A stretch of DNA of 64,000 bases from Asticcacaulis machinosus (GTDB lineage Bacteria > Pseudomonadota > Alphaproteobacteria > Caulobacterales > Caulobacteraceae), in assembly GCF_028550435.1 (NCBI RefSeq), contig NZ_JAQQKV010000001.1, positions 1,612,001 to 1,676,000 of the forward strand, given 5' to 3'. Shown in pieces: positions 1-64,000 of the stretch. Position 1 is the stretch's first letter, and each line of letters opens with the position of its first letter. The notes below the pieces were generated by a model, which did no database searches, was not told where the DNA came from, and saw nothing but the letters and a program-made list of their open reading frames with translations. Made by a program: the position numbers and the translations under genes.

Positions 1-1191
1 AGCGTCCGCGTCGGTCCGAAAAAGGATATCGTCGGGACGTGGGAAAAACTGGTAAAAGCTGAGGGCCTGCGGTTTGGCGTCTCCAACCACTCGGCCCACG
101 CCTGGCACTGGTGGCAGACGGCTTACGGTTATGATGCCGAAGGCCCGCTTAAAGGCGTGCGCTATGACGCTTATCGCCTGACCAAAAAGGACGGCAAGGG
201 CACATGGTGGGACGGCCTTGACCCGCAGGAGCTTTACACCGGGCGGGCCGAGGGCATGGTGCCGCCTGACGGCATCACGTCGATCACCGACATGCAGGCC
301 TTTAACGACAAAACCTCCGGCGAATGGACCGAGGCGCAGCCGAAGAACAACCCATACTATGCCAAACAGTGGCTGGCCCGTCAGAACGACCTGATGGATA
401 AGTACCGCCCCGATTTTGTCTATATGGACAACTATGTCACCCCGCTGGCTGGCGTGGGGCTTGAAGCGACGGCCTATTTCTATAACCAGTCCACCAAATG
501 GCACGGCAAAAACGAAGCGGTCGTCACTGGCAATAAGCTGGATGCCACGCAAGCCAAAGCCCTGACCAATAATGTCGAGCGCGGGGCGTCGGCTTACCTG
601 AGGCCCGAATACTGGCAGACCTGCACCTGCATCGGCAACTGGCACTATGACCGCGCCCTGTATGAACGTGACGGCTATAAATCGGCCAAGCAGGTCATCC
701 AGTTACTGACTGATGCGGTCTCGAAAAATGGCAACCTTTTGCTGTCGATCCCGATTCGCGGTAACGGCGAAATCGATGAGAAAGAAGTGGCCATCCTTGA
801 GGACATGGCCGCGTGGATGGCCGTCAATAACGAGGCGATCTTCGGCACCCGCGCGTGGCATACGTTTGGGGAAGGCCCGACCGAAGTCGGTGCCGGACAC
901 CAGAATGAAGCCGCCGCCAAACCGTTTACCGCTCAGGATATCCGCTTTACCACCAAGGACGGCGCGCTCTATGCGCTGGCGCAGGACTGGCCCGAAAGCG
1001 GTCAGATGCTCATAACCACGTTCGCAAAAAATACGCTCAATGCCAAAGCTCGTATTGAAACCGTTGAACTTTTGGGTATAGCTCAACCTCTGGAATTTGA
1101 ATTGTCTCCAGACGGACTAAATGTGAAACTGCCCGCTCAGCGTCCGGCCGCAACGCCGGTGCTAAAAATCACCGGCCAGACTCTGGTTTAG
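1..1191 (+). CDS. GH29-type alpha-L-fucosidase, 5' end cut by window
   Basis: The frame is open from base 1, so the gene begins upstream; 396 C-terminal residues are visible. The start reads VGPKKDIVGTWEKL, then GVSNHSAHAWHWW, typical of the (beta/alpha)8 barrel of GH29. The segment YRPDFVYMDNY fits the GH29 strand that carries the nucleophile Asp (Asp codon at 427-429). The end is a small beta-sandwich-like domain. By family it should release alpha-L-fucose from glycans in the periplasm; the signal peptide would lie outside the window. The neighbouring GH31 and GH35 genes, which run the opposite way, suggest that the substrate is fucosylated xyloglucan oligosaccharide. Family confidence is high; linkage specificity is inference. 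Confidence 0.88.
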   Translation, partial: SVRVGPKKDIVGTWEKLVKAEGLRFGVSNHSAHAWHWWQTAYGYDAEGPLKGVRYDAYRLTKKDGKGTWWDGLDPQELYTGRAEGMVPPDGITSITDMQAFNDKTSGEWTEAQPKNNPYYAKQWLARQNDLMDKYRPDFVYMDNYVTPLAGVGLEATAYFYNQSTKWHGKNEAVVTGNKLDATQAKALTNNVERGASAYLRPEYWQTCTCIGNWHYDRALYERDGYKSAKQVIQLLTDAVSKNGNLLLSIPIRGNGEIDEKEVAILEDMAAWMAVNNEAIFGTRAWHTFGEGPTEVGAGHQNEAAAKPFTAQDIRFTTKDGALYALAQDWPESGQMLITTFAKNTLNAKARIETVELLGIAQPLEFELSPDGLNVKLPAQRPAATPVLKITGQTLV

Positions 1192-1217
1192 TCCGCCCAT
1201 AAGGAACCCGCGCCTTA

Positions 1218-1406
1218 ATGCCTGTTGATGACCCCTGCTGCCCGATCAGCCTCTATGCCCGCCAATTGCGCACCTATATGTGGGCCGTCGACGATATGAT
1301 CTGCGAACAGAAGCTGGAACAGGCCCGTAAGGTGCAGGCGGTCAGGTCGTGGTTGCTGGGCTTTAATATCGATCCGGATCGGCCTTTGCCGTTCAAGCGC
1401 AAATAA
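1218..1406 (+). CDS. small hypothetical protein, 62 aa
   Basis: Begins 26 bases after the fucosidase stop, with AAGGA about 12 bases before the ATG. The protein is mostly helical and charged, with Cys-Cys near the N-terminus and a basic end (PFKRK). No signal peptide or membrane segment is visible and I do not recognise a family. The short gap and same direction suggest co-transcription with the fucosidase. It could be a chance ORF; codon use is in keeping with neighbours. Confidence 0.45.
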   Translation: MPVDDPCCPISLYARQLRTYMWAVDDMICEQKLEQARKVQAVRSWLLGFNIDPDRPLPFKRK

Positions 1407-1407
1407 A

Positions 1408-1564
1408 AGAACTCCCCCTGCGGGGCCGCCCGCGCGGTGCAGGGGGAGCTGATTTTAGCGTAGCTAAATATCAGAGGGGGTGAACAGCACTGACTGTCAG
1501 TTTACCCCCTCTTCAATTTATGAAAATCATAAATCGAAGCTCCCCCTCCAAGAGGGGGAGTTCT
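1408..1564. repeat. multi-hairpin intergenic repeat, copy 1
   Basis: A 157-base element bounded by a perfect 12-base inverted repeat (AGAACTCCCCCT at the left, AGGGGGAGTTCT at the right). It fills the gap between two convergent genes. Inside are several smaller stems, including TTAGC/GCTAA, ATTTATG/CATAAAT and AGGGGGT/ACCCCCT. A second copy lies at 15614-15744 with the same ends and order of stems but different stem bases. It is a REP/BIME- or MITE-like element and may serve as a two-way terminator. No transposase is present. Confidence 0.85.
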
Positions 1565-1569
1565 AAGGT

Positions 1570-4440
1570 TTACCGCTTCACCGTCACAGCCGCGCCATTA
1601 TAGGTCACCGTACGGTCCGACGCGTCAAAGTCGGTGGTTTTCCCACCTTCGGTGATAAAGCGCACCTTGAACGTCCGGTTGGTCACCATACCCTTATATT
1701 CGCCCGAACGTGCACCGATGGTCAGTTCGCCGGTCTTGTCATTATAGGCAAACGGGATGCGGCTGAACTGGCCCTTGATATAGGCATTGGTCACGCCGTC
1801 ATCTTCATAGAGGCTATAGCTGCCGTTCGCACCGGTATAGACATTGATTGTGATCGGTGCATCGGGCTTTTCATCGACATACTGCATCACCGGCCCAAAC
1901 GGTACGATCGCGCCCGATTTGACAAACAGCGGGATCTGATCAAGCGGCGCATCGACCGTGATCGTCTGACCGCCCTTGGCCTTGGCACCCGTGTAGACAT
2001 CGTACCAGTCAGCCCCCGCGGGTAAGTAAACGCTGCGCGAGGTCGCCTGATACTTGGTCACCGGGGCAACCATGATCGATGTACCGAACATATACTGATC
2101 ACGAAGGTCCTTGGCCTTGGCGTCGTTCGGGAAATCAAGTGCAAAGCCGCGCATGATAGGCGCCGAGTCATAGTGGCTGGCCGCCGCCGCCGTGTAGATA
2201 TACGGCATCAGGCGGTAACGCAGTTCCAGGAACCACACCATGTTGGCGCGCATGGGCGAGCCTTCGGGTGAGATTTCATGGATTTCGCGCTTCACCCCTT
2301 CGCCATGAGAGCGCATCAGCGGCGAGAACGTGCCGAACTGCCACCAGCGCTGGTTCAGCTCACGCCATTCCTTCAGATCATCAGCCGTACCGGTGCCACC
2401 GGCGGTGCGGTTTTCCTGCAGACCACCGACCTCTTTGCCCTGAAAACGGGTTTCCTGCGCATAGCCGCCGATGTCGTGCGTCCAGTTCGGCACACCGGAA
2501 AAACCCGTCTGCACACCGGCCGAGATCTGGTCATAGAGATTATCCCACGTGCCGACCACATCGCCCGACCACAGGGCCGCCGCGTTGCGCTGCACACCGG
2601 CAAAGCCTGAGCGGGTCAGGATAAACTGGCGGGTATCCGGCTGATCAGCACTCAGTCCGTCATACATGGCCTGGGTATTCATGGTGGCATAGGCGTTATG
2701 AACCAGAGCCCCCGGCCCCATCTGGGTCGGGGTGATCAGTTCGGCAAATTCCTCCGGTGAGGTGTTGGAACGCACGTCAGGCTCGGTATTATCCATCCAC
2801 CACGCATCGAAGCCGTACTTCACCAGACCTTCTTTCATCTGGCGGTAATAGATATCGCGCGCTTCTTTGTTATACGGCGAATAGTGGCTGTTGAGATAGC
2901 CCGGACCGACCCAGTCCTTAAAGCCCAGTTCGACGTTCTTGGTCCACATATAGCCCTTGGCGTCGAATTCCTTATAATTATCGGTGTTCGGATAGTACTT
3001 GCCCCAGATCGAGATCATGATGCGGGCATTCTGGGCGTGAACCTTATCGACCATACCCTTGGGGTCAGGGAAGCGGGTGGCGTCGAACTTATGGCTGCCC
3101 CACTGGTCTTCCGGCCAGTAGAACCAGTCCTGCACGATATTGTCGATCGGCCATTTATTGTCGCGGTAGGTTTTGAGCACGCCCAGCAACTGGTCTTGCG
3201 TCTCATAGCGTTGACGCGACTGCCAGAAACCGTAAGCCCACTTCGGCATCATCGGCGGGGTGCCGGTGACGTGGTGGTAGCCGCCGATGACACCTTCGAT
3301 ATCCTTGCCCGAAATGAAGTAGTAGTTCAGGCCCGTGCCCGCCTCAGAAGTAAAGCGCAGGGAGTGCTTATCGGCTGAGGCCTCCGGATTGGAATGGTGC
3401 AGCGAAACCAGACCGCCGGACGGTTCCCACTCCAGATAGACCTTAACCGGCTTCTTGGCCTCAAAGGTCTGTTCGAAGTTGTTGTACCAGCCGTTCCAGC
3501 CCATGCGCCAGATTTCGTGACCAAAGAGGGTCTTGTCATCGATTTTAAGCGTCGCATAGTCGGACGCGAACAGGCGCATCTTATGCACGCCCGCCTTGTC
3601 GGAGGTCATGCGGCCTTCCCAGACCACCTTGACCTTTTTGCCGGTCGTCGCTTCCTTGCTGAGGGCCGCATCTTTGGGCCAGTATTTATCGACATCGCTC
3701 AGGAACTGGTAACGGACATCCGGCTCGTTGCGCGTCACGATCAGCTTACCGTCGACATAGTATTTGGCGGTAAGCCCGGCCTTGCCGTCCAGCCCGTGCA
3801 GCTTAAGATCACGGCTGGCCAGACCGAAACGCACCGGATTACCAAAGCGCGTGACCGAGTTGTTATCCCACAGCACGCCGTAGTTTTGGTCCGAGACCAC
3901 AAACGGGATGCCGATGTCCATATTGTGCTGGCGCAGTTCGACATCTTCGCCGTTCAGGTTCATCTGGGCGTTCTGGTGCTGGCCCAGACCATAGAACATT
4001 TCGGTCGTGCTCTTGTTGAACTGGGCCGAGGTGGCGACATAGGACTTCCCCTCAACCAGAACCGGCTTGATATCGGCCTTGGCCTGCGTCAGCACGGCCT
4101 TACCCGACGCATCCTGGAATGTGATCAGGCCGTTTTTCAGGGACACCACGGCCTTGGTTTTACCGGCATCAAGAGTGACGGTGTCGGCTGCACTGCTGAC
4201 CGCAAACGAGCCCGAAGGCTTGGCGACCGCCATCAGAGATGAGATCTGCGCGCGGGCCGGATCATCGACCGCCAGCACATGGATAATCGAGTCGCTGATG
4301 ACCTCAAGGCGCACTTCTTTGGCCGAACCGATGTCAGGCTTCACCACAATACCGGTGGCGGTTTTTTCAAAGCTGCCGGCCAGAGCCGTGCTGGCCATCA
4401 ACATAACCGCCAGAGCGGGAGCGTAGATAAATGGTTTCAT
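1570..4440 (-). CDS. GH31 alpha-xylosidase with PA14 insert, secreted
   Basis: 956 residues with an N-terminal signal peptide (about 1-22, ending STALAGS). An N-terminal beta-sandwich is followed by a PA14-like domain (about 220-365, with the WNGWYNNFEQTFEA region) inserted before the GH31 barrel. The catalytic nucleophile is Asp550 in DAWWMDNTEPD; the acid/base is in the ALWSGDVVGTWDN segment. PA14-containing GH31 enzymes such as Cellvibrio Xyl31A remove alpha-1,6-xylose from the non-reducing end of xyloglucan oligosaccharides, and the next upstream gene is a GH35 of the matching type. AGGGA lies about 8 bases before the ATG. It lies 20 bases after the GH35 gene, probably in one operon. Alpha-glucosidase activity is the main alternative. 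Confidence 0.9.
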   Translation of the reverse strand: MKPFIYAPALAVMLMASTALAGSFEKTATGIVVKPDIGSAKEVRLEVISDSIIHVLAVDDPARAQISSLMAVAKPSGSFAVSSAADTVTLDAGKTKAVVSLKNGLITFQDASGKAVLTQAKADIKPVLVEGKSYVATSAQFNKSTTEMFYGLGQHQNAQMNLNGEDVELRQHNMDIGIPFVVSDQNYGVLWDNNSVTRFGNPVRFGLASRDLKLHGLDGKAGLTAKYYVDGKLIVTRNEPDVRYQFLSDVDKYWPKDAALSKEATTGKKVKVVWEGRMTSDKAGVHKMRLFASDYATLKIDDKTLFGHEIWRMGWNGWYNNFEQTFEAKKPVKVYLEWEPSGGLVSLHHSNPEASADKHSLRFTSEAGTGLNYYFISGKDIEGVIGGYHHVTGTPPMMPKWAYGFWQSRQRYETQDQLLGVLKTYRDNKWPIDNIVQDWFYWPEDQWGSHKFDATRFPDPKGMVDKVHAQNARIMISIWGKYYPNTDNYKEFDAKGYMWTKNVELGFKDWVGPGYLNSHYSPYNKEARDIYYRQMKEGLVKYGFDAWWMDNTEPDVRSNTSPEEFAELITPTQMGPGALVHNAYATMNTQAMYDGLSADQPDTRQFILTRSGFAGVQRNAAALWSGDVVGTWDNLYDQISAGVQTGFSGVPNWTHDIGGYAQETRFQGKEVGGLQENRTAGGTGTADDLKEWRELNQRWWQFGTFSPLMRSHGEGVKREIHEISPEGSPMRANMVWFLELRYRLMPYIYTAAAASHYDSAPIMRGFALDFPNDAKAKDLRDQYMFGTSIMVAPVTKYQATSRSVYLPAGADWYDVYTGAKAKGGQTITVDAPLDQIPLFVKSGAIVPFGPVMQYVDEKPDAPITINVYTGANGSYSLYEDDGVTNAYIKGQFSRIPFAYNDKTGELTIGARSGEYKGMVTNRTFKVRFITEGGKTTDFDASDRTVTYNGAAVTVKR

Positions 4441-4460
4441 AATCGTCTTCCCTGTATCGT

Positions 4461-6128
4461 TTAATAGGTAGCGAGTTTGATTTTAAGAATAGCCGGTTCG
4501 CCGGTCAGGTTCAGGCCGTAGTCGGTCTGATCGCCGTTCCAGACGAAATCGACAACCCATTTGCCATTTTCAAAATGGCCCTGCTCGACCGCGCGGAAGA
4601 TCAGGTTCTTACCCTTTTGTTTGTCGCCCACGCCGAAATTAAGGCGGGCATGGACGCCGGTGACCAGAAACTCATCTTCGGACAGTTGGGCAACGACCAC
4701 GCCGCCATTAGGCTTTTCACGGCCCGGCACCGGATCGAACTTACCCAGCCACGTCCATTCGGTCAGGCCAAACTGCCATTCGCCATACATGACGTCGAGC
4801 TTCCATTTGCCACCCAGATCGATCGACTGCGGCTTGCGGTCATCGGCTTCGGCCACGCCCCAGACGGGCTTCTCATAGGCGATCTTGGCCCAGTCGCGCA
4901 TCATCGGCGCAAACAGAGCATATTTCTCACGGAAGGGTTTCAGGCCCTCAGGATTGATGTGACGCCCACCCAGCGGATAGTTGGTATAGCCGGTATAGTC
5001 GATGCCGAACGGTGAGAACCCGATCCCGCCGCGCCCCAGTACACTAAAGATATAGCGCGCAAACTCGGTATCCGAGCCGGTTTCCGGCACAAACAACGGA
5101 TTGTTGTGCTTGGTGTAGTGGCTGAGGGCCGCCTCATAATTGGCCGAGTCGCGCTTATAGATATCGGGCGCAATAATATCGATGGCCGGTGCCGCGGCCT
5201 GATAGATGTCGATCACGTTATGGGTCGGCCCGCCGGAGGAGTAGGTTTCCGGCCCGACCTCGACCAGAGGCTCACGCAGGGCCGCATTGACGAACATCGG
5301 CAGGTCATAGACCTTGCGGCCCGCGGCGGCGATCTCATTGATGTAGCTCGCTATATGCCAGGCGTGGAAATATTCATCAGCGTGTTTTCCAAACACCTGC
5401 GACCACGATCCGCCCTTAGCGATCCCCTTCTTTTTCAGGAGGGCGGCGGGCACCTGACCGGCAAATACCTTTTCCGCCTTAGGGGAATAGTCGCGAACCG
5501 AGCCATAGGTGCCACTCTCGTTCTGGGGCTGGATCATGATGACGGTATGCTGATCGCCGTCGATTTTCTTCAGGTGCGTCATCAGGGCGACGAAGGCGGA
5601 TTTGTCGGCCTCCAAGGTCGTGCGCTCCATCGGCGACAGGCAATAGGACATGGTGCCGTCTTTTTTAGTGATGCGCGGGAAGCGTTTATTGTCCAGCTTC
5701 ACCCAGTCCGGCGTATAGTTGGGCGAAGTGTTCTTCCACGTCCCGAACCACAGCAGCACCAGCCGCATATCGTTCGCGCGGGCTTGCTTAACCAGTTCAT
5801 CAACATAGGAAAAATCGAACTGGCCTTCCTTGGGCTCAATCTGCTCCCACGCCACCGGAATTTCCAGCGTATTGGCGTGGATGTCTTTCAGCGCCGGCCA
5901 GACCTTGGGCAGTTGCGACACATAGTTCGAAGAGTTATTGGCCTGCCCGCCGAGGATCAGATAAGGCGCGCCATCGACAAACAGCGCCGCCTTGCCGTTC
6001 TTTTTCTCAATACGCGGCGACTCTTTTACAGCCTGCGCTACCGTTGGCATGGCGGCCGAAACCATCATCAGGCCGGCACAGGCCCCCATCAGGAAACGCC
6101 GCGTCAGCTTTGCGTGCGTGGATATCAT
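4461..6128 (-). CDS. GH35 beta-galactosidase, Bgl35A-like, exported
   Basis: I place the start at 6128 (reading MISTHAKLTRRFLMG), because this gives a twin-arginine-like signal peptide cleaved near AQA; an in-frame extension to 6230 is possible but adds an unlikely leader. From that start the acid/base is Glu204 (QPQNESGTYG) and the nucleophile Glu349 (LFVPETGSDT). The C-terminal region is of the DUF5597 type. This short GH35 class includes Cellvibrio Bgl35A, which removes beta-1,2-galactose from xyloglucan side chains before the alpha-xylosidase acts. It is first in the probable operon with the GH31 gene. The shared divergent promoter region carries a LacI-type palindrome at 6359-6372. Confidence 0.9.
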   Translation of the reverse strand: MISTHAKLTRRFLMGACAGLMMVSAAMPTVAQAVKESPRIEKKNGKAALFVDGAPYLILGGQANNSSNYVSQLPKVWPALKDIHANTLEIPVAWEQIEPKEGQFDFSYVDELVKQARANDMRLVLLWFGTWKNTSPNYTPDWVKLDNKRFPRITKKDGTMSYCLSPMERTTLEADKSAFVALMTHLKKIDGDQHTVIMIQPQNESGTYGSVRDYSPKAEKVFAGQVPAALLKKKGIAKGGSWSQVFGKHADEYFHAWHIASYINEIAAAGRKVYDLPMFVNAALREPLVEVGPETYSSGGPTHNVIDIYQAAAPAIDIIAPDIYKRDSANYEAALSHYTKHNNPLFVPETGSDTEFARYIFSVLGRGGIGFSPFGIDYTGYTNYPLGGRHINPEGLKPFREKYALFAPMMRDWAKIAYEKPVWGVAEADDRKPQSIDLGGKWKLDVMYGEWQFGLTEWTWLGKFDPVPGREKPNGGVVVAQLSEDEFLVTGVHARLNFGVGDKQKGKNLIFRAVEQGHFENGKWVVDFVWNGDQTDYGLNLTGEPAILKIKLATY

Positions 6129-6587
6129 ACTGAATTCCGGTTGCCCGGCTCCCTCTGAAACATCTGTGTTTAAGTACGGGATATAAACCATGAGCCACAC
6201 AGCGTCATGCGCCGTGGCCCTCAGCCGCAACTGGATGTCCCTTCAACCATCGCTTCCCGGTTTTTGCTCTTTGCCGCGGTATTTTCGTTTGGCACGCGAC
6301 GAGCTATTTTATCTTACAAATTTGTGTATCATCAAAAATTCAAACGGCAAGTCAAAATTGATAGCGCTATCATTGAAAAAGGTGTCCAATAGAAAAACGC
6401 TTTGAAAACGATGACTAATTTCACTTTCCAAAGCGTGGCCCATTAAACGGAAAAAACAAAAAAATGTGTGTTTGCAGTTATTTAGGCTGGACAAGGACGA
6501 CATTTTTTGCCGATTAAACAAGGGCTGGTTGAGATTTTACATATAATAGCCCGCGCCAAAGCGGGGCAAATGGCAAGGTAGAGAAAC
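6129..6587. promoter_or_regulatory. divergent promoter region, GH35/GH31 and FadR-type regulator
   Basis: 459 bases, clearly AT-richer than the flanking genes, between two divergent genes. It contains the perfect palindrome at 6359-6372 and several short ORFs that show no family resemblance and overlap each other, which I treat as chance. No RNA gene is recognised. Promoters for both directions are expected here. Confidence 0.6.
6359..6372. promoter_or_regulatory. LacI-type operator candidate
   Basis: TGATAGCGCTATCA is a perfect 14-base palindrome with the central GCGC flanked by TA, the usual form of LacI/GalR-family operators. It lies 231 bases upstream of the GH35 start. A related site TGATAGCGCTAACC occurs at 24827-24840 before the MFS gene. 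No LacI-family gene is in the window, so the regulator is unseen. The adjacent FadR-type protein belongs to a different family with a different usual site. Confidence 0.55.
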
Positions 6588-7295
6588 ATGCGTACCCATC
6601 GTGGCATCAGCCTGACCTACGGGCTTTTGGAAACTCTTGGTCAATCGATCGTCATTGGCGATTTCGATAAGGACGGCTTTCCGACCGAGGCGGAATTATG
6701 CGCTAAATTCGGGGCCAGCCGCACGGTTGCCCGCGAAGCCGTGAAAATGCTGACTGCCAAGGGCCTTTTGAGCGCCCGCCCGCGCCAAGGCACCAAAGTC
6801 GAGCCGATTACCCAATGGAACCTGCTCGATCCAGATGTCACGCGCTGGTTGATGGAGCGGCAATATTCCAACAAGATTTATCGCGAATTTACCGAGGTGC
6901 GCCTGGCGATCGAGCCCGTGGCGGCGGCGCTTGCGGCTCAGCGCGCGAATAAGGCCGATATTCGCGCCATCCGCGACGGGTTAAACGGCATGCGCGATGA
7001 GGCCGCAGATCATGATGCGGCCCTTTTGGCCGATATTGATTTCCATGTCGCTATCTTAAAGGCCTCCGGCAATCCGTTCTTTTTGCAATTGCGGGCCCTG
7101 ATCAATACCGCCCTGCGCATCTCGATCGGTCTGACCAATAAGATTTCCGGCCATACCGCCTCGATCCCGGCCCACGAAGCCGTACTGATCGCCATTGAAA
7201 ATGGTGATGCCGTTGGCGCTGAAAAAGCCATGCGGGCAATCCTTTTGGAATCGCTGGAACTTCTGGCGTCCTTCAATCCGGAAACAACGCATTAA
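6588..7295 (+). CDS. FadR-subfamily GntR transcriptional regulator
   Basis: 235 residues. A winged helix-turn-helix occupies about 1-75 (FPTEAELCAKFGASRTVAREAV is the recognition region, and GLLSARPRQGTKV the wing). An all-helical FCD ligand domain follows (about 95-230), with the metal/ligand-type residues in DIDFHVAILKASGNPF and the late His in IPAHEAV. Family members repress sugar-acid or sugar catabolic genes and release DNA on binding a small carboxylate or sugar. It is divergent from the GH35/GH31 operon and convergent with the GH27 gene, so control of this cassette is likely but not shown. The inducer cannot be deduced. Confidence 0.9.
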   Translation: MRTHRGISLTYGLLETLGQSIVIGDFDKDGFPTEAELCAKFGASRTVAREAVKMLTAKGLLSARPRQGTKVEPITQWNLLDPDVTRWLMERQYSNKIYREFTEVRLAIEPVAAALAAQRANKADIRAIRDGLNGMRDEAADHDAALLADIDFHVAILKASGNPFFLQLRALINTALRISIGLTNKISGHTASIPAHEAVLIAIENGDAVGAEKAMRAILLESLELLASFNPETTH

Positions 7296-7307
7296 ATCTT
7301 TAGTCCC

Positions 7308-7369
7308 GCGCCGGAGGTGTGGTTGGAGCGGAATGCAGCATCATTCCGCTCCAACCACACCTCCGGCGC
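7308..7369. repeat. perfect 28-base inverted repeat between convergent genes
   Basis: The left arm 7308-7335 (begins GCGCCGGAGGTGTGG) and right arm 7342-7369 are exact reverse complements with a 6-base loop, CAGCAT. It lies between the stops of the regulator (7295) and the GH27 gene (7379). There is no T run, so it is not a classical intrinsic terminator, but as RNA it would form a very stable hairpin from either strand. Confidence 0.9.
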
Positions 7370-7378
7370 ACTGGAATT

Positions 7379-8587
7379 TTAAACCTTCGGCGTAATCCGC
7401 ACCATGATGACGCCGTGCGGAGCCACCGTGCCGCCGAACTGGCCTTTGACGTTTTTCGTCACGGCCTTAGACCACAGGTCTTTGACATCGGCCTTTAAGG
7501 CGGCAGGCAGATCGATCTGATCCCAACTGAGACTCATAGCCTTAGGTTCCAGCGAACGGTTAAACAGCACAACCGCCCGGTCGCCGCCTTTGAGTGGCCG
7601 CGCCCAGATTTCGAGATCGCCCTCTTTCCAGATGCGCCGCGCCTGTTGCCCCAGCGGGTCCTGATCGACGGCGATGACATCTTTGTTCGTCAGAATCTTG
7701 AGCGTCTCCTCACTCATGGTCGACAGGTCATTGCCTGAAATCAAGGGCGCGGCCAGCATGGCCCACAACGAAAAGTGCGCCTCATATTCCGTCTTGGTCA
7801 TGCCGCCATTGCCGACTTCGAGCATGTCCGGATCGTTCCAGCGATTCGGACCGGAGTGGCTCCACAGATCAACCTGCTTATCTAAGATATTGGTCATGCC
7901 GATCGAATAGCCTTGCTTGCCTTCCCAGGCGTCAAAGATATCCCCGGTCGTGCGCCACATATGGCCGGGCGCGTGCGCCCATTTCGACGGTTCATTATCG
8001 CCCCATTCGCAGATCGACAGCAGTATATCCCGCCCCGAAGCCCGCAGCGCCTTGGCCATGATGGTGTAGGCCGCCTCGGCATCCATCGTGCCGGTGTAGC
8101 ACCAGTCGTATTTCAGATAATCGACGCCCCACTCGGCATACTGGCGCGCATCCTGAAACTCATAGCCGCGGCTGCCCGGACGGCCACCGCAGGTCAGAAC
8201 GCCTGCGTCGGAATAGAGCCCAAACTTCAGCCCCTTGGAATGGACATAATCCGCCAGCGCCTTGATACCCGACGGGAAACGTTCCGGATCAGCCTGAATA
8301 TTGCCCTGAGCGTCGCGGCTTTTCTGCCAGCAATCGTCGATGACGATATACTGATAGCCCGCATCCTTCATACCCGATGACGCCATCGCATCAGCCTGAC
8401 GGCGCACCATAGCCTCATTGATATCGCACTTATACTTATTCCACGAATTCCAACCCATCGGCGGCGTGGCCGCCAGATCAGGCTTTGGGGCCTCAAGCTT
8501 TAAGGTTTCATGGGCCAAAGCCGTCGTGGCGCACGATAATGCTCCCAAAAAGGCCAAAGCCTTAAGGGCCGAAGTCAGAAAAGACAT
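7379..8587 (-). CDS. GH27 alpha-galactosidase, secreted
   Basis: I chose the start at 8587 because GGAGG sits 6 bases upstream; an ATG seven codons earlier is less well placed. 402 residues with a signal peptide (to about CATTALA). GH27 hallmarks in order: MGWNSWNKYKCDINE, VIDDCWQ, the nucleophile Asp in YLKYDWCYTG, the acid/base Asp in NRWNDPDMLEVGN, and a C-terminal beta domain. It hydrolyses terminal alpha-D-galactose, for example from galactomannan or raffinose-type sugars; GH27 also includes beta-L-arabinopyranosidases. It probably joins the periplasmic side-chain enzymes of this cassette, although xyloglucan itself normally lacks alpha-galactose. Confidence 0.92.
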   Translation of the reverse strand: MSFLTSALKALAFLGALSCATTALAHETLKLEAPKPDLAATPPMGWNSWNKYKCDINEAMVRRQADAMASSGMKDAGYQYIVIDDCWQKSRDAQGNIQADPERFPSGIKALADYVHSKGLKFGLYSDAGVLTCGGRPGSRGYEFQDARQYAEWGVDYLKYDWCYTGTMDAEAAYTIMAKALRASGRDILLSICEWGDNEPSKWAHAPGHMWRTTGDIFDAWEGKQGYSIGMTNILDKQVDLWSHSGPNRWNDPDMLEVGNGGMTKTEYEAHFSLWAMLAAPLISGNDLSTMSEETLKILTNKDVIAVDQDPLGQQARRIWKEGDLEIWARPLKGGDRAVVLFNRSLEPKAMSLSWDQIDLPAALKADVKDLWSKAVTKNVKGQFGGTVAPHGVIMVRITPKV

Positions 8588-8832
8588 AAATCCTCCCGCC
8601 CAGCGCACACCTTCGGCGCCGGTTTAGATGATCCCTCAGTGCAGTTATGCCGGAAAATCCGCCCGAAATCGCCGTCCGTTGACCGGCGGCGGCTGTTTAT
8701 GGAACTAATAAATATGATCAATGCGATGATGGCAAGTCATAAACCTTTTCTAAGGCCGATGACCATATTGTGCGTGACGTAAAGGTGATTGGCGTTTAAA
8801 CACGCCGCAGGGAATGGCAGTCAAAGGGTTCG

Positions 8833-9822
8833 GTGACATTGGCTAAGACGGCGATACTGGTAACGGGGGTTGCGGGCTTTATCGGCTTTCATGTGGCTCA
8901 GGCTCTGTTGGCGCGTGGTGAGTCCGTGGTCGGCATCGATATTGTCAATGACTATTACGACCCGGCCCTCAAAGATGCCCGCCTTAAGCAGATAGGTGAT
9001 CACCCGGCGTTTCGCTTTGTGAAGATGGATGTGGCCGAGGCTGAGGCCGTGAAAGACCTGGTGCTTGACGCCGGCATTACCCGCATCATTCACCTCGCCG
9101 CTCAGGCCGGGGTGCGCTATTCGATCGAAAACCCGTTTGCCTATCAGCGCTCAAACCTCCAGGGGCACTTAAGCATTCTTGAGGCCAGCCGCGCCGTAGA
9201 GGGTTTTGAGCATCTGGTCTATGCCTCGTCGTCCTCGGTTTACGGCGACCGCCCTCTGGCCGGTGACGGTTTCAGCGAAGACGACCGCGTTAACGAACCC
9301 GTCTCGCTCTATGCAGCCACCAAGCGCGCCGGTGAACTGATGAGCACGACCTACAGCCACCTGTATGGCATCCCGCAATCAGGCCTGCGGTTCTTTACGG
9401 TCTATGGCCCGTGGGGCCGTCCGGACATGGCCTATTTCAGCTTTTCCGAAAAGATCATGAAGGGCGACGCCATTGAGGTTTACGGCGAAGGCCATATGCA
9501 CCGCGACTTCACCTATATCGATGATATCGTCGAAGGCATTATCGGCGTGCTCGACCATCCGCCCGCCGGTGGCAAAAACGAAATCTACAATATCGGCGCC
9601 CATCAGCCGGTCGGCCTGATGGACATGATTTCGACGTTGGAAACCGCGCTGGGGCGTGAGGCCAATAAGATCATGCGCCCGATGCAACCGGGTGATGTCA
9701 CCACCACCTATGCCGATGTCTCAAAGCTCAAGGCCGTGACGGGCTATGCCCCGTCGACCCCGCTTAAGGACGGGCTGGAACGGTTTGCCACCTGGTTCAA
9801 GAGCTATAAGGGCTTGAACTGA
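8833..9822 (+). CDS. UDP-glucuronate 4-epimerase-like SDR protein
   Basis: 329 residues, starting at GTG 8833 with AAAGGG just upstream. The Rossmann motif TGVAGFIGFH lies at about 11-20, the catalytic Ser in SSSSVYG and the Tyr/Lys pair in YAATKRAGE. The segment AGVRYSIENP and the long NDYYDPALKDARL loop are typical of UDP-glucuronate 4-epimerases, which interconvert UDP-GlcUA and UDP-GalUA in the cytoplasm for LPS or capsule synthesis. It stands alone, with no glycosyltransferases next to it. A UDP-glucose 4-epimerase is less likely. Confidence 0.88.
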   Translation: MTLAKTAILVTGVAGFIGFHVAQALLARGESVVGIDIVNDYYDPALKDARLKQIGDHPAFRFVKMDVAEAEAVKDLVLDAGITRIIHLAAQAGVRYSIENPFAYQRSNLQGHLSILEASRAVEGFEHLVYASSSSVYGDRPLAGDGFSEDDRVNEPVSLYAATKRAGELMSTTYSHLYGIPQSGLRFFTVYGPWGRPDMAYFSFSEKIMKGDAIEVYGEGHMHRDFTYIDDIVEGIIGVLDHPPAGGKNEIYNIGAHQPVGLMDMISTLETALGREANKIMRPMQPGDVTTTYADVSKLKAVTGYAPSTPLKDGLERFATWFKSYKGLN

Positions 9823-10638
9823 TTAGTCCTTAAAGCCTTTGACACGCTTCTTGATGTCCGGCGTTTCACAATAGGCCTTATCCGACTCCGTCAGGGTTTC
9901 CGGTGCGAAGGCACAGACGCGCGCCGCTGCGAACGGCCCGATGACATCCAGCGGCTCGGTACGGGCATCATGCCTGACGATGACCGCCCGTAGCTCCCCC
10001 AGATATTCTTTGAAATCTTTAAGCTCCTTAGCCAGCTTAGACTTAGCCATCTGCTTGCGCGTAGCCTCCAGTTCAGCCAGAGCCACATCGAACTGCCCCA
10101 GTTCGCGACGAGCATTCAGGACACGTACCTGACGCACAAAACCAGCCTCATCAGGCTCCGCCATTTTCAGGGCCTCTCCCCGCGCAATCAATTCGGTCTG
10201 GTAGCGCACTTTCAGATCGGGATTGCCCTCTGCCTCCCACGTTGCCTGCAATAATAACCAGAAATCATCACTGCTTTCCTGATTAAGCTTATGTTCAAGC
10301 CATGCTGCCCGATAAAACGGTGTATCCTTGTCCGTCAGGGCCAGGTACTGCGGCGACGCAATCAGACCTTCCAGCGCCTTAACCTCATCGGGCGAAAACT
10401 CACGATACATGACCAGTTTATTGTCCGGGCATATGGGCGGTGTCATGGGAAAATCCGCCGATCCGATCGGCCGGCCATCCGGCCTCTGCCCCCAGGTCGA
10501 TGACGACATCCAGGTGGAGTCTTCAAAGGACTTTCCGCCGACCGGGCAGGTCACCGTCATCTCGGCAAACGTCACCGCATAGGACGGCATAGCACATAAA
10601 GCCGACAGCGCCGCCACGGCTAAAAACCTGATGTTCAT
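9823..10638 (-). CDS. unknown exported protein
   Basis: I place the start at 10638 (MNIRFLAVAALSALCAM), giving a clear signal peptide cleaved near SYA and a GGGGGG ribosome site directly upstream. An upstream in-frame ATG is possible but would precede the signal sequence. The mature protein starts with a Cys-Pro-containing segment (TCPVGGKSF) and a second Cys at PPICPDN, which could bind metal or form a disulfide, followed by a long helical part and two more Cys near the end. I do not recognise its function. The stop directly abuts that of the epimerase gene (no bases between them). It lies 17 bases after the RNA methyltransferase gene, same strand. Confidence 0.75.
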   Translation of the reverse strand: MNIRFLAVAALSALCAMPSYAVTFAEMTVTCPVGGKSFEDSTWMSSSTWGQRPDGRPIGSADFPMTPPICPDNKLVMYREFSPDEVKALEGLIASPQYLALTDKDTPFYRAAWLEHKLNQESSDDFWLLLQATWEAEGNPDLKVRYQTELIARGEALKMAEPDEAGFVRQVRVLNARRELGQFDVALAELEATRKQMAKSKLAKELKDFKEYLGELRAVIVRHDARTEPLDVIGPFAAARVCAFAPETLTESDKAYCETPDIKKRVKGFKD

Positions 10639-10655
10639 GTTCCCCCCAAAAGGCT

Positions 10656-11432
10656 CTAACGGCACAAGTGATAAAGCACTATTCCCGAAGTGGTGGCGAC
10701 ATTCAAGCTGTCGAAGCCACCGTGCATCGGGATCTGCACACTGATGGCGGCGTCCAGTATCTCACAGCTCAGGCCCGGCCCTTCGGCCCCAAGCAGGAAG
10801 GCCGAGCGTTCCGCGGGCACGACCTGATCCAACACCATGTCCCCCGTCGGGCTCAGGGCATAGGCGATCAGATTATGGGTACTCAGCACATCCAGCAGGC
10901 TTTCCCCTGCGTTCAGACGGTAATGCGGTACGACCAACGCCCCGCCGACACTGACGCGGATCGCCTTACGGTACAACGGATCACAACAGGCGGCGTCCAG
11001 CACAACAGCATCCACGCCAAAGGCCGCCGCATTGCGCATCAGCCCGCCCATATTGTCGGTATTGGCAATGGCGCTCAAGGCCAGTATCCGCAACCGCCCC
11101 GCCCGCGCCAGAATGTCCCCAAGGGTGCGGGGCGGCGCATACCGGCCCAACGCCAGATAGCCCCGATGGATCGGAAAGCCCGCCACCTGATCCATCACCG
11201 CCTGCTCAACCAGATAAACCAGCACATCATCGGAGACACTCAAGCCCTCAAGCCGCGCCGGTGTGGTCAGGACACTGACCGTCTCACACAAAGGCGAGGC
11301 AAACAGCCGCTCCAGCACCACCTTGCCCTCAGCCATAAACAGGCCCTGCCGCCCGGTCAGGTCGCGGTCTTTGACATCACGATAGGGTTCAAGGCGGCTA
11401 TCATTTGCGGAATTTAGGGGTATAACGGGCAT
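10656..11432 (-). CDS. SpoU/TrmH-family RNA 2'-O-methyltransferase
   Basis: 258 residues. The N-terminal part (LTGRQGLFMAEGKVVLERLF) is the substrate-binding L30e-like domain. The C-terminal SPOUT knot carries the three usual motifs: NTDNMGGLMRNAAAFG (motif 1), LLGAEGPGL (motif 2) and IPMHGGFDSLNVATTSGI (motif 3). It methylates a ribose in rRNA or tRNA using S-adenosylmethionine; the target site cannot be told from sequence. The motif-3 Gly-Gly-Phe is a small departure from the more common Gly-x-x-x-Ser-Leu-Asn spacing, but Ser-Leu-Asn-Val is intact. Probably in one unit with the unknown exported protein. Confidence 0.9.
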   Translation of the reverse strand: MPVIPLNSANDSRLEPYRDVKDRDLTGRQGLFMAEGKVVLERLFASPLCETVSVLTTPARLEGLSVSDDVLVYLVEQAVMDQVAGFPIHRGYLALGRYAPPRTLGDILARAGRLRILALSAIANTDNMGGLMRNAAAFGVDAVVLDAACCDPLYRKAIRVSVGGALVVPHYRLNAGESLLDVLSTHNLIAYALSPTGDMVLDQVVPAERSAFLLGAEGPGLSCEILDAAISVQIPMHGGFDSLNVATTSGIVLYHLCR

Positions 11433-11457
11433 GAGGTTTTGTGATCACATTTACGTA

Positions 11458-11502
11458 GTCGCCGGATATTTACAGACATTTTCGGTTGAAAATATCCGCG
11501 AC
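11458..11502. promoter_or_regulatory. inverted repeat in divergent promoter region
   Basis: Arms GTCGCCGGATATTT (11458-11471) and AAATATCCGCGAC (11490-11502) pair with a single unpaired base and an 18-base loop. They lie between the divergent RNA methyltransferase and glutamine-synthetase-like genes. It could be a paired regulator half-site or a leader hairpin; nothing in the sequence decides this. Confidence 0.35.
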
Positions 11503-11566
11503 CTCTCCATGATCAAGCCATACACACATAAGCTGCCCCCTAAAAGCCCTCTTCAAAGTCATACCC

Positions 11567-12970
11567 ATGAAGTCCAAATCCAAACGTCCCAAAACCGGCT
11601 ATAACAAGCGCGGCGCCAAAGACATCCGTGAAGCGGCCGATTGGTGCGCCTCACAAAACATAGAAGAGATCGAGTGCATGGTGCCGGATCTGGCCGGTGT
11701 GGCCCGCGGCAAGATCATGCCGGTGCGCAAATTCCTTCAGGTGGGGTCGATGAACCTGCCCCTGTCGATTTTCTATCAGACCATCACCGGCGATTTTCCG
11801 GATCTTGAGGGCATAGTTGGCACGGTCCAGTCCGATACCGACGTGTTTTTGCGCCCCGATTTCAATACGCTGGCCGTGGTGCCCTGGGCGAACGATCCGA
11901 CGGCCCAGATCATTCACGATGCCTTTTTGCCCGATGGCCGCCCGGTCGAGGAAAGCCCGCGTCAGGTCTTACGGCGCGTGCTCAAACTCTATCACGACAA
12001 GGGCTGGAAGCCGGTGATTGCGCCGGAACTTGAGTTTTATCTGGTCGAAAAAAATATCGACCCTGATTATGCGCTGAAACCGCCGACCGGTCGGTCAGGA
12101 CGGCCTGAGACCGGCCGTCAGGGCTATTCCATTTCGGCGGTCAACGAATTCGATGCCCTGTTTGAGGACATGTACGAATATTCGGAAAGTCAGGGTCTTG
12201 AGATTGATACCCTGATCCACGAATCCGGCGTGGCCCAGATGGAAATCAACCTGCGTCACGGCGATCCGCTCGAACTGGCCGATCAGGTATTCATGTTCAA
12301 ACGCACCATCAAGGAAACGGCGCTGGAACACGATATCTACGCCACCTTTATGGCTAAGCCTATGGCGCTGGAGCCCGGCTCTGCCATGCACATCCACCAG
12401 TCGGTGCTGGATGCGCAGACGGGCAATAACCTGTTTTCCGATCCAAAGACCGGTGAGCCGACCCCGGCCTTTTTCCACTTCATCGCCGGACAGCAGAAAT
12501 ATATGCCCGCGATCACCTCGCTTTTGGCACCCTACGTCAATTCCTACCGGCGTCTGTCGCGCGGATCGGGCGCGCCGGTCAACACCCATTGGGGCTATGA
12601 TAACCGCACAGCGGGCCTTAGGGTGCCACCGTCGGATGCCGAAAACCGCCGGCTTGAGAACCGGATTCCGTCGTCGGATGCCAATCCGTACCTTGCCATC
12701 GCAGGCGTGCTGGCGACCGGCTATCTGGGGATGATTGAAGCTAATCAGCCAGCGGCACCGGTCGAGACGGACATGAGCGAAACCCCGTCCCACGATATGC
12801 CCTACAGCCTCATTCAGGCGCTGATTAAGATGGAGCGCTCTGAGCCTGTGGCCGAAATTCTGGGGCAGCAGTTCATCACCGCCTATTCGCGCGTCAAGCA
12901 GCATGAATATGAGACCTTCATGCGCACCATCAGCCCGTGGGAACGGGAGTTTTTGCTGCTCAGTGTGTAG
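11567..12970 (+). CDS. puuA: glutamine-synthetase-family protein, gamma-glutamylputrescine synthetase-like
   Basis: 467 residues. The beta-grasp domain (about 30-125) begins with EIECMVPDLAGVARGK, as in PuuA-type enzymes rather than GlnA. The catalytic domain has the metal-binding Glu residues in APELEFYLVE and VAQMEINLRHGDP, the ATP/glutamate region GSAMHIHQS, and NRTAGLRVP. PuuA joins glutamate to putrescine at the cost of ATP, the first step of putrescine breakdown. The next gene encodes a DAO-family FAD oxidase of PuuB type, which supports this reading. The ribosome site is weak. The symbol is by resemblance; other gamma-glutamyl-amide synthetases share the fold. Confidence 0.82.
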   Translation: MKSKSKRPKTGYNKRGAKDIREAADWCASQNIEEIECMVPDLAGVARGKIMPVRKFLQVGSMNLPLSIFYQTITGDFPDLEGIVGTVQSDTDVFLRPDFNTLAVVPWANDPTAQIIHDAFLPDGRPVEESPRQVLRRVLKLYHDKGWKPVIAPELEFYLVEKNIDPDYALKPPTGRSGRPETGRQGYSISAVNEFDALFEDMYEYSESQGLEIDTLIHESGVAQMEINLRHGDPLELADQVFMFKRTIKETALEHDIYATFMAKPMALEPGSAMHIHQSVLDAQTGNNLFSDPKTGEPTPAFFHFIAGQQKYMPAITSLLAPYVNSYRRLSRGSGAPVNTHWGYDNRTAGLRVPPSDAENRRLENRIPSSDANPYLAIAGVLATGYLGMIEANQPAAPVETDMSETPSHDMPYSLIQALIKMERSEPVAEILGQQFITAYSRVKQHEYETFMRTISPWEREFLLLSV

Positions 12971-12975
12971 TGATT

Positions 12976-13119
12976 TCCTCCTCCCCTGTTTACGGGGGAG
13001 GTGGCATTGAGCGCAGCGAAAATGACGGAGGGGGCACACGCCGTTCCCAGTGTGCCCCCTCCGCCCCTACAAGCTAAACGCTTGTCGCGGCACCTCCCCC
13101 GCGTTGCAGGGGAGGAGGA
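12976..13119. repeat. palindromic intergenic repeat, family B
   Basis: A 144-base element with near-perfect ends: TCCTCCTCCCCTG on the left and CAGGGGAGGAGGA on the right, followed inwards by GGGGGAGGTG / CACCTCCCCC. The middle holds GGAGGGGGCACAC / GTGTGCCCCCTCC. The left half is repeated, inverted, at 21488-21548. It sits between two co-directional genes, and its right end supplies the ribosome-binding site of the next gene. Confidence 0.8.
13111..13118 (+). promoter_or_regulatory. ribosome-binding site formed by repeat arm
   Basis: GGAGGAGG lies 7 bases before the ATG at 13126 and is the terminal arm of the repeat at 12976-13119. Pairing of the two arms in mRNA would hide this site. Confidence 0.7.
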
Positions 13120-13125
13120 TTTTGT

Positions 13126-14403
13126 ATGAAAAACACCGGCCATCCGACAGACTCCTGGTACACTCAGACCGCCGATATACCGGCGGCAGCGCCCGCGCTG
13201 AACGGCGATGTCCGTACTCATGTCGCCATTATCGGCGGCGGCTATACCGGTCTTGGAGCCGCCATCGAATTGCGAAGGCGCGGCATAGAGTGCGTTCTGC
13301 TGGAAAGGGCGCGCATTGGTTCCGGCGCTTCGGGCCGCAATGGCGGGCAAATGCACGTGGGTCAACGCCTTGATCCGCAGCATCTGGAAAGCCTGTTCGG
13401 GGCTGACGATGCCCGCGCCTTCTGGGACATGTCGCAGGCGGCATTGGATAGCCTGCATAGCCTGATTGGTGACTATGCCATCGACTGTGATGTCAAACGT
13501 GGTCTGATCCATGCCTGGCATCGCCCGAAGTTTGCGCAAGGCGACATCGCCTACGCCGAGTTTGTGCGGGCGCGGTACGGCTATGACAAAACGTCTATCC
13601 TCAGCCAATCCGAGGTTGCGACCGAACTGGGCACCAATGTCTATCATGGCGGCATACTGGATATGGGCGGCGGCCATCTGCACCCGCTGAAGCTGGCGCT
13701 CGGTATGGCCGAGGCCGCCCGCACCCTTGGGGCGCAGATTTATGAACACAGCCGCGTCACCGCCATTACTCCCAAAGGCGACGGCTATGAGGTGATGACC
13801 GATACCGGTCGTGTCACCTGCGATCATGTCCTGTTGTGCGGCAATGGCTATATGCACGGCCTGAGCGATGAGGCCGATGCGAAGGTTCTGCCGATCAACA
13901 ACTTTATCCTGACGACCGAACCGCTAACTGATCCGGCCATATTGCCAAATGATTATGCTGCCGCCGATTCCCGTTTTGTGGTCAATTACTGGCGAAAGAC
14001 CCCCGATAACCGCCTGCTGTTTGGCGGCGGCGAGAACTACACGCCGTGGTTCCCCAAGGATATCCGCGCCTTTGTGCGCAAGAACATGCTCAAAATTTAC
14101 CCGCAGCTTGAGGGCGTCAAAATCAGCCACGGCTGGGGCGGGACATTGGCGATTACACTCACCCGCGCGCCATTTGTGCGAAGACTGTCGCGCAATTTCC
14201 TGTGCGCCGCCGGCTATTCCGGTCAGGGCGTGGTGCTGGCCCCCTATTTTGGCAAATTGCTCGCCCATGCGGTTGCGGGCGATGGCCGGGATATTGATCT
14301 GCTGAGCCGCCTGCCGGTGCCGCCATTTCCGGGTGGCAGAGCCTTACGTACCCCGGCCCTGATCGCGGGCCTGAGCTGGTATTCACTTATGGATAAGCTC
14401 TAA
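13126..14403 (+). CDS. puuB: FAD-dependent amine oxidase, gamma-glutamylputrescine oxidase-like
   Basis: 425 residues of the DAO family. The dinucleotide-binding motif AIIGGGYTGLGAAIELRRRG lies at about 34-54, followed by the ASGRNGGQ loop that contacts FAD. The C-terminal region has CAAGYSGQGVVLAPYFGKLLA, the second FAD segment. Such enzymes oxidise gamma-glutamylputrescine (PuuB) or similar secondary amines and release hydrogen peroxide in the cytoplasm. It follows the PuuA-like gene in the same direction, with only the 144-base repeat element between. The aldehyde dehydrogenase and hydrolase of the pathway (PuuC, PuuD) are not in the window. The symbol is by context. Confidence 0.82.
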   Translation: MKNTGHPTDSWYTQTADIPAAAPALNGDVRTHVAIIGGGYTGLGAAIELRRRGIECVLLERARIGSGASGRNGGQMHVGQRLDPQHLESLFGADDARAFWDMSQAALDSLHSLIGDYAIDCDVKRGLIHAWHRPKFAQGDIAYAEFVRARYGYDKTSILSQSEVATELGTNVYHGGILDMGGGHLHPLKLALGMAEAARTLGAQIYEHSRVTAITPKGDGYEVMTDTGRVTCDHVLLCGNGYMHGLSDEADAKVLPINNFILTTEPLTDPAILPNDYAAADSRFVVNYWRKTPDNRLLFGGGENYTPWFPKDIRAFVRKNMLKIYPQLEGVKISHGWGGTLAITLTRAPFVRRLSRNFLCAAGYSGQGVVLAPYFGKLLAHAVAGDGRDIDLLSRLPVPPFPGGRALRTPALIAGLSWYSLMDKL

Positions 14404-14408
14404 CAAGC

Positions 14409-14430
14409 CTGTCGCAAATCACGACAGTTT
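14409..14430 (+). terminator. weak hairpin after puuB-like gene
   Basis: CTGTCG and CGACAG pair around a 7-base loop and are followed by TTT. The stem is only 6 bases, so it is at best a weak terminator. Confidence 0.35.
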
Positions 14431-14491
14431 ATGCTTTATACACAGACACTTATTCCCATAGTATACGAAGAGTTATGTGACAACGCTGTGT

Positions 14492-14507
14492 TTTAGGGTT
14501 AATTAAC
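14492..14507 (+). promoter_or_regulatory. CtrA-like site before chemoreceptor-like gene
   Basis: TTTA, 7 bases, then TTAAC matches the Caulobacterales CtrA consensus TTAA-N7-TTAAC with one mismatch. It ends 57 bases before the GTG start. CtrA controls many motility and chemotaxis genes in the order; the match by itself is suggestive only. Confidence 0.35.
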
Positions 14508-14564
14508 ATTTCAGGTACATGGTTGCATATATTACCACATAGTCCGGTATCCGAAGGGGGAATC

Positions 14565-15611
14565 GTGTCCATAGCCGAAGCCGTCAAACCCGTCAGCGTC
14601 AACGACATTATCGCCCGCACCGCGCGCGCTAAGGAAGTGACCAACGGTAAGGTCCGCGACATCCGCTCAGTTACCAATATGCTGAAAATTCTGGCGCTCA
14701 ACGCCCTGATCGAAGCCAATCGCGCCGGTGAACTGGGCCGCGGGTTTTCGGTCGTGGCCGATGAGGTGCGCGGCATTTCCACCGAAGTCGAGGGCCTGTC
14801 ATCGGCTCTGGCCAAGGAACTGGGCGGCGAGTTCGAGACGCTGGAAAAACTGACGCAGGACATGGCCCTGCAAAGTCAGGGCGCGCGCCTGACCGATCTG
14901 GCGCTCAATGCTATTGAGTTGATCGACCGCAATCTCTATGAGCGCACCTGCGATGTGCGCTGGTGGGCGACCGATGCAGCTATGGTTGAGGCTGCCGCCG
15001 ATCCGGTGGCCGACAGATGCGCCTATGCTTCCAAACGGCTGGGGGTGATCCTGGATGCCTATACGGTCTATATCGATTTGTGGCTGTGCGACTCAAGCGG
15101 CAATATCATCGCGTCGGGCCGACCGGGACAGTATGGCGTGGCCGGTCACAATGTCAGCAATCGTGACTGGTTTCAGCGCGCCCGCGCCCTGCATAGCGGC
15201 AATGATTTTGCGGTGGCTGATATTACCACAGAGCCCCTGCTGAATGGCGCGCAAATCGCGACCTATGCCACCGGCGTGCGCGAAGGCGGTGAGGCGGACG
15301 GCAAGCTTTTGGGGATCTTAGGCGTGCATTTCGACTGGCAGCCGCAGGCGCAGACGATCATGACCGGCATTCGTCTGGGGGATGAAGAACGGGCCAAGAC
15401 CCGCGCCCTGCTGGTTGATGCGTCCGGGCTGGTGATCGCGGCGTCTGATGGCAAGGGTATCCTGTCCGAGCGGGTACAGATCAAATCCGAGGGCCGCTCA
15501 TCCGGCCATTACCGCGAGACAGACGGCACCATCACAGCCTTCCACACCACACCGGGCTATGAGACCTATGCCGGCCTCGGCTGGCGAGGGGTTCTGGTGC
15601 AGCGGCCGTAA
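14565..15611 (+). CDS. soluble chemoreceptor-like protein with C-terminal Cache-like domain
   Basis: I chose GTG 14565 because AAGGGGG lies 4 bases upstream; a TTG at 14523 would be an alternative. 348 residues, no signal peptide, no membrane segment. Residues about 20-75 match the tip of the methyl-accepting chemotaxis protein hairpin (NMLKILALNALIEANRAGE and GRGFSVVADEVRGIS), the part that binds CheA/CheW. A linker with CDVRWWATD follows, then a PAS/Cache-like sensor (about 160-345, DLWLCDSSGNIIASG, NRDWFQRA). This order is the reverse of usual receptors and the signalling hairpin is very short. Role: probably a cytoplasmic sensor docking on chemotaxis-type arrays, or a regulator of another system; this is inference. 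Confidence 0.75.
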   Translation: MSIAEAVKPVSVNDIIARTARAKEVTNGKVRDIRSVTNMLKILALNALIEANRAGELGRGFSVVADEVRGISTEVEGLSSALAKELGGEFETLEKLTQDMALQSQGARLTDLALNAIELIDRNLYERTCDVRWWATDAAMVEAAADPVADRCAYASKRLGVILDAYTVYIDLWLCDSSGNIIASGRPGQYGVAGHNVSNRDWFQRARALHSGNDFAVADITTEPLLNGAQIATYATGVREGGEADGKLLGILGVHFDWQPQAQTIMTGIRLGDEERAKTRALLVDASGLVIAASDGKGILSERVQIKSEGRSSGHYRETDGTITAFHTTPGYETYAGLGWRGVLVQRP

Positions 15612-15613
15612 TA

Positions 15614-15744
15614 AGAACTCCCCCTGATGCAGGGGGAGCTGATTTGAGCTTAGCTCATATCAGAGGGGGTTAGTTGCGCTACTGTTTACCCCCTCTTCAA
15701 TTCATTTCATGAATTGAAGCTCCCCCTCCAAGAGGGGGAGTTCT
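15614..15744. repeat. multi-hairpin intergenic repeat, copy 2
   Basis: A 131-base copy of the element at 1408-1564, with the same AGAACTCCCCCT ends. Compared with copy 1 the inner stems differ on both arms (TGAGC/GCTCA in place of TTAGC/GCTAA; CAATTCAT/ATGAATTG in place of ATTTATG/CATAAAT) so pairing is kept. The first hairpin loop is shorter here. It again fills a gap between convergent genes. Confidence 0.85.
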
Positions 15745-15756
15745 AAGAGCGCCCCC

Positions 15757-18336
15757 CTAGTTCACCGTTGGTTTCTGAATCACCAGTTCTTCGCCATCAT
15801 AACCGACGCTGATGACATCACCATCGGCCAGTGCGCCGCTGAGGATGGACTTGGCGATATGATCGACCAGTTCCTTCTGGATGACCCGCTTCAGAGGCCT
15901 TGCGCCGTAGGCCGGATCATAACCGCGCTCGGCCAGATGACTTAAGGCCGCGTCATCAATCACCAGACTCATACCGCGTTCGGCAAGCCGCTTTTCAATG
16001 CCTTTGAGCTGGATGCGGACAATGGCCGACATGTTGTCACGACCCAGACGATGGAACAGGATCGTCTCATCAATCCGGTTTAGGAACTCCGGCCGGAAGT
16101 GGCGACGGACATCGTCCATGACCAAAGGCCGAACGGTTTCCATATCCATCCCCTCCGTCATACTGACAAGATATTGCGACCCCAGATTCGAGGTCATGAC
16201 GATCAGAGTATTGCGGAAATCTACCACTCGCCCCTGCCCGTCGGTTAACCTGCCGTCATCCAGAACTTGCAACAGGATATTGAACACGTCCGGGTGGGCT
16301 TTTTCGACCTCATCGAACAGCACGACCTGATAGGGACGACGGCGCACCGCTTCTGTCAGGGCCCCGCCTTCGTCATAACCGACATAGCCCGGCGGCGCGC
16401 CGATCATGCGTGAGACGGAATGTTTTTCCATATATTCGGACATATCCAGCCGCGTGATCGCCGCCTCATCGTCAAAGAGGAACTCCGCCAGCGCCTTATT
16501 TAGCTCGGTCTTACCGACGCCGGTTGGCCCCAGAAACAGGAAGGACCCAATCGGTCGGTTCGGGTCTTTCAGGCCCGCGCGCGCGCGGCGCACAGCGTCA
16601 GACACGGCTTCCAGCGCCTCATCTTGCCCTACCACGCGTTTGCGCAGTTCGTCCTCCATACGCAGCAGCTTATCGCGCTCGCCCTCCAGCATCTTATCGA
16701 CGGGGATGCCGGTCCAGCGCGACACGACCTGCGCGATCTGAGATGAATCCACGACTTCCGGCGTGAGGGGAGCCTCTTGTGACGTGGCTTCAGCCCGTTC
16801 CAGTTGCTTTTCCAGCGCCGGGATTTGCCCGTACAGGATCTCCGACGCCTTTTGCAGATCACCGGCGCGCTGGACATTGGCCAGTTCGATGCGTGCCCGG
16901 TCGAGCGCTTCACGGGCCACGGCAGCAGCCCCGACCTTATCCTTTTCGGCCTTCCACTTTTGCGTCAGGTCAGCCGATTGGGATTCCAGTTCGGACAGGT
17001 CTTCGCTGAGTTTTTCCAGACGGGTTTTCGATCCGGCATCGGTTTCCTTATTCAAGGCCTCGCGCTCGATCTTAAGCTGCACGACGCGACGGTCGATTTC
17101 GTCCAGTTCTTCGGGCTTGGAATCCACCGCCATGCGAACGCGTGAGGCCGCTTCGTCGATCAGATCAATGGCTTTATCCGGCAGGAAGCGATCCGCAATA
17201 TAGCGGTTGGACAGGGTCGCAGCGGATACTATGGCCCCGTCCGAAATACGCACACCGTGGTGGACTTCGTACTTTTCCTTCAGGCCGCGCAGAATCGAGA
17301 TCGTGTCTTCGACGGTCGGTTCCGACACGAACACAGGCTGGAAACGTCGGGCCAGAGCCGCGTCTTTTTCAACATGTTTGCGATACTCATCAAGGGTCGT
17401 CGCCCCCACGCAGTGCAACTCACCGCGCGCCAGAGCGGGCTTCAGCAGGTTCGACGCATCCATCGCCCCATCCGATTTACCGGCACCCACCAGGGTGTGC
17501 ATTTCATCGATAAACAGCACGATCTGACCTTCGGCCTGCGTCACTTCATTCAGCACGGCCTTGAGGCGTTCTTCGAACTCACCGCGGTATTTTGCGCCCG
17601 CAATCAGCGAGCCCATATCGAGCGAAAACAGCTTCTTGTCTTTAAGCGATTCCGGCACATCACCATTGATGATGCGCATGGCCAGCCCTTCGACAATGGC
17701 CGTCTTACCCACCCCCGGTTCACCGATCAGGACGGGGTTGTTCTTAGTGCGCCGCGCCAGAACCTGAATCGTGCGGCGGATTTCTTCGTCACGGCCAATC
17801 ACGGGATCAATCTTGCCGTCAAGGGCGGCCTGGGTCAGATCGCGGGCATATTTATTAAGCGCGTCAAAGCCTTCGTCGGCGGAAGCAGAGTTGGCGGGTT
17901 TGCCTTTGCGAAAGTTCACTTGCGCATCCTGTAACTGTTTGGCCGTAATACCGGCGGCTTTCAAAAGGGCGGCACTGTCATTCAGGGCCGCAATCGCGAT
18001 CAGCAAACGATCCGGCGTGACAAAACTGTCGCCCGCTTTAGCCGCTTCGGATTCGGCGTCGTTAAAGACCTTAGCCGTGTCGTTGTGCATGTAAAGCTGC
18101 GCGCCTGCGCCGGTGACCGACGGCAGTTTGGCAAACGCCTGATCGACCGCGCCGACAAACGCCGTGGCATTGCCGCCGGCCAGTTCAATCAGGTGCTTCG
18201 ACAGGCTGTCCTTATCGTCCAGCATGGCCTTCAGCAGGTGCGTCGGCGTGAAATATTGGTGGCTATTCGCCTGCGCCAACCCTTGCGCGCTGCGGATAAT
18301 GGATTGGGTTTTTTCGGTATATTTTTCGATGTTCAT
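15757..18336 (-). CDS. clpB: ATP-dependent disaggregase ClpB
   Basis: 859 residues, full family length. The N-terminal Clp repeat domain (about 1-145, starting [14 protein letters not shown]) is followed by AAA+ module 1 (Walker A GEPGVGKT near 205, Walker B LFIDEMH), the coiled-coil middle domain typical of ClpB (about 405-525, which ClpA lacks), and AAA+ module 2 (Walker A GPTGVGKT near 605). ClpB is a hexamer that threads aggregated proteins out together with DnaK after heat stress. GAGGGG is 5 bases before the ATG. A possible sigma-32 type promoter overlaps the palindrome at 18406-18425. It converges on the chemoreceptor-like gene. Confidence 0.97.
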
Positions 18337-18405
18337 GGCATCCCCTCAAAGGCGGAAATTAGCCGAAGTCCCCTTATGGGCAACTCTGGGCATGGCTCTG
18401 ATATG

Positions 18406-18425
18406 GTGTGATATATGGATCACAC
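18406..18425 (-). promoter_or_regulatory. palindrome at possible clpB heat-shock promoter
   Basis: GTGTGAT, 6 bases, ATCACAC is a perfect inverted repeat 70 bases upstream of clpB. Reading towards clpB, CTTGTG then 16 bases then CCATAT resembles an alphaproteobacterial sigma-32 promoter (CTTGAA ... CYTATNT), and the palindrome overlies it. The spacing differs from the CRP consensus by 2 bases. Confidence 0.35.
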
Positions 18426-18570
18426 AAGGGGGTTAGCTCCGCATTTCCCGAACATTTCCCGGCATGGATAGGACGTGAAGACGTCGATGATCTTGACCGC
18501 CCCATTCATCCACAGCCCCATTCCCTGTGGTTACATCCATCAACATAAACTTAAGACTCTCGACATAGGA

Positions 18571-18585
18571 TTAACGAACCGTTTA
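18571..18585 (+). promoter_or_regulatory. CtrA-like motif before pleC-like gene
   Basis: TTAA, 7 bases, TTTA, with a further TTAA at 18552-18555 and TTAAC near 18595. This is one mismatch from the TTAA-N7-TTAA core and lies 41 bases before the ATG. AT-rich promoter sequence can give this by chance. Confidence 0.25.
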
Positions 18586-18625
18586 CCCTGTTTGTTAACC
18601 TCGAATCAATCGGACGGCTTAGTCT

Positions 18626-21223
18626 ATGTCGCAACGCCTCACCCCGTCTTCTGATCAGAGGACAAGCCGGGTGTCGTCAGTCAAAAAGTCTTCATCGCCG
18701 CCGGTTGCGCGCAGCGCGTCCCCTCGCGACCAAACTCCAAAATCGGCCCCCGCAGCCTTTGCACCCGTTTCACCGCGCCTGCCGCTGTGGATGAGGGTCT
18801 CAACGCTTGCGCTTATCCTTGGGGCCATGCTGACTATGGCAGTCTCGACCTTTCAGGTCACCAACTCCCTGTCGGCCGAAAAAGACGCCGATGGGGAAAG
18901 GCTGCTGCTCAATGCCCGTTTAAGCGCTGTCCGCAGCGATGGCCGTATTGATGCCGCCCGCACCGCAATGGACGCCGCCCTCACTCAGGTATCTCACACA
19001 CCGGGTCAACCGCTCGACGCCACAGAGGCCGCGCTTAAGCTGTCGCGCGGCACATTGCTGTCTGTCGCCCTGATCGCACAGGACGGCTCTGTCATCGCCA
19101 TGAGCGGCAATGACGAAGCCGCTCTGATCCGGGACGCCGCCAGCCGCAGCGACAAAAGCCTCGACATTCTGACCGCCACCTCACGGCTTGCGCCCGCACC
19201 GCGCGCCTATGTCGTCATCAGTTCCGGCCCCGGCCGCCCCAAGGTGGTGGGCCGGTTGAGCGACACGCTTGACGCCACCAATGCCGCCCAGACGGTTCAG
19301 GCCCTGATCAGCGCGCGCGGGCAGATCGTGCAGGCCTCCGATCCCCGTCTGATGGGGCAGGATGTTCAAAACGCTCTGGCCATCAGCCCTGAGCAACTGC
19401 GCGCCCGCGCCGATGGCGGCAATCTGATTCAGGGGGCCTTATCCGGCGGCGGGTTTGTTAAGCTGGCGGCCGTGCGTGATGGTGAGACCGGCCTGACCTC
19501 GGTCTACGGCCTGCCGACCGAACCTTTTTACTCGCCGCAGTCAGGCCTGATCAAGGGGGCGACGGTGATCGGCGCGCCGCTGCTGATCGGACTGCTGTTC
19601 GGGGCACTTTTGGTGCTGCAAGACCGGCGCAAGCGGCAGGAAACCCAGGGCTATCAGAGCAATGAAACCCGCTACCGGCTGGCGGTCGATGCCGCGCGCT
19701 GCGGTATCTGGGACTGGGATCTGGATAGTGGCACGGTCTCTATCTCGGATGTCATGGCTCATAAGCTGGGCTGGCCCGGCACGACGGTCGCCAGTTCAAC
19801 CGACATATTGTCGCGTATCGCCGCCGATCAGCGTAATGAGGTCACGCGCGCCCTGCATGACGCCCGCCGCACCGGAAAGCTGGAGGTCGCCTTTCGCGTG
19901 CCTATGGACAGCGGCAACATCCTGTGGCTGGAACTGCGCGGGCAAGAGGTCGGCGAGCGTGACGCCTATGGCTTTACGCGCCTGAGCGGGGTGATGCTGG
20001 ATGTCAGTGAGCAGCGCGTATCGCAGATGCGGGCCCAACGCGCGGAATCACGACTGCTGGATGCCATATCATCGGTGTCGGACGCTTTTGTGCTGTGGGA
20101 CCGGCGCCAACGTCTGGCTATGTGGAACACTACCTTTGCCGAAACTTTTAGTATCGATGCGCGCTTCCTCAAGGTCGGCACGGCCCGCGACCTGATCGAA
20201 CAGGTCATGGACATCGCCATCCGCCGTAAACAATCGGTGGCGGATGGCTCATCGATTGAGGCCGAACTGAATGATGGCCGCTGGGTGCAGATCACCGAAA
20301 ACCGCACCGCCGAAGGTGGCCGGGTGATGACGGCGGTCGATATCACGGTCGTCAAAAACCAGGAAGAAATGAGCCGCCGTTCCGAAGAACAGCTTCAGGG
20401 GCTGGTCGAAAAACTGGAGCAAAGCCGAAAGATCCAGGCCGATCTGGCCAAAAACTATGAGCATGAAAAAATCCGCGCGGAATCGGCCAACCACGCCAAG
20501 TCCGAGTTTCTGGCCAATATGAGCCATGAACTTAGAACCCCGCTCAATGCCATCAACGGCTTTTCCGAGATCATGGCGCAGGAGATGTTCGGCCCGATCG
20601 GCCATCCGCGCTATAAGGAATATGCCGGCGACATCCTCAATTCGGGGCAGCATCTGCTGGCCCTGATTAACGACATTCTGGATATGTCGAAGATCGAAGC
20701 CGGCAAGCTGGATATGAACTTCGAGGCTGTGGCCATTGACGATGTGGTCGAAGACACTCTGCGGCTGGTGCGCCAGCGGGCCGAGAAATCGGGGCTTAAA
20801 CTCAAAGTACACCTGCCGTCATCCCTGCCGGACATTGAGGCCGATTACCGCGCCCTGAAACAGATTTTGCTGAACCTTTTGACCAATGCCATCAAGTTCA
20901 CGCCCCACGGCGGTAGCGTAACAGTCAGCGCGGTGGCAACCGACCACAGCGTGCACCTTAAGGTCACAGACAGCGGCATCGGTATCTCTGCGCGGGATAT
21001 GCAGCGTCTGGCCCGCCCGTTCGAGCAGATCGAAAACCAGATGTCCAAGACCCGCGAAGGCACGGGGCTGGGACTGGCCCTGACCAAATCGCTAATTGAG
21101 ATGCACAATGGCCGCATGGAATTTGACTCTGAGGTCGGCAAGGGCACGGTCGTCAGCGTCATCGTCCCCATCCGCCAGCCGGTTCAGTCGGACGGCGCAC
21201 AGCGCCCGTCATCGGCGGCGTAA
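18626..21223 (+). CDS. pleC: PleC-like sensor histidine kinase/phosphatase
   Basis: 865 residues. A long Ser/Pro-rich cytoplasmic leader (1-50) precedes TM1 (about 54-77), a periplasmic domain, TM2 (about 311-333), then two PAS-like domains (about 345-460 and 480-580), a coiled coil, the HisKA dimer with the phosphorylated His634 in [18 protein letters not shown], and a HATPase with [10 protein letters not shown] (N box), DSGIGIS (G1) and EGTGLGLAL (G2). The H-box region and overall layout fit Caulobacter PleC, which switches between kinase and phosphatase on DivK and PleD to set polar development. DivJ-like kinases are the alternative. No receiver domain is attached. Confidence 0.78.
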
Positions 21224-21550
21224 AGGCGAATTTTGCGTTTCCATTTAAAGACTCTCCCCTGATTTCAGGGGGGGGGGATACCGGCTTTAGCCGGAAGAGG
21301 GTAAAATTAACCGGCTTTAAGCTCCCCGTCATCCGGTCCAAGGGATCATCTGCCACCCTACCCTGAAATCAGAGGAGGTTCTACGAAACGAACCCATACG
21401 CAGTAGCCCTTCTCAATCGCAGAGGGGGCCGCACGAAATCGCTGAAAGCGATGAGATGTGGTGGCGGGGGCATGGGGTATAATCAGTCCCCCTCCGTCAT
21501 TTTCGCTAACGCTCAAATGCCACCTCCCCGTGCAAGCGTAGGGAGGAGAA
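21224..21550. repeat. intergenic region with degenerate palindromic repeats
   Basis: 327 bases between convergent genes with no convincing gene. It is a patchwork of G-runs and C-runs: a CCCCTGATTTCAGGGG hairpin with an extended G run at 21256-21278, GGGATACCGGCTTTAGCCGG nearby, and at 21488-21548 a half copy of family B (matches the reverse complement of the left half of 12976-13119, including CCCCCTCCGTCATTTTCGCT). Short ORFs across it are repeat translations. Confidence 0.7.
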
Positions 21551-22093
21551 TTAAGACTTCCCGGCCTCACCGCTGGCGGACGCGGCGGCCTTGGCCGCCT
21601 CTTCGCGGGCTTTCTTTTCAGCCATCTGAGCCTTAAACAGCAGCTTACGCAGCTTGAACGACGACTTGATAAAACGGTCGGCTACAATGGCACGCTCAGC
21701 AGGCGGCAGGGCAGCCGCCTGATCGACCAGTGTCTGTTCGATACGAATCTTACCCTTGATCTCCAGATCGCGGGCCTGCGCCAGCAATGCCATGATCTTC
21801 GCGGCATCATAAGGCTCGGTCTTGGCGACTTCGGCAGCCTGTTTACGCAGTTCCCACGCTGCCTCCATCTCAGGCTCACTGGCCAAAGCGGCGGCGCGCA
21901 CGGCGGCAATCAGTTTCTGACCATTGGCCGGTGTCATGCCTTCGGTCGCTTCAGTAAGGGCGGTCACCGGCTCAGGCCCCTTGGGCCGAAAGTGCTTATA
22001 GCCCCAATAGGCCCCACCCGCGCTCAACGCAAACACGTTCAACGCCAGCGATATACCCAAAGCCCACTTCAATTTGGAATTACCGGATGCCAC
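21551..22093 (-). CDS. membrane-anchored Spy/CnrX-like periplasmic sensor protein
   Basis: I take GTG 22093 as start, 4 bases after the stop of the preceding gene with GGAG upstream, giving 180 residues. One membrane segment (about 9-32) is followed by a helical periplasmic domain with the Metal_resist/heavy-metal sensor character: an antiparallel helix pair, the LPPAERAIVADRF motif, and a Lys/Ala-rich end. Proteins of this type (CnrX, ZraP, CpxP relatives) sense metals or misfolded proteins and regulate an adjacent sigma or two-component system. It is third in the operon after an ECF sigma factor and a one-TM protein. No Cys or His cluster for metal is visible, so the signal is unknown. Confidence 0.75.
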   Translation of the reverse strand: MASGNSKLKWALGISLALNVFALSAGGAYWGYKHFRPKGPEPVTALTEATEGMTPANGQKLIAAVRAAALASEPEMEAAWELRKQAAEVAKTEPYDAAKIMALLAQARDLEIKGKIRIEQTLVDQAAALPPAERAIVADRFIKSSFKLRKLLFKAQMAEKKAREEAAKAAASASGEAGKS

Positions 22094-22097
22094 GATA

Positions 22098-22535
22098 TCA
22101 GTTCTCCAGATCGACAATGCTGGTCTGCACCAGCACGTCCTGAACGCGCTGATCGACAATGCTGTGCAGGCTTAAACTCATGCCTAAGATAATCCCCGCC
22201 GCACAGGCCGCAGCCAGCGACGCCCCCGTCATCCACACGAACGGCGATTTCAGCGGGGCAGTGCGCGGCGCAAACGGCAAAACCGCGGCCCCTTGCGGCA
22301 TCAGCAGACCCAGCGTTTGCCAGTGCAAGGCCTCAGACGCCTGCGGTGCTTTGAGGAAGCCCAGTAAGCTATCGACCTCCTGCGCTTCACGCATCATCTG
22401 ATTGGCCTTCTGCGGCGACTTGCGGCAGAACTCTAACGCGGCGGCGCGCTCATAGGCCGGCCAGCGGTCGGGATTAGCCCCGTAAGCGCTGACGATAGCC
22501 TTGAAACGTTGTGAACCTATGGTCTTGATCAACAT
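22098..22535 (-). CDS. probable anti-sigma factor, one membrane segment
   Basis: 145 residues. The N-terminal 90 residues are cytoplasmic and helical (DRWPAYERAAALEFC, then MMREAQEVDSLLGFL), a single membrane segment spans about 99-120, and a short periplasmic tail follows. AAGGAG precedes the ATG. No zinc-binding His-x3-Cys-x2-Cys motif is seen, so it is not the ZAS type. Position directly after the ECF sigma gene and before a periplasmic sensor-like protein argues that it holds the sigma factor at the membrane (CnrY-like role). Function is by context only. Confidence 0.7.
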   Translation of the reverse strand: MLIKTIGSQRFKAIVSAYGANPDRWPAYERAAALEFCRKSPQKANQMMREAQEVDSLLGFLKAPQASEALHWQTLGLLMPQGAAVLPFAPRTAPLKSPFVWMTGASLAAACAAGIILGMSLSLHSIVDQRVQDVLVQTSIVDLEN

Positions 22536-22552
22536 GCCTGCACTCCTTGCCT

Positions 22553-23128
22553 TTACGCGCTACGCTTGATGAGACGGGCGGGTGTATCCGCCTGCTCAGG
22601 TGACAGCACCGTTTTCAGGTGCCGTCGGCCACGCGCCAAAAGGCTTTCCAGGGCATCCACACTGATGTTCATCAGCGTGGCCGCCTCAATATTCGATAAT
22701 TCCTGATAGTAACATAAAACGATCGCCAGACGTTGCCGCTCCGGCAGAGTATCCAGCGCCGTCGCCACCTGCTCGGCGGTTTGCTTTTGCTCAAGCTGAA
22801 CGGATGGCCCGGCCTGCCCGTCGTCCATCTCAAGATCATCGGACGGCACGGTATCCTTGCGGCGACGCAGGCGATCATAGCACAGGTTTAGCGCCACCTT
22901 GTGCATCCAGGTATCGAGCCGCGCCTTACCGGGCACCCAGTTGGCGGCCTGTTTCCACACACGGATCAGGGTTTCCTGCGCCACGTCTTCGGCTTCGGTC
23001 GCGTCCCCCAGCATCCGCTTGGCCAGAGACAACATGCGCGGCAGTTTTTTGGACACCAGCAATTGCGTCGCGCCGATATCGCCGCGGCTGATTTTCGCCA
23101 TCAGGTCTTCGTCGGGATCGCCACTCAT
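22553..23128 (-). CDS. ECF-type RNA polymerase sigma factor
   Basis: From ATG 23128 the protein has 191 residues and begins MSGDPDEDLMAKISRGD, where family members usually begin; an in-frame ATG at 23227 (with AGG upstream) would add 33 residues and cannot be excluded. Sigma region 2 covers about 15-90 (DVAQETLIRVWKQAANW is region 2.3/2.4), and region 4 about 120-180 (LPERQRLAIVLCYYQELSNIEAATLMNIS). Region 3 is absent, which defines ECF sigma factors. It drives a small stress regulon when released from its anti-sigma partner, probably the next gene. It is first of three genes in one operon. Confidence 0.9.
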   Translation of the reverse strand: MSGDPDEDLMAKISRGDIGATQLLVSKKLPRMLSLAKRMLGDATEAEDVAQETLIRVWKQAANWVPGKARLDTWMHKVALNLCYDRLRRRKDTVPSDDLEMDDGQAGPSVQLEQKQTAEQVATALDTLPERQRLAIVLCYYQELSNIEAATLMNISVDALESLLARGRRHLKTVLSPEQADTPARLIKRSA

Positions 23129-23450
23129 GCGCGCGTGCTTTTTATCCCCTCTGGAGTCGTTGCAGACTTCGCCCCCATAGCCGTCTGCGACCACCGCCCC
23201 CGCAAGATATCGCACCTCACAGGTCATGTGCAACCTGCCCGCCGAAAGGGTTAAGAGTCAAGTGCCCACGCCGGATTAGCGCCGCCTGTGCGGTCGCCGC
23301 ATCACCCTTTTCGCGTTTTAGACCGTAGCGCACCATGATCCGAGCCAAAATGACCTTACCGAAAAACCATCACTCTGCGCTCTTATCGAGCCAGATTACA
23401 AAAGTTTAACGTCAGGCCGCGCTGTTTCCGTCGCTATCCGATATATTGTC
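23129..23450. other. intergenic region, no feature recognised
   Basis: 322 bases upstream of the sigma factor and downstream of the MFS gene. I searched for ECF-type promoters, palindromes, terminators and RNA genes and saw none that is convincing. It may include a longer N-terminus of the sigma factor (to 23227) and the operon's promoter. Confidence 0.4.
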
Positions 23451-24740
23451 TTACAATGGCCGCTTAACGAACCTGAATACTGGATAGATGGTGATCGCTG
23501 CCACTAAGACACAGCCCGCCACAAACAGCATGGGCGCCTCAACGCTGCCGGTGCGGTCAGCAATCAGAGGCACAATGTTTTGCGCCACGAAGCCGCCCAG
23601 ATTGCCGATGGAATTAATCACCGCCAGCCCCGCCGCCGCTGAAGCCCCGGTAAGAAACCGCGACGGCAGCGACCAGAACACCGGCTGGGCGGAAAAGACA
23701 CCGGCCGCGCCTAAGCATATGAAAGCAAACTTCAAGGCATTTCCCGGCACATAGACGCTGGCCAAAAGACACAGGGCGCCGATAAGCGCCGGGCCCGCGA
23801 TATAGCGCACCGTGGACTGTGATCGCGCCGCCAGTTTAGGTACGATCCACAGAGCCGCCGCCACCAGCACCCACGGAATTATATTGATCAGGCCGTTGAC
23901 GGTATTTGACACGCCAAACCCCTTAACAATCGTCGGGAGCCAGTAGGAGATTCCGTAGGCCCCCAGCGGCAGAGACACATACCATAGGGCCAGCACCAGC
24001 ACGCGCCGGTCAAACAGGGCCTGCAACGGATTATGATGCAAGGTGCGGGCGTCACGCTGATCCTCAGATGTCAGGGTTCGCGTCAGCCAGTCTTTTTCAG
24101 CCTCAGTCAGAAACTTGGCCTTGGCCACTGTGTCGGGCAGGTAGAAAAACGTCACTACGGCGGCCAGCAACGCCGGTATACCGGTCGCGATAAACACCCA
24201 CTGCCAGCCGCGCAGGCCCATCAAGCCGTCCAGATCGAGCAAAACGCCCCCCAGCGGTGCGCCGATCGCATTGGCAATGGCGCTGTAGAACATAAACCCG
24301 CCGACCATACGCGCGCGGTAGCTGGTGGGAAACCATATCGTCAGCAGATAAAGCACGCCCGGAAAGAACCCGGCCTCAAACGCGCCCAGCAGGAACCTCA
24401 GGATATAGAACATGGTGGCATTGGTGGTGAAGGCCAGCGCCACCGTCACAATCCCCCAGCTTATCATGATGCGCGCAAACCAGATGCGCGGGCCGACCTT
24501 TTGCAGGATAAGGTTGCTCGGCACCTCAAACAGGAAGTAGCCGATGAAAAACAGTGAGGCCCCAAGGCCGTAGGCATATTCGCTTAAGCCCAGATCACCG
24601 ACCATCTGAAGCTTGGCGTAACTGACATTTTGCCGGTCTATATAGGCGATGAGATACAAAAGACCCAGAAACGGCAACAGCCGCAGGGTAATCTTTTTAA
24701 CGATCTCAGGGCGATCCTCAACCTGTGGCAAGGCACTCAT
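23451..24740 (-). CDS. MFS transporter, anion:cation symporter family
   Basis: I place the start at 24740 (MSALPQVEDRPEIVKK) because AAGAGG lies 7 bases upstream; the longer frame to 24791 adds an odd leader. 429 residues, 12 predicted membrane segments. The start LLPFLGLLYLIAYIDRQNVSYAKLQM and the segment FEVPSNLILQKVGPRIW are typical of the ACS family, which takes up hexuronates, galactonate, phthalate and similar organic anions with protons. The preceding genes encode uronate-active enzymes (GH105, DUF2264, BNR_4), so uptake of glucuronate or an unsaturated uronate derivative across the inner membrane is likely. A LacI-type site lies 87 bases upstream. Confidence 0.87.
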   Translation of the reverse strand: MSALPQVEDRPEIVKKITLRLLPFLGLLYLIAYIDRQNVSYAKLQMVGDLGLSEYAYGLGASLFFIGYFLFEVPSNLILQKVGPRIWFARIMISWGIVTVALAFTTNATMFYILRFLLGAFEAGFFPGVLYLLTIWFPTSYRARMVGGFMFYSAIANAIGAPLGGVLLDLDGLMGLRGWQWVFIATGIPALLAAVVTFFYLPDTVAKAKFLTEAEKDWLTRTLTSEDQRDARTLHHNPLQALFDRRVLVLALWYVSLPLGAYGISYWLPTIVKGFGVSNTVNGLINIIPWVLVAAALWIVPKLAARSQSTVRYIAGPALIGALCLLASVYVPGNALKFAFICLGAAGVFSAQPVFWSLPSRFLTGASAAAGLAVINSIGNLGGFVAQNIVPLIADRTGSVEAPMLFVAGCVLVAAITIYPVFRFVKRPL

Positions 24741-24826
24741 GGGTGGGCCTCTTTTTATGATTATGATGGCGTCTTTGTCTGACCCACCCATTCATAACCA
24801 TGTTTTTCCGACACGCCAGCGCCGAA

Positions 24827-24840
24827 TGATAGCGCTAACC
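24827..24840. promoter_or_regulatory. LacI-type operator candidate, imperfect
   Basis: TGATAGCGCTAACC shares 11 of its first 12 bases with the perfect palindrome at 6359-6372. It lies in the 104-base gap before the MFS gene, so this gene may have its own promoter within the operon. Confidence 0.4.
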
Positions 24841-24844
24841 TGTT

Positions 24845-26182
24845 TTACGGTAAAACGAACAGCTTAAGCTCACCCGCATCGGGAATGTCCGGCGATGGCC
24901 GATCACGTTGCGGCGGTCGCGTGGCCCAGGCCAGCACGTACTGACGCCCTTTGGCATCAAGGGTCGAAATCGTCCTGATGCGCATATCATCCGGCACGGT
25001 GAGCATAGGCCGGACATGCTGCGCAAGGTTGGCCACCGGACGCTCTGCGATTAATTTCAGGGTATTGGCATCGATCTCAAACTGGGTGCGCTGCCCCAGC
25101 CGCATGACCGGCACGATCAGCCGCCCCTTGTCGCCCGCACGGGCAGCCTCGACAAACAGTTCGGTATCAAGCGAGCCGGTGCCCTTGAAGTCCCAGCGGT
25201 AATCGCGCCAAGAACTGATCTGACGGCGCACCCATCCGCCGGCTTCGCGTCTGGCCACCCATATCTGGGTGAAGCCTGAACCATCGTACTTATGATAGGT
25301 GATCATCACCCGGCCCTGATCGTCAAAGCCGATTTTGGTATTGCCGTTGATCATGCCGCCCCTGACCGGCACCGGATCGACAATTTCGGCTCTGCTCAGC
25401 TTGATCGGCAGGGTCAGCGGCTTACCGTCAGAGGTCTGCCATGAGATCAGATCGCTTGAACGGGCATAGCTCAGATCATGATTGGTCTCAGCATGGGGGC
25501 TGTCGCGCCACACCCACGCCATATGAAAATAACCGTCGCTACCCTGCACAGGGCCTTCAAAATAGGCATTGCGCTGCCCCTCGCCATCAACCAGAGGCGC
25601 CGAGGTCAGCCCCGCCCATGTCCGCGCTACGTCATCATAGAGGTTGTAGACTTCATTGCCTCGCCCGCTGGTGCCGTCACGGTATTTGAAGATCAGCCGG
25701 CCAGACTTGTCTTTCAGGAACACCGGATAGGTCATGGCCCCTTCGCGCTCTTCGCTGACCATGACCGGCACTCGCGTCAGGGTGCGCACATCGCCAGAAG
25801 GCGCCGACCTGAAATAGGTCAGCGGATCGACGTGCATATTGGCCGCCACATGGATCGCCCCGCGGCTATCGGCCTCCATCGCGATGAAATTATGGCTGTC
25901 CCAGCCCAGCCAGGTATCCAGCTTGTGATAGACCCAGTGCGCCGGATTATTCAGCGGGCGTTGCGCCACGGTCAGTTGCCGGTTGGCATCATAATAGGCG
26001 GCATAGATATGGCTTTGTGTGGTCAGAAGCGCGAAATCAACACTATGGCCGCTCCACACCCGGTCGATGGCTTCGGGTGGCGTAGAGGCGGTTTGAGACG
26101 TTGCGGTCTGGGGCAGTAAGGTGCACCCCGCAACCGCGGCCAGTATTGTAAAAAATCCCGGCATCTTAAAAAGTCTAAGCAT
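24845..26182 (-). CDS. BNR_4-family beta-propeller lipoprotein, rhamnose-glucuronate enzyme-like
   Basis: The start at 26182 has AGGA 5 bases upstream and lies just after the stop of the previous gene. 445 residues; the leader ends in the lipobox LAAVAGC with Cys20, so it is a lipoprotein. The rest is a seven-bladed propeller of the BNR_4 type (VWSGHSVDFALLT, WLGWDSHNFIAM, SGRLIFKYRDGTSG, ISYHKYDGSG-like blades). CAZy enzymes with this fold include GH145 and polysaccharide lyases acting on L-rhamnose-alpha-1,4-glucuronate ends of arabinogalactan, and ulvan lyases. Which reaction this one carries out cannot be read from sequence. Its place beside a GH105 and a uronate-type transporter favours a lyase or a rhamnosidase on acidic glycans. 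Confidence 0.75.
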   Translation of the reverse strand: MLRLFKMPGFFTILAAVAGCTLLPQTATSQTASTPPEAIDRVWSGHSVDFALLTTQSHIYAAYYDANRQLTVAQRPLNNPAHWVYHKLDTWLGWDSHNFIAMEADSRGAIHVAANMHVDPLTYFRSAPSGDVRTLTRVPVMVSEEREGAMTYPVFLKDKSGRLIFKYRDGTSGRGNEVYNLYDDVARTWAGLTSAPLVDGEGQRNAYFEGPVQGSDGYFHMAWVWRDSPHAETNHDLSYARSSDLISWQTSDGKPLTLPIKLSRAEIVDPVPVRGGMINGNTKIGFDDQGRVMITYHKYDGSGFTQIWVARREAGGWVRRQISSWRDYRWDFKGTGSLDTELFVEAARAGDKGRLIVPVMRLGQRTQFEIDANTLKLIAERPVANLAQHVRPMLTVPDDMRIRTISTLDAKGRQYVLAWATRPPQRDRPSPDIPDAGELKLFVLP

Positions 26183-26187
26183 GTATC

Positions 26188-27060
26188 CTAATATTTTCCA
26201 TATCGTCCCGCCGTCGTGGTGGGGGCGCACCACAGATAATCGGCGGTGTAATCTTTGGCAATCGTGCGAAAACTGTTCGGGCCCGTGCTGACGTATTTGA
26301 CGACATCCATCGGATTCTTATCCGGTGAGTCATTGGAAACAAAGTCCACAAAATCGCTTTGTTCGCTGATCAGATACGTCCCTTCAGCCACTTTGACGAT
26401 TTTACGGAAATGAGTGCTGCCGTCAGCCTCATATTCGTGGCTCAAGGTTTTGCTGATATCAAACAGAGCGTAGTCCATAGTCTTACGATTGCAGTCTTTG
26501 CCCGTAATGTAGCGGCCGATCTTGAACGGAAAACCCGCGTGGGTGACATCAACACCCGCCGGGGACGATGCCGGCGTAGACTGTGCGGGCTTAGCTGAGG
26601 CCACCTGTGGTGCGTAACAGCCTGCAAGGGCGGTTTTAAGCGCCGCCTGCGCTCCACTCAGGCTGATAATACCGCTACGCCCAGCAATCTGCGCAGTTAC
26701 CGAATTTTGCGATGACAACAGGTCAAGCAGGGCCGTATTCTGAAGTGGTGCCACAAAGGCCTGACTGTTGCCCATCCGCGTCAAAGTCAGAGTTACGGGC
26801 GCCGCCCCCGGAGCGGAGAATGTAATCGGCACCGTCGCCACCTGTGCATTCAGAGCGACCCCGACCCCCAGCATCGGCGTGCGGCCATTGCAGGCCAGTT
26901 CCATCATGCGGAGTGGTGCAACGGCGTGGGCAGCAGCAGATTTGCCTCCGTTCTGAGCCGCTTTTACCGACCAGTTATCACCAGTCTGAGCCAGAACAGG
27001 CGAAACCCCGATACCGATCATGGCGGTAATCGCGCCCATGCGGACGATAGATTTAAACAT
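26188..27060 (-). CDS. unknown secreted protein
   Basis: 290 residues with a clear signal peptide (MFKSIVRMGAITAMIGIGVSPVLAQ). Two parts are visible: an N-terminal beta-rich half (about 28-150) with one Cys in MELACNGRTP, and, after a Ser/Ala/Pro linker (about 155-172), a C-terminal half with Cys in GKDCNRKT and YLWCAPT. I recognise no family. It lies inside the acidic-glycan operon, 5 bases before the propeller gene and 129 bases after the DUF2264 gene, so it may bind the substrate or assist the enzymes. That is inference from position. Confidence 0.7.
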   Translation of the reverse strand: MFKSIVRMGAITAMIGIGVSPVLAQTGDNWSVKAAQNGGKSAAAHAVAPLRMMELACNGRTPMLGVGVALNAQVATVPITFSAPGAAPVTLTLTRMGNSQAFVAPLQNTALLDLLSSQNSVTAQIAGRSGIISLSGAQAALKTALAGCYAPQVASAKPAQSTPASSPAGVDVTHAGFPFKIGRYITGKDCNRKTMDYALFDISKTLSHEYEADGSTHFRKIVKVAEGTYLISEQSDFVDFVSNDSPDKNPMDVVKYVSTGPNSFRTIAKDYTADYLWCAPTTTAGRYGKY

Positions 27061-27189
27061 GATTGTACCTTTCCACGCCGCAGATTTACTGCCGCAGCGT
27101 CAGATGCGCTGGAGATGTTGAGGAATGCTCAGAACCGTATACGCACTACAGAATACAACTTACGTCAAACCTATCATAATCTGTGATTA

Positions 27190-28443
27190 TTAGTAGTCCA
27201 CCGCATAGTCCTTGGGGAATTTTTGGTGGCTGAAGGCCTTTTTCTGCGTCCAGTCGGCAGCGGGGGCTGTCCAGTACGGATCATCGGCAGGCAGGCCCAG
27301 AGCCAGAAAGCTCTCAGACGTAATATACATGCTGCCATTATTGGAATACCAGTCGCCCAGTTCCGGCTGATGACCCGCAAAACCGATGGTCAAATAGCCG
27401 TCTTTGGTAAAGTTAGATGGTTCCGTAAATATCGCCTTATGCACCGCCGTCAGAGCCGCGCGCACCTGCCCGCCGGGCAGGCTTGAAGGCAGAGCCCTGC
27501 GCCACGCCAAAAGCGCCAGGGGCTGAAACACCGCCGTGCGATAGGTCAGCGACCGACCGATCGGCGGATAGGTGCCGATGGGGGAAATCATCCGCTCCAG
27601 ATGCTCACAATAGCGACCAGCCCGTTTGATATATTTGACCAGCATGTCCGCGGGTTTCAGATTGTTGAAACCGGCACCGGTGGCCACCAGCACCTCCAGA
27701 ATTTCAATCAGCATTGGGTAGATGACGTAGGAATTATAATAGTCGAAGTGAAAGGCTTTACCGTCCGCGATCCAGCCATCACCGACATACCATTCATCCA
27801 TTTTCTTGATGGCCAGATCGATGCGCATCGGATCCCAGTCTTCACCGACCATCAGCAGAAAGGCTTCGTTCATGGCGGCAAACAACAGCCAGTTGGTATA
27901 GGGCGGTGACACCCGGCGCAGGCCCTTGATCTCCTCAATGATCCGGCGTTTCGTCGTGGTATCGAGCGGCTCCCACAATTGTTTGGGCGCACGCATCAGG
28001 GCATTGGTAAAGTAAGCCGAATCGACCAGCGCCTGCCCTTCGCTGCGCCACAAAAGATAGTCCGGGCTGTTCGGATCGACGCTGTGCATATAGGATTGCA
28101 GCGCCGCCTCGGTCAGGGTTTTACGCACCCGCCCCTCTGGTGTATCATCTTGCGGCAGGGTCAGCCACGGCGCCACACCGGCGATCAGGCGGCCGAAACA
28201 TTCCAGATAGGTAACTGACCTGTCGCGGCCATCCCAGGTCGGGCTGACCTCGACCGGAAAGGTCTTTTTCAACTCGCCCTTAGACATCGGGATCAGCACC
28301 GGCTCAGCCATCTTTTGCAGCAAACCGGCCATATAGGCCCGGTCATTCATGGCTTTGGGCTTAGCGGCCTGCGCTGCCCCTGCTGACAAGCCGCCAAGGC
28401 TTACGACGCCTGCGCCCAGTTTCATCACATCACGTCTGTGCAT
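27190..28443 (-). CDS. DUF2264-family protein, possible beta-glucuronidase
   Basis: 417 residues with a twin-arginine-like leader (MHRRDVMKLGAG). The DUF2264 domain spans nearly the whole chain, an (alpha/alpha) barrel-like helical fold with TWDGRDRSVTYLECFGRLIAG near the start and NNGSMYITSESFLALGLP near the end. To my recollection CAZy GH154, beta-glucuronidases from arabinogalactan loci of Bacteroides, is built on this domain; that link should be checked. The gene lies 9 bases after the GH105-DUF4861 gene in the same operon. A periplasmic exo-acting uronidase or a debranching enzyme would suit the setting. Confidence 0.82.
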   Translation of the reverse strand: MHRRDVMKLGAGVVSLGGLSAGAAQAAKPKAMNDRAYMAGLLQKMAEPVLIPMSKGELKKTFPVEVSPTWDGRDRSVTYLECFGRLIAGVAPWLTLPQDDTPEGRVRKTLTEAALQSYMHSVDPNSPDYLLWRSEGQALVDSAYFTNALMRAPKQLWEPLDTTTKRRIIEEIKGLRRVSPPYTNWLLFAAMNEAFLLMVGEDWDPMRIDLAIKKMDEWYVGDGWIADGKAFHFDYYNSYVIYPMLIEILEVLVATGAGFNNLKPADMLVKYIKRAGRYCEHLERMISPIGTYPPIGRSLTYRTAVFQPLALLAWRRALPSSLPGGQVRAALTAVHKAIFTEPSNFTKDGYLTIGFAGHQPELGDWYSNNGSMYITSESFLALGLPADDPYWTAPAADWTQKKAFSHQKFPKDYAVDY

Positions 28444-28452
28444 CCCCGCCCC

Positions 28453-30552
28453 CTATTGTGAACTCAGTTCCACCCGCCGTTCATTCAGCCATGAGCGGAA
28501 GTCTTCGAGGCTTCCTACGCCCTGACGATCCTGCACCCACGCCGCTCCGAAAGCATAGTCCATCAGTTTCGGATCTTTGAAGGTGACATAAAGGCTAGCC
28601 CCATCATCAGACGGCGCGCCGGTCACGGCAGCAGGCTTATAAAAGACTGCAATGCCCAGATCGTCATTGACCAGGCTTTGTTTGCCCCACGTAGCGACAT
28701 AGGCCCAGCCGTTCGGATCAGCGTCGGAGGTGATCACCGTCACGCCGGGATGCTTAATGACGCCGGTCACAAACGGATCGCCCGCCCCCGTAGCCTTGGC
28801 CGATACCCGCGTCAGCGCCGAGCCGGAGCGGATCGAAAACTGCGTGGTCAGGTCGGTTTTGCCGCCATCGAGGTCAGCGTTTTTGACCTCGGTTATCGCC
28901 TGCGCCGGATCATTGCCGATCACACGAACACTGATGGCTGACTTGCCCAGTTGCACGGCTTTATTGTCGCGCAGACGGCCGACACTGCCAAGACCGACCG
29001 TGTTGCCGACCTTAAAGATATCCATGCCCCACGGAGCCATGTCGTGATAGTCGTCAGCGCCTTTGCCAAGGGTATGGAGCACGGCATCCGGCGTTCTCTT
29101 GCCGAAGATATCAATGGCCATGCGCTCATCCAGATAGATCCGGTAGCCAATCAGATCAGACTCCCAGCCTAAGCCTTCAAACGCCATCAGCCCGTCATGC
29201 AGAAAGTGATCGGCGGGCACAGCGTAACTGTCCATCAGTTTAAAGGTACCGCCCTGAAGCCGGTTGTCCTTCAAGGTGCCGCCCTGCTGCACGTTCAGCA
29301 CCGCCTGAGCGCGCGGGGCTGAGGCCGATGGCACGGTCAGGTCTTTGCCCGGCTTGAGGTCAAGGTCAGCCACAGCGGTCGCGGCCAGCAGGAATGCGCC
29401 GACGCCGTAAAACTGAGTGTCGTCATAGGAGACATTTTCGGGACGGTCGCCGACTGGCTGAACATAGCCCAGCTTACCGTCCGGGTGCACGGAACGGGTC
29501 AGGGCCGTCCAGCCCTTACGCACCGCCGGCTCATAGGTTTTGCGATCCAGCAATCCGGCCTTGATGCCCCAGGCCAGACCATAGGTAAAAAAGCCCGTAC
29601 CGCTCGATTCCGGCCGTGAGGTGGCGGGGTCGGCCAGCAGGGACGGCGACCAGTAACCATCGGGCTTTTGAATCTGGATCAGTTTGGCCGACATTTCCTT
29701 AAAGACGGTTTCCATCTCGACGCGGCCCGGATCGCCCTCAGGTAATAATGGGATCATGCGCGCCAGACCGGCATGGACCCAACCATCACCGCGGCTCCAG
29801 AACACCTTTTCACCGCTTGGGCCGCGCCGGTTAAAAAAGCGCGAGTCGCGGTAATAGAGGTGTTCGTCCTTGTCATAAAGATAGGCGGTCGTGGCCGAAA
29901 ATTCGCGCTTGGCATAGTCGGCATATTTCAGATCGCCGGTGAGCTTAGATAGCTCCAGCCACGCCGCCGGGGCCATGAATATGGCGTCCGACCAGCACCA
30001 GCGCTGATCGCAATCGACCCCGCGCGGATCGGAATAGTCGCGGTGCTCCAGCCCAACCGTCGGCGGATGGGCCAGTATCCGGTCAAAGCGCTCTTTCAGC
30101 GGGGCAATCGCTGCGGAACCGGCCCCGTTACGCGAGGCCCACAGATAAGACTGACCGATGACATGATCGTCGGCATGATAGGTACGCGACCCCAGTTGCC
30201 ATTTATTACCCATGCCGCGCGCGATGATGGTCTGCTTATAGATCGGATTGTCACTGCGGTCGGCAAGGTCGGTCAGGCCGACAAACAAAGCCCCCTGTAC
30301 CCATCCGGTTTTGTGCGGTGTATCGCCTGACGCGTTCAGCGGTACAAATCCGCCCGCCATAGTGGCCAGTTGATAATCCGCCACTTTTTCGGCCAGCGCT
30401 ATGACCTCGGCGCGCTTGTAGGGAATAGCTTTCGTCTGTTCAGACGGTTTAGGCGCGGCGATGGCTGTGCTGGTCACAGGCCCAAATCCTGCCATCAGCG
30501 CAACCGCCGCAACCATAAGACATTTGCGTGATGAATATCGGATGTGCCTCAT
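28453..30552 (-). CDS. GH105 unsaturated uronyl hydrolase fused to DUF4861
   Basis: 699 residues with a signal peptide (to about TAIAAP). The N-terminal GH105 (alpha/alpha)6 barrel spans about 45-395, with the catalytic-type Asp in YHADDHVIGQSY (near 127) and the substrate-facing DQRWCWSDAIFMAPAAW (near 184). The C-terminal DUF4861 beta-sandwich spans about 415-690. GH105 enzymes hydrate and release the 4,5-unsaturated uronic acid left at the non-reducing end by polysaccharide lyases. This suggests that a lyase acts before it, for which the BNR_4 propeller in the same operon is a candidate. It is the first gene of the operon running to the MFS transporter. Confidence 0.88.
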   Translation of the reverse strand: MRHIRYSSRKCLMVAAVALMAGFGPVTSTAIAAPKPSEQTKAIPYKRAEVIALAEKVADYQLATMAGGFVPLNASGDTPHKTGWVQGALFVGLTDLADRSDNPIYKQTIIARGMGNKWQLGSRTYHADDHVIGQSYLWASRNGAGSAAIAPLKERFDRILAHPPTVGLEHRDYSDPRGVDCDQRWCWSDAIFMAPAAWLELSKLTGDLKYADYAKREFSATTAYLYDKDEHLYYRDSRFFNRRGPSGEKVFWSRGDGWVHAGLARMIPLLPEGDPGRVEMETVFKEMSAKLIQIQKPDGYWSPSLLADPATSRPESSGTGFFTYGLAWGIKAGLLDRKTYEPAVRKGWTALTRSVHPDGKLGYVQPVGDRPENVSYDDTQFYGVGAFLLAATAVADLDLKPGKDLTVPSASAPRAQAVLNVQQGGTLKDNRLQGGTFKLMDSYAVPADHFLHDGLMAFEGLGWESDLIGYRIYLDERMAIDIFGKRTPDAVLHTLGKGADDYHDMAPWGMDIFKVGNTVGLGSVGRLRDNKAVQLGKSAISVRVIGNDPAQAITEVKNADLDGGKTDLTTQFSIRSGSALTRVSAKATGAGDPFVTGVIKHPGVTVITSDADPNGWAYVATWGKQSLVNDDLGIAVFYKPAAVTGAPSDDGASLYVTFKDPKLMDYAFGAAWVQDRQGVGSLEDFRSWLNERRVELSSQ

Positions 30553-30663
30553 ACCTGTTCCGCTCCGGATTTTTAATTTTCTGCCTCAGTTATGGAACAC
30601 ATCGGCCAAAAATCCAATACTAAAAATCGGAACGATGGATCAAATATAGAGACAAACGTTCAA

Positions 30664-31533
30664 TCAAGCCGCCCCGGCATGGGGCGCCGGCTCTTCGGTG
30701 GAAATCGCTTGGGTCGTGCGCTCGAACGGTTCGGGTGAGCCATCAGCGCGTTGCATGGTGACCTCCACAGGCCCGCAATCGACGATCCCGCCAAAGGGGG
30801 AGCAAAAGGCAATTTCGGCAGCGTCGCGCCCGACGCCGATCCTGACCAGACCATCCAGACTGGCTTGGCGGGTGGCGTCAAACAACCACCACCGCCCCTC
30901 AAGATAGACTTCAAATACCGCATGGAAATCGCTGGGTTCCAGGCCGTAAGCATAGCAACTCACAAACCGCGCGGGGATCTCAAGCGCCCGGCAAAACGCG
31001 ATGCCCAGATGGGCAAAGTCGCGGCATACGCCTGCCCGCAGGATCAGGCTTTCTGTGGCAATCGTCTGCTCGTTTGACGACCCGCGCCGGTAGTCAATAT
31101 TGTTGTAAAGCCAGTTGCAGATGGCGGTGACGCGGTTAAACCCCGGCCGCAGGTAGCCAAACTCCTTACGCGCGAAATCGGCCAGCCGGTCAGACGGCAC
31201 AAAGCGTGACGGCAGCAAAAACGGCATGATATCGAGGGGAAGATGCTGAACCGGCATTTCTTTGATACTGTCGGGGTCAGCGCTGTGGGGATCGAGAGAC
31301 ACTTCGGCCTCATAACGCACGGTCATCGGGCCGGGCTGCGCATGGATACCGAAATAGCGGTTATTAATGTCGGGGACGATGTAGGTGTTTAGCGTCTGAT
31401 CCGGAATGACGATCAGGGTTTCAATGAGATCGATATGCCGCTTAAGCCGGGCGACTTCGATATTGAAGATAAATACTGTGGGCGTAATGACCTCATAGTT
31501 GAGGACACAACCGAGCTTATATCGAACGGTCAT
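30664..31533 (-). CDS. transglutaminase-like cysteine peptidase family protein
   Basis: 289 residues, no signal peptide. An N-terminal beta domain (about 1-110, TLNTYIVPDINNRYFGIHAQPG) precedes the transglutaminase core with its catalytic triad visible: Cys in RAGVCRDFAHLG (near 170), His in SDFHAVFEVY (near 205) and Asp in WWLFDATRQAS (near 220). Bacterial members of this cytoplasmic group are mostly uncharacterised; they are thought to be peptidases or amidases rather than crosslinkers. It is divergent from the GH39 gene, and 111 bases separate it from the GH105 start downstream. A link to glycan breakdown is not evident. Confidence 0.85.
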   Translation of the reverse strand: MTVRYKLGCVLNYEVITPTVFIFNIEVARLKRHIDLIETLIVIPDQTLNTYIVPDINNRYFGIHAQPGPMTVRYEAEVSLDPHSADPDSIKEMPVQHLPLDIMPFLLPSRFVPSDRLADFARKEFGYLRPGFNRVTAICNWLYNNIDYRRGSSNEQTIATESLILRAGVCRDFAHLGIAFCRALEIPARFVSCYAYGLEPSDFHAVFEVYLEGRWWLFDATRQASLDGLVRIGVGRDAAEIAFCSPFGGIVDCGPVEVTMQRADGSPEPFERTTQAISTEEPAPHAGAA

Positions 31534-31691
31534 CTAAGCGATTCCAGCAAAGGGAAAAAACGATACTAAGCTCAAATGACCTGAAAGAAGTCCATGCTTT
31601 TCTGCAAGTCGGAGAGGGGTTCGTCCACCTTGACAAAAGACATCCGATCACCTCCAATCACAATTAAACAATTAAGAACAGGATGGAGACC

Positions 31692-33395
31692 ATGCAAGGA
31701 TTTAAGCGCGCCAGATTAAAGACAGGCGCGGCCATATTGGCGTCTGCAGCCATGTTGGTGGCATGGCCCGTCGCCGCGCAAGACAGCTTTCCGGTGACCA
31801 TCACGGTCGATGCCGCCAAACCGACCGGCCCGCTCAAGCCGGTCTGGCGCTTTTTCGGGGCCGATGAGCCCAACTACGCCACCATGAAGGACGGCCAGAA
31901 ACTGCTGACCCATCTGGGAGAGTTAAAACCCAAACAGGTCTATTTCCGCGCCCACAACCTGCTCAATACCGGCGACGGCACCGCCGCCTTCAAGTGGGGA
32001 TCAACCAACGCCTATACCGAAGATAAGGACGGCAATCCGGTCTATAACTGGATGATCACCGATATGATCATCGATTCATATCTTGATCGCGGCGTGCGGC
32101 CCTATCTACAGATCGGCTTTATGCCAGAGGCTTTGTCGTCGGCACCGGAAGGTACAGCTTATCGCCATTCGTGGCGGCCCGGTTTCAGGTACGAACTGAT
32201 CGAAGGCGGCTGGAACTATCCGCCCAATGATTACAAAAAGTGGGAAGAACTGGTCTATCAATGGACCAAGCATAATGTCGAACGCTATGGCCGCGATGAG
32301 GTTCTGACCTGGTATTTTGAGGTGTGGAACGAACCGAACGGCCCGTCCTACTGGAAGGGCACGCCGGAGGAGTTTTATAAGACCCACGACTACGCCATTG
32401 CCGGCGTCAAACGCGCCCTCCCCGAAGCGAAGGTCGGCGGGCCGGATGTGGCCGGTTCCGGCGGCGCCTTCATGGACGGGTTCCTGAAACATGTGGTGTC
32501 AGGCACTAACTACGCCACGGGTGAGACCGGCACGCCGACGGATTTTCTGGCTTTCCATGCCAAGGGCAGCCCGAAATTTATCAAGGATGCGTCTGGCGGT
32601 TATGTCCAGATGGGCATGTATAACCACCTGAAAGCCGTCGATAACGGATTTAAGAAAATCGCCGCCGTGCCGGAACTAAAATCCGCCCCCATCGTCATCG
32701 GTGAGAGCGATCCGGAAGGCTGTGCCGCCTGCCCCGGCCCGCAAAACGGCTATCGCAATGGTACTATGTATTCCAGCTATACCGCGGCGTCTTTTGCCCG
32801 CATCTGGGAACTGTCGGAACGGCACAAGGTCAATCTGGAAGGGGTGCTGACCTGGGCCTTCACCTTTGAGGATCAGCCGTGGTTTGCCGGTTATCGGCAA
32901 CTGGCCAGCAATGGCATCGACCTGCCCGTACTCAATGTCTTTCGCATGTACGCCAAGCTTGGGCCAGAGTCTGTAGCTGCCAGCAGTTCGGCGCAAGTGC
33001 CGCTTGATGAGATGATCGCCAGCGTGACCCAGAAAAACGATGTCGGCGTCATGGCCACTCGTGACGGCGCAAAAGTGGCCGTTCTGATATGGCATTATAA
33101 CGATAACGACCTGACAGGCCCTGATGCCGATATCAGCCTGAAACTGTCGGGTTTGGGCAAGGCCAAGACCCGCAAGGTGACGCAGTATCTGGTCGATAAG
33201 ACCACCGCTAATGCCTATACGGTCTGGCAAAAGATGGGCGCGCCGCAATCGCCCGATCAGGATCAGTATAAGGTGCTGGAAGCCGCATCCGTCATGCACC
33301 CGAAAGTCCTGCCCGCGATGGCGGTCAGCAAGGGGGCCGCGGCCCTTGATATGCCTCTCGCCCGACAAGGGGTCACGCTTCTGATTATCGAGTAA
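31692..33395 (+). CDS. GH39-family glycosidase, secreted
   Basis: I choose ATG 31692 because AGGA sits 8 bases upstream; the ATG at 31683 has its AGG directly abutting. 567 residues, signal peptide ending near PVAAQD. The barrel carries the acid/base Glu in YFEVWNEPNGPSYW (near 213) and the nucleophile Glu in IVIGESDPEGC (near 338), followed by a C-terminal beta-sandwich. GH39 includes beta-xylosidases and galactosyl-arabinofuranosidases from gum-arabic utilisation. Next to beta-L-arabinofuranosidase, GH2 and acidic-glycan enzymes the second type is attractive, but the specificity is not readable. A strong terminator follows at once. Confidence 0.87.
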   Translation: MQGFKRARLKTGAAILASAAMLVAWPVAAQDSFPVTITVDAAKPTGPLKPVWRFFGADEPNYATMKDGQKLLTHLGELKPKQVYFRAHNLLNTGDGTAAFKWGSTNAYTEDKDGNPVYNWMITDMIIDSYLDRGVRPYLQIGFMPEALSSAPEGTAYRHSWRPGFRYELIEGGWNYPPNDYKKWEELVYQWTKHNVERYGRDEVLTWYFEVWNEPNGPSYWKGTPEEFYKTHDYAIAGVKRALPEAKVGGPDVAGSGGAFMDGFLKHVVSGTNYATGETGTPTDFLAFHAKGSPKFIKDASGGYVQMGMYNHLKAVDNGFKKIAAVPELKSAPIVIGESDPEGCAACPGPQNGYRNGTMYSSYTAASFARIWELSERHKVNLEGVLTWAFTFEDQPWFAGYRQLASNGIDLPVLNVFRMYAKLGPESVAASSSAQVPLDEMIASVTQKNDVGVMATRDGAKVAVLIWHYNDNDLTGPDADISLKLSGLGKAKTRKVTQYLVDKTTANAYTVWQKMGAPQSPDQDQYKVLEAASVMHPKVLPAMAVSKGAAALDMPLARQGVTLLIIE

Positions 33396-33397
33396 TT

Positions 33398-33432
33398 AAA
33401 AAGCCACCGCACATTGATACGGTGGCTTTTTT
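33398..33432. terminator. bidirectional intrinsic terminator
   Basis: AAAAAGCCACCG pairs exactly with CGGTGGCTTTTT around a 10-base loop, giving A and T runs on either side. It serves the convergent GH39 gene (stop 33395) and peptidase gene (stop 33441). Confidence 0.92.
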
Positions 33433-33440
33433 GCTGTGCC

Positions 33441-35783
33441 TCAAGGGGCTTTGGAGGCCGTGGACGGATCGCTGTTCCAGTCCGGCGTGTCCTCACCCTG
33501 AAGGTGGCGGATGAAGAAATCATACTGACGGCGCAGGCCGTAGGATACATCGCCCGTAGTTCTTAGCGCGCCATGACCATCGTTCGGGACGATCAGCAGA
33601 TCAAAATCCTTACGCGCCTTGATCAGGGCATTGACGACCTGAAGCGTTGAGGCCGGATCGACGTTCATATCCAACTCGCCCGTCACCAGCAGAATATTGC
33701 CGGTCATGTTTTTGGCATTATCGACGCCGGATGACCGTGAATAGCTTTCGTCAATCGGCCAGCCCATCCACGCTTCGTTCCAGCCGATCTTGTCCATGCG
33801 GTTGTCGAAACAGCCGGCATAGGCCACGGCGGCCTTATAGAAATCGGGCTGGAAGACCAGAGCGCTTAAGGAGTTCTGACCGCCGGCGGAACCACCGTAG
33901 ATACCGACGCGGCTGATGTCGTAATAGGCGTACTTGGAGGCCGCCGCCTTATGCCAGGCAATCCGGTCGGGGAACCCCGTATCGCCGATATCTTTCCAAG
34001 CCTTATCGTGAAAGGCTTTGGAACGGTTAAGCGTACCCATGCCGTCGATCTGCACGACGATGAAGCCCATGTCGGCCAGAGCCTGCATACCGATGACCTT
34101 ATCGCCGCTGGAGTGCGGACCGAACGGCCAGAAGGTCTTGGGCACAAAGGATGAATGTGGTCCGGCATAGATATTTTCGATGACCGGATATTTTTTATTG
34201 GGATCGAAATTCTGTGGGCGAACAATCACGCCCCAGATGTCGGTTGTGCCGTCGCGGCCCTTGGCGGTGAACACTTCCGGCGGCTTGAAACCGGCGGCAA
34301 GTAACCGTGCGATATCCGGCGTTTCAAGCTGCACCAGTTCCGCACCATCAGCCTTATGCAGCTTGGCGATATTGGGCTGATCGACACGCGAATAGGTATC
34401 GACATAGAACTGCATGTCCGATGAAAACGCCACATCGTGATAAGCATGGGTCGTGGTGATCGGTGTCAGATTGCGGCCATCGAAATCGACTCGATAGTAG
34501 TGCTGAAGGTAAGGGTCTTCACCTTTGCGCATCCCATTAGCGGCAAACCAGATCTGGCGTTTTTTTTCATCGACCTTGATGACCTGCCGGACGACGAACT
34601 CGCCTTTGGTGATCTGTGTCTTCACCTTACCTGACTTTGCGTCATAGAGATAAAGATGGTTCCAGCCATCACGCTCCGACATCCAGATGACTTCCTTGCC
34701 CTCACCGCCGACATCGTGCGCGAAACTGCGGCTATAGCTGTTGATGAAGGTTTTGCTGGTGTCTTCGGCGACTACGCGCGCCTTACCCGATGCGGCATCG
34801 ACTTCAATCAGGCGGTAGACTTGATGGCCGCGTTGATCGAACTCAAAGCGCACCCCGGCACTGTCTTTACGCCATTTCAGATCCCCCATCTGAATTGGGT
34901 TAGCAAAGAGCTCAAACGGCACATTGATCTGACGTTTTGCGGCGACATCAAACAAAACGGGCCGGTCGATATCGATGGCATCTCCGGGTTTGGGATAAAG
35001 CTGGACATCGACCTTGGGCTGCACCTGATCGGGCGGGGATGAGATCACGCGGGTGACTTCGCGGCGGTAACCGGGTGTTACGCGATATGCGGCCAGCTTG
35101 CCTGAATCCGGCGACCAGACGATCGATTCCGAATCATAGAAATTGCCCTCAGAGCCATCGGTCGACAGCAACGTCACCGCCCCACCGGCTGCCGCCGGTT
35201 TCACGGCGATATTATAGCCCTGAACGAACGCAACCCACTGACCATCGGGCGACGGTTTGGGCGTATTATCAGCAGGCACCTTAAGGTCACGGACGACGCC
35301 AAAGCCACGTGGCTGACGCTTATCGACCTGCGGCGCGCAGACATAATCCGTCAGCGTGCATATCCATGTCACCTCATTGAGGCGCGCCGTCACCGTCTGG
35401 GCATCGGTCATCTGCATGGTGGTGAAGTTTTCGGTGAACGGTAGTTTCAGGCCCGTAAAGGGCTTACCCATCGCCTTAGTGAACGCCGCCGCCAGCCGGT
35501 CATGGTCAAAGGCCGGAGCTTTGCCTTGAGTATCGGCATCCAGCATGACAAATTCGAACCCGCCCGGCACCGTGCGGCGATAGACGTACTTGTGCGTACC
35601 TTCGATCCAGTGACCCGGTTCGGCGATATTTTGCGCAAAACCAACCCAAGCCTCACGCAGGCCGATCGAGCGTTCATAGTCAGCCACCGTTGGGGACGCA
35701 GCCATAACCGGTGCCGCAAATGCAAGCGTAAGGGCAGCCACAGCCACCGCGCTGAGGTATTTTTTCATGGACGATCCAGACAT
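33441..35783 (-). CDS. S9B dipeptidyl peptidase IV-type prolyl peptidase
   Basis: 780 residues; its first ATG overlaps the stop of the upstream DUF885 gene (TGATG), which suggests translational coupling, with a second possible start at 35768. A signal peptide is present (LAFAAPVMAA). The DPP IV N-terminal propeller covers about 110-500, and the alpha/beta-hydrolase domain about 520-770, with the catalytic Ser in YGGSAGGQNS (near 632), Asp in GELDMNVDPAS and His in PNDGHGALR. DPP IV enzymes remove X-Pro or X-Ala dipeptides from N-termini in the periplasm. The Glu pair needed for N-terminus recognition is not obvious to me. Placed among arabinose/galactose hydrolases, it could act on proline-rich glycoproteins. 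Confidence 0.9.
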   Translation of the reverse strand: MSGSSMKKYLSAVAVAALTLAFAAPVMAASPTVADYERSIGLREAWVGFAQNIAEPGHWIEGTHKYVYRRTVPGGFEFVMLDADTQGKAPAFDHDRLAAAFTKAMGKPFTGLKLPFTENFTTMQMTDAQTVTARLNEVTWICTLTDYVCAPQVDKRQPRGFGVVRDLKVPADNTPKPSPDGQWVAFVQGYNIAVKPAAAGGAVTLLSTDGSEGNFYDSESIVWSPDSGKLAAYRVTPGYRREVTRVISSPPDQVQPKVDVQLYPKPGDAIDIDRPVLFDVAAKRQINVPFELFANPIQMGDLKWRKDSAGVRFEFDQRGHQVYRLIEVDAASGKARVVAEDTSKTFINSYSRSFAHDVGGEGKEVIWMSERDGWNHLYLYDAKSGKVKTQITKGEFVVRQVIKVDEKKRQIWFAANGMRKGEDPYLQHYYRVDFDGRNLTPITTTHAYHDVAFSSDMQFYVDTYSRVDQPNIAKLHKADGAELVQLETPDIARLLAAGFKPPEVFTAKGRDGTTDIWGVIVRPQNFDPNKKYPVIENIYAGPHSSFVPKTFWPFGPHSSGDKVIGMQALADMGFIVVQIDGMGTLNRSKAFHDKAWKDIGDTGFPDRIAWHKAAASKYAYYDISRVGIYGGSAGGQNSLSALVFQPDFYKAAVAYAGCFDNRMDKIGWNEAWMGWPIDESYSRSSGVDNAKNMTGNILLVTGELDMNVDPASTLQVVNALIKARKDFDLLIVPNDGHGALRTTGDVSYGLRRQYDFFIRHLQGEDTPDWNSDPSTASKAP

Positions 35784-37585
35784 CAGTTTGCCACAGGTGT
35801 CGTCGTGGCTTTAGTTTGCACACGTACTTTTTCAGCGGCGATATAGGCTTTCATTTCCGACTCAAACGTCGTCAGTGGGACTGAACCCATATTGAGAATG
35901 GTGTCGTGGAAGGTACGTTGATCAAAATCCATACCCAGCTCAGTCTCCGCCAAGCTACGCATTTCGCGCATCTTAAGCTCACCCAGCTTGTACGCCAGAG
36001 CCTGTGCGGGCCAGGCGATATAGCGGTCAATCTCGTTCTTGATATCCAGCGGGGCCAGAGCGGTATTTTCGGTCAGATAGTCCATCGCCTGCTGACGGGT
36101 CCAGCCCTTGGTGTGCATCCCCGTATCTATCACCAGACGCACGGCGCGCCACATCTCAAAAGTCTGACGGCCAAACTCTTCGTAGGGCGTCTCATAAATG
36201 CCCATCTTGGTGCCCAGCCATTCGGTATAGAGCCCCCAGCCTTCGCCGTAGCCGGAAAAGCCCGTGCCACGACGGAAATCAGGTCTTGGCGGCGCTTCTA
36301 AGGCGGCCGCCGCCTGATAGGAGTGGCCCGGCGTACACTCATGCAGGGTCAGGGCCGCGAGGTTATAGAGCGGGCGCGACGGCAGATCATAAGTGTTCAT
36401 CAGGCAGCTATCGAGGCCGCCACGACCCGACGTATAGATCGGCGCCACCGCATCCGGCACAGGTAAAATGGCATGGCGATAGCGCGGCAGGACGTTGAAG
36501 AAATCCTTCAACTTGCCGTCAGCTTTTTTGGAGACATAGGCTGAATAGGACAAAAGTTCGCGCGGGGTTTTGGCATAGAATTGCGGATCGGTGCGCATGA
36601 ACACCAGAAACTCCGGGAAGGTACCGGTAAAGCCGCTATCCTTCATAGTCTGCTCCATGTCGGCGCGGATACGGGCCACTTCTTTCAGGCCGATCTGATG
36701 GACCTCATCGGGCGTGAGGTCGAGGGTGATAAACTCCTGCATCCGCGCTTTGTAAAACGCCTTACCATCCGGCAGGCTGTAGGCAGCGATATCGCGCCGC
36801 GCCCTGGGCTGATATTCCTTGGTAAAAAAGGTGTGCAGCTTAACATAGGCCGGCGCCACCACGTCGCGGATGACGGTCTGGGCTTCGGCCTTCAACGCGG
36901 CCTGTTCAGCGGCAGGCACCGTGTCCGGCATCTGGGCAAAGGCTTCATAAAACGGGTTGGTCGTGTCGGCCTTGGTATAGGCCTCCATCGTCTTTTCACG
37001 GCCGATGGTCGAGACATAGGGCACGGTCCAGCCGCGTTTGAGGCCCGCCTTCATATTGACGGTGTTCTCGTCGAAATAACGCGGGATGTCCTTCATTCGG
37101 CTCAGGTATTTGCGATAGTCCTCCGCCGTACGGTACGGCGTGCGCGGGTTCATGCCGGTCCAGAAAAAGCTGTCGGAATTGAACGGCGCCTCATAGGTCT
37201 TGAAACGGATCTGATTGGCTTCAGCGGATACCGACGCCAGAAACACGTCGTAATTGATCTTTTCGTCGTGGGACAGTTGCGCCACCGGCAGTGTGCTCAG
37301 TTCGGCCAGCACCTTATCCCAGTAGGCCAGACGGCGGGCATAGGTTTGCGGCGTCACGCTGGGGAGTTTGTCTGAGCTAGTGCCTCTCCCCGGCCCGGAG
37401 CGGCCATACTCCGCCTGCCGCCAGGTCCACTCGGCTTCATAAAGCGCTTTCAGGCGCTGATCGGCGGTTTGATCGGCTTGAGCCATTGGCGGGCTTGCCG
37501 TTTGCGCCAAAACGGTCTGAGATAAGGTCAGCGGAGAGACCGTACATACTAAACCCAGAAAAAGTGAAACTGCTGATCGCGCCAT
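35783..37585 (-). CDS. DUF885 metallopeptidase-like protein, copy 1
   Basis: I place the start at 37585 (MARSAVSLFLGL), giving a signal peptide to about LAQT and a GGTGG/AGGG site upstream; the frame stays open to 37651. 600 residues of the DUF885 family, mostly helical, with the conserved HECTPGH motif near residue 418 and GYGEGWGLY further on, the pattern of a gluzincin-type zinc site. Family members are predicted secreted carboxypeptidase-like enzymes. It is upstream of, and overlaps by one base, the DPP IV gene, so the two peptidases are made together. A candidate operator lies at 37623-37636. A paralogue lies at 44456-46246. Confidence 0.87.
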   Translation of the reverse strand: MARSAVSLFLGLVCTVSPLTLSQTVLAQTASPPMAQADQTADQRLKALYEAEWTWRQAEYGRSGPGRGTSSDKLPSVTPQTYARRLAYWDKVLAELSTLPVAQLSHDEKINYDVFLASVSAEANQIRFKTYEAPFNSDSFFWTGMNPRTPYRTAEDYRKYLSRMKDIPRYFDENTVNMKAGLKRGWTVPYVSTIGREKTMEAYTKADTTNPFYEAFAQMPDTVPAAEQAALKAEAQTVIRDVVAPAYVKLHTFFTKEYQPRARRDIAAYSLPDGKAFYKARMQEFITLDLTPDEVHQIGLKEVARIRADMEQTMKDSGFTGTFPEFLVFMRTDPQFYAKTPRELLSYSAYVSKKADGKLKDFFNVLPRYRHAILPVPDAVAPIYTSGRGGLDSCLMNTYDLPSRPLYNLAALTLHECTPGHSYQAAAALEAPPRPDFRRGTGFSGYGEGWGLYTEWLGTKMGIYETPYEEFGRQTFEMWRAVRLVIDTGMHTKGWTRQQAMDYLTENTALAPLDIKNEIDRYIAWPAQALAYKLGELKMREMRSLAETELGMDFDQRTFHDTILNMGSVPLTTFESEMKAYIAAEKVRVQTKATTTPVAN

Positions 37586-37622
37586 ATCCCTGCCACCTGT
37601 TTGAACATCACTGAATTGTATG

Positions 37623-37636
37623 TTGTATACGATATA
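37623..37636 (+). promoter_or_regulatory. shared operator candidate, copy 1
   Basis: TTGTATACGATATA, followed by CTTTA, in the 120-base gap between the divergent DUF885 and MetX-like genes. 13 of 14 bases match the site at 44402-44415. The half TATAC-CGA-TATAC-like symmetry fits a dimeric regulator such as a GntR-type protein; the protein is not identified. Confidence 0.55.
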
Positions 37637-37705
37637 CTTTAGTGTCAACACTTAGCCCACCCGTTCACGCGTCTTTTATCGCGCAACCGCTTACCGGAGC
37701 CCGTC

Positions 37706-38809
37706 ATGACCAAACTGAGGTTGAAATCCTTCAAAGTACATCTGGCCGCCGCTATGATCGGGGCAATTTTGGCCGCCTCACCAGCGTCGGCGTTTGACGC
37801 CTCACTCGCCAAACCGGCCAGCGTGACCCTGACGGATTTCCGCTTCAAGTCCGGCGAAACCTTAGCCGAACTTAAGATGAATTACCGCACCCTGGGCACC
37901 CCGCACTATGATGCCAAAGGCCGGATCGATAATGCCATCATGATCCTGCATGGCACCGGCGGGTCGGGCGCTCAGTTTCTGGTGCCGCAGTTCGCCGATG
38001 AGCTTTACGGCCCCGGTCAGCCGCTCGATATCACCCGTTATTTCATCATTCTGCCCGACAATATCGGACATGGCGCCTCGTCTAAACCCAGCGACGGGTT
38101 GCGTATGGCGTTCCCGAAATATGACTATGACGACATGGTCGAAGCCCAGCGCCAGATGCTCAAAGCCGGCCTCAAGATCGATCATCTGCGGCTGATCTTC
38201 GGCACGTCGATGGGTTGTATGCACATCTTTGTCTGGGCCGAGACACACCCTGATTTTGCCGACGCGCTGATGCCGATGGCCTGCCAGCCGGTTGAGATCG
38301 CCGGGCGCAACCGCATGTGGCGCGTCGCCGCTATGGATGCCATCCGTGCCGATCCGGTCTGGCAAGACGGCAACTACACGGCTCAGCCGGTTCACGGCCT
38401 GCGCACGGCGGCGGCCCTGTCGGTCATGGCCGGCAGCGCGCCGGAATATCTTCAGGCCCAGTTCCCGACCCGTGCGGCGGCGGAGGCCAATATCCGTGAA
38501 CGGATCGAGAAAGACATCGCGTCGCGCGATGCCAATGATTTCATCTATCAGTTCGACGCGTCACGCACCTATAATCCGTGGCCAAAACTAGAGAAAATAA
38601 CGGCCCCCACCGTATGGATCAATTCCGGCGATGATTTCATCAATCCGCCGGAGTTGGGCATACCGGAAAAAGCCCTGCCGCGTCTGAAAACCACGACCTA
38701 TCGCCTGATCCCGTCGTCACCGGAGACGCGCGGTCACGGCACCCATACCTGGGCAAAGTTCTGGAAGGATGACCTGACCAAACTGCTGAAAAAGACGGAA
38801 CACAAATAG
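37706..38809 (+). CDS. secreted MetX-like alpha/beta hydrolase
   Basis: 367 residues with a signal peptide (to about SPASAFD) and GGAG 8 bases before the ATG. The fold follows the homoserine O-acetyltransferase (MetX) family: LHGTGGSG oxyanion loop, nucleophile Ser in LIFGTSMGCMH, Asp in NSGDDFINP and His in RGHGTHTW. MetX proper is cytoplasmic; the export signal means that this member is more likely an esterase or acyltransferase working in the periplasm, for example on acetylated sugars or peptides. It is divergent from the peptidase operon and shares its operator region. It converges on the GH2 gene with only 5 bases between the stops. Confidence 0.82.
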   Translation: MTKLRLKSFKVHLAAAMIGAILAASPASAFDASLAKPASVTLTDFRFKSGETLAELKMNYRTLGTPHYDAKGRIDNAIMILHGTGGSGAQFLVPQFADELYGPGQPLDITRYFIILPDNIGHGASSKPSDGLRMAFPKYDYDDMVEAQRQMLKAGLKIDHLRLIFGTSMGCMHIFVWAETHPDFADALMPMACQPVEIAGRNRMWRVAAMDAIRADPVWQDGNYTAQPVHGLRTAAALSVMAGSAPEYLQAQFPTRAAAEANIRERIEKDIASRDANDFIYQFDASRTYNPWPKLEKITAPTVWINSGDDFINPPELGIPEKALPRLKTTTYRLIPSSPETRGHGTHTWAKFWKDDLTKLLKKTEHK

Positions 38810-38814
38810 AGGGG

Positions 38815-44360
<5,546 letters not shown>

Positions 44361-44401
44361 GGCAAGCCTCTCACGGACAAAGGATGTTGCACAGGATTAA
44401 T

Positions 44402-44415
44402 TATACCGTATACAA
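44402..44415 (-). promoter_or_regulatory. shared operator candidate, copy 2
   Basis: Minus strand TTGTATACGGTATA; 13 of 14 bases match 37623-37636. It lies in the 95-base gap between the divergent GH127 and DUF885 genes and so could govern both. Confidence 0.55.
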
Positions 44416-44455
44416 TTTCAACATAGCTGTAATATTTCGTGAGGCAAGCCCAAAG

Positions 44456-46246
44456 ATGCCGTTAGTATCCCCGTCACCTGTGCGCCCCCTACTGATGAGC
44501 CTGTACCTGACCACCAGTTTGTTTTCAGGCACGATGGCCACGGTTGCGGTCGCCGAAACCACGGCAGCGCCCCCAAGCTCTGCGTCATCGCCTGACGCAG
44601 CCTTCACCGCCATATATGAGGCCGAATGGGAATGGCGGAAAAGCCTTGGCCCGCGCGAAGATGACGAAACACCTGACCGCCTGCCTGATGTTTCAAAGGC
44701 CGCGCAGGACGCCAAGCTGAAAAAGTGGCTTGAGGTTAAAGCCGCACTTGACCGCATCGATCCGAAGACACTGTCCACCGAGCAGCAGATCAATTACATC
44801 GTCTATCGCCATCAGATCGACACCCAACTGGCGGATCAGAAATTCCGCAATTACGAGATGAACTTCGGCTTCTGGAACAGCCTGAGCTGGGGCATCCCTA
44901 AAAACCTGCGCACCGAAGCTGAGTATCGCCGCTATATCGCCTGGCTGAACGACGTGCCGCGCTTCTTCGATCAAAGCACGGATAATCTGCGCGCTGGCTT
45001 AAAGCGCGGATTTACGCCGTCTCGCATCTCCATTCAGGGACGCGACTCTTCGGTCTCCATCCCCTATGAGGGTAAGGCCGTCACCGATACCAATTTCTAC
45101 GCGCCGTTTAAGACCCTGCCCGCCTCAATCCCTGCGGAAACACAGGCTGAATTACGCCGTCTGGGGGCGCAGGCCATCACTGATAAGGTTATCCCTGCGC
45201 ATAAAAAGCTGCTGGTTTTCCTGCGCAGCGAATATATGCCCAAGGCCCGAACCACGATTGCGGCCTATGACCTGCCCGATGGTAAAAACTACTATCAGGC
45301 CCTGATCCGCGAATATGTGACGCTGGACATGACGCCGGATGAAATCCACCAGATCGGCCTCGATGAAGTCGCCAAGATCAGGGCTGAAATGTTTGATGTC
45401 ATGAAGCAGGTCAAATATGCCGGCACGTTGCAGGAATTCAACGATTTCCTGCGCACCGATCCGCAATTCTACGTCGATACGCCGCAGCAATTCCTTGATC
45501 GCGGCTCACGCATTTCCAAGGAATTTGACGGCAAGGCCAAAGACTATTTTGGCCGCCTGCCGCGTCAGCGCTTTGCCGTTATCCCGACGCCTGAAGCCAT
45601 CGCGCCGTTCAATACAGGTGGCAATGGTGGGCCGGGGGTTCTGATCCTCAACACCTACAATCTAAAATCCCGCCCGCTCTATACCCTGCCCGCGCTGGTG
45701 CTGCACGAGGGCGCGCCGGGCCACGCCATGCAGATGCCGTTTGCATTGGAGAACAAGACCCTGCCGGAGTTCCGTCAGTCGACCTATATCTCAGCTTATG
45801 GCGAAGGCTGGGCGCTGTATGCCGAACGACTGGGGGGCGAGATGGGCATGTATCACACCCCCTATGAGCATTTCGGCATGCTGACCTATCAGATGTGGCG
45901 CGCCTGCCGTCTGGTGGTCGATACCGGTATGCACGCCAAGGGCTGGACCCGCGATCAGGCCCTGACGTTCCTGCGCGACAATACGGCCCTCAGCGAGCAC
46001 GAAATCACCACCGAGACCGACCGCTATATCAATACACCGGGTCAGGCCCTCAGCTACTATATGGGTGAAATCGCCATCTGGGAGGCCCGCGCCAAGGCGG
46101 AAAAAGCGCTGGGTGATAAATTCGACCTGCGCAACTTCCATGACATGGTGCTGGATCTGGGCTCTGTGCCGCTGACGGTACTTGAAGCGCGTAATGACCG
46201 CTTTATCGCCGATGGCGGCAAGAGCCCCTATGAGGACGAAAAATAA
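44456..46246 (+). CDS. DUF885 metallopeptidase-like protein, copy 2
   Basis: The start at 44456 (MPLVSPSPVRPLLMSLYL) gives a signal peptide ending near TVAVAE; an open frame from 44306 would run into the GH127 gene and is unlikely. 596 residues, same family and layout as the protein at 35783-37585, with HEGAPGH near residue 415 and SAYGEGWALYAERLGGEMG after it, then MWRACRLVVDTGMHAKGW. The two share many motifs but differ in detail, so they are old paralogues rather than a recent duplication. Probably a periplasmic zinc peptidase. It is followed by a strong terminator. Confidence 0.87.
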   Translation: MPLVSPSPVRPLLMSLYLTTSLFSGTMATVAVAETTAAPPSSASSPDAAFTAIYEAEWEWRKSLGPREDDETPDRLPDVSKAAQDAKLKKWLEVKAALDRIDPKTLSTEQQINYIVYRHQIDTQLADQKFRNYEMNFGFWNSLSWGIPKNLRTEAEYRRYIAWLNDVPRFFDQSTDNLRAGLKRGFTPSRISIQGRDSSVSIPYEGKAVTDTNFYAPFKTLPASIPAETQAELRRLGAQAITDKVIPAHKKLLVFLRSEYMPKARTTIAAYDLPDGKNYYQALIREYVTLDMTPDEIHQIGLDEVAKIRAEMFDVMKQVKYAGTLQEFNDFLRTDPQFYVDTPQQFLDRGSRISKEFDGKAKDYFGRLPRQRFAVIPTPEAIAPFNTGGNGGPGVLILNTYNLKSRPLYTLPALVLHEGAPGHAMQMPFALENKTLPEFRQSTYISAYGEGWALYAERLGGEMGMYHTPYEHFGMLTYQMWRACRLVVDTGMHAKGWTRDQALTFLRDNTALSEHEITTETDRYINTPGQALSYYMGEIAIWEARAKAEKALGDKFDLRNFHDMVLDLGSVPLTVLEARNDRFIADGGKSPYEDEK

Positions 46247-46272
46247 TCGCTTTCACCTTTTCTGAAACGTAT

Positions 46273-46300
46273 GGGACGCCCGCAGGCGTCCCTTTTTTTT
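46273..46300 (+). terminator. intrinsic terminator of DUF885 copy 2
   Basis: GGGACGCC and GGCGTCCC form an 8-base stem with a CGCA loop, followed by eight T. Confidence 0.93.
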
Positions 46301-46324
46301 GTCTGATGCTAAGGCTTAGGGAAT

Positions 46325-46358
46325 AAAAAACGCCCGTCCCGCTATTGCCGGACGAGCG
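46325..46358 (-). terminator. intrinsic terminator for TonB-dependent receptor gene
   Basis: On the minus strand CGCTCGTCC pairs with GGACGGGCG (one mismatch) around a 10-base loop and is followed by six T. It lies 140 bases after the receptor stop. Confidence 0.8.
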
Positions 46359-46497
46359 ATGAAAGTTTGCCCTGAGAGCCGGCGATCAATGGAGTCATAT
46401 CGCCTGTTGCTTCAGGATGGAGGGGAAGATGGAAGGTAGGATAGTGTGGCGGATGAAGCCCTGAGACCTCACCCGCCTGAGTTACGCAATTGTCAGC

Positions 46498-49458
46498 TTA
46501 GAACTTGGACGAAATCCCGATGAACAGCATGCGGCCCAGTGGGTCGTAGGTGCTGGGGAAGGTGTTGCCGTTGCCGTTTTCAGCCAGCAGCCCCCCCATG
46601 ATCGCGGGTGGATCCTTGTCGAAGAGGTTGTTGATACCGGCGCGAGCCACCAGACCGTAAGGCAGGTCCTTGGTCACCGCGATATCAATGTAGTTGTACG
46701 GCTTGATTTCGGCATTGAGGGTCGACTTCGTACCGGTCAGGTACTGATCGTCGCTGTTGGTGGACAGCTTGGTCTCACCAAAGTGACGCCAGTTGATCGA
46801 CACGGTGGTCGGGGCCCAGATCTTGTCGCCCGGCACGGTCCAGGTAGCACGCAGGTTATGGCGCCACTCCGGAGATGGCTGACCGCAGGTGGCACCGTAG
46901 TAGCCCTTACAGTCATAGGATCCCAGACCCGGCAGCACTTCGGTCTCCAGCGAGTCAAGCAGCGTGCCCACGAACGAGAAGTTTACGTTGCCGAAATCCG
47001 ATGTCCAAAGGTAGCTACCCGAAAAATCGATGCCTTTGGTTTCCAGATAGCCGGTGTTGACGTTCGTTGAGATCACATAGCCGCCGCTGGTATCGCTGCC
47101 ATACAGTGCACCGTTGTTCGGGTTACGACGGATCAAGCCACAGTAGAAGGCATCGCCCGTGTTCAGACACTGCGAAACCGCTGTCTGGGCCTGAACCGAA
47201 CCGATATAGCCGTCGATATGGATTTCATAATAGTCCACACTGAGCGCCAGCCCCGGAACGAAGCCCGGCGTAAAGACGAAACCGTAGGTCTTGGTCTCGG
47301 CTTCTTCAGGGCTCAGATCAGGGTTGCCACCGCCCAGTGCCGTACCGACATCAGCCTGAGTATCGATAATACCGATAGCCAGTTGTGCCGGGGTAGCCCC
47401 CGTGCGGGCACACAGGGTCGCCGCATTGGCGCCCAAAGCCCCAATCTGGCTCACTGAACAGGGATCGATCAGAGCGACGTTGCCAACTGCCTGAGAGGCG
47501 AACAGTTCGGTGATATTCGCAGCGCGCATAGCCTTGTTGTAGCTGGCGCGGAACAGGATATCGCTGGTCGGAGCATAGCGGACTTCGAACTTAGAGGTCT
47601 CAGTCTTCTTTTCGCTGCCTTCCGAGGTCGACGACGAGACGTTATAGGTCGAGCTGCGGTAACCAAGTGAGGCATTCAATGAACGGATGAAAGGCTTATC
47701 CGCCGCGATCGGCACTTCGATTTCGGTAAACCATTCATCAGCAGACACTTTTCCATCCGCATTAGACGCGTAGGAAAGCTGGCTTTCGTCGCGACGTTCA
47801 TCCAGCGATTCCTTACGGTGTTCAGCACCCAGAACGATCGCCAGACCATCTTCAGCCCAAGGGGAAGTGATGCCATACTGGCCCAGATCACCGCTGACAT
47901 AGGCATTGAAGACATCGATGGTCTGCTCATTACGCGTAAAGGTTGGTGCGTAGACGAAGGCATAGGCTTCGGCCGACGGGCCATTGGCGCTGAAAATATC
48001 GAACGGTTTACAGTTATTCGACTCATCAAAACAGACGGTCTGACCATTGCGCGTCACCGCGTTCAGAGCCTGCTCAGCCTTATCCTGATTGATGTCGTTC
48101 TGATAGTTGAACTGACCAATCGTGGTCGCGTGCATGTAGTTGGCGTCGTATCTCCAGCCTTCGACGATATCGCCACGCAGGCCAGCCGTGAAGCGGTAGT
48201 TGGTGTGACGCATATCATTACGGCGCGGTGTACCGGTGGCGGCGCGATAGGCTGCCCAGGTGGTCATATCGACAGAGGCGTTTCCGTAATTGGAACCACA
48301 CAGCAAGTTACCCTGCTGAGCACTCATGAACGGGTTGGCGCAGTTGATGGTGAAGTCACGGCCTGACCAGATAGCCGAAGGGGCAACCTGACTGACCGAG
48401 TGATCATCCATGAACATGAAGCTGCCATAGGCTTCGGCATGATCATTGAACGTATAGTTGGCGAATGCGCCGGCCTGATAACGCTCGGAGTTACGCAAGG
48501 TGTAGTTATCCGGGGCATAGTTATAGGCAAACGACGAGTTATTTGCGACCCAGGTCTTGGAACCGTCCTTAGAGTTGGCAAGTGCCACGCCATTGCTCGG
48601 ACCGCTTTGTGGTAAGAACCAGCCGTAAGCGTGCGTGCCCGAACCACCGCAACTGAATGACCCACCAGCCGCATCAGCAAATTGAAGCGCACAGTTGGAA
48701 TAATCGCGCGAATCCTGACGCACGGCTTCCATCTTGCGGTAGCCGAAATAACCGGTGATGTTGCCCTTGCCGTCGTCGATATCGCCACCGGCGGCTATGT
48801 TGAAGTCGTACTTTTCACCATCCCAGACATGATTGTCAGCCAGCTTAATGCCTTTGTTGCCCTGAATGGTACGCAGGCCATCATTGTCATTGTGGTGGTT
48901 ATAGATGCTGTATTGCGCATCGACGCGCACGCCGTTCAGCTTTTTGCGCATGATAAAGTTGACCACACCCGACATGGCGTCAGAGCCGTAAACCGACGAC
49001 GCACCGCCGGTCAGAACGTCCGTGCGCTCAACCAGAGTCGACGGTACGAAGTTCAGGTCGACACCGAGAGTCGGCAGGAAACGCTGACCGTCGATCAGCA
49101 CCAGAGCGCGGTTACCACCCAGACTGCGCAGGTTAACGCCGGCTGTACCATCAGAGTTGTTCGACTGGTTTTCATTGTTGCCCGCTTCGATTTGCGGCAG
49201 CTTAGCCAGGAAGCTATCGACACCCGTGGCCCCCTGAAGCTTGACTTCAGCAGCATCCACCGTGGTGATCGGTGAAGCGCTCTTGAGGTTTGGGCGGCGG
49301 ATACGTGTACCCGTGACCACGACTTCCTGTACCATTTCATCCGCAGCAGGATCAACCGGTGCATCCTGAGCAAAGGCCGGCATGGCCGAAACACCGGACA
49401 TAATGGCTGAAAACGCCACTCCGGCCATGATCAAGGCACGTTTGTTTCTCGTTTGCAT
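46498..49458 (-). CDS. TonB-dependent outer-membrane receptor
   Basis: 986 residues with AGGGG 7 bases before the ATG and a signal peptide (to about MPAFAQD). The TonB-box-like region EVVVTGTRI lies at 45-53. The plug domain (about 60-180) includes LRSLGGNRALVLIDGQRF and SSVYGSDAMSGVVNFIM; the 22-strand barrel ends in the C-terminal Phe (FIGISSKF). Such receptors bring oligosaccharides across the outer membrane using TonB energy; the many nearby hydrolases argue for a glycan ligand rather than a siderophore. It is the only receptor in the window. AT-rich upstream sequence carries partial matches to the shared operator. Confidence 0.93.
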   Translation of the reverse strand: MQTRNKRALIMAGVAFSAIMSGVSAMPAFAQDAPVDPAADEMVQEVVVTGTRIRRPNLKSASPITTVDAAEVKLQGATGVDSFLAKLPQIEAGNNENQSNNSDGTAGVNLRSLGGNRALVLIDGQRFLPTLGVDLNFVPSTLVERTDVLTGGASSVYGSDAMSGVVNFIMRKKLNGVRVDAQYSIYNHHNDNDGLRTIQGNKGIKLADNHVWDGEKYDFNIAAGGDIDDGKGNITGYFGYRKMEAVRQDSRDYSNCALQFADAAGGSFSCGGSGTHAYGWFLPQSGPSNGVALANSKDGSKTWVANNSSFAYNYAPDNYTLRNSERYQAGAFANYTFNDHAEAYGSFMFMDDHSVSQVAPSAIWSGRDFTINCANPFMSAQQGNLLCGSNYGNASVDMTTWAAYRAATGTPRRNDMRHTNYRFTAGLRGDIVEGWRYDANYMHATTIGQFNYQNDINQDKAEQALNAVTRNGQTVCFDESNNCKPFDIFSANGPSAEAYAFVYAPTFTRNEQTIDVFNAYVSGDLGQYGITSPWAEDGLAIVLGAEHRKESLDERRDESQLSYASNADGKVSADEWFTEIEVPIAADKPFIRSLNASLGYRSSTYNVSSSTSEGSEKKTETSKFEVRYAPTSDILFRASYNKAMRAANITELFASQAVGNVALIDPCSVSQIGALGANAATLCARTGATPAQLAIGIIDTQADVGTALGGGNPDLSPEEAETKTYGFVFTPGFVPGLALSVDYYEIHIDGYIGSVQAQTAVSQCLNTGDAFYCGLIRRNPNNGALYGSDTSGGYVISTNVNTGYLETKGIDFSGSYLWTSDFGNVNFSFVGTLLDSLETEVLPGLGSYDCKGYYGATCGQPSPEWRHNLRATWTVPGDKIWAPTTVSINWRHFGETKLSTNSDDQYLTGTKSTLNAEIKPYNYIDIAVTKDLPYGLVARAGINNLFDKDPPAIMGGLLAENGNGNTFPSTYDPLGRMLFIGISSKF

Positions 49459-49571
49459 ATGTAACCCCTAATGCTGATATCTGACGCCACCCCATGCGCC
49501 TGAGAGCATGGAGTGAAATAATTCTGACATAAATTATAAGAACCACTTGAACCGCGCCACGTCAATTATAA

Positions 49572-49601
49572 ATTATACGATTACACCACATAAAGTATAC
49601 C
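49572..49601. promoter_or_regulatory. partial matches to shared operator before TonB receptor
   Basis: TATACGAT near 49575 matches the core of the site at 37623-37636, and TAAAGTATA at 49591-49599 is the complement of the TATACTTTA that follows that core. Both lie in the 227-base gap between the receptor and the divergent cupin gene. Confidence 0.35.
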
Positions 49602-49685
49602 ATTTTGCTCATAGCCCTCTTAGTGATGCTTTTTTACCATTGTCGCCATCGGTTTTGTGTGTCCAAGATACCCATGAGGTAGCCC

Positions 49686-50705
49686 ATGATCCCGGTCAGA
49701 ATTTATGAAAACGTCGATGCCAGCCTGTTTCGGGAAACGATTCTCCCACAAAATGAACCTGCCATCCTGAAAGGTGTTGTCGCGCATTGGCCATCGGCAG
49801 GACTGGCCCGAACATCGGATCAGGCCATTGCCGATTATCTGATGGCCTGTGACACAGGTGAAGTCGCAGGCGTCTATGTCGGGCCGCCCCGCATTCGCGG
49901 CCGCTTCTTTTACGGCATGGATACCCATACCTATAATTTCGAGCATGGCCCCGCCCCCATCCGTCAGGCAATAGACCATATAATGGCTGAACAGGATAAG
50001 CCGCATCCAGCGGCCATCTATGTTCAGTCGGCGCCAGTTGAGCGTCACATGCCGCGGTTTGGGGCTGAAAACCGGCTTGATCTCATACCGCCGGATGTTG
50101 CGCCCCGTATCTGGATCGGCAACGGGTCGGTCACCCGTGCTCATTTCGACCTCAATCATAACATCGCCTGCGTGGTGGCCGGGCAACGCACCTTTACACT
50201 GTTCCCACCGGATCAGACCCCTAACCTCTATCCCGGCCCGTTTGAGCGCACCATCGGCGGCGTGCCGGTCAGCATGGTCGATATCGATAATCCTGATTTT
50301 GATAAACACCCGCGATATAAAGCCGCGGCGGATCACATGTTAACTGCCGGGCTTGAAGCCGGAGACGCCATATATATCCCATACGGCTGGTGGCATCATG
50401 TCCGCTCAATATCGCCATTCAATGTCCTGATTAACTACTGGTGGGATGAAAACGCGTCTAAGGCCGATGTCAGCGCCAACCCTTATGACGCCCTCTATCA
50501 TGCGTTTCTGGCCATCCGTGACATGCCCGATACGCAACGCGATGTGTGGAAAACTTTGTTCAACTATTATGTTTTTAAGGATTATGGCGATCCGGCCGCG
50601 CATCTGACGACGCGCGATCAGGGACTTCTTGGGCCCTTTACCCCGAAAAGCGCCGAAAAATTACGCCAGAGCCTTGTCAAATCCCTGACCGGTGGCAAAA
50701 CTTGA
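49686..50705 (+). CDS. cupin-like / JmjC-fold protein
   Basis: 339 residues with GAGG 7 bases upstream. The cupin_8 (JmjC-like) fold shows the iron-binding pair in RAHFDLNHNIACVV (His153, Asp155) and the later His in PYGWWHHVRS, with the strand GQRTFTLFPPDQ. Relatives are Fe(II)/2-oxoglutarate oxygenases that hydroxylate proteins or small molecules. In Caulobacterales and other TonB-rich bacteria such genes often sit beside carbohydrate receptor genes, for reasons not understood. Here it is divergent from the receptor. The substrate is unknown. Confidence 0.85.
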   Translation: MIPVRIYENVDASLFRETILPQNEPAILKGVVAHWPSAGLARTSDQAIADYLMACDTGEVAGVYVGPPRIRGRFFYGMDTHTYNFEHGPAPIRQAIDHIMAEQDKPHPAAIYVQSAPVERHMPRFGAENRLDLIPPDVAPRIWIGNGSVTRAHFDLNHNIACVVAGQRTFTLFPPDQTPNLYPGPFERTIGGVPVSMVDIDNPDFDKHPRYKAAADHMLTAGLEAGDAIYIPYGWWHHVRSISPFNVLINYWWDENASKADVSANPYDALYHAFLAIRDMPDTQRDVWKTLFNYYVFKDYGDPAAHLTTRDQGLLGPFTPKSAEKLRQSLVKSLTGGKT

Positions 50706-50821
50706 TCTGACTTAAAGCCTTTAATGTGCGCGGCGCACCATTTGCATTTGCCCTTTATGACTTGAGCGCATCGTCCCCTTCTGAGACGATGTTGCGCGCC
50801 TCATATGCCGAGGGGATGTGA

Positions 50822-52168
50822 ATGTTTGAATTTGGTCGCGAACTAAGACGTATTTTCGGCAATCAGGGCCGGTTTGAATCGGACTCCAGTTTGTACGAAT
50901 TATTGAACCTTGAACTGCTGATCTCTCAGGGCCGCAGCCTTGATATTGAGGCCGGCCGCGTCTCGACCAAAAATCGCTTTGATCCCCATATCGAATCCGC
51001 CACCATCTGGCGCGAATACGCCCGCAGAACCGGCGACCCGCTGGCGATGCGCAAAGCCGCCGCCGCCGCTGAATCTGCCGGTAAGGACGCCAAAACCATC
51101 GCTCAGGCCGTGCAGGCCGTGCTGGAGCAGGCCCTGACCTGCCTGACTGGCGCCGACCTGTTTGAAACCGCAGAATTATTGACCTCCGCCGAAGGGCTGC
51201 TGGCCGAAGGGCGCGTCGCGGTGGCGGGCATCAGCCCCGCCGACCCGGTACTTAACGCGCGCCTGTCGCTGGTCGAAGGGATGCTGGGGGCGCGCCTTGC
51301 TCTGCGCGAAGGCGTGGGCGAACTTGATGCAGCACTGAACGCTATGGCTCATATCGATCGTGCCGTCGAAAAGTTCGACAAACAGGTCCGCCTGACCAAA
51401 ACCAACCGCGACAAGATCTGGGCCGCTCAGGCGCGTCTGGAGCGGGCCGATCTTTTGATGGCGGTCGGTATCGATCGTCAGGACTCAAGCCTTATGGGCG
51501 CGGTGATCAAGGACCTTGAGGCCGTGCGCGCCCGTCTGGATTCGGCCTATGAACCGGTGACCTTTGCCACCATCGTCACCCGCCTGGCCGAAGCGCACAT
51601 CCATCAGGGCCAGATCGAAGGCAATGCCGAAGCCGTCTCGATCGGCATCGCCCTGCTCAGTTCCGAAGACGAACTGATGGTCTATGAACACAGCCCGCTC
51701 GATTGGGTCTGCCACAAAATGGCCCTGTCGTGCGGCCTTGAGGTGCTGGCGACCCTGACCGGCGCTGACTATATTTTCGATAAGGCGCTGGCCGTCTATG
51801 ACTTGGCGCTTAAGCGACCGCTGCAAAAGGGCTTAGGCATACGGGCGCGGTTGATGAGCCTGCGGGCCTCATGCCTGGCGCAGCGTGCCGAAGCCACCGG
51901 TGATCTTAAGTCGCTCGATGATGCCGAGCGGGCGTTTAAGGAACAACTGCGCGCCACCCGTCCGCTCGAAGACCCGGTTGACTGGGCGATCCTTCAGACC
52001 AATCTGGGCAAGCTTTATGTCACGCGCGGCGACATCACCGGCTTTATGCTGGAGCGGGCCTCAGCCGCCTATGCCCTTGATGCCGCAAAGGAAATCTTCC
52101 TTGAACATGGCCTGCACAGCCTTGCCGCCACGGCAGAGGGCCATCTGGTGCGCCTGCGGGGGATTTAA
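50822..52168 (+). CDS. unknown protein with TPR-like helical repeats
   Basis: 448 residues with GAGGGG 6 bases before the ATG. No signal peptide or membrane segment. The chain is almost wholly alpha-helical with repeating Ala/Leu-rich helix pairs, and conserved-looking segments such as WAAQARLERADLLMAVG and LKSLDDAERAFKEQL, suggesting a TPR-like solenoid. I recognise no family. It lies between the cupin-like and ThuA-like genes in the same direction, so it may belong to a transcript with one of them. Confidence 0.8.
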   Translation: MFEFGRELRRIFGNQGRFESDSSLYELLNLELLISQGRSLDIEAGRVSTKNRFDPHIESATIWREYARRTGDPLAMRKAAAAAESAGKDAKTIAQAVQAVLEQALTCLTGADLFETAELLTSAEGLLAEGRVAVAGISPADPVLNARLSLVEGMLGARLALREGVGELDAALNAMAHIDRAVEKFDKQVRLTKTNRDKIWAAQARLERADLLMAVGIDRQDSSLMGAVIKDLEAVRARLDSAYEPVTFATIVTRLAEAHIHQGQIEGNAEAVSIGIALLSSEDELMVYEHSPLDWVCHKMALSCGLEVLATLTGADYIFDKALAVYDLALKRPLQKGLGIRARLMSLRASCLAQRAEATGDLKSLDDAERAFKEQLRATRPLEDPVDWAILQTNLGKLYVTRGDITGFMLERASAAYALDAAKEIFLEHGLHSLAATAEGHLVRLRGI

Positions 52169-52239
52169 AAGACAGCGCGTGACAAACGATCAAATCAAGG
52201 GAACACTGCGGTAAAAGCAGCAACCTTTGAGAGATAGCG

Positions 52240-53007
52240 ATGCAGCGCAGGGCGATATTATCAGGCATGGCGGCGGCAATCATGGCGCCAAAGGCCGTGT
52301 GGGCGGACACGCAGTTCAAGGTGCTGGTGATCGGCATGCCCAGCAAATACCACTACGAATATGTGCCCGTTGCCCGCGAAAGCCTAGAGCGGATGGCGAG
52401 GCTGCACGCCTTTGAGGTGGTGTGGAGCCACAATGCCTATGTTCTGGATCAGGATTTGAAGCCCTTTGCGGCCATCATGCTGCTCAACACCCCGACCGAG
52501 GATTTATCGGCCGATCATCGCGCCAAGTTCGAGGCCTATGTGCGCGCAGGCGGCCATGTCATGGTGGTTCACAGGGCGGCGATTGCCCTGCCGGCCGATA
52601 GCTGGCCGTGGTATGAAAAACTGGTTGGGCGCACGGTGGGTGTGCATCCCATGCTGCAAACCGGCGTGGTGACAGTGGTCGACAAAAGCTTTCCCGCGAC
52701 CTTTGGATTGCCGCAGCGCTGGATCTGGAGCGATGAGTTCTACACCACCACCAACCCGCACAATGTAAAGATTACGCCGGTGCTGAACGTCGATGAAACC
52801 AGCTATGACCCGACCAAGATCTGGCCCGGTCAAGTCGTCAAAGGCATGGGCAAGGACCACCCGATCGCCTGGTATCACAGCTATGAAGGGGCGCGCGTGT
52901 TTGTGACGACCTTGGGCCATAATGTCGAGATGTACCGCGACCCGCAGTATCTCAGCCACCTGCTGGGCGGCCTCTACTGGACCGCCACGGGCCGCGGGCG
53001 GGGGTAG
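52240..53007 (+). CDS. ThuA-like domain protein, exported
   Basis: 255 residues with an N-terminal leader (MQRRAILSGMAAAIMAPKAVWA). The class I glutamine-amidotransferase-like ThuA fold is indicated by FKVLVIGMPSKYHYEY, the segment AGGHVMVVHRAAIALP, HPMLQTGVVTV and, near the end, GARVFVTTLGHNVEMYRDP. ThuA proteins occur with trehalose and other sugar catabolic genes, and some act on 3-keto-glycosides. Its Cys nucleophile, typical of true amidotransferases, is absent, as in the family. A periplasmic role on a sugar derivative suits the setting. Confidence 0.85.
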   Translation: MQRRAILSGMAAAIMAPKAVWADTQFKVLVIGMPSKYHYEYVPVARESLERMARLHAFEVVWSHNAYVLDQDLKPFAAIMLLNTPTEDLSADHRAKFEAYVRAGGHVMVVHRAAIALPADSWPWYEKLVGRTVGVHPMLQTGVVTVVDKSFPATFGLPQRWIWSDEFYTTTNPHNVKITPVLNVDETSYDPTKIWPGQVVKGMGKDHPIAWYHSYEGARVFVTTLGHNVEMYRDPQYLSHLLGGLYWTATGRGRG

Positions 53008-53099
53008 TAAGTTCGCATACCTAAAAGCTTTATCGTGGTACCCATCAAGCACTTAACTTTTGCCTTAATAAAGAACAACAGCTCAAAGAGTTCGGTCAT

Positions 53100-54710
53100 A
53101 TGTTTATAAAAAAAATTCGCCTGAAGAACGGTTACAAGCGTTTTCATGACCTAACCATTGATCTAGGCGAAAACCCTGCTCGTATCGTCGCATTAGTGGG
53201 ACCAAATGGTTGTGGTAAGAGTAGCGTTCTAGATGGTTTGCTATATCACGCTAGTGCGCGCCAGCGTATTGGTGGTGGCATTGCTCGAGATGTAAGTTAC
53301 CACTCAATGACAGGTGTCGGTTCGCTAACATGGCAGGATGTAGAAATCCAATTTACCGCCGGAAATTTTTCTGAAATCCGCGCTCTAAAGGAGAAAACTG
53401 GGAAAGCTAATACCATTTTCTCATTTCGTAGTCCTTACCGTTATAATAGCCTACTCAAAATCACAGAAACCAAAGCGGTATCTGAAATTTGGAAGAACTC
53501 CTACGGCGCAGGCGATGCCTCAAGTCTCGACGCTAAGATGGAAGATAATTATAGAAGATTATACTCGGTGTATAATCTATATCGTGATGAAAATGATTTA
53601 AAACCTAGTGAGGCGAAGGCCAAAATAATTGGCGATCTCAATACGTCCATTAAGAAGTGTCTTGATCTAGAGATTTCCAACCTTGGAAATGTCGAAGGTA
53701 ATCAAGGGACGCTTTATTTTAGAAAACCAGACCATCCAAAAGAGTTTGAATTTAACGTCCTGTCCTCCGGGGAAAAGGAGGTTGTTGACCTACTGCTTGA
53801 TTTGTATCTCCGCAAAGAGGACTATTCTGACACTGTTTTTCTTATTGATGAGCCAGAACTTCACATAAACACCGCTATTCAAGGCAACCTACTTGAAGAG
53901 ATTGACCGACTTATTGGGCCTGATTGCCAAATATGGCTCACAACCCATAGCATCGGATTTCTCCGCGCGTTACAGACGAAAATGAAAGATAAATGCCAGA
54001 TCATTCAATTTCGCTCTGAGTACAATCTCGCCGCTGAGGCTCATACGCTGACACCAGTTAAAGTCGGGCCGGGTACTTGGCGGGACTTATTTGCAATTGC
54101 TTTAGATGATCTGGCACACCTAGTTAGTCCCTCGACCATAATTTATTGCGAAGGAAGAGCCGAACCCGGTTCGGGAGGTCGAGAACAAGGTATGGATGCG
54201 CGAGTGTTCAACCGCATTTTCGCTGAATCACACCCTGACGCCCTCTTTACATCTAGCGGTGGGAATACCGAACCTGACCAGCGTAGTGCAATCGCCCTAC
54301 TTGTCCTGAGTAAGGTATTTCCCAAAGTGGACATCTGGGTGCTTAAAGATCGAGATATGGCATCTGGAAAGCCAACGGACGAAAACGACCGCAGAGTTTA
54401 TCTTAATACAAATCCGGACAATCACCGGGTACTTAAACGGTGGGAAATTGAGAATTATCTCTATGATAAAGAGGTATTGAAGGCATATTGCGCAGGTAAG
54501 GGGCTGCAATTTGATGAAGCCGCTTACGATGCCTTCGTTACCAATATAGACGATCAAAATCTAAAGGATGAAACGCAGCGGATAAAGAATTTTTGCGGCA
54601 TAAAAAGCAGCATTAATGCGGAAGTTTTCAAGATTGCATTGTCCGATTATATAATTTCATCAATGGTTGTGTTCAAAGAACTTGAAGAGTGCATATTTTC
54701 TAGGCAATAA
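53100..54710 (+). CDS. ABC-type ATPase fused to TOPRIM/DUF4435-like domain, OLD/PARIS-like
   Basis: 536 residues. The ATPase half has Walker A GPNGCGKS (34-41), the signature LSSGEKE (221-227), Walker B VFLIDEPEL (246-254) and His switch TTHS (281-284), with a helical insertion (about 115-200). The C-terminal half reads IIYCEG (Glu351), SSGGNTEPD, VLKDRD (416-419) and WEIENYL (448-454), the pattern of the TOPRIM or DUF4435 domains of OLD nucleases and PARIS defence proteins. Base composition differs sharply from neighbours: two 60-base lines I counted have 33% and 48% GC against 65% in one line of the ThuA gene. AGA, ATA and TTA codons are frequent. A horizontally acquired, single-gene defence nuclease is my inference. 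No mobility gene or partner is nearby. Confidence 0.8.
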   Translation: MFIKKIRLKNGYKRFHDLTIDLGENPARIVALVGPNGCGKSSVLDGLLYHASARQRIGGGIARDVSYHSMTGVGSLTWQDVEIQFTAGNFSEIRALKEKTGKANTIFSFRSPYRYNSLLKITETKAVSEIWKNSYGAGDASSLDAKMEDNYRRLYSVYNLYRDENDLKPSEAKAKIIGDLNTSIKKCLDLEISNLGNVEGNQGTLYFRKPDHPKEFEFNVLSSGEKEVVDLLLDLYLRKEDYSDTVFLIDEPELHINTAIQGNLLEEIDRLIGPDCQIWLTTHSIGFLRALQTKMKDKCQIIQFRSEYNLAAEAHTLTPVKVGPGTWRDLFAIALDDLAHLVSPSTIIYCEGRAEPGSGGREQGMDARVFNRIFAESHPDALFTSSGGNTEPDQRSAIALLVLSKVFPKVDIWVLKDRDMASGKPTDENDRRVYLNTNPDNHRVLKRWEIENYLYDKEVLKAYCAGKGLQFDEAAYDAFVTNIDDQNLKDETQRIKNFCGIKSSINAEVFKIALSDYIISSMVVFKELEECIFSRQ

Positions 54711-54789
54711 CGCCGCCTCCCAAATCCCCATAGCCATGCCCGTCAAAACCACGTAACCTCATCTGAAAACCGCCACAGGAGAGGCCGCC

Positions 54790-55677
54790 ATGACCGATGA
54801 GACGCCGCCGTTTAAGCGCGAAGTGCTCCAGCTTTTTGACCAGTATGTGCACGGCCTCATCAGCCGGCGGGGCTTTTTAGAAGGAGCGGCGAAATATACC
54901 GCAGGCGCTGCCGGGGCGGTGGCGACCCTGACCGCCCTGTCACCCGATTTCGCTCGCGCCCAGACCGCTGCCGATGACAGCCGCCTTACAACCACCCGCG
55001 TCGATATAGCGTCTCCCGACGGCAATGGCACCATCAAGGCTTATCTGATCAAGCCCGCCAAGATCAAAACCAAGCTGCCGGTTGTGGTGGTCGTCCATGA
55101 AAACCGTGGGCTTAATCCGCACATCGAAGACATTGCGCGGCGGGTAGCCCTCGACGGCTATATTGCGCTGGCGCCCGATGCCCTGACGACGCTGGGCGGT
55201 TATCCCGGCAATGAAGACGATGCCCGCGCCCTGTTCCAGAAACTGGATCAACCCAAGACTCGCAATGACTTTGTCGCCGCCGCAGACTATGCCCGCACCT
55301 TAACCAACAGCACCGGCAAAGTCGGCGTGGTCGGGTTCTGCTACGGCGGGGCGATTGCCAACCTATTGGCCACGCGCATCCCCACGCTCAAAGCCGCCGT
55401 ACCGTTTTACGGATCGCCCGCCCCTCTGGCCGATGTACCGAACATCAAGGCCGAACTGCTGGTGCACATGGGCGGCAATGATGCCCGCGTCAATGCCACT
55501 TGGCCGGACTATGAGGCCGCGCTCAAGGCCGCCGGTGTGCGCTATGAAGCCTATATCTACGACAATGCCGAGCATGGCTTCAACAACGACACCACCCCGC
55601 GCTTTAAACCCGATGCCGCCAAGCTGGCGTGGGAGCGGACGATGTCGCTGTTTGCGCGGACGCTGAAAGGGGCCTGA
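54790..55677 (+). CDS. dienelactone-hydrolase-family protein, Tat-exported
   Basis: 295 residues. After about 20 cytoplasmic-looking residues comes a twin-arginine leader (SRRGFLEGAAKYTAG). The DLH alpha/beta-hydrolase core has VVVHENRGLNPHIED, the nucleophile Cys in VGVVGFCYGGAIANL, an Asp in HMGGNDARV and the His in NAEHGFNNDT. Dienelactone hydrolases open lactones or esters; exported members of this YghX-like group have no firm substrate. AGGAG precedes the ATG. Its stop directly abuts that of the convergent GH43 gene. Confidence 0.9.
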   Translation: MTDETPPFKREVLQLFDQYVHGLISRRGFLEGAAKYTAGAAGAVATLTALSPDFARAQTAADDSRLTTTRVDIASPDGNGTIKAYLIKPAKIKTKLPVVVVVHENRGLNPHIEDIARRVALDGYIALAPDALTTLGGYPGNEDDARALFQKLDQPKTRNDFVAAADYARTLTNSTGKVGVVGFCYGGAIANLLATRIPTLKAAVPFYGSPAPLADVPNIKAELLVHMGGNDARVNATWPDYEAALKAAGVRYEAYIYDNAEHGFNNDTTPRFKPDAAKLAWERTMSLFARTLKGA

Positions 55678-56712
55678 TCAGTCCTTCCACGCGCCGTTGG
55701 CGATCGGTTCACCGAAATCCGGCACGCCATCGGCTGTATAGCCAAAATGCTGAACGCGGGTGTGGCGGTTCGGATCGAACAGCGAATTGCCGGTGATTTT
55801 TTGATAGTCGCGGCCATGATAGACCAGTACGTCCCGGCCCTTTTCATCGGTAATGAAACTGTTGTGGCCAGGGCCCCAGACCTTGTTCTTGGGTGAGCTT
55901 TTGAACACCGGCACCGGCGATTTGGTCCATGAGGCCGCATCCATGATATCGGCGTCTTCGCTGGCCGTCAGCATGCCTAAACAATAGTTCTCATCGGTGG
56001 CACTGGCCGAATAGGTCAGGAACAGGCGGCCATTACGGTGCAGAACCGTCGGGGCCTCAGCGACCTTATATTTGACGATTTCCCAGTCATAGGTCGGCAC
56101 GGTCAGGCGCACCGGCGTGGCCGCCAGTTTCGACGGCGAGGCCAGCGGGGCCAGATACAGATTTGAGTTGGTCTCAATCCCCGGTTCCTTTTGCGCCCAC
56201 AACAGATAGCGCGTGCCTTTGTGGACAAAGGTGGTGGCATCCAGATTGAACGTATCCCACGGCATTTCGACCCGCACCGGCTTGCCCCAGCGGCCGGTCA
56301 GCGGATTGGGATCGGGGCTGGAGATAACATAGGTGCGCACCCGGAATGGCTCGCCCTTATCGCCCGCGCCAAAATAGAGGTGCCACTGGCCGTCAAAATG
56401 ATGGATCTCCGGTGCCCAGATATAGCCGCCCATTTTCCCTTCGAGCGGTCGCTTCCACACCACGACTTCACCTGCGGTTTGCAGGCCGGCAATGGTACGC
56501 GACCGGCGCACGATCAGGCGGTCATATTCCGGAACAGTGGCGGTGAAATAATAATAGCCGTCGTCATGCTGCATGATCTGCGCATCGGCGCGCTGACGCA
56601 CCAGCGGATTGACCGGTTTAGGCGGCGTTTGCGCAAAGACCGGAGCGGTCGCGGATGCACTGGCAGCAGCGATCACAAAACCGCGGCGGGAAAAGCGGGG
56701 AAGGTTCGACAT
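55678..56712 (-). CDS. GH43 exo-alpha-L-arabinofuranosidase-like, Tat-exported
   Basis: 344 residues with a twin-arginine leader (FSRRGFVIAAASA). The five-bladed propeller shows the GH43 acid set: Asp in RADAQIMQHDDGYYYF (catalytic base), Asp in FNLDATTFVHKG (pKa modulator) and Glu in YKVAEAPTVLHRNG (acid). The start and the segment EYDRLIVRRSRTI suggest subfamily 26, whose members cut alpha-1,5-linked arabinofuranose from the non-reducing end. It would add alpha-L-arabinofuranosidase to the beta-L-arabinofuranosidase at 41940-44360. Subfamily assignment is from memory of the motif. Confidence 0.88.
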   Translation of the reverse strand: MSNLPRFSRRGFVIAAASASATAPVFAQTPPKPVNPLVRQRADAQIMQHDDGYYYFTATVPEYDRLIVRRSRTIAGLQTAGEVVVWKRPLEGKMGGYIWAPEIHHFDGQWHLYFGAGDKGEPFRVRTYVISSPDPNPLTGRWGKPVRVEMPWDTFNLDATTFVHKGTRYLLWAQKEPGIETNSNLYLAPLASPSKLAATPVRLTVPTYDWEIVKYKVAEAPTVLHRNGRLFLTYSASATDENYCLGMLTASEDADIMDAASWTKSPVPVFKSSPKNKVWGPGHNSFITDEKGRDVLVYHGRDYQKITGNSLFDPNRHTRVQHFGYTADGVPDFGEPIANGAWKD

Positions 56713-56865
56713 TATAATTCTCGCAAGGACGTTTCAGTAGATAGGTGCCCGATCCCGATATTATTATGACTTCATCGCGCGACGCCTGCCGCCTCGATAT
56801 GTCGGACAAATTTGTTTTAACGCCTTAGCCCAGATTGTCAAATCTGGCACTTGCTGACCGAATGA

Positions 56866-57648
56866 TCACATCACATGCCCGATATCGTCGACACGCACCG
56901 TACCTTCGCGGATAACACGGCAATAGATGCCGCAATCGCGGTGGCCGTAATGTTCAAACAGAGCCGCCACCAGATCGACATCGCGCGCGGCCGTTTCCGG
57001 ATTCACATGGGTTGCCACGCAGCGCACGATCGGTTTTAAGGCCTCAAGCTCCGGTCCGTCGTTGCCCAGTTTGATCGTCTTACCTACCCAGTCATGATCA
57101 ACAAACGGCGGCAAGCCTTTCATCCACACATTGGCCCGCAGGCGCAACGGATCGAGATCACGTCCGATCTTCAGCCCCAGATCATTCAGCGAATTGAGAT
57201 TGAGCAGCGACACAAACCCCTTGGCCGAATCCGTAAAACGATGATGATCTACCCGCGTTTCCAGCAGCTTAAGCGGAAAGCGCACCGGATCATAATCCTC
57301 ATGGGCGGCCAGCACGTTTTCAACATGGCGCGCCAGTGAGGCACGGGCCGCCGGTTGCGTCAGGTCAAACACCTCAACCGAGCCATCCTCGTCTTCGATG
57401 CGAAAGGTCTCAGCGATCTCATCATAGCGGGTTTTCAGCCGCGCCACGGCGGCGAAGCGCGCCAGCACGGCAAACTTCATCTTGGACAAAAACTGAGGGT
57501 CTTCGGCGGTAAAGCCCGACGGCCCGACCTCCAGCGCATAAAGCCGATCAAACGGAAAAAATCCGTCTATGCTGAGCGCCGCCGACCTTAGCGGCTCCGG
57601 CGTAAAACCTTTGATCGGGTGGCGGTACAGGCCGGAGATGGTGAACAT
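56866..57648 (-). CDS. MOSC-domain protein
   Basis: 260 residues. A MOSC N-terminal beta-barrel (about 1-110, ISGLYRHPIKGFTPEPL) precedes the MOSC domain with its conserved Cys in KPIVRCVATHVNPETAARD. MOSC proteins handle the molybdenum cofactor or use it to reduce N-hydroxylated compounds (YcbX/mARC type). Its ATG overlaps the TAA stop of the upstream membrane protein gene by one base (TAATG). Confidence 0.87.
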   Translation of the reverse strand: MFTISGLYRHPIKGFTPEPLRSAALSIDGFFPFDRLYALEVGPSGFTAEDPQFLSKMKFAVLARFAAVARLKTRYDEIAETFRIEDEDGSVEVFDLTQPAARASLARHVENVLAAHEDYDPVRFPLKLLETRVDHHRFTDSAKGFVSLLNLNSLNDLGLKIGRDLDPLRLRANVWMKGLPPFVDHDWVGKTIKLGNDGPELEALKPIVRCVATHVNPETAARDVDLVAALFEHYGHRDCGIYCRVIREGTVRVDDIGHVM

Positions 57649-58058
57649 TAAGCTGCTTTCTTTGAAGCCTTTGATTTAGTCATCACGACTAGCCAAGTAA
57701 TGAAGAGCAGCGCCACAAGAAATACCGGATACGACCAGTTCAGCCCCTCAATCGTGCCTGTCAGATAGAAAAAACGCACGACTACGACCAAAGTATAGAA
57801 AATCAGGCTTGCAACTATCAATGGTTTTAAAAACTTAACCCGATCAATAGGCGTTAAATTTATGAACCCAAGACTACAACCAAGGACGCTAATAAAACTT
57901 GGCATCTCAGCCGCAAATTTCAAAAACACCTGATCACCTGCCCAAAGTTTGGGAAGTTCCGTATATACAACCAGCCCGTTTATGACGGTTAAAATGATAG
58001 CAACCATAGCGAAATTTAGGATTTTTACCGCATTACCCTCTTCCACCGGCTCCCCCAT
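57648..58058 (-). CDS. small integral membrane protein, 136 aa
   Basis: Four predicted membrane segments (about 13-31, 50-68, 79-99, 108-126) and a Lys-rich C-terminus. No recognised family and no evident ribosome site. The gene starts 26 bases inside the end of the upstream membrane-protein gene and its stop overlaps the MOSC start, so the three genes are tightly packed and probably co-translated. Codon use is slightly AT-richer than in its neighbours. Confidence 0.65.
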   Translation of the reverse strand: MGEPVEEGNAVKILNFAMVAIILTVINGLVVYTELPKLWAGDQVFLKFAAEMPSFISVLGCSLGFINLTPIDRVKFLKPLIVASLIFYTLVVVVRFFYLTGTIEGLNWSYPVFLVALLFITWLVVMTKSKASKKAA

Positions 58059-58404
58059 TACTGCGTTTAAAAAATCCGTAACCAGCGCAGGACAGTATAA
58101 ACACCGGCAGGTAAATCAGTACCAGCCCCAACAGCCAGTTGTCCTGCCAGTACTGCCAGGTCGCGGTAAAGTCATGATCACGCAGATTATAGCCGATTAT
58201 CCCTATGGTCACGATGACCACAGCGCCCGCGGCCCAAAGCGTCAGGACTTTGCGACGCGCGTCGTTCACCGGCAAGAAATCGATAACCGTAACAATGACC
58301 AGACCAAGGATCACCGGCCACAAGGTCGATATGTACTCACTATCAAAGGCCATCAGGCTCATGAAGATCACAATAGCCAACAGCCGCATGAGCTTTAGGT
58401 TCAT
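58033..58404 (-). CDS. small integral membrane protein, 123 aa
   Basis: The start at 58404 (MNLKLMRLLAIVIFM) has GGGGGG just upstream; a longer frame to 58455 lacks one. Four membrane segments alternate with short loops; the last 15 residues are Gly/Arg-rich. No family is recognised. Its similar size and topology to the next gene suggest that the two may pair, but no sequence similarity is obvious. Confidence 0.65.
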   Translation of the reverse strand: MNLKLMRLLAIVIFMSLMAFDSEYISTLWPVILGLVIVTVIDFLPVNDARRKVLTLWAAGAVVIVTIGIIGYNLRDHDFTATWQYWQDNWLLGLVLIYLPVFILSCAGYGFFKRSNGGAGGRG

Positions 58405-58480
58405 AGCCCCCCCCCATGAATGGGCAAAGCTTACCCGAATTGCGGGCGGTTTCAAGCTCGTGTTTTGCCCCTCACCCCAC

Positions 58481-58506
58481 CCCTCTCCCCGCTTGCGGGG
58501 AGAGGG
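58481..58506. repeat. GC-rich hairpin downstream of prfA
   Basis: CCCTCTCCCCGC and GCGGGGAGAGGG form a perfect 12-base stem with a two-base loop. No T run follows in either direction. It resembles a REP unit and may mark the end of the prfA transcript. Confidence 0.75.
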
Positions 58507-58512
58507 AATTTA

Positions 58513-59604
58513 TTATCCCATCTCGTCTTCCAACATGGCCAGGCGTTCGGCCTGATCTTCGGCGATCAGGGCGTTGATCATGGCGTCCATCTCGCCTTCC
58601 ATAAACTGCGGCAGGTTATAGATGGTCAGGTTGATGCGGTGATCAGTGATGCGTCCTTGCGGGTAGTTATAGGTGCGGATGCGTTCCGACCGATCGCCCG
58701 ATCCGACCTGGGACTTGCGGGCATCGGAGCGAGCAGTATCGAGCGCCTGACGCTGCTGATCGTAAAGCCGCGCTTTCAGGTTACGCATGGCAATGGCGCG
58801 GTTCATGTGCTGCGATTTTTCGGATGAGGTCACCACGATCCCCGACGGCATGTGGGTGATCCGCACGGCCGAATCCGTCTTGTTGACGTGCTGTCCGCCG
58901 GAACCCGACGCGCGGTAGGTGTCGATCCGGATATCCTTATCGAGGATTTCGATCTCAACGTCCTGAGCTTCGGGCAGAACCGCGACGGTGGCCGCCGAGG
59001 TATGAATGCGCCCTTGCGTTTCCGTGGCGGGCACGCGCTGAACGCGGTGAACACCGGATTCAAACTTCATCTTACCGAACACGCCGTCGCCGGTAACTGA
59101 GGCGATGATTTCCTTATAGCCGCCGGCGTCGCCCTCACTGATCGAGTCAATCTCAACGCGCCAGCCCTGCGTTACCGCATAGCGGCTATACATGCGAAAC
59201 AGATCGCCCGCAAAGATCGCCGCTTCGTCGCCGCCGGTGCCCGCACGGACTTCGAGAATGGCCGAGGCGTTTTCGTCCTTGTCCTTGGGCGCCAGTAACA
59301 AGGCTACACCGCGCTCAAGTTCGGGCAGGCTGGCTTTCAGTTCCTGCAACTCCTCTTCGGCCAGCGGTGACAGTTCCGGGTCTTTGAGGGCCATCAGTTC
59401 CTCAAGCTCCGGCACCTGTGCGCGGGCTTTCAGTACGCGCTCGACCGCTTCCGCCACGGGCTTAAGCTCGGCGTGCTCTTTCGACAGCTTGACGATTTCA
59501 GCGCCATCGGTGACGGCCCCCATGCGCGCTTCGATCATTTTGAAACGATCAAGCACCTGATCAAGCTTTTGTTGCGGCAGACGGATCACTGGGAACACCT
59601 TCAT
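58513..59604 (-). CDS. prfA: peptide chain release factor 1
   Basis: 363 residues from ATG 59604. RF1 hallmarks: an N-terminal helical domain, the codon-recognition motif Pro-Ala-Thr in [18 protein letters not shown] (RF2 has Ser-Pro-Phe), and the catalytic Gly-Gly-Gln in [19 protein letters not shown]. It ends translation at UAA and UAG. In many alphaproteobacteria prfA follows ptsP and precedes prmC; here ptsP is about 3 kb upstream with a GST and an opposite GGDEF-EAL gene between, and the gene after it is not prmC. Confidence 0.97.
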
Positions 59605-59629
59605 CAAACTGTGACGGTGCCTTTAGCAC

Positions 59630-60244
59630 CTATCGCGGATAGGTATCAATAAAGCTCTGGCGCTTTTCCAGTGCTGCCGCCAATGCCACCAACTTTGGTG
59701 ATGACGACTGCCATTCAATATGCGGATAACGGAACTCCAGATAGGTCGCCGCGATGCCCAGCGTAATCGCGCCCATATCCAGGCCGTGCTGTTCGACCTC
59801 ATCCAAGGTCGGACATTCGCTTTCGGCCACCGCAAACCCGCGCAGCAAATTGCGCTCCCAGCGCGTCAGCCACATCGGTGAGCGCTCAGATTCAGGCCTG
59901 CGATTTTCCAGCACGATCTTGACCGTCATTTCCATCAGGCCATCAGCCAGAGTTTCCAGACGACGCACCCGCCAGTGGGCTTCGCCCCCCATCGGATAAA
60001 GTTTCAATCCGCTGTCGAAATGCGTATCCAGCCACTGACAGATCAGGGCGGAGTCAAAATAGTTGACGCCCTCATCGGTTTGCAGGGCCGGGATCTGGGA
60101 TATCGGGTTGATGGCCAGAAGCTCAGGCGCATCATCGGTAGCCGCCGTCAGAAATTCTTCGACGCGATTTGTCAGACCTTTTTCACGCACGGCAATCCGG
60201 CACTTTCGGACGAACGGTGAGCCTGTACCGATAATGAGTTTCAT
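59630..60244 (-). CDS. glutathione S-transferase family protein
   Basis: 204 residues. The thioredoxin-like N-terminal domain starts KLIIGTGSPFVRKCRIAVREKG, with Ser8 in the position of the catalytic Ser/Cys of bacterial GSTs, the cis-Pro in QIPALQTDEG and the glutathione-binding FDSALICQWL. An all-helical C-terminal domain follows. Bacterial GSTs detoxify electrophiles or act as maleylpyruvate-type isomerases; nothing local points to a substrate. It lies 25 bases upstream of prfA on the same strand. Confidence 0.9.
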   Translation of the reverse strand: MKLIIGTGSPFVRKCRIAVREKGLTNRVEEFLTAATDDAPELLAINPISQIPALQTDEGVNYFDSALICQWLDTHFDSGLKLYPMGGEAHWRVRRLETLADGLMEMTVKIVLENRRPESERSPMWLTRWERNLLRGFAVAESECPTLDEVEQHGLDMGAITLGIAATYLEFRYPHIEWQSSSPKLVALAAALEKRQSFIDTYPR

Positions 60245-60437
60245 TTGATTTTGCCTTCTGTGTCATCAGTCCGCGCCTTTAAGACATCGCAAAACCCTGT
60301 CCGTCAAGGGATTTAACGTGTGAAGCCCTCGGCGGGCGCACCTCCTGAATCAAGTGATCACGCCCCACAGAAACCTTTACAAACCCTTAAAATACAAGGA
60401 TTTCCGTTTGCGTTAATTTAATACCTTGCGTGTATAA

Positions 60438-62723
60438 GTGGCCACAGTAGAACGCATTTCCCTCAAAATGAGGCCTTTGGTGACCAAAGAACGCAGTGAA
60501 TTTAAACTGATCGCGCCGATGGCGCTGATCGTGCTGGCGGCAGTCTGCGCCCTGGTGGGCAGCCTGTGGGTCTGGGCCGAACAGACCGACCGTGCCGCCC
60601 GTGAACGCGAAGAAAATCTGGTTCGCGCCGGGATTCACAATATGGTCAATGAAACCTCGGCTCTGCTTAATCCCATGGCGATATGGGATGAGGCGGTCAG
60701 GAACACTGATCATAACTATAATCCTGAGTGGGTTCAGAACGTTTACGGCGACTACATGAGGAGTATTCTGGGCTTTGAACTATCCTACCTGCTGGATGAT
60801 AAGGATCAGCCGGTTTTCGCCTCACGTCGTGGACGCGAGATACCTGCCCGCAGCTACCACGGCTTTTCATCCGAAGCACGCAGCCTGTTGTCAAACGTAC
60901 GCAGCAATTTCGATCCGGTCACCCGCAAGCTGATCCAGAAAGACGCAACCCGCACCAAGTACGGTAAGTTAATCCAGGTCAATGGCCGGGTCTATGCCTT
61001 CGGGGCAGCCCTGATCAGTACAGAACGCAAAAGCCAGATCACCCGCGAACGCCCCTTTGTTATTCTGGGGGCCCGCGAAATTTCCGCGTCGGCACTCAAC
61101 ACACTGGCCGACAGCTACGCCCTGAGCAAGGTGCGCATGCTCCGCCCCGGTCAGGCAGCCCAGCCCGGCAGCGCCAATGTCATTTTTCAGGACGATGAGG
61201 GCCGCGCCCTGCTCCACCTGTCATGGATGCCGGAAACGCCGGGCCGTAAGCTGTTTATCGGCGCGCTTGGCCCCGTACTTTTAGTCTCGCTCGGCCTTGG
61301 GGCTGTGGCCGTGCTGATGCTGCACCAGTCCCAGCGCGCCGCCCGCAGCCTGATTGCCTCTGAGGCCAAGGCCAAGCACATGGCCCTGCACGATAATCTG
61401 ACCGGCCTGCCCAACCGCACCCTGTTTGCCGACCGTCTGGTGCAGGCGACCGAACGCGTGCGCCGTCTGGGCGGCAATGTCGCGGTCTTTTGCATCGGCC
61501 TTGACCGCTTTAAGGATGTTAATGACACGCTGGGCCACCAGGCCGGTGACGAACTGATCCGTAACTGCGGTCAGCGCATTTCCTCCATGATCCGCGCCGG
61601 GGATACGCTGGCCCGTCTGGGCGGTGATGAATTTGTGATTATCCAGACCGATACCGACGGCCATTCGGCCTCAGCGCTTGCCAAGCGCGTTCAGGAAAAC
61701 CTGACCGGCACGGTGACGCTTGATTCCGGTCAGGTCTTCTGCTCGTGCTCGATCGGCGTGACCCTGATCAGCGATGCCGATGTCGAGCCGGCCGAAGCGC
61801 TACGTCAAGCCGATCTGGCCCTTTACCGCGCCAAGGAACTGGGCCGCGGTCAGTATGCCTTCTTCGAACTTGAGATGGACGCCACCATCAAGCTGCGCAA
61901 GATGCTGGAAACCGGCTTACGCGAAGCCATTCACTGCGAAGAAATCGACGTGGTCTATCAGCCGCAGGTCGATCATTTCGGCACCATTGTCGGTGTCGAG
62001 GCTCTGGCGCGCTGGACCCACCGCGAACGTGGTCCGATCTCGCCCGGATACTTCATTCCGCTGGCCGAAGAGTGCAACCTGATGATCGATCTGGGTGCCG
62101 TGATCATGCGCCGCGCTATGATGGACAGCCATCGCTGGCCGGGCCTGAAGGTTGCGGTCAACGTCTCGGCCACCCAATTGCGCTCCGGCCAGTTCATCCC
62201 GCGTCTGAAGGAAATGATGCAGGAGACCGGTGTATCGGCCACGCGCATCGAGATCGAAATCACCGAAGGTGTCCTGCTGAACGACGACCATCAGACCCAG
62301 ATCATCCTTAAGGATCTGCGCAGCATGGGCTTTTCGATTGCGCTTGATGATTTCGGCACCGGCTATTCGAGCTTGAGCTATCTCGGCCGCTATCCGGTCG
62401 ATAAGATCAAGATCGACCGCTCGTTCGTGTCAAACCTTGGGGTCGATGCCGAAGCCGATGCCGTTATCCGTGCCATCGTCAAGCTGGCCAAGGCTTTGCA
62501 CCTGAACATCGTCGCCGAAGGGGTCGAAACCAAACAGCAGCGCAGCATCCTGAAACAAGCCGGCTGCCCGATCATTCAGGGCTTCCTGTTCTCAAAGCCG
62601 GTTAAGGTAGAAGAGATCGATGCCCTGCTGGCCGTGCAAGTACCACCACCCGTCAAGACTCGCATCCAGACTTCGGCACGCGGCACCACCTCGGTGTCAC
62701 AATCGATGGCGATGATGAAGTGA
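60438..62723 (+). CDS. CHASE4-GGDEF-EAL cyclic di-GMP protein
   Basis: 761 residues from GTG 60438; ATG 60468 is an alternative, and neither has a clear ribosome site. TM1 (about 24-47), a periplasmic CHASE4-like sensor (about 55-265, with NETSALLNPMAIWDEA), TM2 (about 273-296), then a GGDEF domain with intact RLGGDEFV (near 394) and DNLTGLPNRTLF, and an EAL domain with intact GVEALARW (near 521), ITEGVLLND and DDFGTGYSSL. Both active sites look complete, so it may make and break cyclic di-GMP according to a periplasmic signal. It lies between ptsP and the GST on the opposite strand. Confidence 0.92.
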   Translation: MATVERISLKMRPLVTKERSEFKLIAPMALIVLAAVCALVGSLWVWAEQTDRAAREREENLVRAGIHNMVNETSALLNPMAIWDEAVRNTDHNYNPEWVQNVYGDYMRSILGFELSYLLDDKDQPVFASRRGREIPARSYHGFSSEARSLLSNVRSNFDPVTRKLIQKDATRTKYGKLIQVNGRVYAFGAALISTERKSQITRERPFVILGAREISASALNTLADSYALSKVRMLRPGQAAQPGSANVIFQDDEGRALLHLSWMPETPGRKLFIGALGPVLLVSLGLGAVAVLMLHQSQRAARSLIASEAKAKHMALHDNLTGLPNRTLFADRLVQATERVRRLGGNVAVFCIGLDRFKDVNDTLGHQAGDELIRNCGQRISSMIRAGDTLARLGGDEFVIIQTDTDGHSASALAKRVQENLTGTVTLDSGQVFCSCSIGVTLISDADVEPAEALRQADLALYRAKELGRGQYAFFELEMDATIKLRKMLETGLREAIHCEEIDVVYQPQVDHFGTIVGVEALARWTHRERGPISPGYFIPLAEECNLMIDLGAVIMRRAMMDSHRWPGLKVAVNVSATQLRSGQFIPRLKEMMQETGVSATRIEIEITEGVLLNDDHQTQIILKDLRSMGFSIALDDFGTGYSSLSYLGRYPVDKIKIDRSFVSNLGVDAEADAVIRAIVKLAKALHLNIVAEGVETKQQRSILKQAGCPIIQGFLFSKPVKVEEIDALLAVQVPPPVKTRIQTSARGTTSVSQSMAMMK

Positions 62724-62781
62724 TACTCACCGAAAAGTTTTTGGCTTACGCCAAAATACATTTTCTGGGGTTCAATATCGA

Positions 62782-62826
62782 AAAGAGTTCCCTCGGGGCG
62801 GCCCGACGGGAACTCTTTGCTTTATA
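62782..62826. terminator. terminator between convergent genes
   Basis: AAAGAGTTCCC pairs exactly with GGGAACTCTTT, with an inner TCGG/CCGA stem, and a short T-rich tail follows. It lies after the cyclic di-GMP gene and overlaps the stop of ptsP by a few bases. Confidence 0.75.
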
Positions 62827-64000
62827 AGTCTACATTCAATTTTCTGGCAAGCGACAGAATCTCGCTCCTTAGCGAACTGTAGGAACTCGTCATCATGCGG
62901 GTAATAGCCTTGAACGCCGCCTCACGATCACAGCTTAGGATCATGCGCTTGACCTGGCCCAGCCCTGCCGGTGGCATCGACAGGCGGTTGAACCCCAGCG
63001 CCACCAGCACAAAGGCTTCCAGCGGCTTACCCGCCATTTCACCGCATACTGAGACCGGTGTGCCGCTCTCATCCGCCGCCTGACGAATGGACGACAGAGC
63101 CCGCAGCATCGGCGGCGACAGCACGTCATAACGTTCCGACACCCGCGGATTGGTCCGGTCAGCGGCAAACAGATATTGCGTCAGGTCATTGGTGCCGACA
63201 CTGGCGAAATCGACCATCGGCAGCAGGGCATCCAGATGCCACAACAGGGACGGACATTCGATCATCACCCCGACCCGCAATACAGATGGCAAGGCCCGCC
63301 CGCGCCGCTTGGCCCAGGCCATTTCGACATCAACCCATTCGCGCGCCTGACGGAACTCATCAATTGAGGCCACCATCGGGAACATGATGCGCAATTCGCG
63401 CCCACGGGCGGCGATGATCAGAGCACGTATCTGCATCCGCAGCAGGGCCGGACGATCAAGCCCCATGCGCACCGCCCGCCAACCCAGAGCCGGGTTTTCC
63501 TCACGCTCGGTTTCCATATAGGGCAGGATCTTATCCCCGCCCAGATCAAGGGTGCGGAAGGTCACGGGCTTATCGCCCGCCTCATCCATCACCCGCTCAT
63601 AAAGCTCGGTCTGGCGCTTGAGGCGCGGCAGATCCTCAGAAACCATGAACTGAAATTCAGTGCGGAACAAACCGATCCCTTCGGCGCCGGTTTCGTGCAT
63701 GATCTCAAGATCGAACTCCAGCCCCGCGTTCATCAGCATGGCGACGCTGTGGCCATCCTTAGTGACCGCAGGCACGTTCTTGATCTTGATGAACTCGGCC
63801 CGTTGCTGGGCGCGGACATCCATACGGGCGTGGGTGGCACCGATAATATCAGGACGCGGCCTAAGGTAAGCTTCGCCGGTTTCGCCATCGACAATAACGG
63901 CATCATTCTGGCTGACCTTGTCACGCAGACCGCTTAGCCTACCGACACACGGGATTTGCAGCGCCCGCGCCACAATGGCAGCATGGGCGGCCGCCGAGCC
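62822..64000 (-). CDS. ptsP: PtsP, nitrogen-PTS enzyme I, N-terminal part cut by window
   Basis: The frame stays open to the window end, leaving 392 C-terminal residues. The phospho-His region reads GSAAAHAAIVARALQIP, with the His that accepts phosphate from phosphoenolpyruvate. The barrel domain follows: GIGLFRTEFQFM, RTLDLGGDK, MIECPS, VGTNDLTQYLFAADR and the active-site Cys in VSVCGEMAGKP. Enzyme I-Ntr phosphorylates NPr (PtsO) and so links phosphoenolpyruvate and glutamine levels to nitrogen, potassium and cell-cycle control. The GAF domain that separates PtsP from sugar enzyme I would lie outside the window; neighbourhood with prfA supports PtsP. Confidence 0.88.
   Translation of the reverse strand, partial: GSAAAHAAIVARALQIPCVGRLSGLRDKVSQNDAVIVDGETGEAYLRPRPDIIGATHARMDVRAQQRAEFIKIKNVPAVTKDGHSVAMLMNAGLEFDLEIMHETGAEGIGLFRTEFQFMVSEDLPRLKRQTELYERVMDEAGDKPVTFRTLDLGGDKILPYMETEREENPALGWRAVRMGLDRPALLRMQIRALIIAARGRELRIMFPMVASIDEFRQAREWVDVEMAWAKRRGRALPSVLRVGVMIECPSLLWHLDALLPMVDFASVGTNDLTQYLFAADRTNPRVSERYDVLSPPMLRALSSIRQAADESGTPVSVCGEMAGKPLEAFVLVALGFNRLSMPPAGLGQVKRMILSCDREAAFKAITRMMTSSYSSLRSEILSLARKLNVDL

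What the first reader, a model, noticed from the sequence alone, without database searches (positions are those of the whole stretch)
53100..54710. AT-rich single-gene ATPase-TOPRIM/DUF4435-like island, candidate defence protein
The protein combines an ABC-type ATPase (Walker A 34-41, signature 221-227, Walker B 246-254) with a C-terminal domain showing Glu351 in CEG, the VLKDRD motif and WEIENYL, as in TOPRIM or DUF4435 domains. OLD nucleases and the fused form of the PARIS system (AAA15 plus DUF4435) have this layout. Its low GC and codon use stand out from both neighbours. No partner gene, integrase or tRNA is next to it, so it may be a compact stand-alone system. The C-terminal half is short (about 190 residues).
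Basis: partly seen in the sequence, partly recalled or inferred. Interest (0 to 1): 0.72.

Follow-up and report, generated by a model that had tools for sequence, protein, structure and literature searches.

The report
Single-gene PARIS-like defence protein island

Summary
No recurrent neighbour; GC below flanks in 38 of 38. In four closely related genomes the same ThuA-hydrolase gap holds other cargo: TIR plus TacA, HEAT plus TacA-like, or DUF4411 plus ImmA/IrrE.
Most likely function: a self-contained sensor-effector that, triggered by a phage protein, arrests growth by nuclease (probably tRNase) action. Defence, trigger and substrate are inferred. Fused PARIS is published; this is a new variant of a known kind, useful for testing whether a fused AriAB works without releasing its effector.

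The parts
53009..54721 (.). Inserted cassette (island): sequence not shared with the four sister genomes that have the same flanking pair
   Evidence: blastn of the ThuA-hydrolase gap against L063-L066: homology ends at 53007-53008 and resumes at 54722-54727
53100..54710 (+). 536-aa ABC ATPase-TOPRIM (AriAB-like) gene, the only long gene of the cassette
   Evidence: PADLOC AriAB 100.5 bits
53100..53999 (+). ABC ATPase domain, residues 1-300
53199..53222 (+). Walker A, residues 34-41 GPNGCGKS
   Evidence: G34, N36, G37, G39, K40, S41 each 33 of 33
53235..53414 (+). Variable segment, residues 46-105: candidate trigger-sensing surface (inferred)
   Evidence: column identity 0.50 against 0.71 overall; 0 of 2000 permutations as low for a 60-residue stretch, permutations ignoring neighbour correlation
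53760..53780 (+). ABC signature LSSGEKE, residues 221-227
53835..53861 (+). Walker B with catalytic Glu, residues 246-254 VFLIDEPEL
   Evidence: D250 and E251 33 of 33
54126..54704 (+). AriB-like TOPRIM effector domain, residues 343-535
54150..54152 (+). TOPRIM Glu351 (in CEG), expected catalytic position
   Evidence: 33 of 33; role from general knowledge of TOPRIM domains
54345..54356 (+). KDRD, residues 416-419, expected metal-binding pair D417/D419
   Evidence: D419 33 of 33, D417 32 of 33; aligns with DRD of fused PARIS
54444..54461 (+). EIENYL, residues 449-454, counterpart of the vEN motif of the fused DUF4435 proteins
   Evidence: E449, E451, N452, Y453 33 of 33; aligned
52240..53007 (+). 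Left flank: ThuA-like gene, 95-96% identical in four sister genomes
54790..55677 (+). Right flank: dienelactone-hydrolase-like gene, 91-93% identical in four sister genomes

Best explanation
It is a horizontally acquired, single-gene anti-phage defence cassette: a divergent, fused form of the PARIS (AriA-AriB) type. The N-terminal ABC ATPase binds ATP, assembles into an oligomer and holds the C-terminal TOPRIM nuclease idle. A phage-made protein (perhaps an anti-restriction protein) is sensed by the ATPase part, possibly through the variable stretch 46-105. The ensuing rearrangement lets TOPRIM domains of neighbouring chains pair and cut nucleic acid, most likely host tRNA, stopping translation and growth before the phage matures. 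Because sensor and effector are one chain, activation must occur by rearrangement in cis (or by proteolysis), not by release of a free AriB. Shown: domain make-up, intact motifs, closest predicted fold, absence of a recurrent partner, foreign-looking composition, location in a site with exchangeable cargo. Inferred: defence, oligomer, trigger, tRNA as substrate, activation in cis.
Against: Pfam DUF4435 does not hit the window's C-terminal part at E up to 10 and hits 1 of 33 relatives, at E 0.031 and below cut-off. The window's own C-terminus alone hits neither AriAB nor AriB in PADLOC. Against six two-gene AriBs alone hhalign gave 0.4%. The ATPase part looks most like PtuA in the fold listing and is generic: the OLD ATPase profile scores slightly higher than the fused-PARIS one (99.34% against 99.25%, AriA 97.9%). 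The strong conservation (67% mean column identity) is unusual for a phage-facing gene and could point to another role, though the gene is patchy (4 of 398 genomes of the order, its own included). Only one of four sister-cassette proteins given to PADLOC hit anything (the TIR protein). No trigger, tRNA cutting or defence has been tested.
Confidence: 0.6

Rival explanations
1. A Class 1 OLD-type nuclease: a lone ATPase-TOPRIM protein that degrades DNA rather than tRNA.
Against: OLD TOPRIM profile gives 3.6% against the C-terminal domain while fused DUF4435 gives 93%; no Pfam OLD-like TOPRIM hit; the IENYL motif pairs with the fused DUF4435 proteins.
Confidence: 0.2
2. A Septu/PtuA-like ATPase with a swapped effector, working with an unlinked partner such as an HNH protein or retron elsewhere in the genome.
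Against: The effector domain is fused and AriB-like; the listed matches to PtuA lie mainly on residues 1-340; no recurrent neighbour in 38 loci; AriAB scores higher than PtuA.
Confidence: 0.07
3. Not anti-phage defence: a cassette-stabilising (addiction-type) module, or a cell-cycle or DNA-repair ATPase.
For: Sister cassettes in the same gap include a TacA antitoxin and DUF4411 plus ImmA/IrrE-type genes; high conservation; an archaeal OLD protein, Cran1, is reported as essential for cell-cycle progression (PMC13261556 passage).
Against: No antitoxin gene accompanies it; one sister cassette carries a TIR protein resembling ThsB; the gene is patchy, unlike a housekeeping gene.
Confidence: 0.12

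Closest known systems
PARIS, single-gene fusion form (AAA_15/AAA_21 + DUF4435; AriAB)
   Same: Order and number of domains, length (536 aa against 533-562 in the 12 fused proteins used), AriB-type TOPRIM with CEG, DRD and EN motifs, single gene
   Different: C-terminal domain below the Pfam DUF4435 cut-off; forms its own tight family with eight phylum labels (mean column identity 67%); ATPase fold listing led by PtuA
Two-gene PARIS (AriA + AriB, E. coli)
   Different: One chain, so release of AriB from AriA is impossible without cleavage; effector part 225 residues or fewer against an AriB chain of 306; no profile match to six two-gene AriBs
Class 1 OLD nucleases (P2 Old, TsOLD)
   Same: Single-gene ABC ATPase-TOPRIM
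   Different: TOPRIM profile does not match (3.6%); structural Z lower (6.3 for TsOLD 6p74)
Septu / retron PtuA ATPases
   Different: No PtuB/HNH or reverse-transcriptase gene in the cassette; fused TOPRIM instead

Membership tests
Fused PARIS (AriAB) | AAA_15 or AAA_21 domain over the cut-off used in PMC9122126 (32 and 27 bits) | tested here: met
   AAA_21 73.2, AAA_15 53.9 bits; cut-offs read
Fused PARIS (AriAB) | DUF4435 (PF14491) at 27 bits or more | tested here: not met
   No hit for the window; 1 of 33 relatives, E 0.031, below cut-off. The paper used separate profiles built from fused proteins for single-gene cases
Fused PARIS (AriAB) | Match to a fused ATPase+DUF4435 profile | tested here: met
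   PADLOC AriAB PDLC02981 100.5 bits, E 2.4e-29; PADLOC's own cut-off was not shown, and whether this is the paper's profile is not known
Fused PARIS (AriAB) | Homology of the effector domain to AriB/DUF4435 by profile or fold | tested here: met
PARIS | Triggered by phage anti-restriction proteins such as Ocr | not testable with these tools
   Needs experiment
PARIS | Effector cleaves tRNA | not testable with these tools
   Catalytic acids conserved; activity unknown
PARIS | AriA-type hexamer | not tested
   No multimer prediction was made
OLD Class 1 | OLD-like TOPRIM (PF20469) | tested here: not met
   No PF20469 hit (own genome no match at E up to 1e-8); profile-profile 3.6%
OLD Class 1 | Single gene, no helicase or retron partner | tested here: met
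   No recurrent neighbour among 186 ORFs of 38 loci
Septu PtuA | Partner PtuB (HNH) or retron reverse transcriptase next door | tested here: not met
   The cassette holds one long gene only; no recurrent neighbour

The most novel reading that the evidence does not exclude
The family is a distinct class of one-protein immune system in which an AriB-like tRNase is never released: trigger binding at the variable segment 46-105 drives in-cis pairing of tethered TOPRIM domains. Partnerless and highly conserved across phyla, it moves as a bare one-gene cassette into intergenic slots that sister strains fill with TIR or toxin-antitoxin-type cassettes.
Probability: 0.3. Interest if true: 0.65.

Novelty: new variant of a known kind. 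Interest (0 to 1): 0.44.

Why it matters
[quoted passage not shown] The solved PARIS mechanism depends on AriB leaving AriA, which a fused protein cannot do without cleavage. This compact 536-aa protein, with relatives under eight phylum labels, is a practical test case. The ThuA-hydrolase gap is also a small cassette site without integrase or tRNA, where four kinds of cargo were seen in five genomes, and could be mined for further cassettes.

Tried and rejected
OLD TOPRIM as nearest kin of the C-terminal domain: 15 OLD-like loci from 12 genomes of the order. The first try used a wrong Walker pattern and one sequence only, so it was redone: 3.6%. Of those 15 rows one (L102) was cut at a wrong place and two (L111, L114) look identical in the part printed, so about 13 rows carry the result.

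Two-gene AriB as a direct profile match: 0.4% with six sequences; the link to AriB rests on the fused proteins, the PADLOC profiles and the fold. Most of the 12 fused proteins were cut at residue 250 by default, before the exact end of the ATPase; the matched stretch lies beyond it.

A mobile element carrying the gene: viral contigs gave no relative, phage records none, plasmids one at 33% (Zymomonas); no tRNA in the window; longest exact direct repeat between the two edges 8 bp. An empty site was looked for in 25 genomes of the genus and not seen: by the positions listed, 5 of 25 (the window's own included) have the ThuA-hydrolase pair together, and all five carry cargo.

A recurrent partner gene: 186 neighbour ORFs (home-made ORF calls, up to three a side) in 38 loci; only two pairs of loci shared a similar neighbour, L034/L036 and L048/L049. 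Of these, 115 were chosen by length and nearness and 108 scanned: type I restriction enzyme in 2 of 108, Cas1 models in 1-2, Cas7 and Cas4 in 1, phage integrase in 2 (only the 25 most frequent families are listed). Enrichment was not tested against a control. Ten single proteins were scanned, six of them neighbours.

Rows dropped: of 39 loci, 32 went into alignment A1 with the window. Left out: L038 (match begins at residue 5; left out by choice), L050 (cut by the contig end), L060 (residues 337-533 only), L039 (internal stop), L051 and L059 (match in two frames), L062 (36% over an ATPase piece). AriA was not among the 50 entries shown for the whole-model comparison; that excludes nothing. The plain Foldseek listing for the C-terminal model could not be had. 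The PDB sequence search with the C-terminal profile found nothing meaningful. The viral structure search gave only generic ATPase matches. Literature searches turned up no paper on this subfamily, judged from listings, in an open-licence library only; mostly matched unrelated words, and one search was useless.

Full report
What was checked. The gene is the most AT-rich 1.6 kb of the window: GC 0.433, against 0.519 for the lowest stretch that does not overlap it; GC3 is 0.40 against 0.70-0.78 in three neighbouring genes.

The family. One scan of the genome collection (84,980 species) with six short patterns found 39 loci. The 32 that were aligned are 45-83% identical to the window protein with a mean column identity of 67% and carry eight phylum labels: Pseudomonadota, Bacteroidota, Bacillota, Chlorobiota, Cyanobacteriota, Fibrobacterota, Ignavibacteriota and Candidatus Electryoneota. 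One partial match (L060) lies in a record titled Candidatus Methanovirga, which I recall as archaeal. Variation gathers in residues 46-105 (0.50 against 0.71 overall), which I read as a candidate sensing surface. The gene is rare: 4 of 398 genomes of the order, its own included, one of the four with a stop inside, and 3 of 398 of the phylum, its own and two distant ones; in both searches only the best three candidates of each genome were scored. Its GC is below its flanks in 38 of 38 loci, by 0.009 to 0.276. In the tree (14 of 31 inner branches open) the window protein falls in a supported set of seven rows with Rhizobium, Rhodobacteraceae, Aureimonas, Nitratireductor and Brevundimonas records, nearest the last (83%). 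G385, by coordinates the same record as L024 (Brevundimonas guildfordensis), is marked 'same family', so the window's genome belongs with the Caulobacteraceae; no tool named the genus.

Stand-alone status. Among 186 neighbouring ORFs of 38 loci only two pairs of loci share a similar neighbour. Scans of 108 of them showed a mixture of chromosomal genes, a few defence genes (type I restriction enzyme in 2 of 108, Cas genes in 1-2) and phage integrase in 2 of 108 (capped lists); one protein scanned singly had a viperin-type hit (L037). No partner gene was seen to travel with it.

The site. In the genus, 18 of 25 genomes have the hydrolase at E up to 1e-60 and 13 of 25 have ThuA at E up to 1e-30; by the positions listed, only the window's genome and four others (G005, G013, G017, G020) have the two together. 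In those four the flanking proteins are 91-96% identical, and the gap holds other genes: DUF4411 plus an ImmA/IrrE-type (Peptidase_M78) gene on the minus strand (G005); a TIR protein plus a TacA1 antitoxin and a 181-aa protein, by position a GNAT toxin (recalled; no Pfam hit) (G013); a HEAT-repeat protein plus a pair alike to that TacA pair (G017, G020). One representative of each gene was scanned in Pfam. PADLOC recognised the TIR protein (131 bits to PDC-S66, 82 to ThsB) but not the DUF4411, 181-aa or HEAT protein; TacA and the ImmA/IrrE-type protein were not given to it. Homology stops at the ThuA stop codon (53007-53008) and resumes at 54722-54727. There is no tRNA or long repeat at the edges and no other long gene in the cassette, so exchange by homologous recombination through the flanks is the simplest account (inference).

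How it probably works. PARIS uses an AriA hexamer that sequesters AriB; a phage protein such as Ocr releases AriB, which dimerises and cuts tRNA (PMC12409363 abstract, passages and one section; PMC11455837 whole text). Single-gene fusions were reported with the system (PMC9122126 passages). The window protein has the expected catalytic residues for the same scheme, but in one chain, so activation must be by rearrangement in cis or by cleavage. The defence role, the trigger and tRNA as substrate are inference. In an OLD protein of E. coli the TOPRIM was dispensable for the phage phenotype, and an archaeal OLD protein is reported as essential for the cell cycle (PMC13261556 passages): domain content does not settle mechanism.

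Verdict. Because fused PARIS is already described, and this branch misses the DUF4435 cut-off, it is filed as a new variant of a known kind. On re-checking, the confidence of the main explanation was lowered from 0.62 to 0.60 and that of the non-defence rival raised from 0.10 to 0.12, because of the Cran1 report.

Noticed in passing
L063-L066, between the ThuA-like and hydrolase-like genes (homologous to window 53008-54722): A cassette site: five genomes of the genus carry four kinds of cargo in the same intergenic gap, including a TIR protein resembling ThsB and TacA-type antitoxins.
   Followed up: partly
L065 6631-8347 and L066 11387-13114 (homologous to window 52168-52240): In G020 and G017 about 1.7 kb lies between the 448-aa gene and ThuA, where the window has 71 bp: a second variable slot one gene upstream. 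In L065 only residues 186-448 of the 448-aa protein matched in the best piece.
   Followed up: no
L039, L051, L059, L023, L100: Some copies of the family or distant kin show an internal stop or a match in two frames, as might be expected of a costly, dispensable gene; they were left as they are.
   Followed up: no
L037 5896-7215: A protein with a viperin-type PADLOC hit (pVip 85 bits) lies two ORFs upstream of a family member in a Chlorobiaceae bin.
   Followed up: no
one or more loci among L024-L061: Cas1, Cas4 and Cas7 models of subtype I-C type were hit among the near neighbours of the family; the locus was not identified.
   Followed up: no
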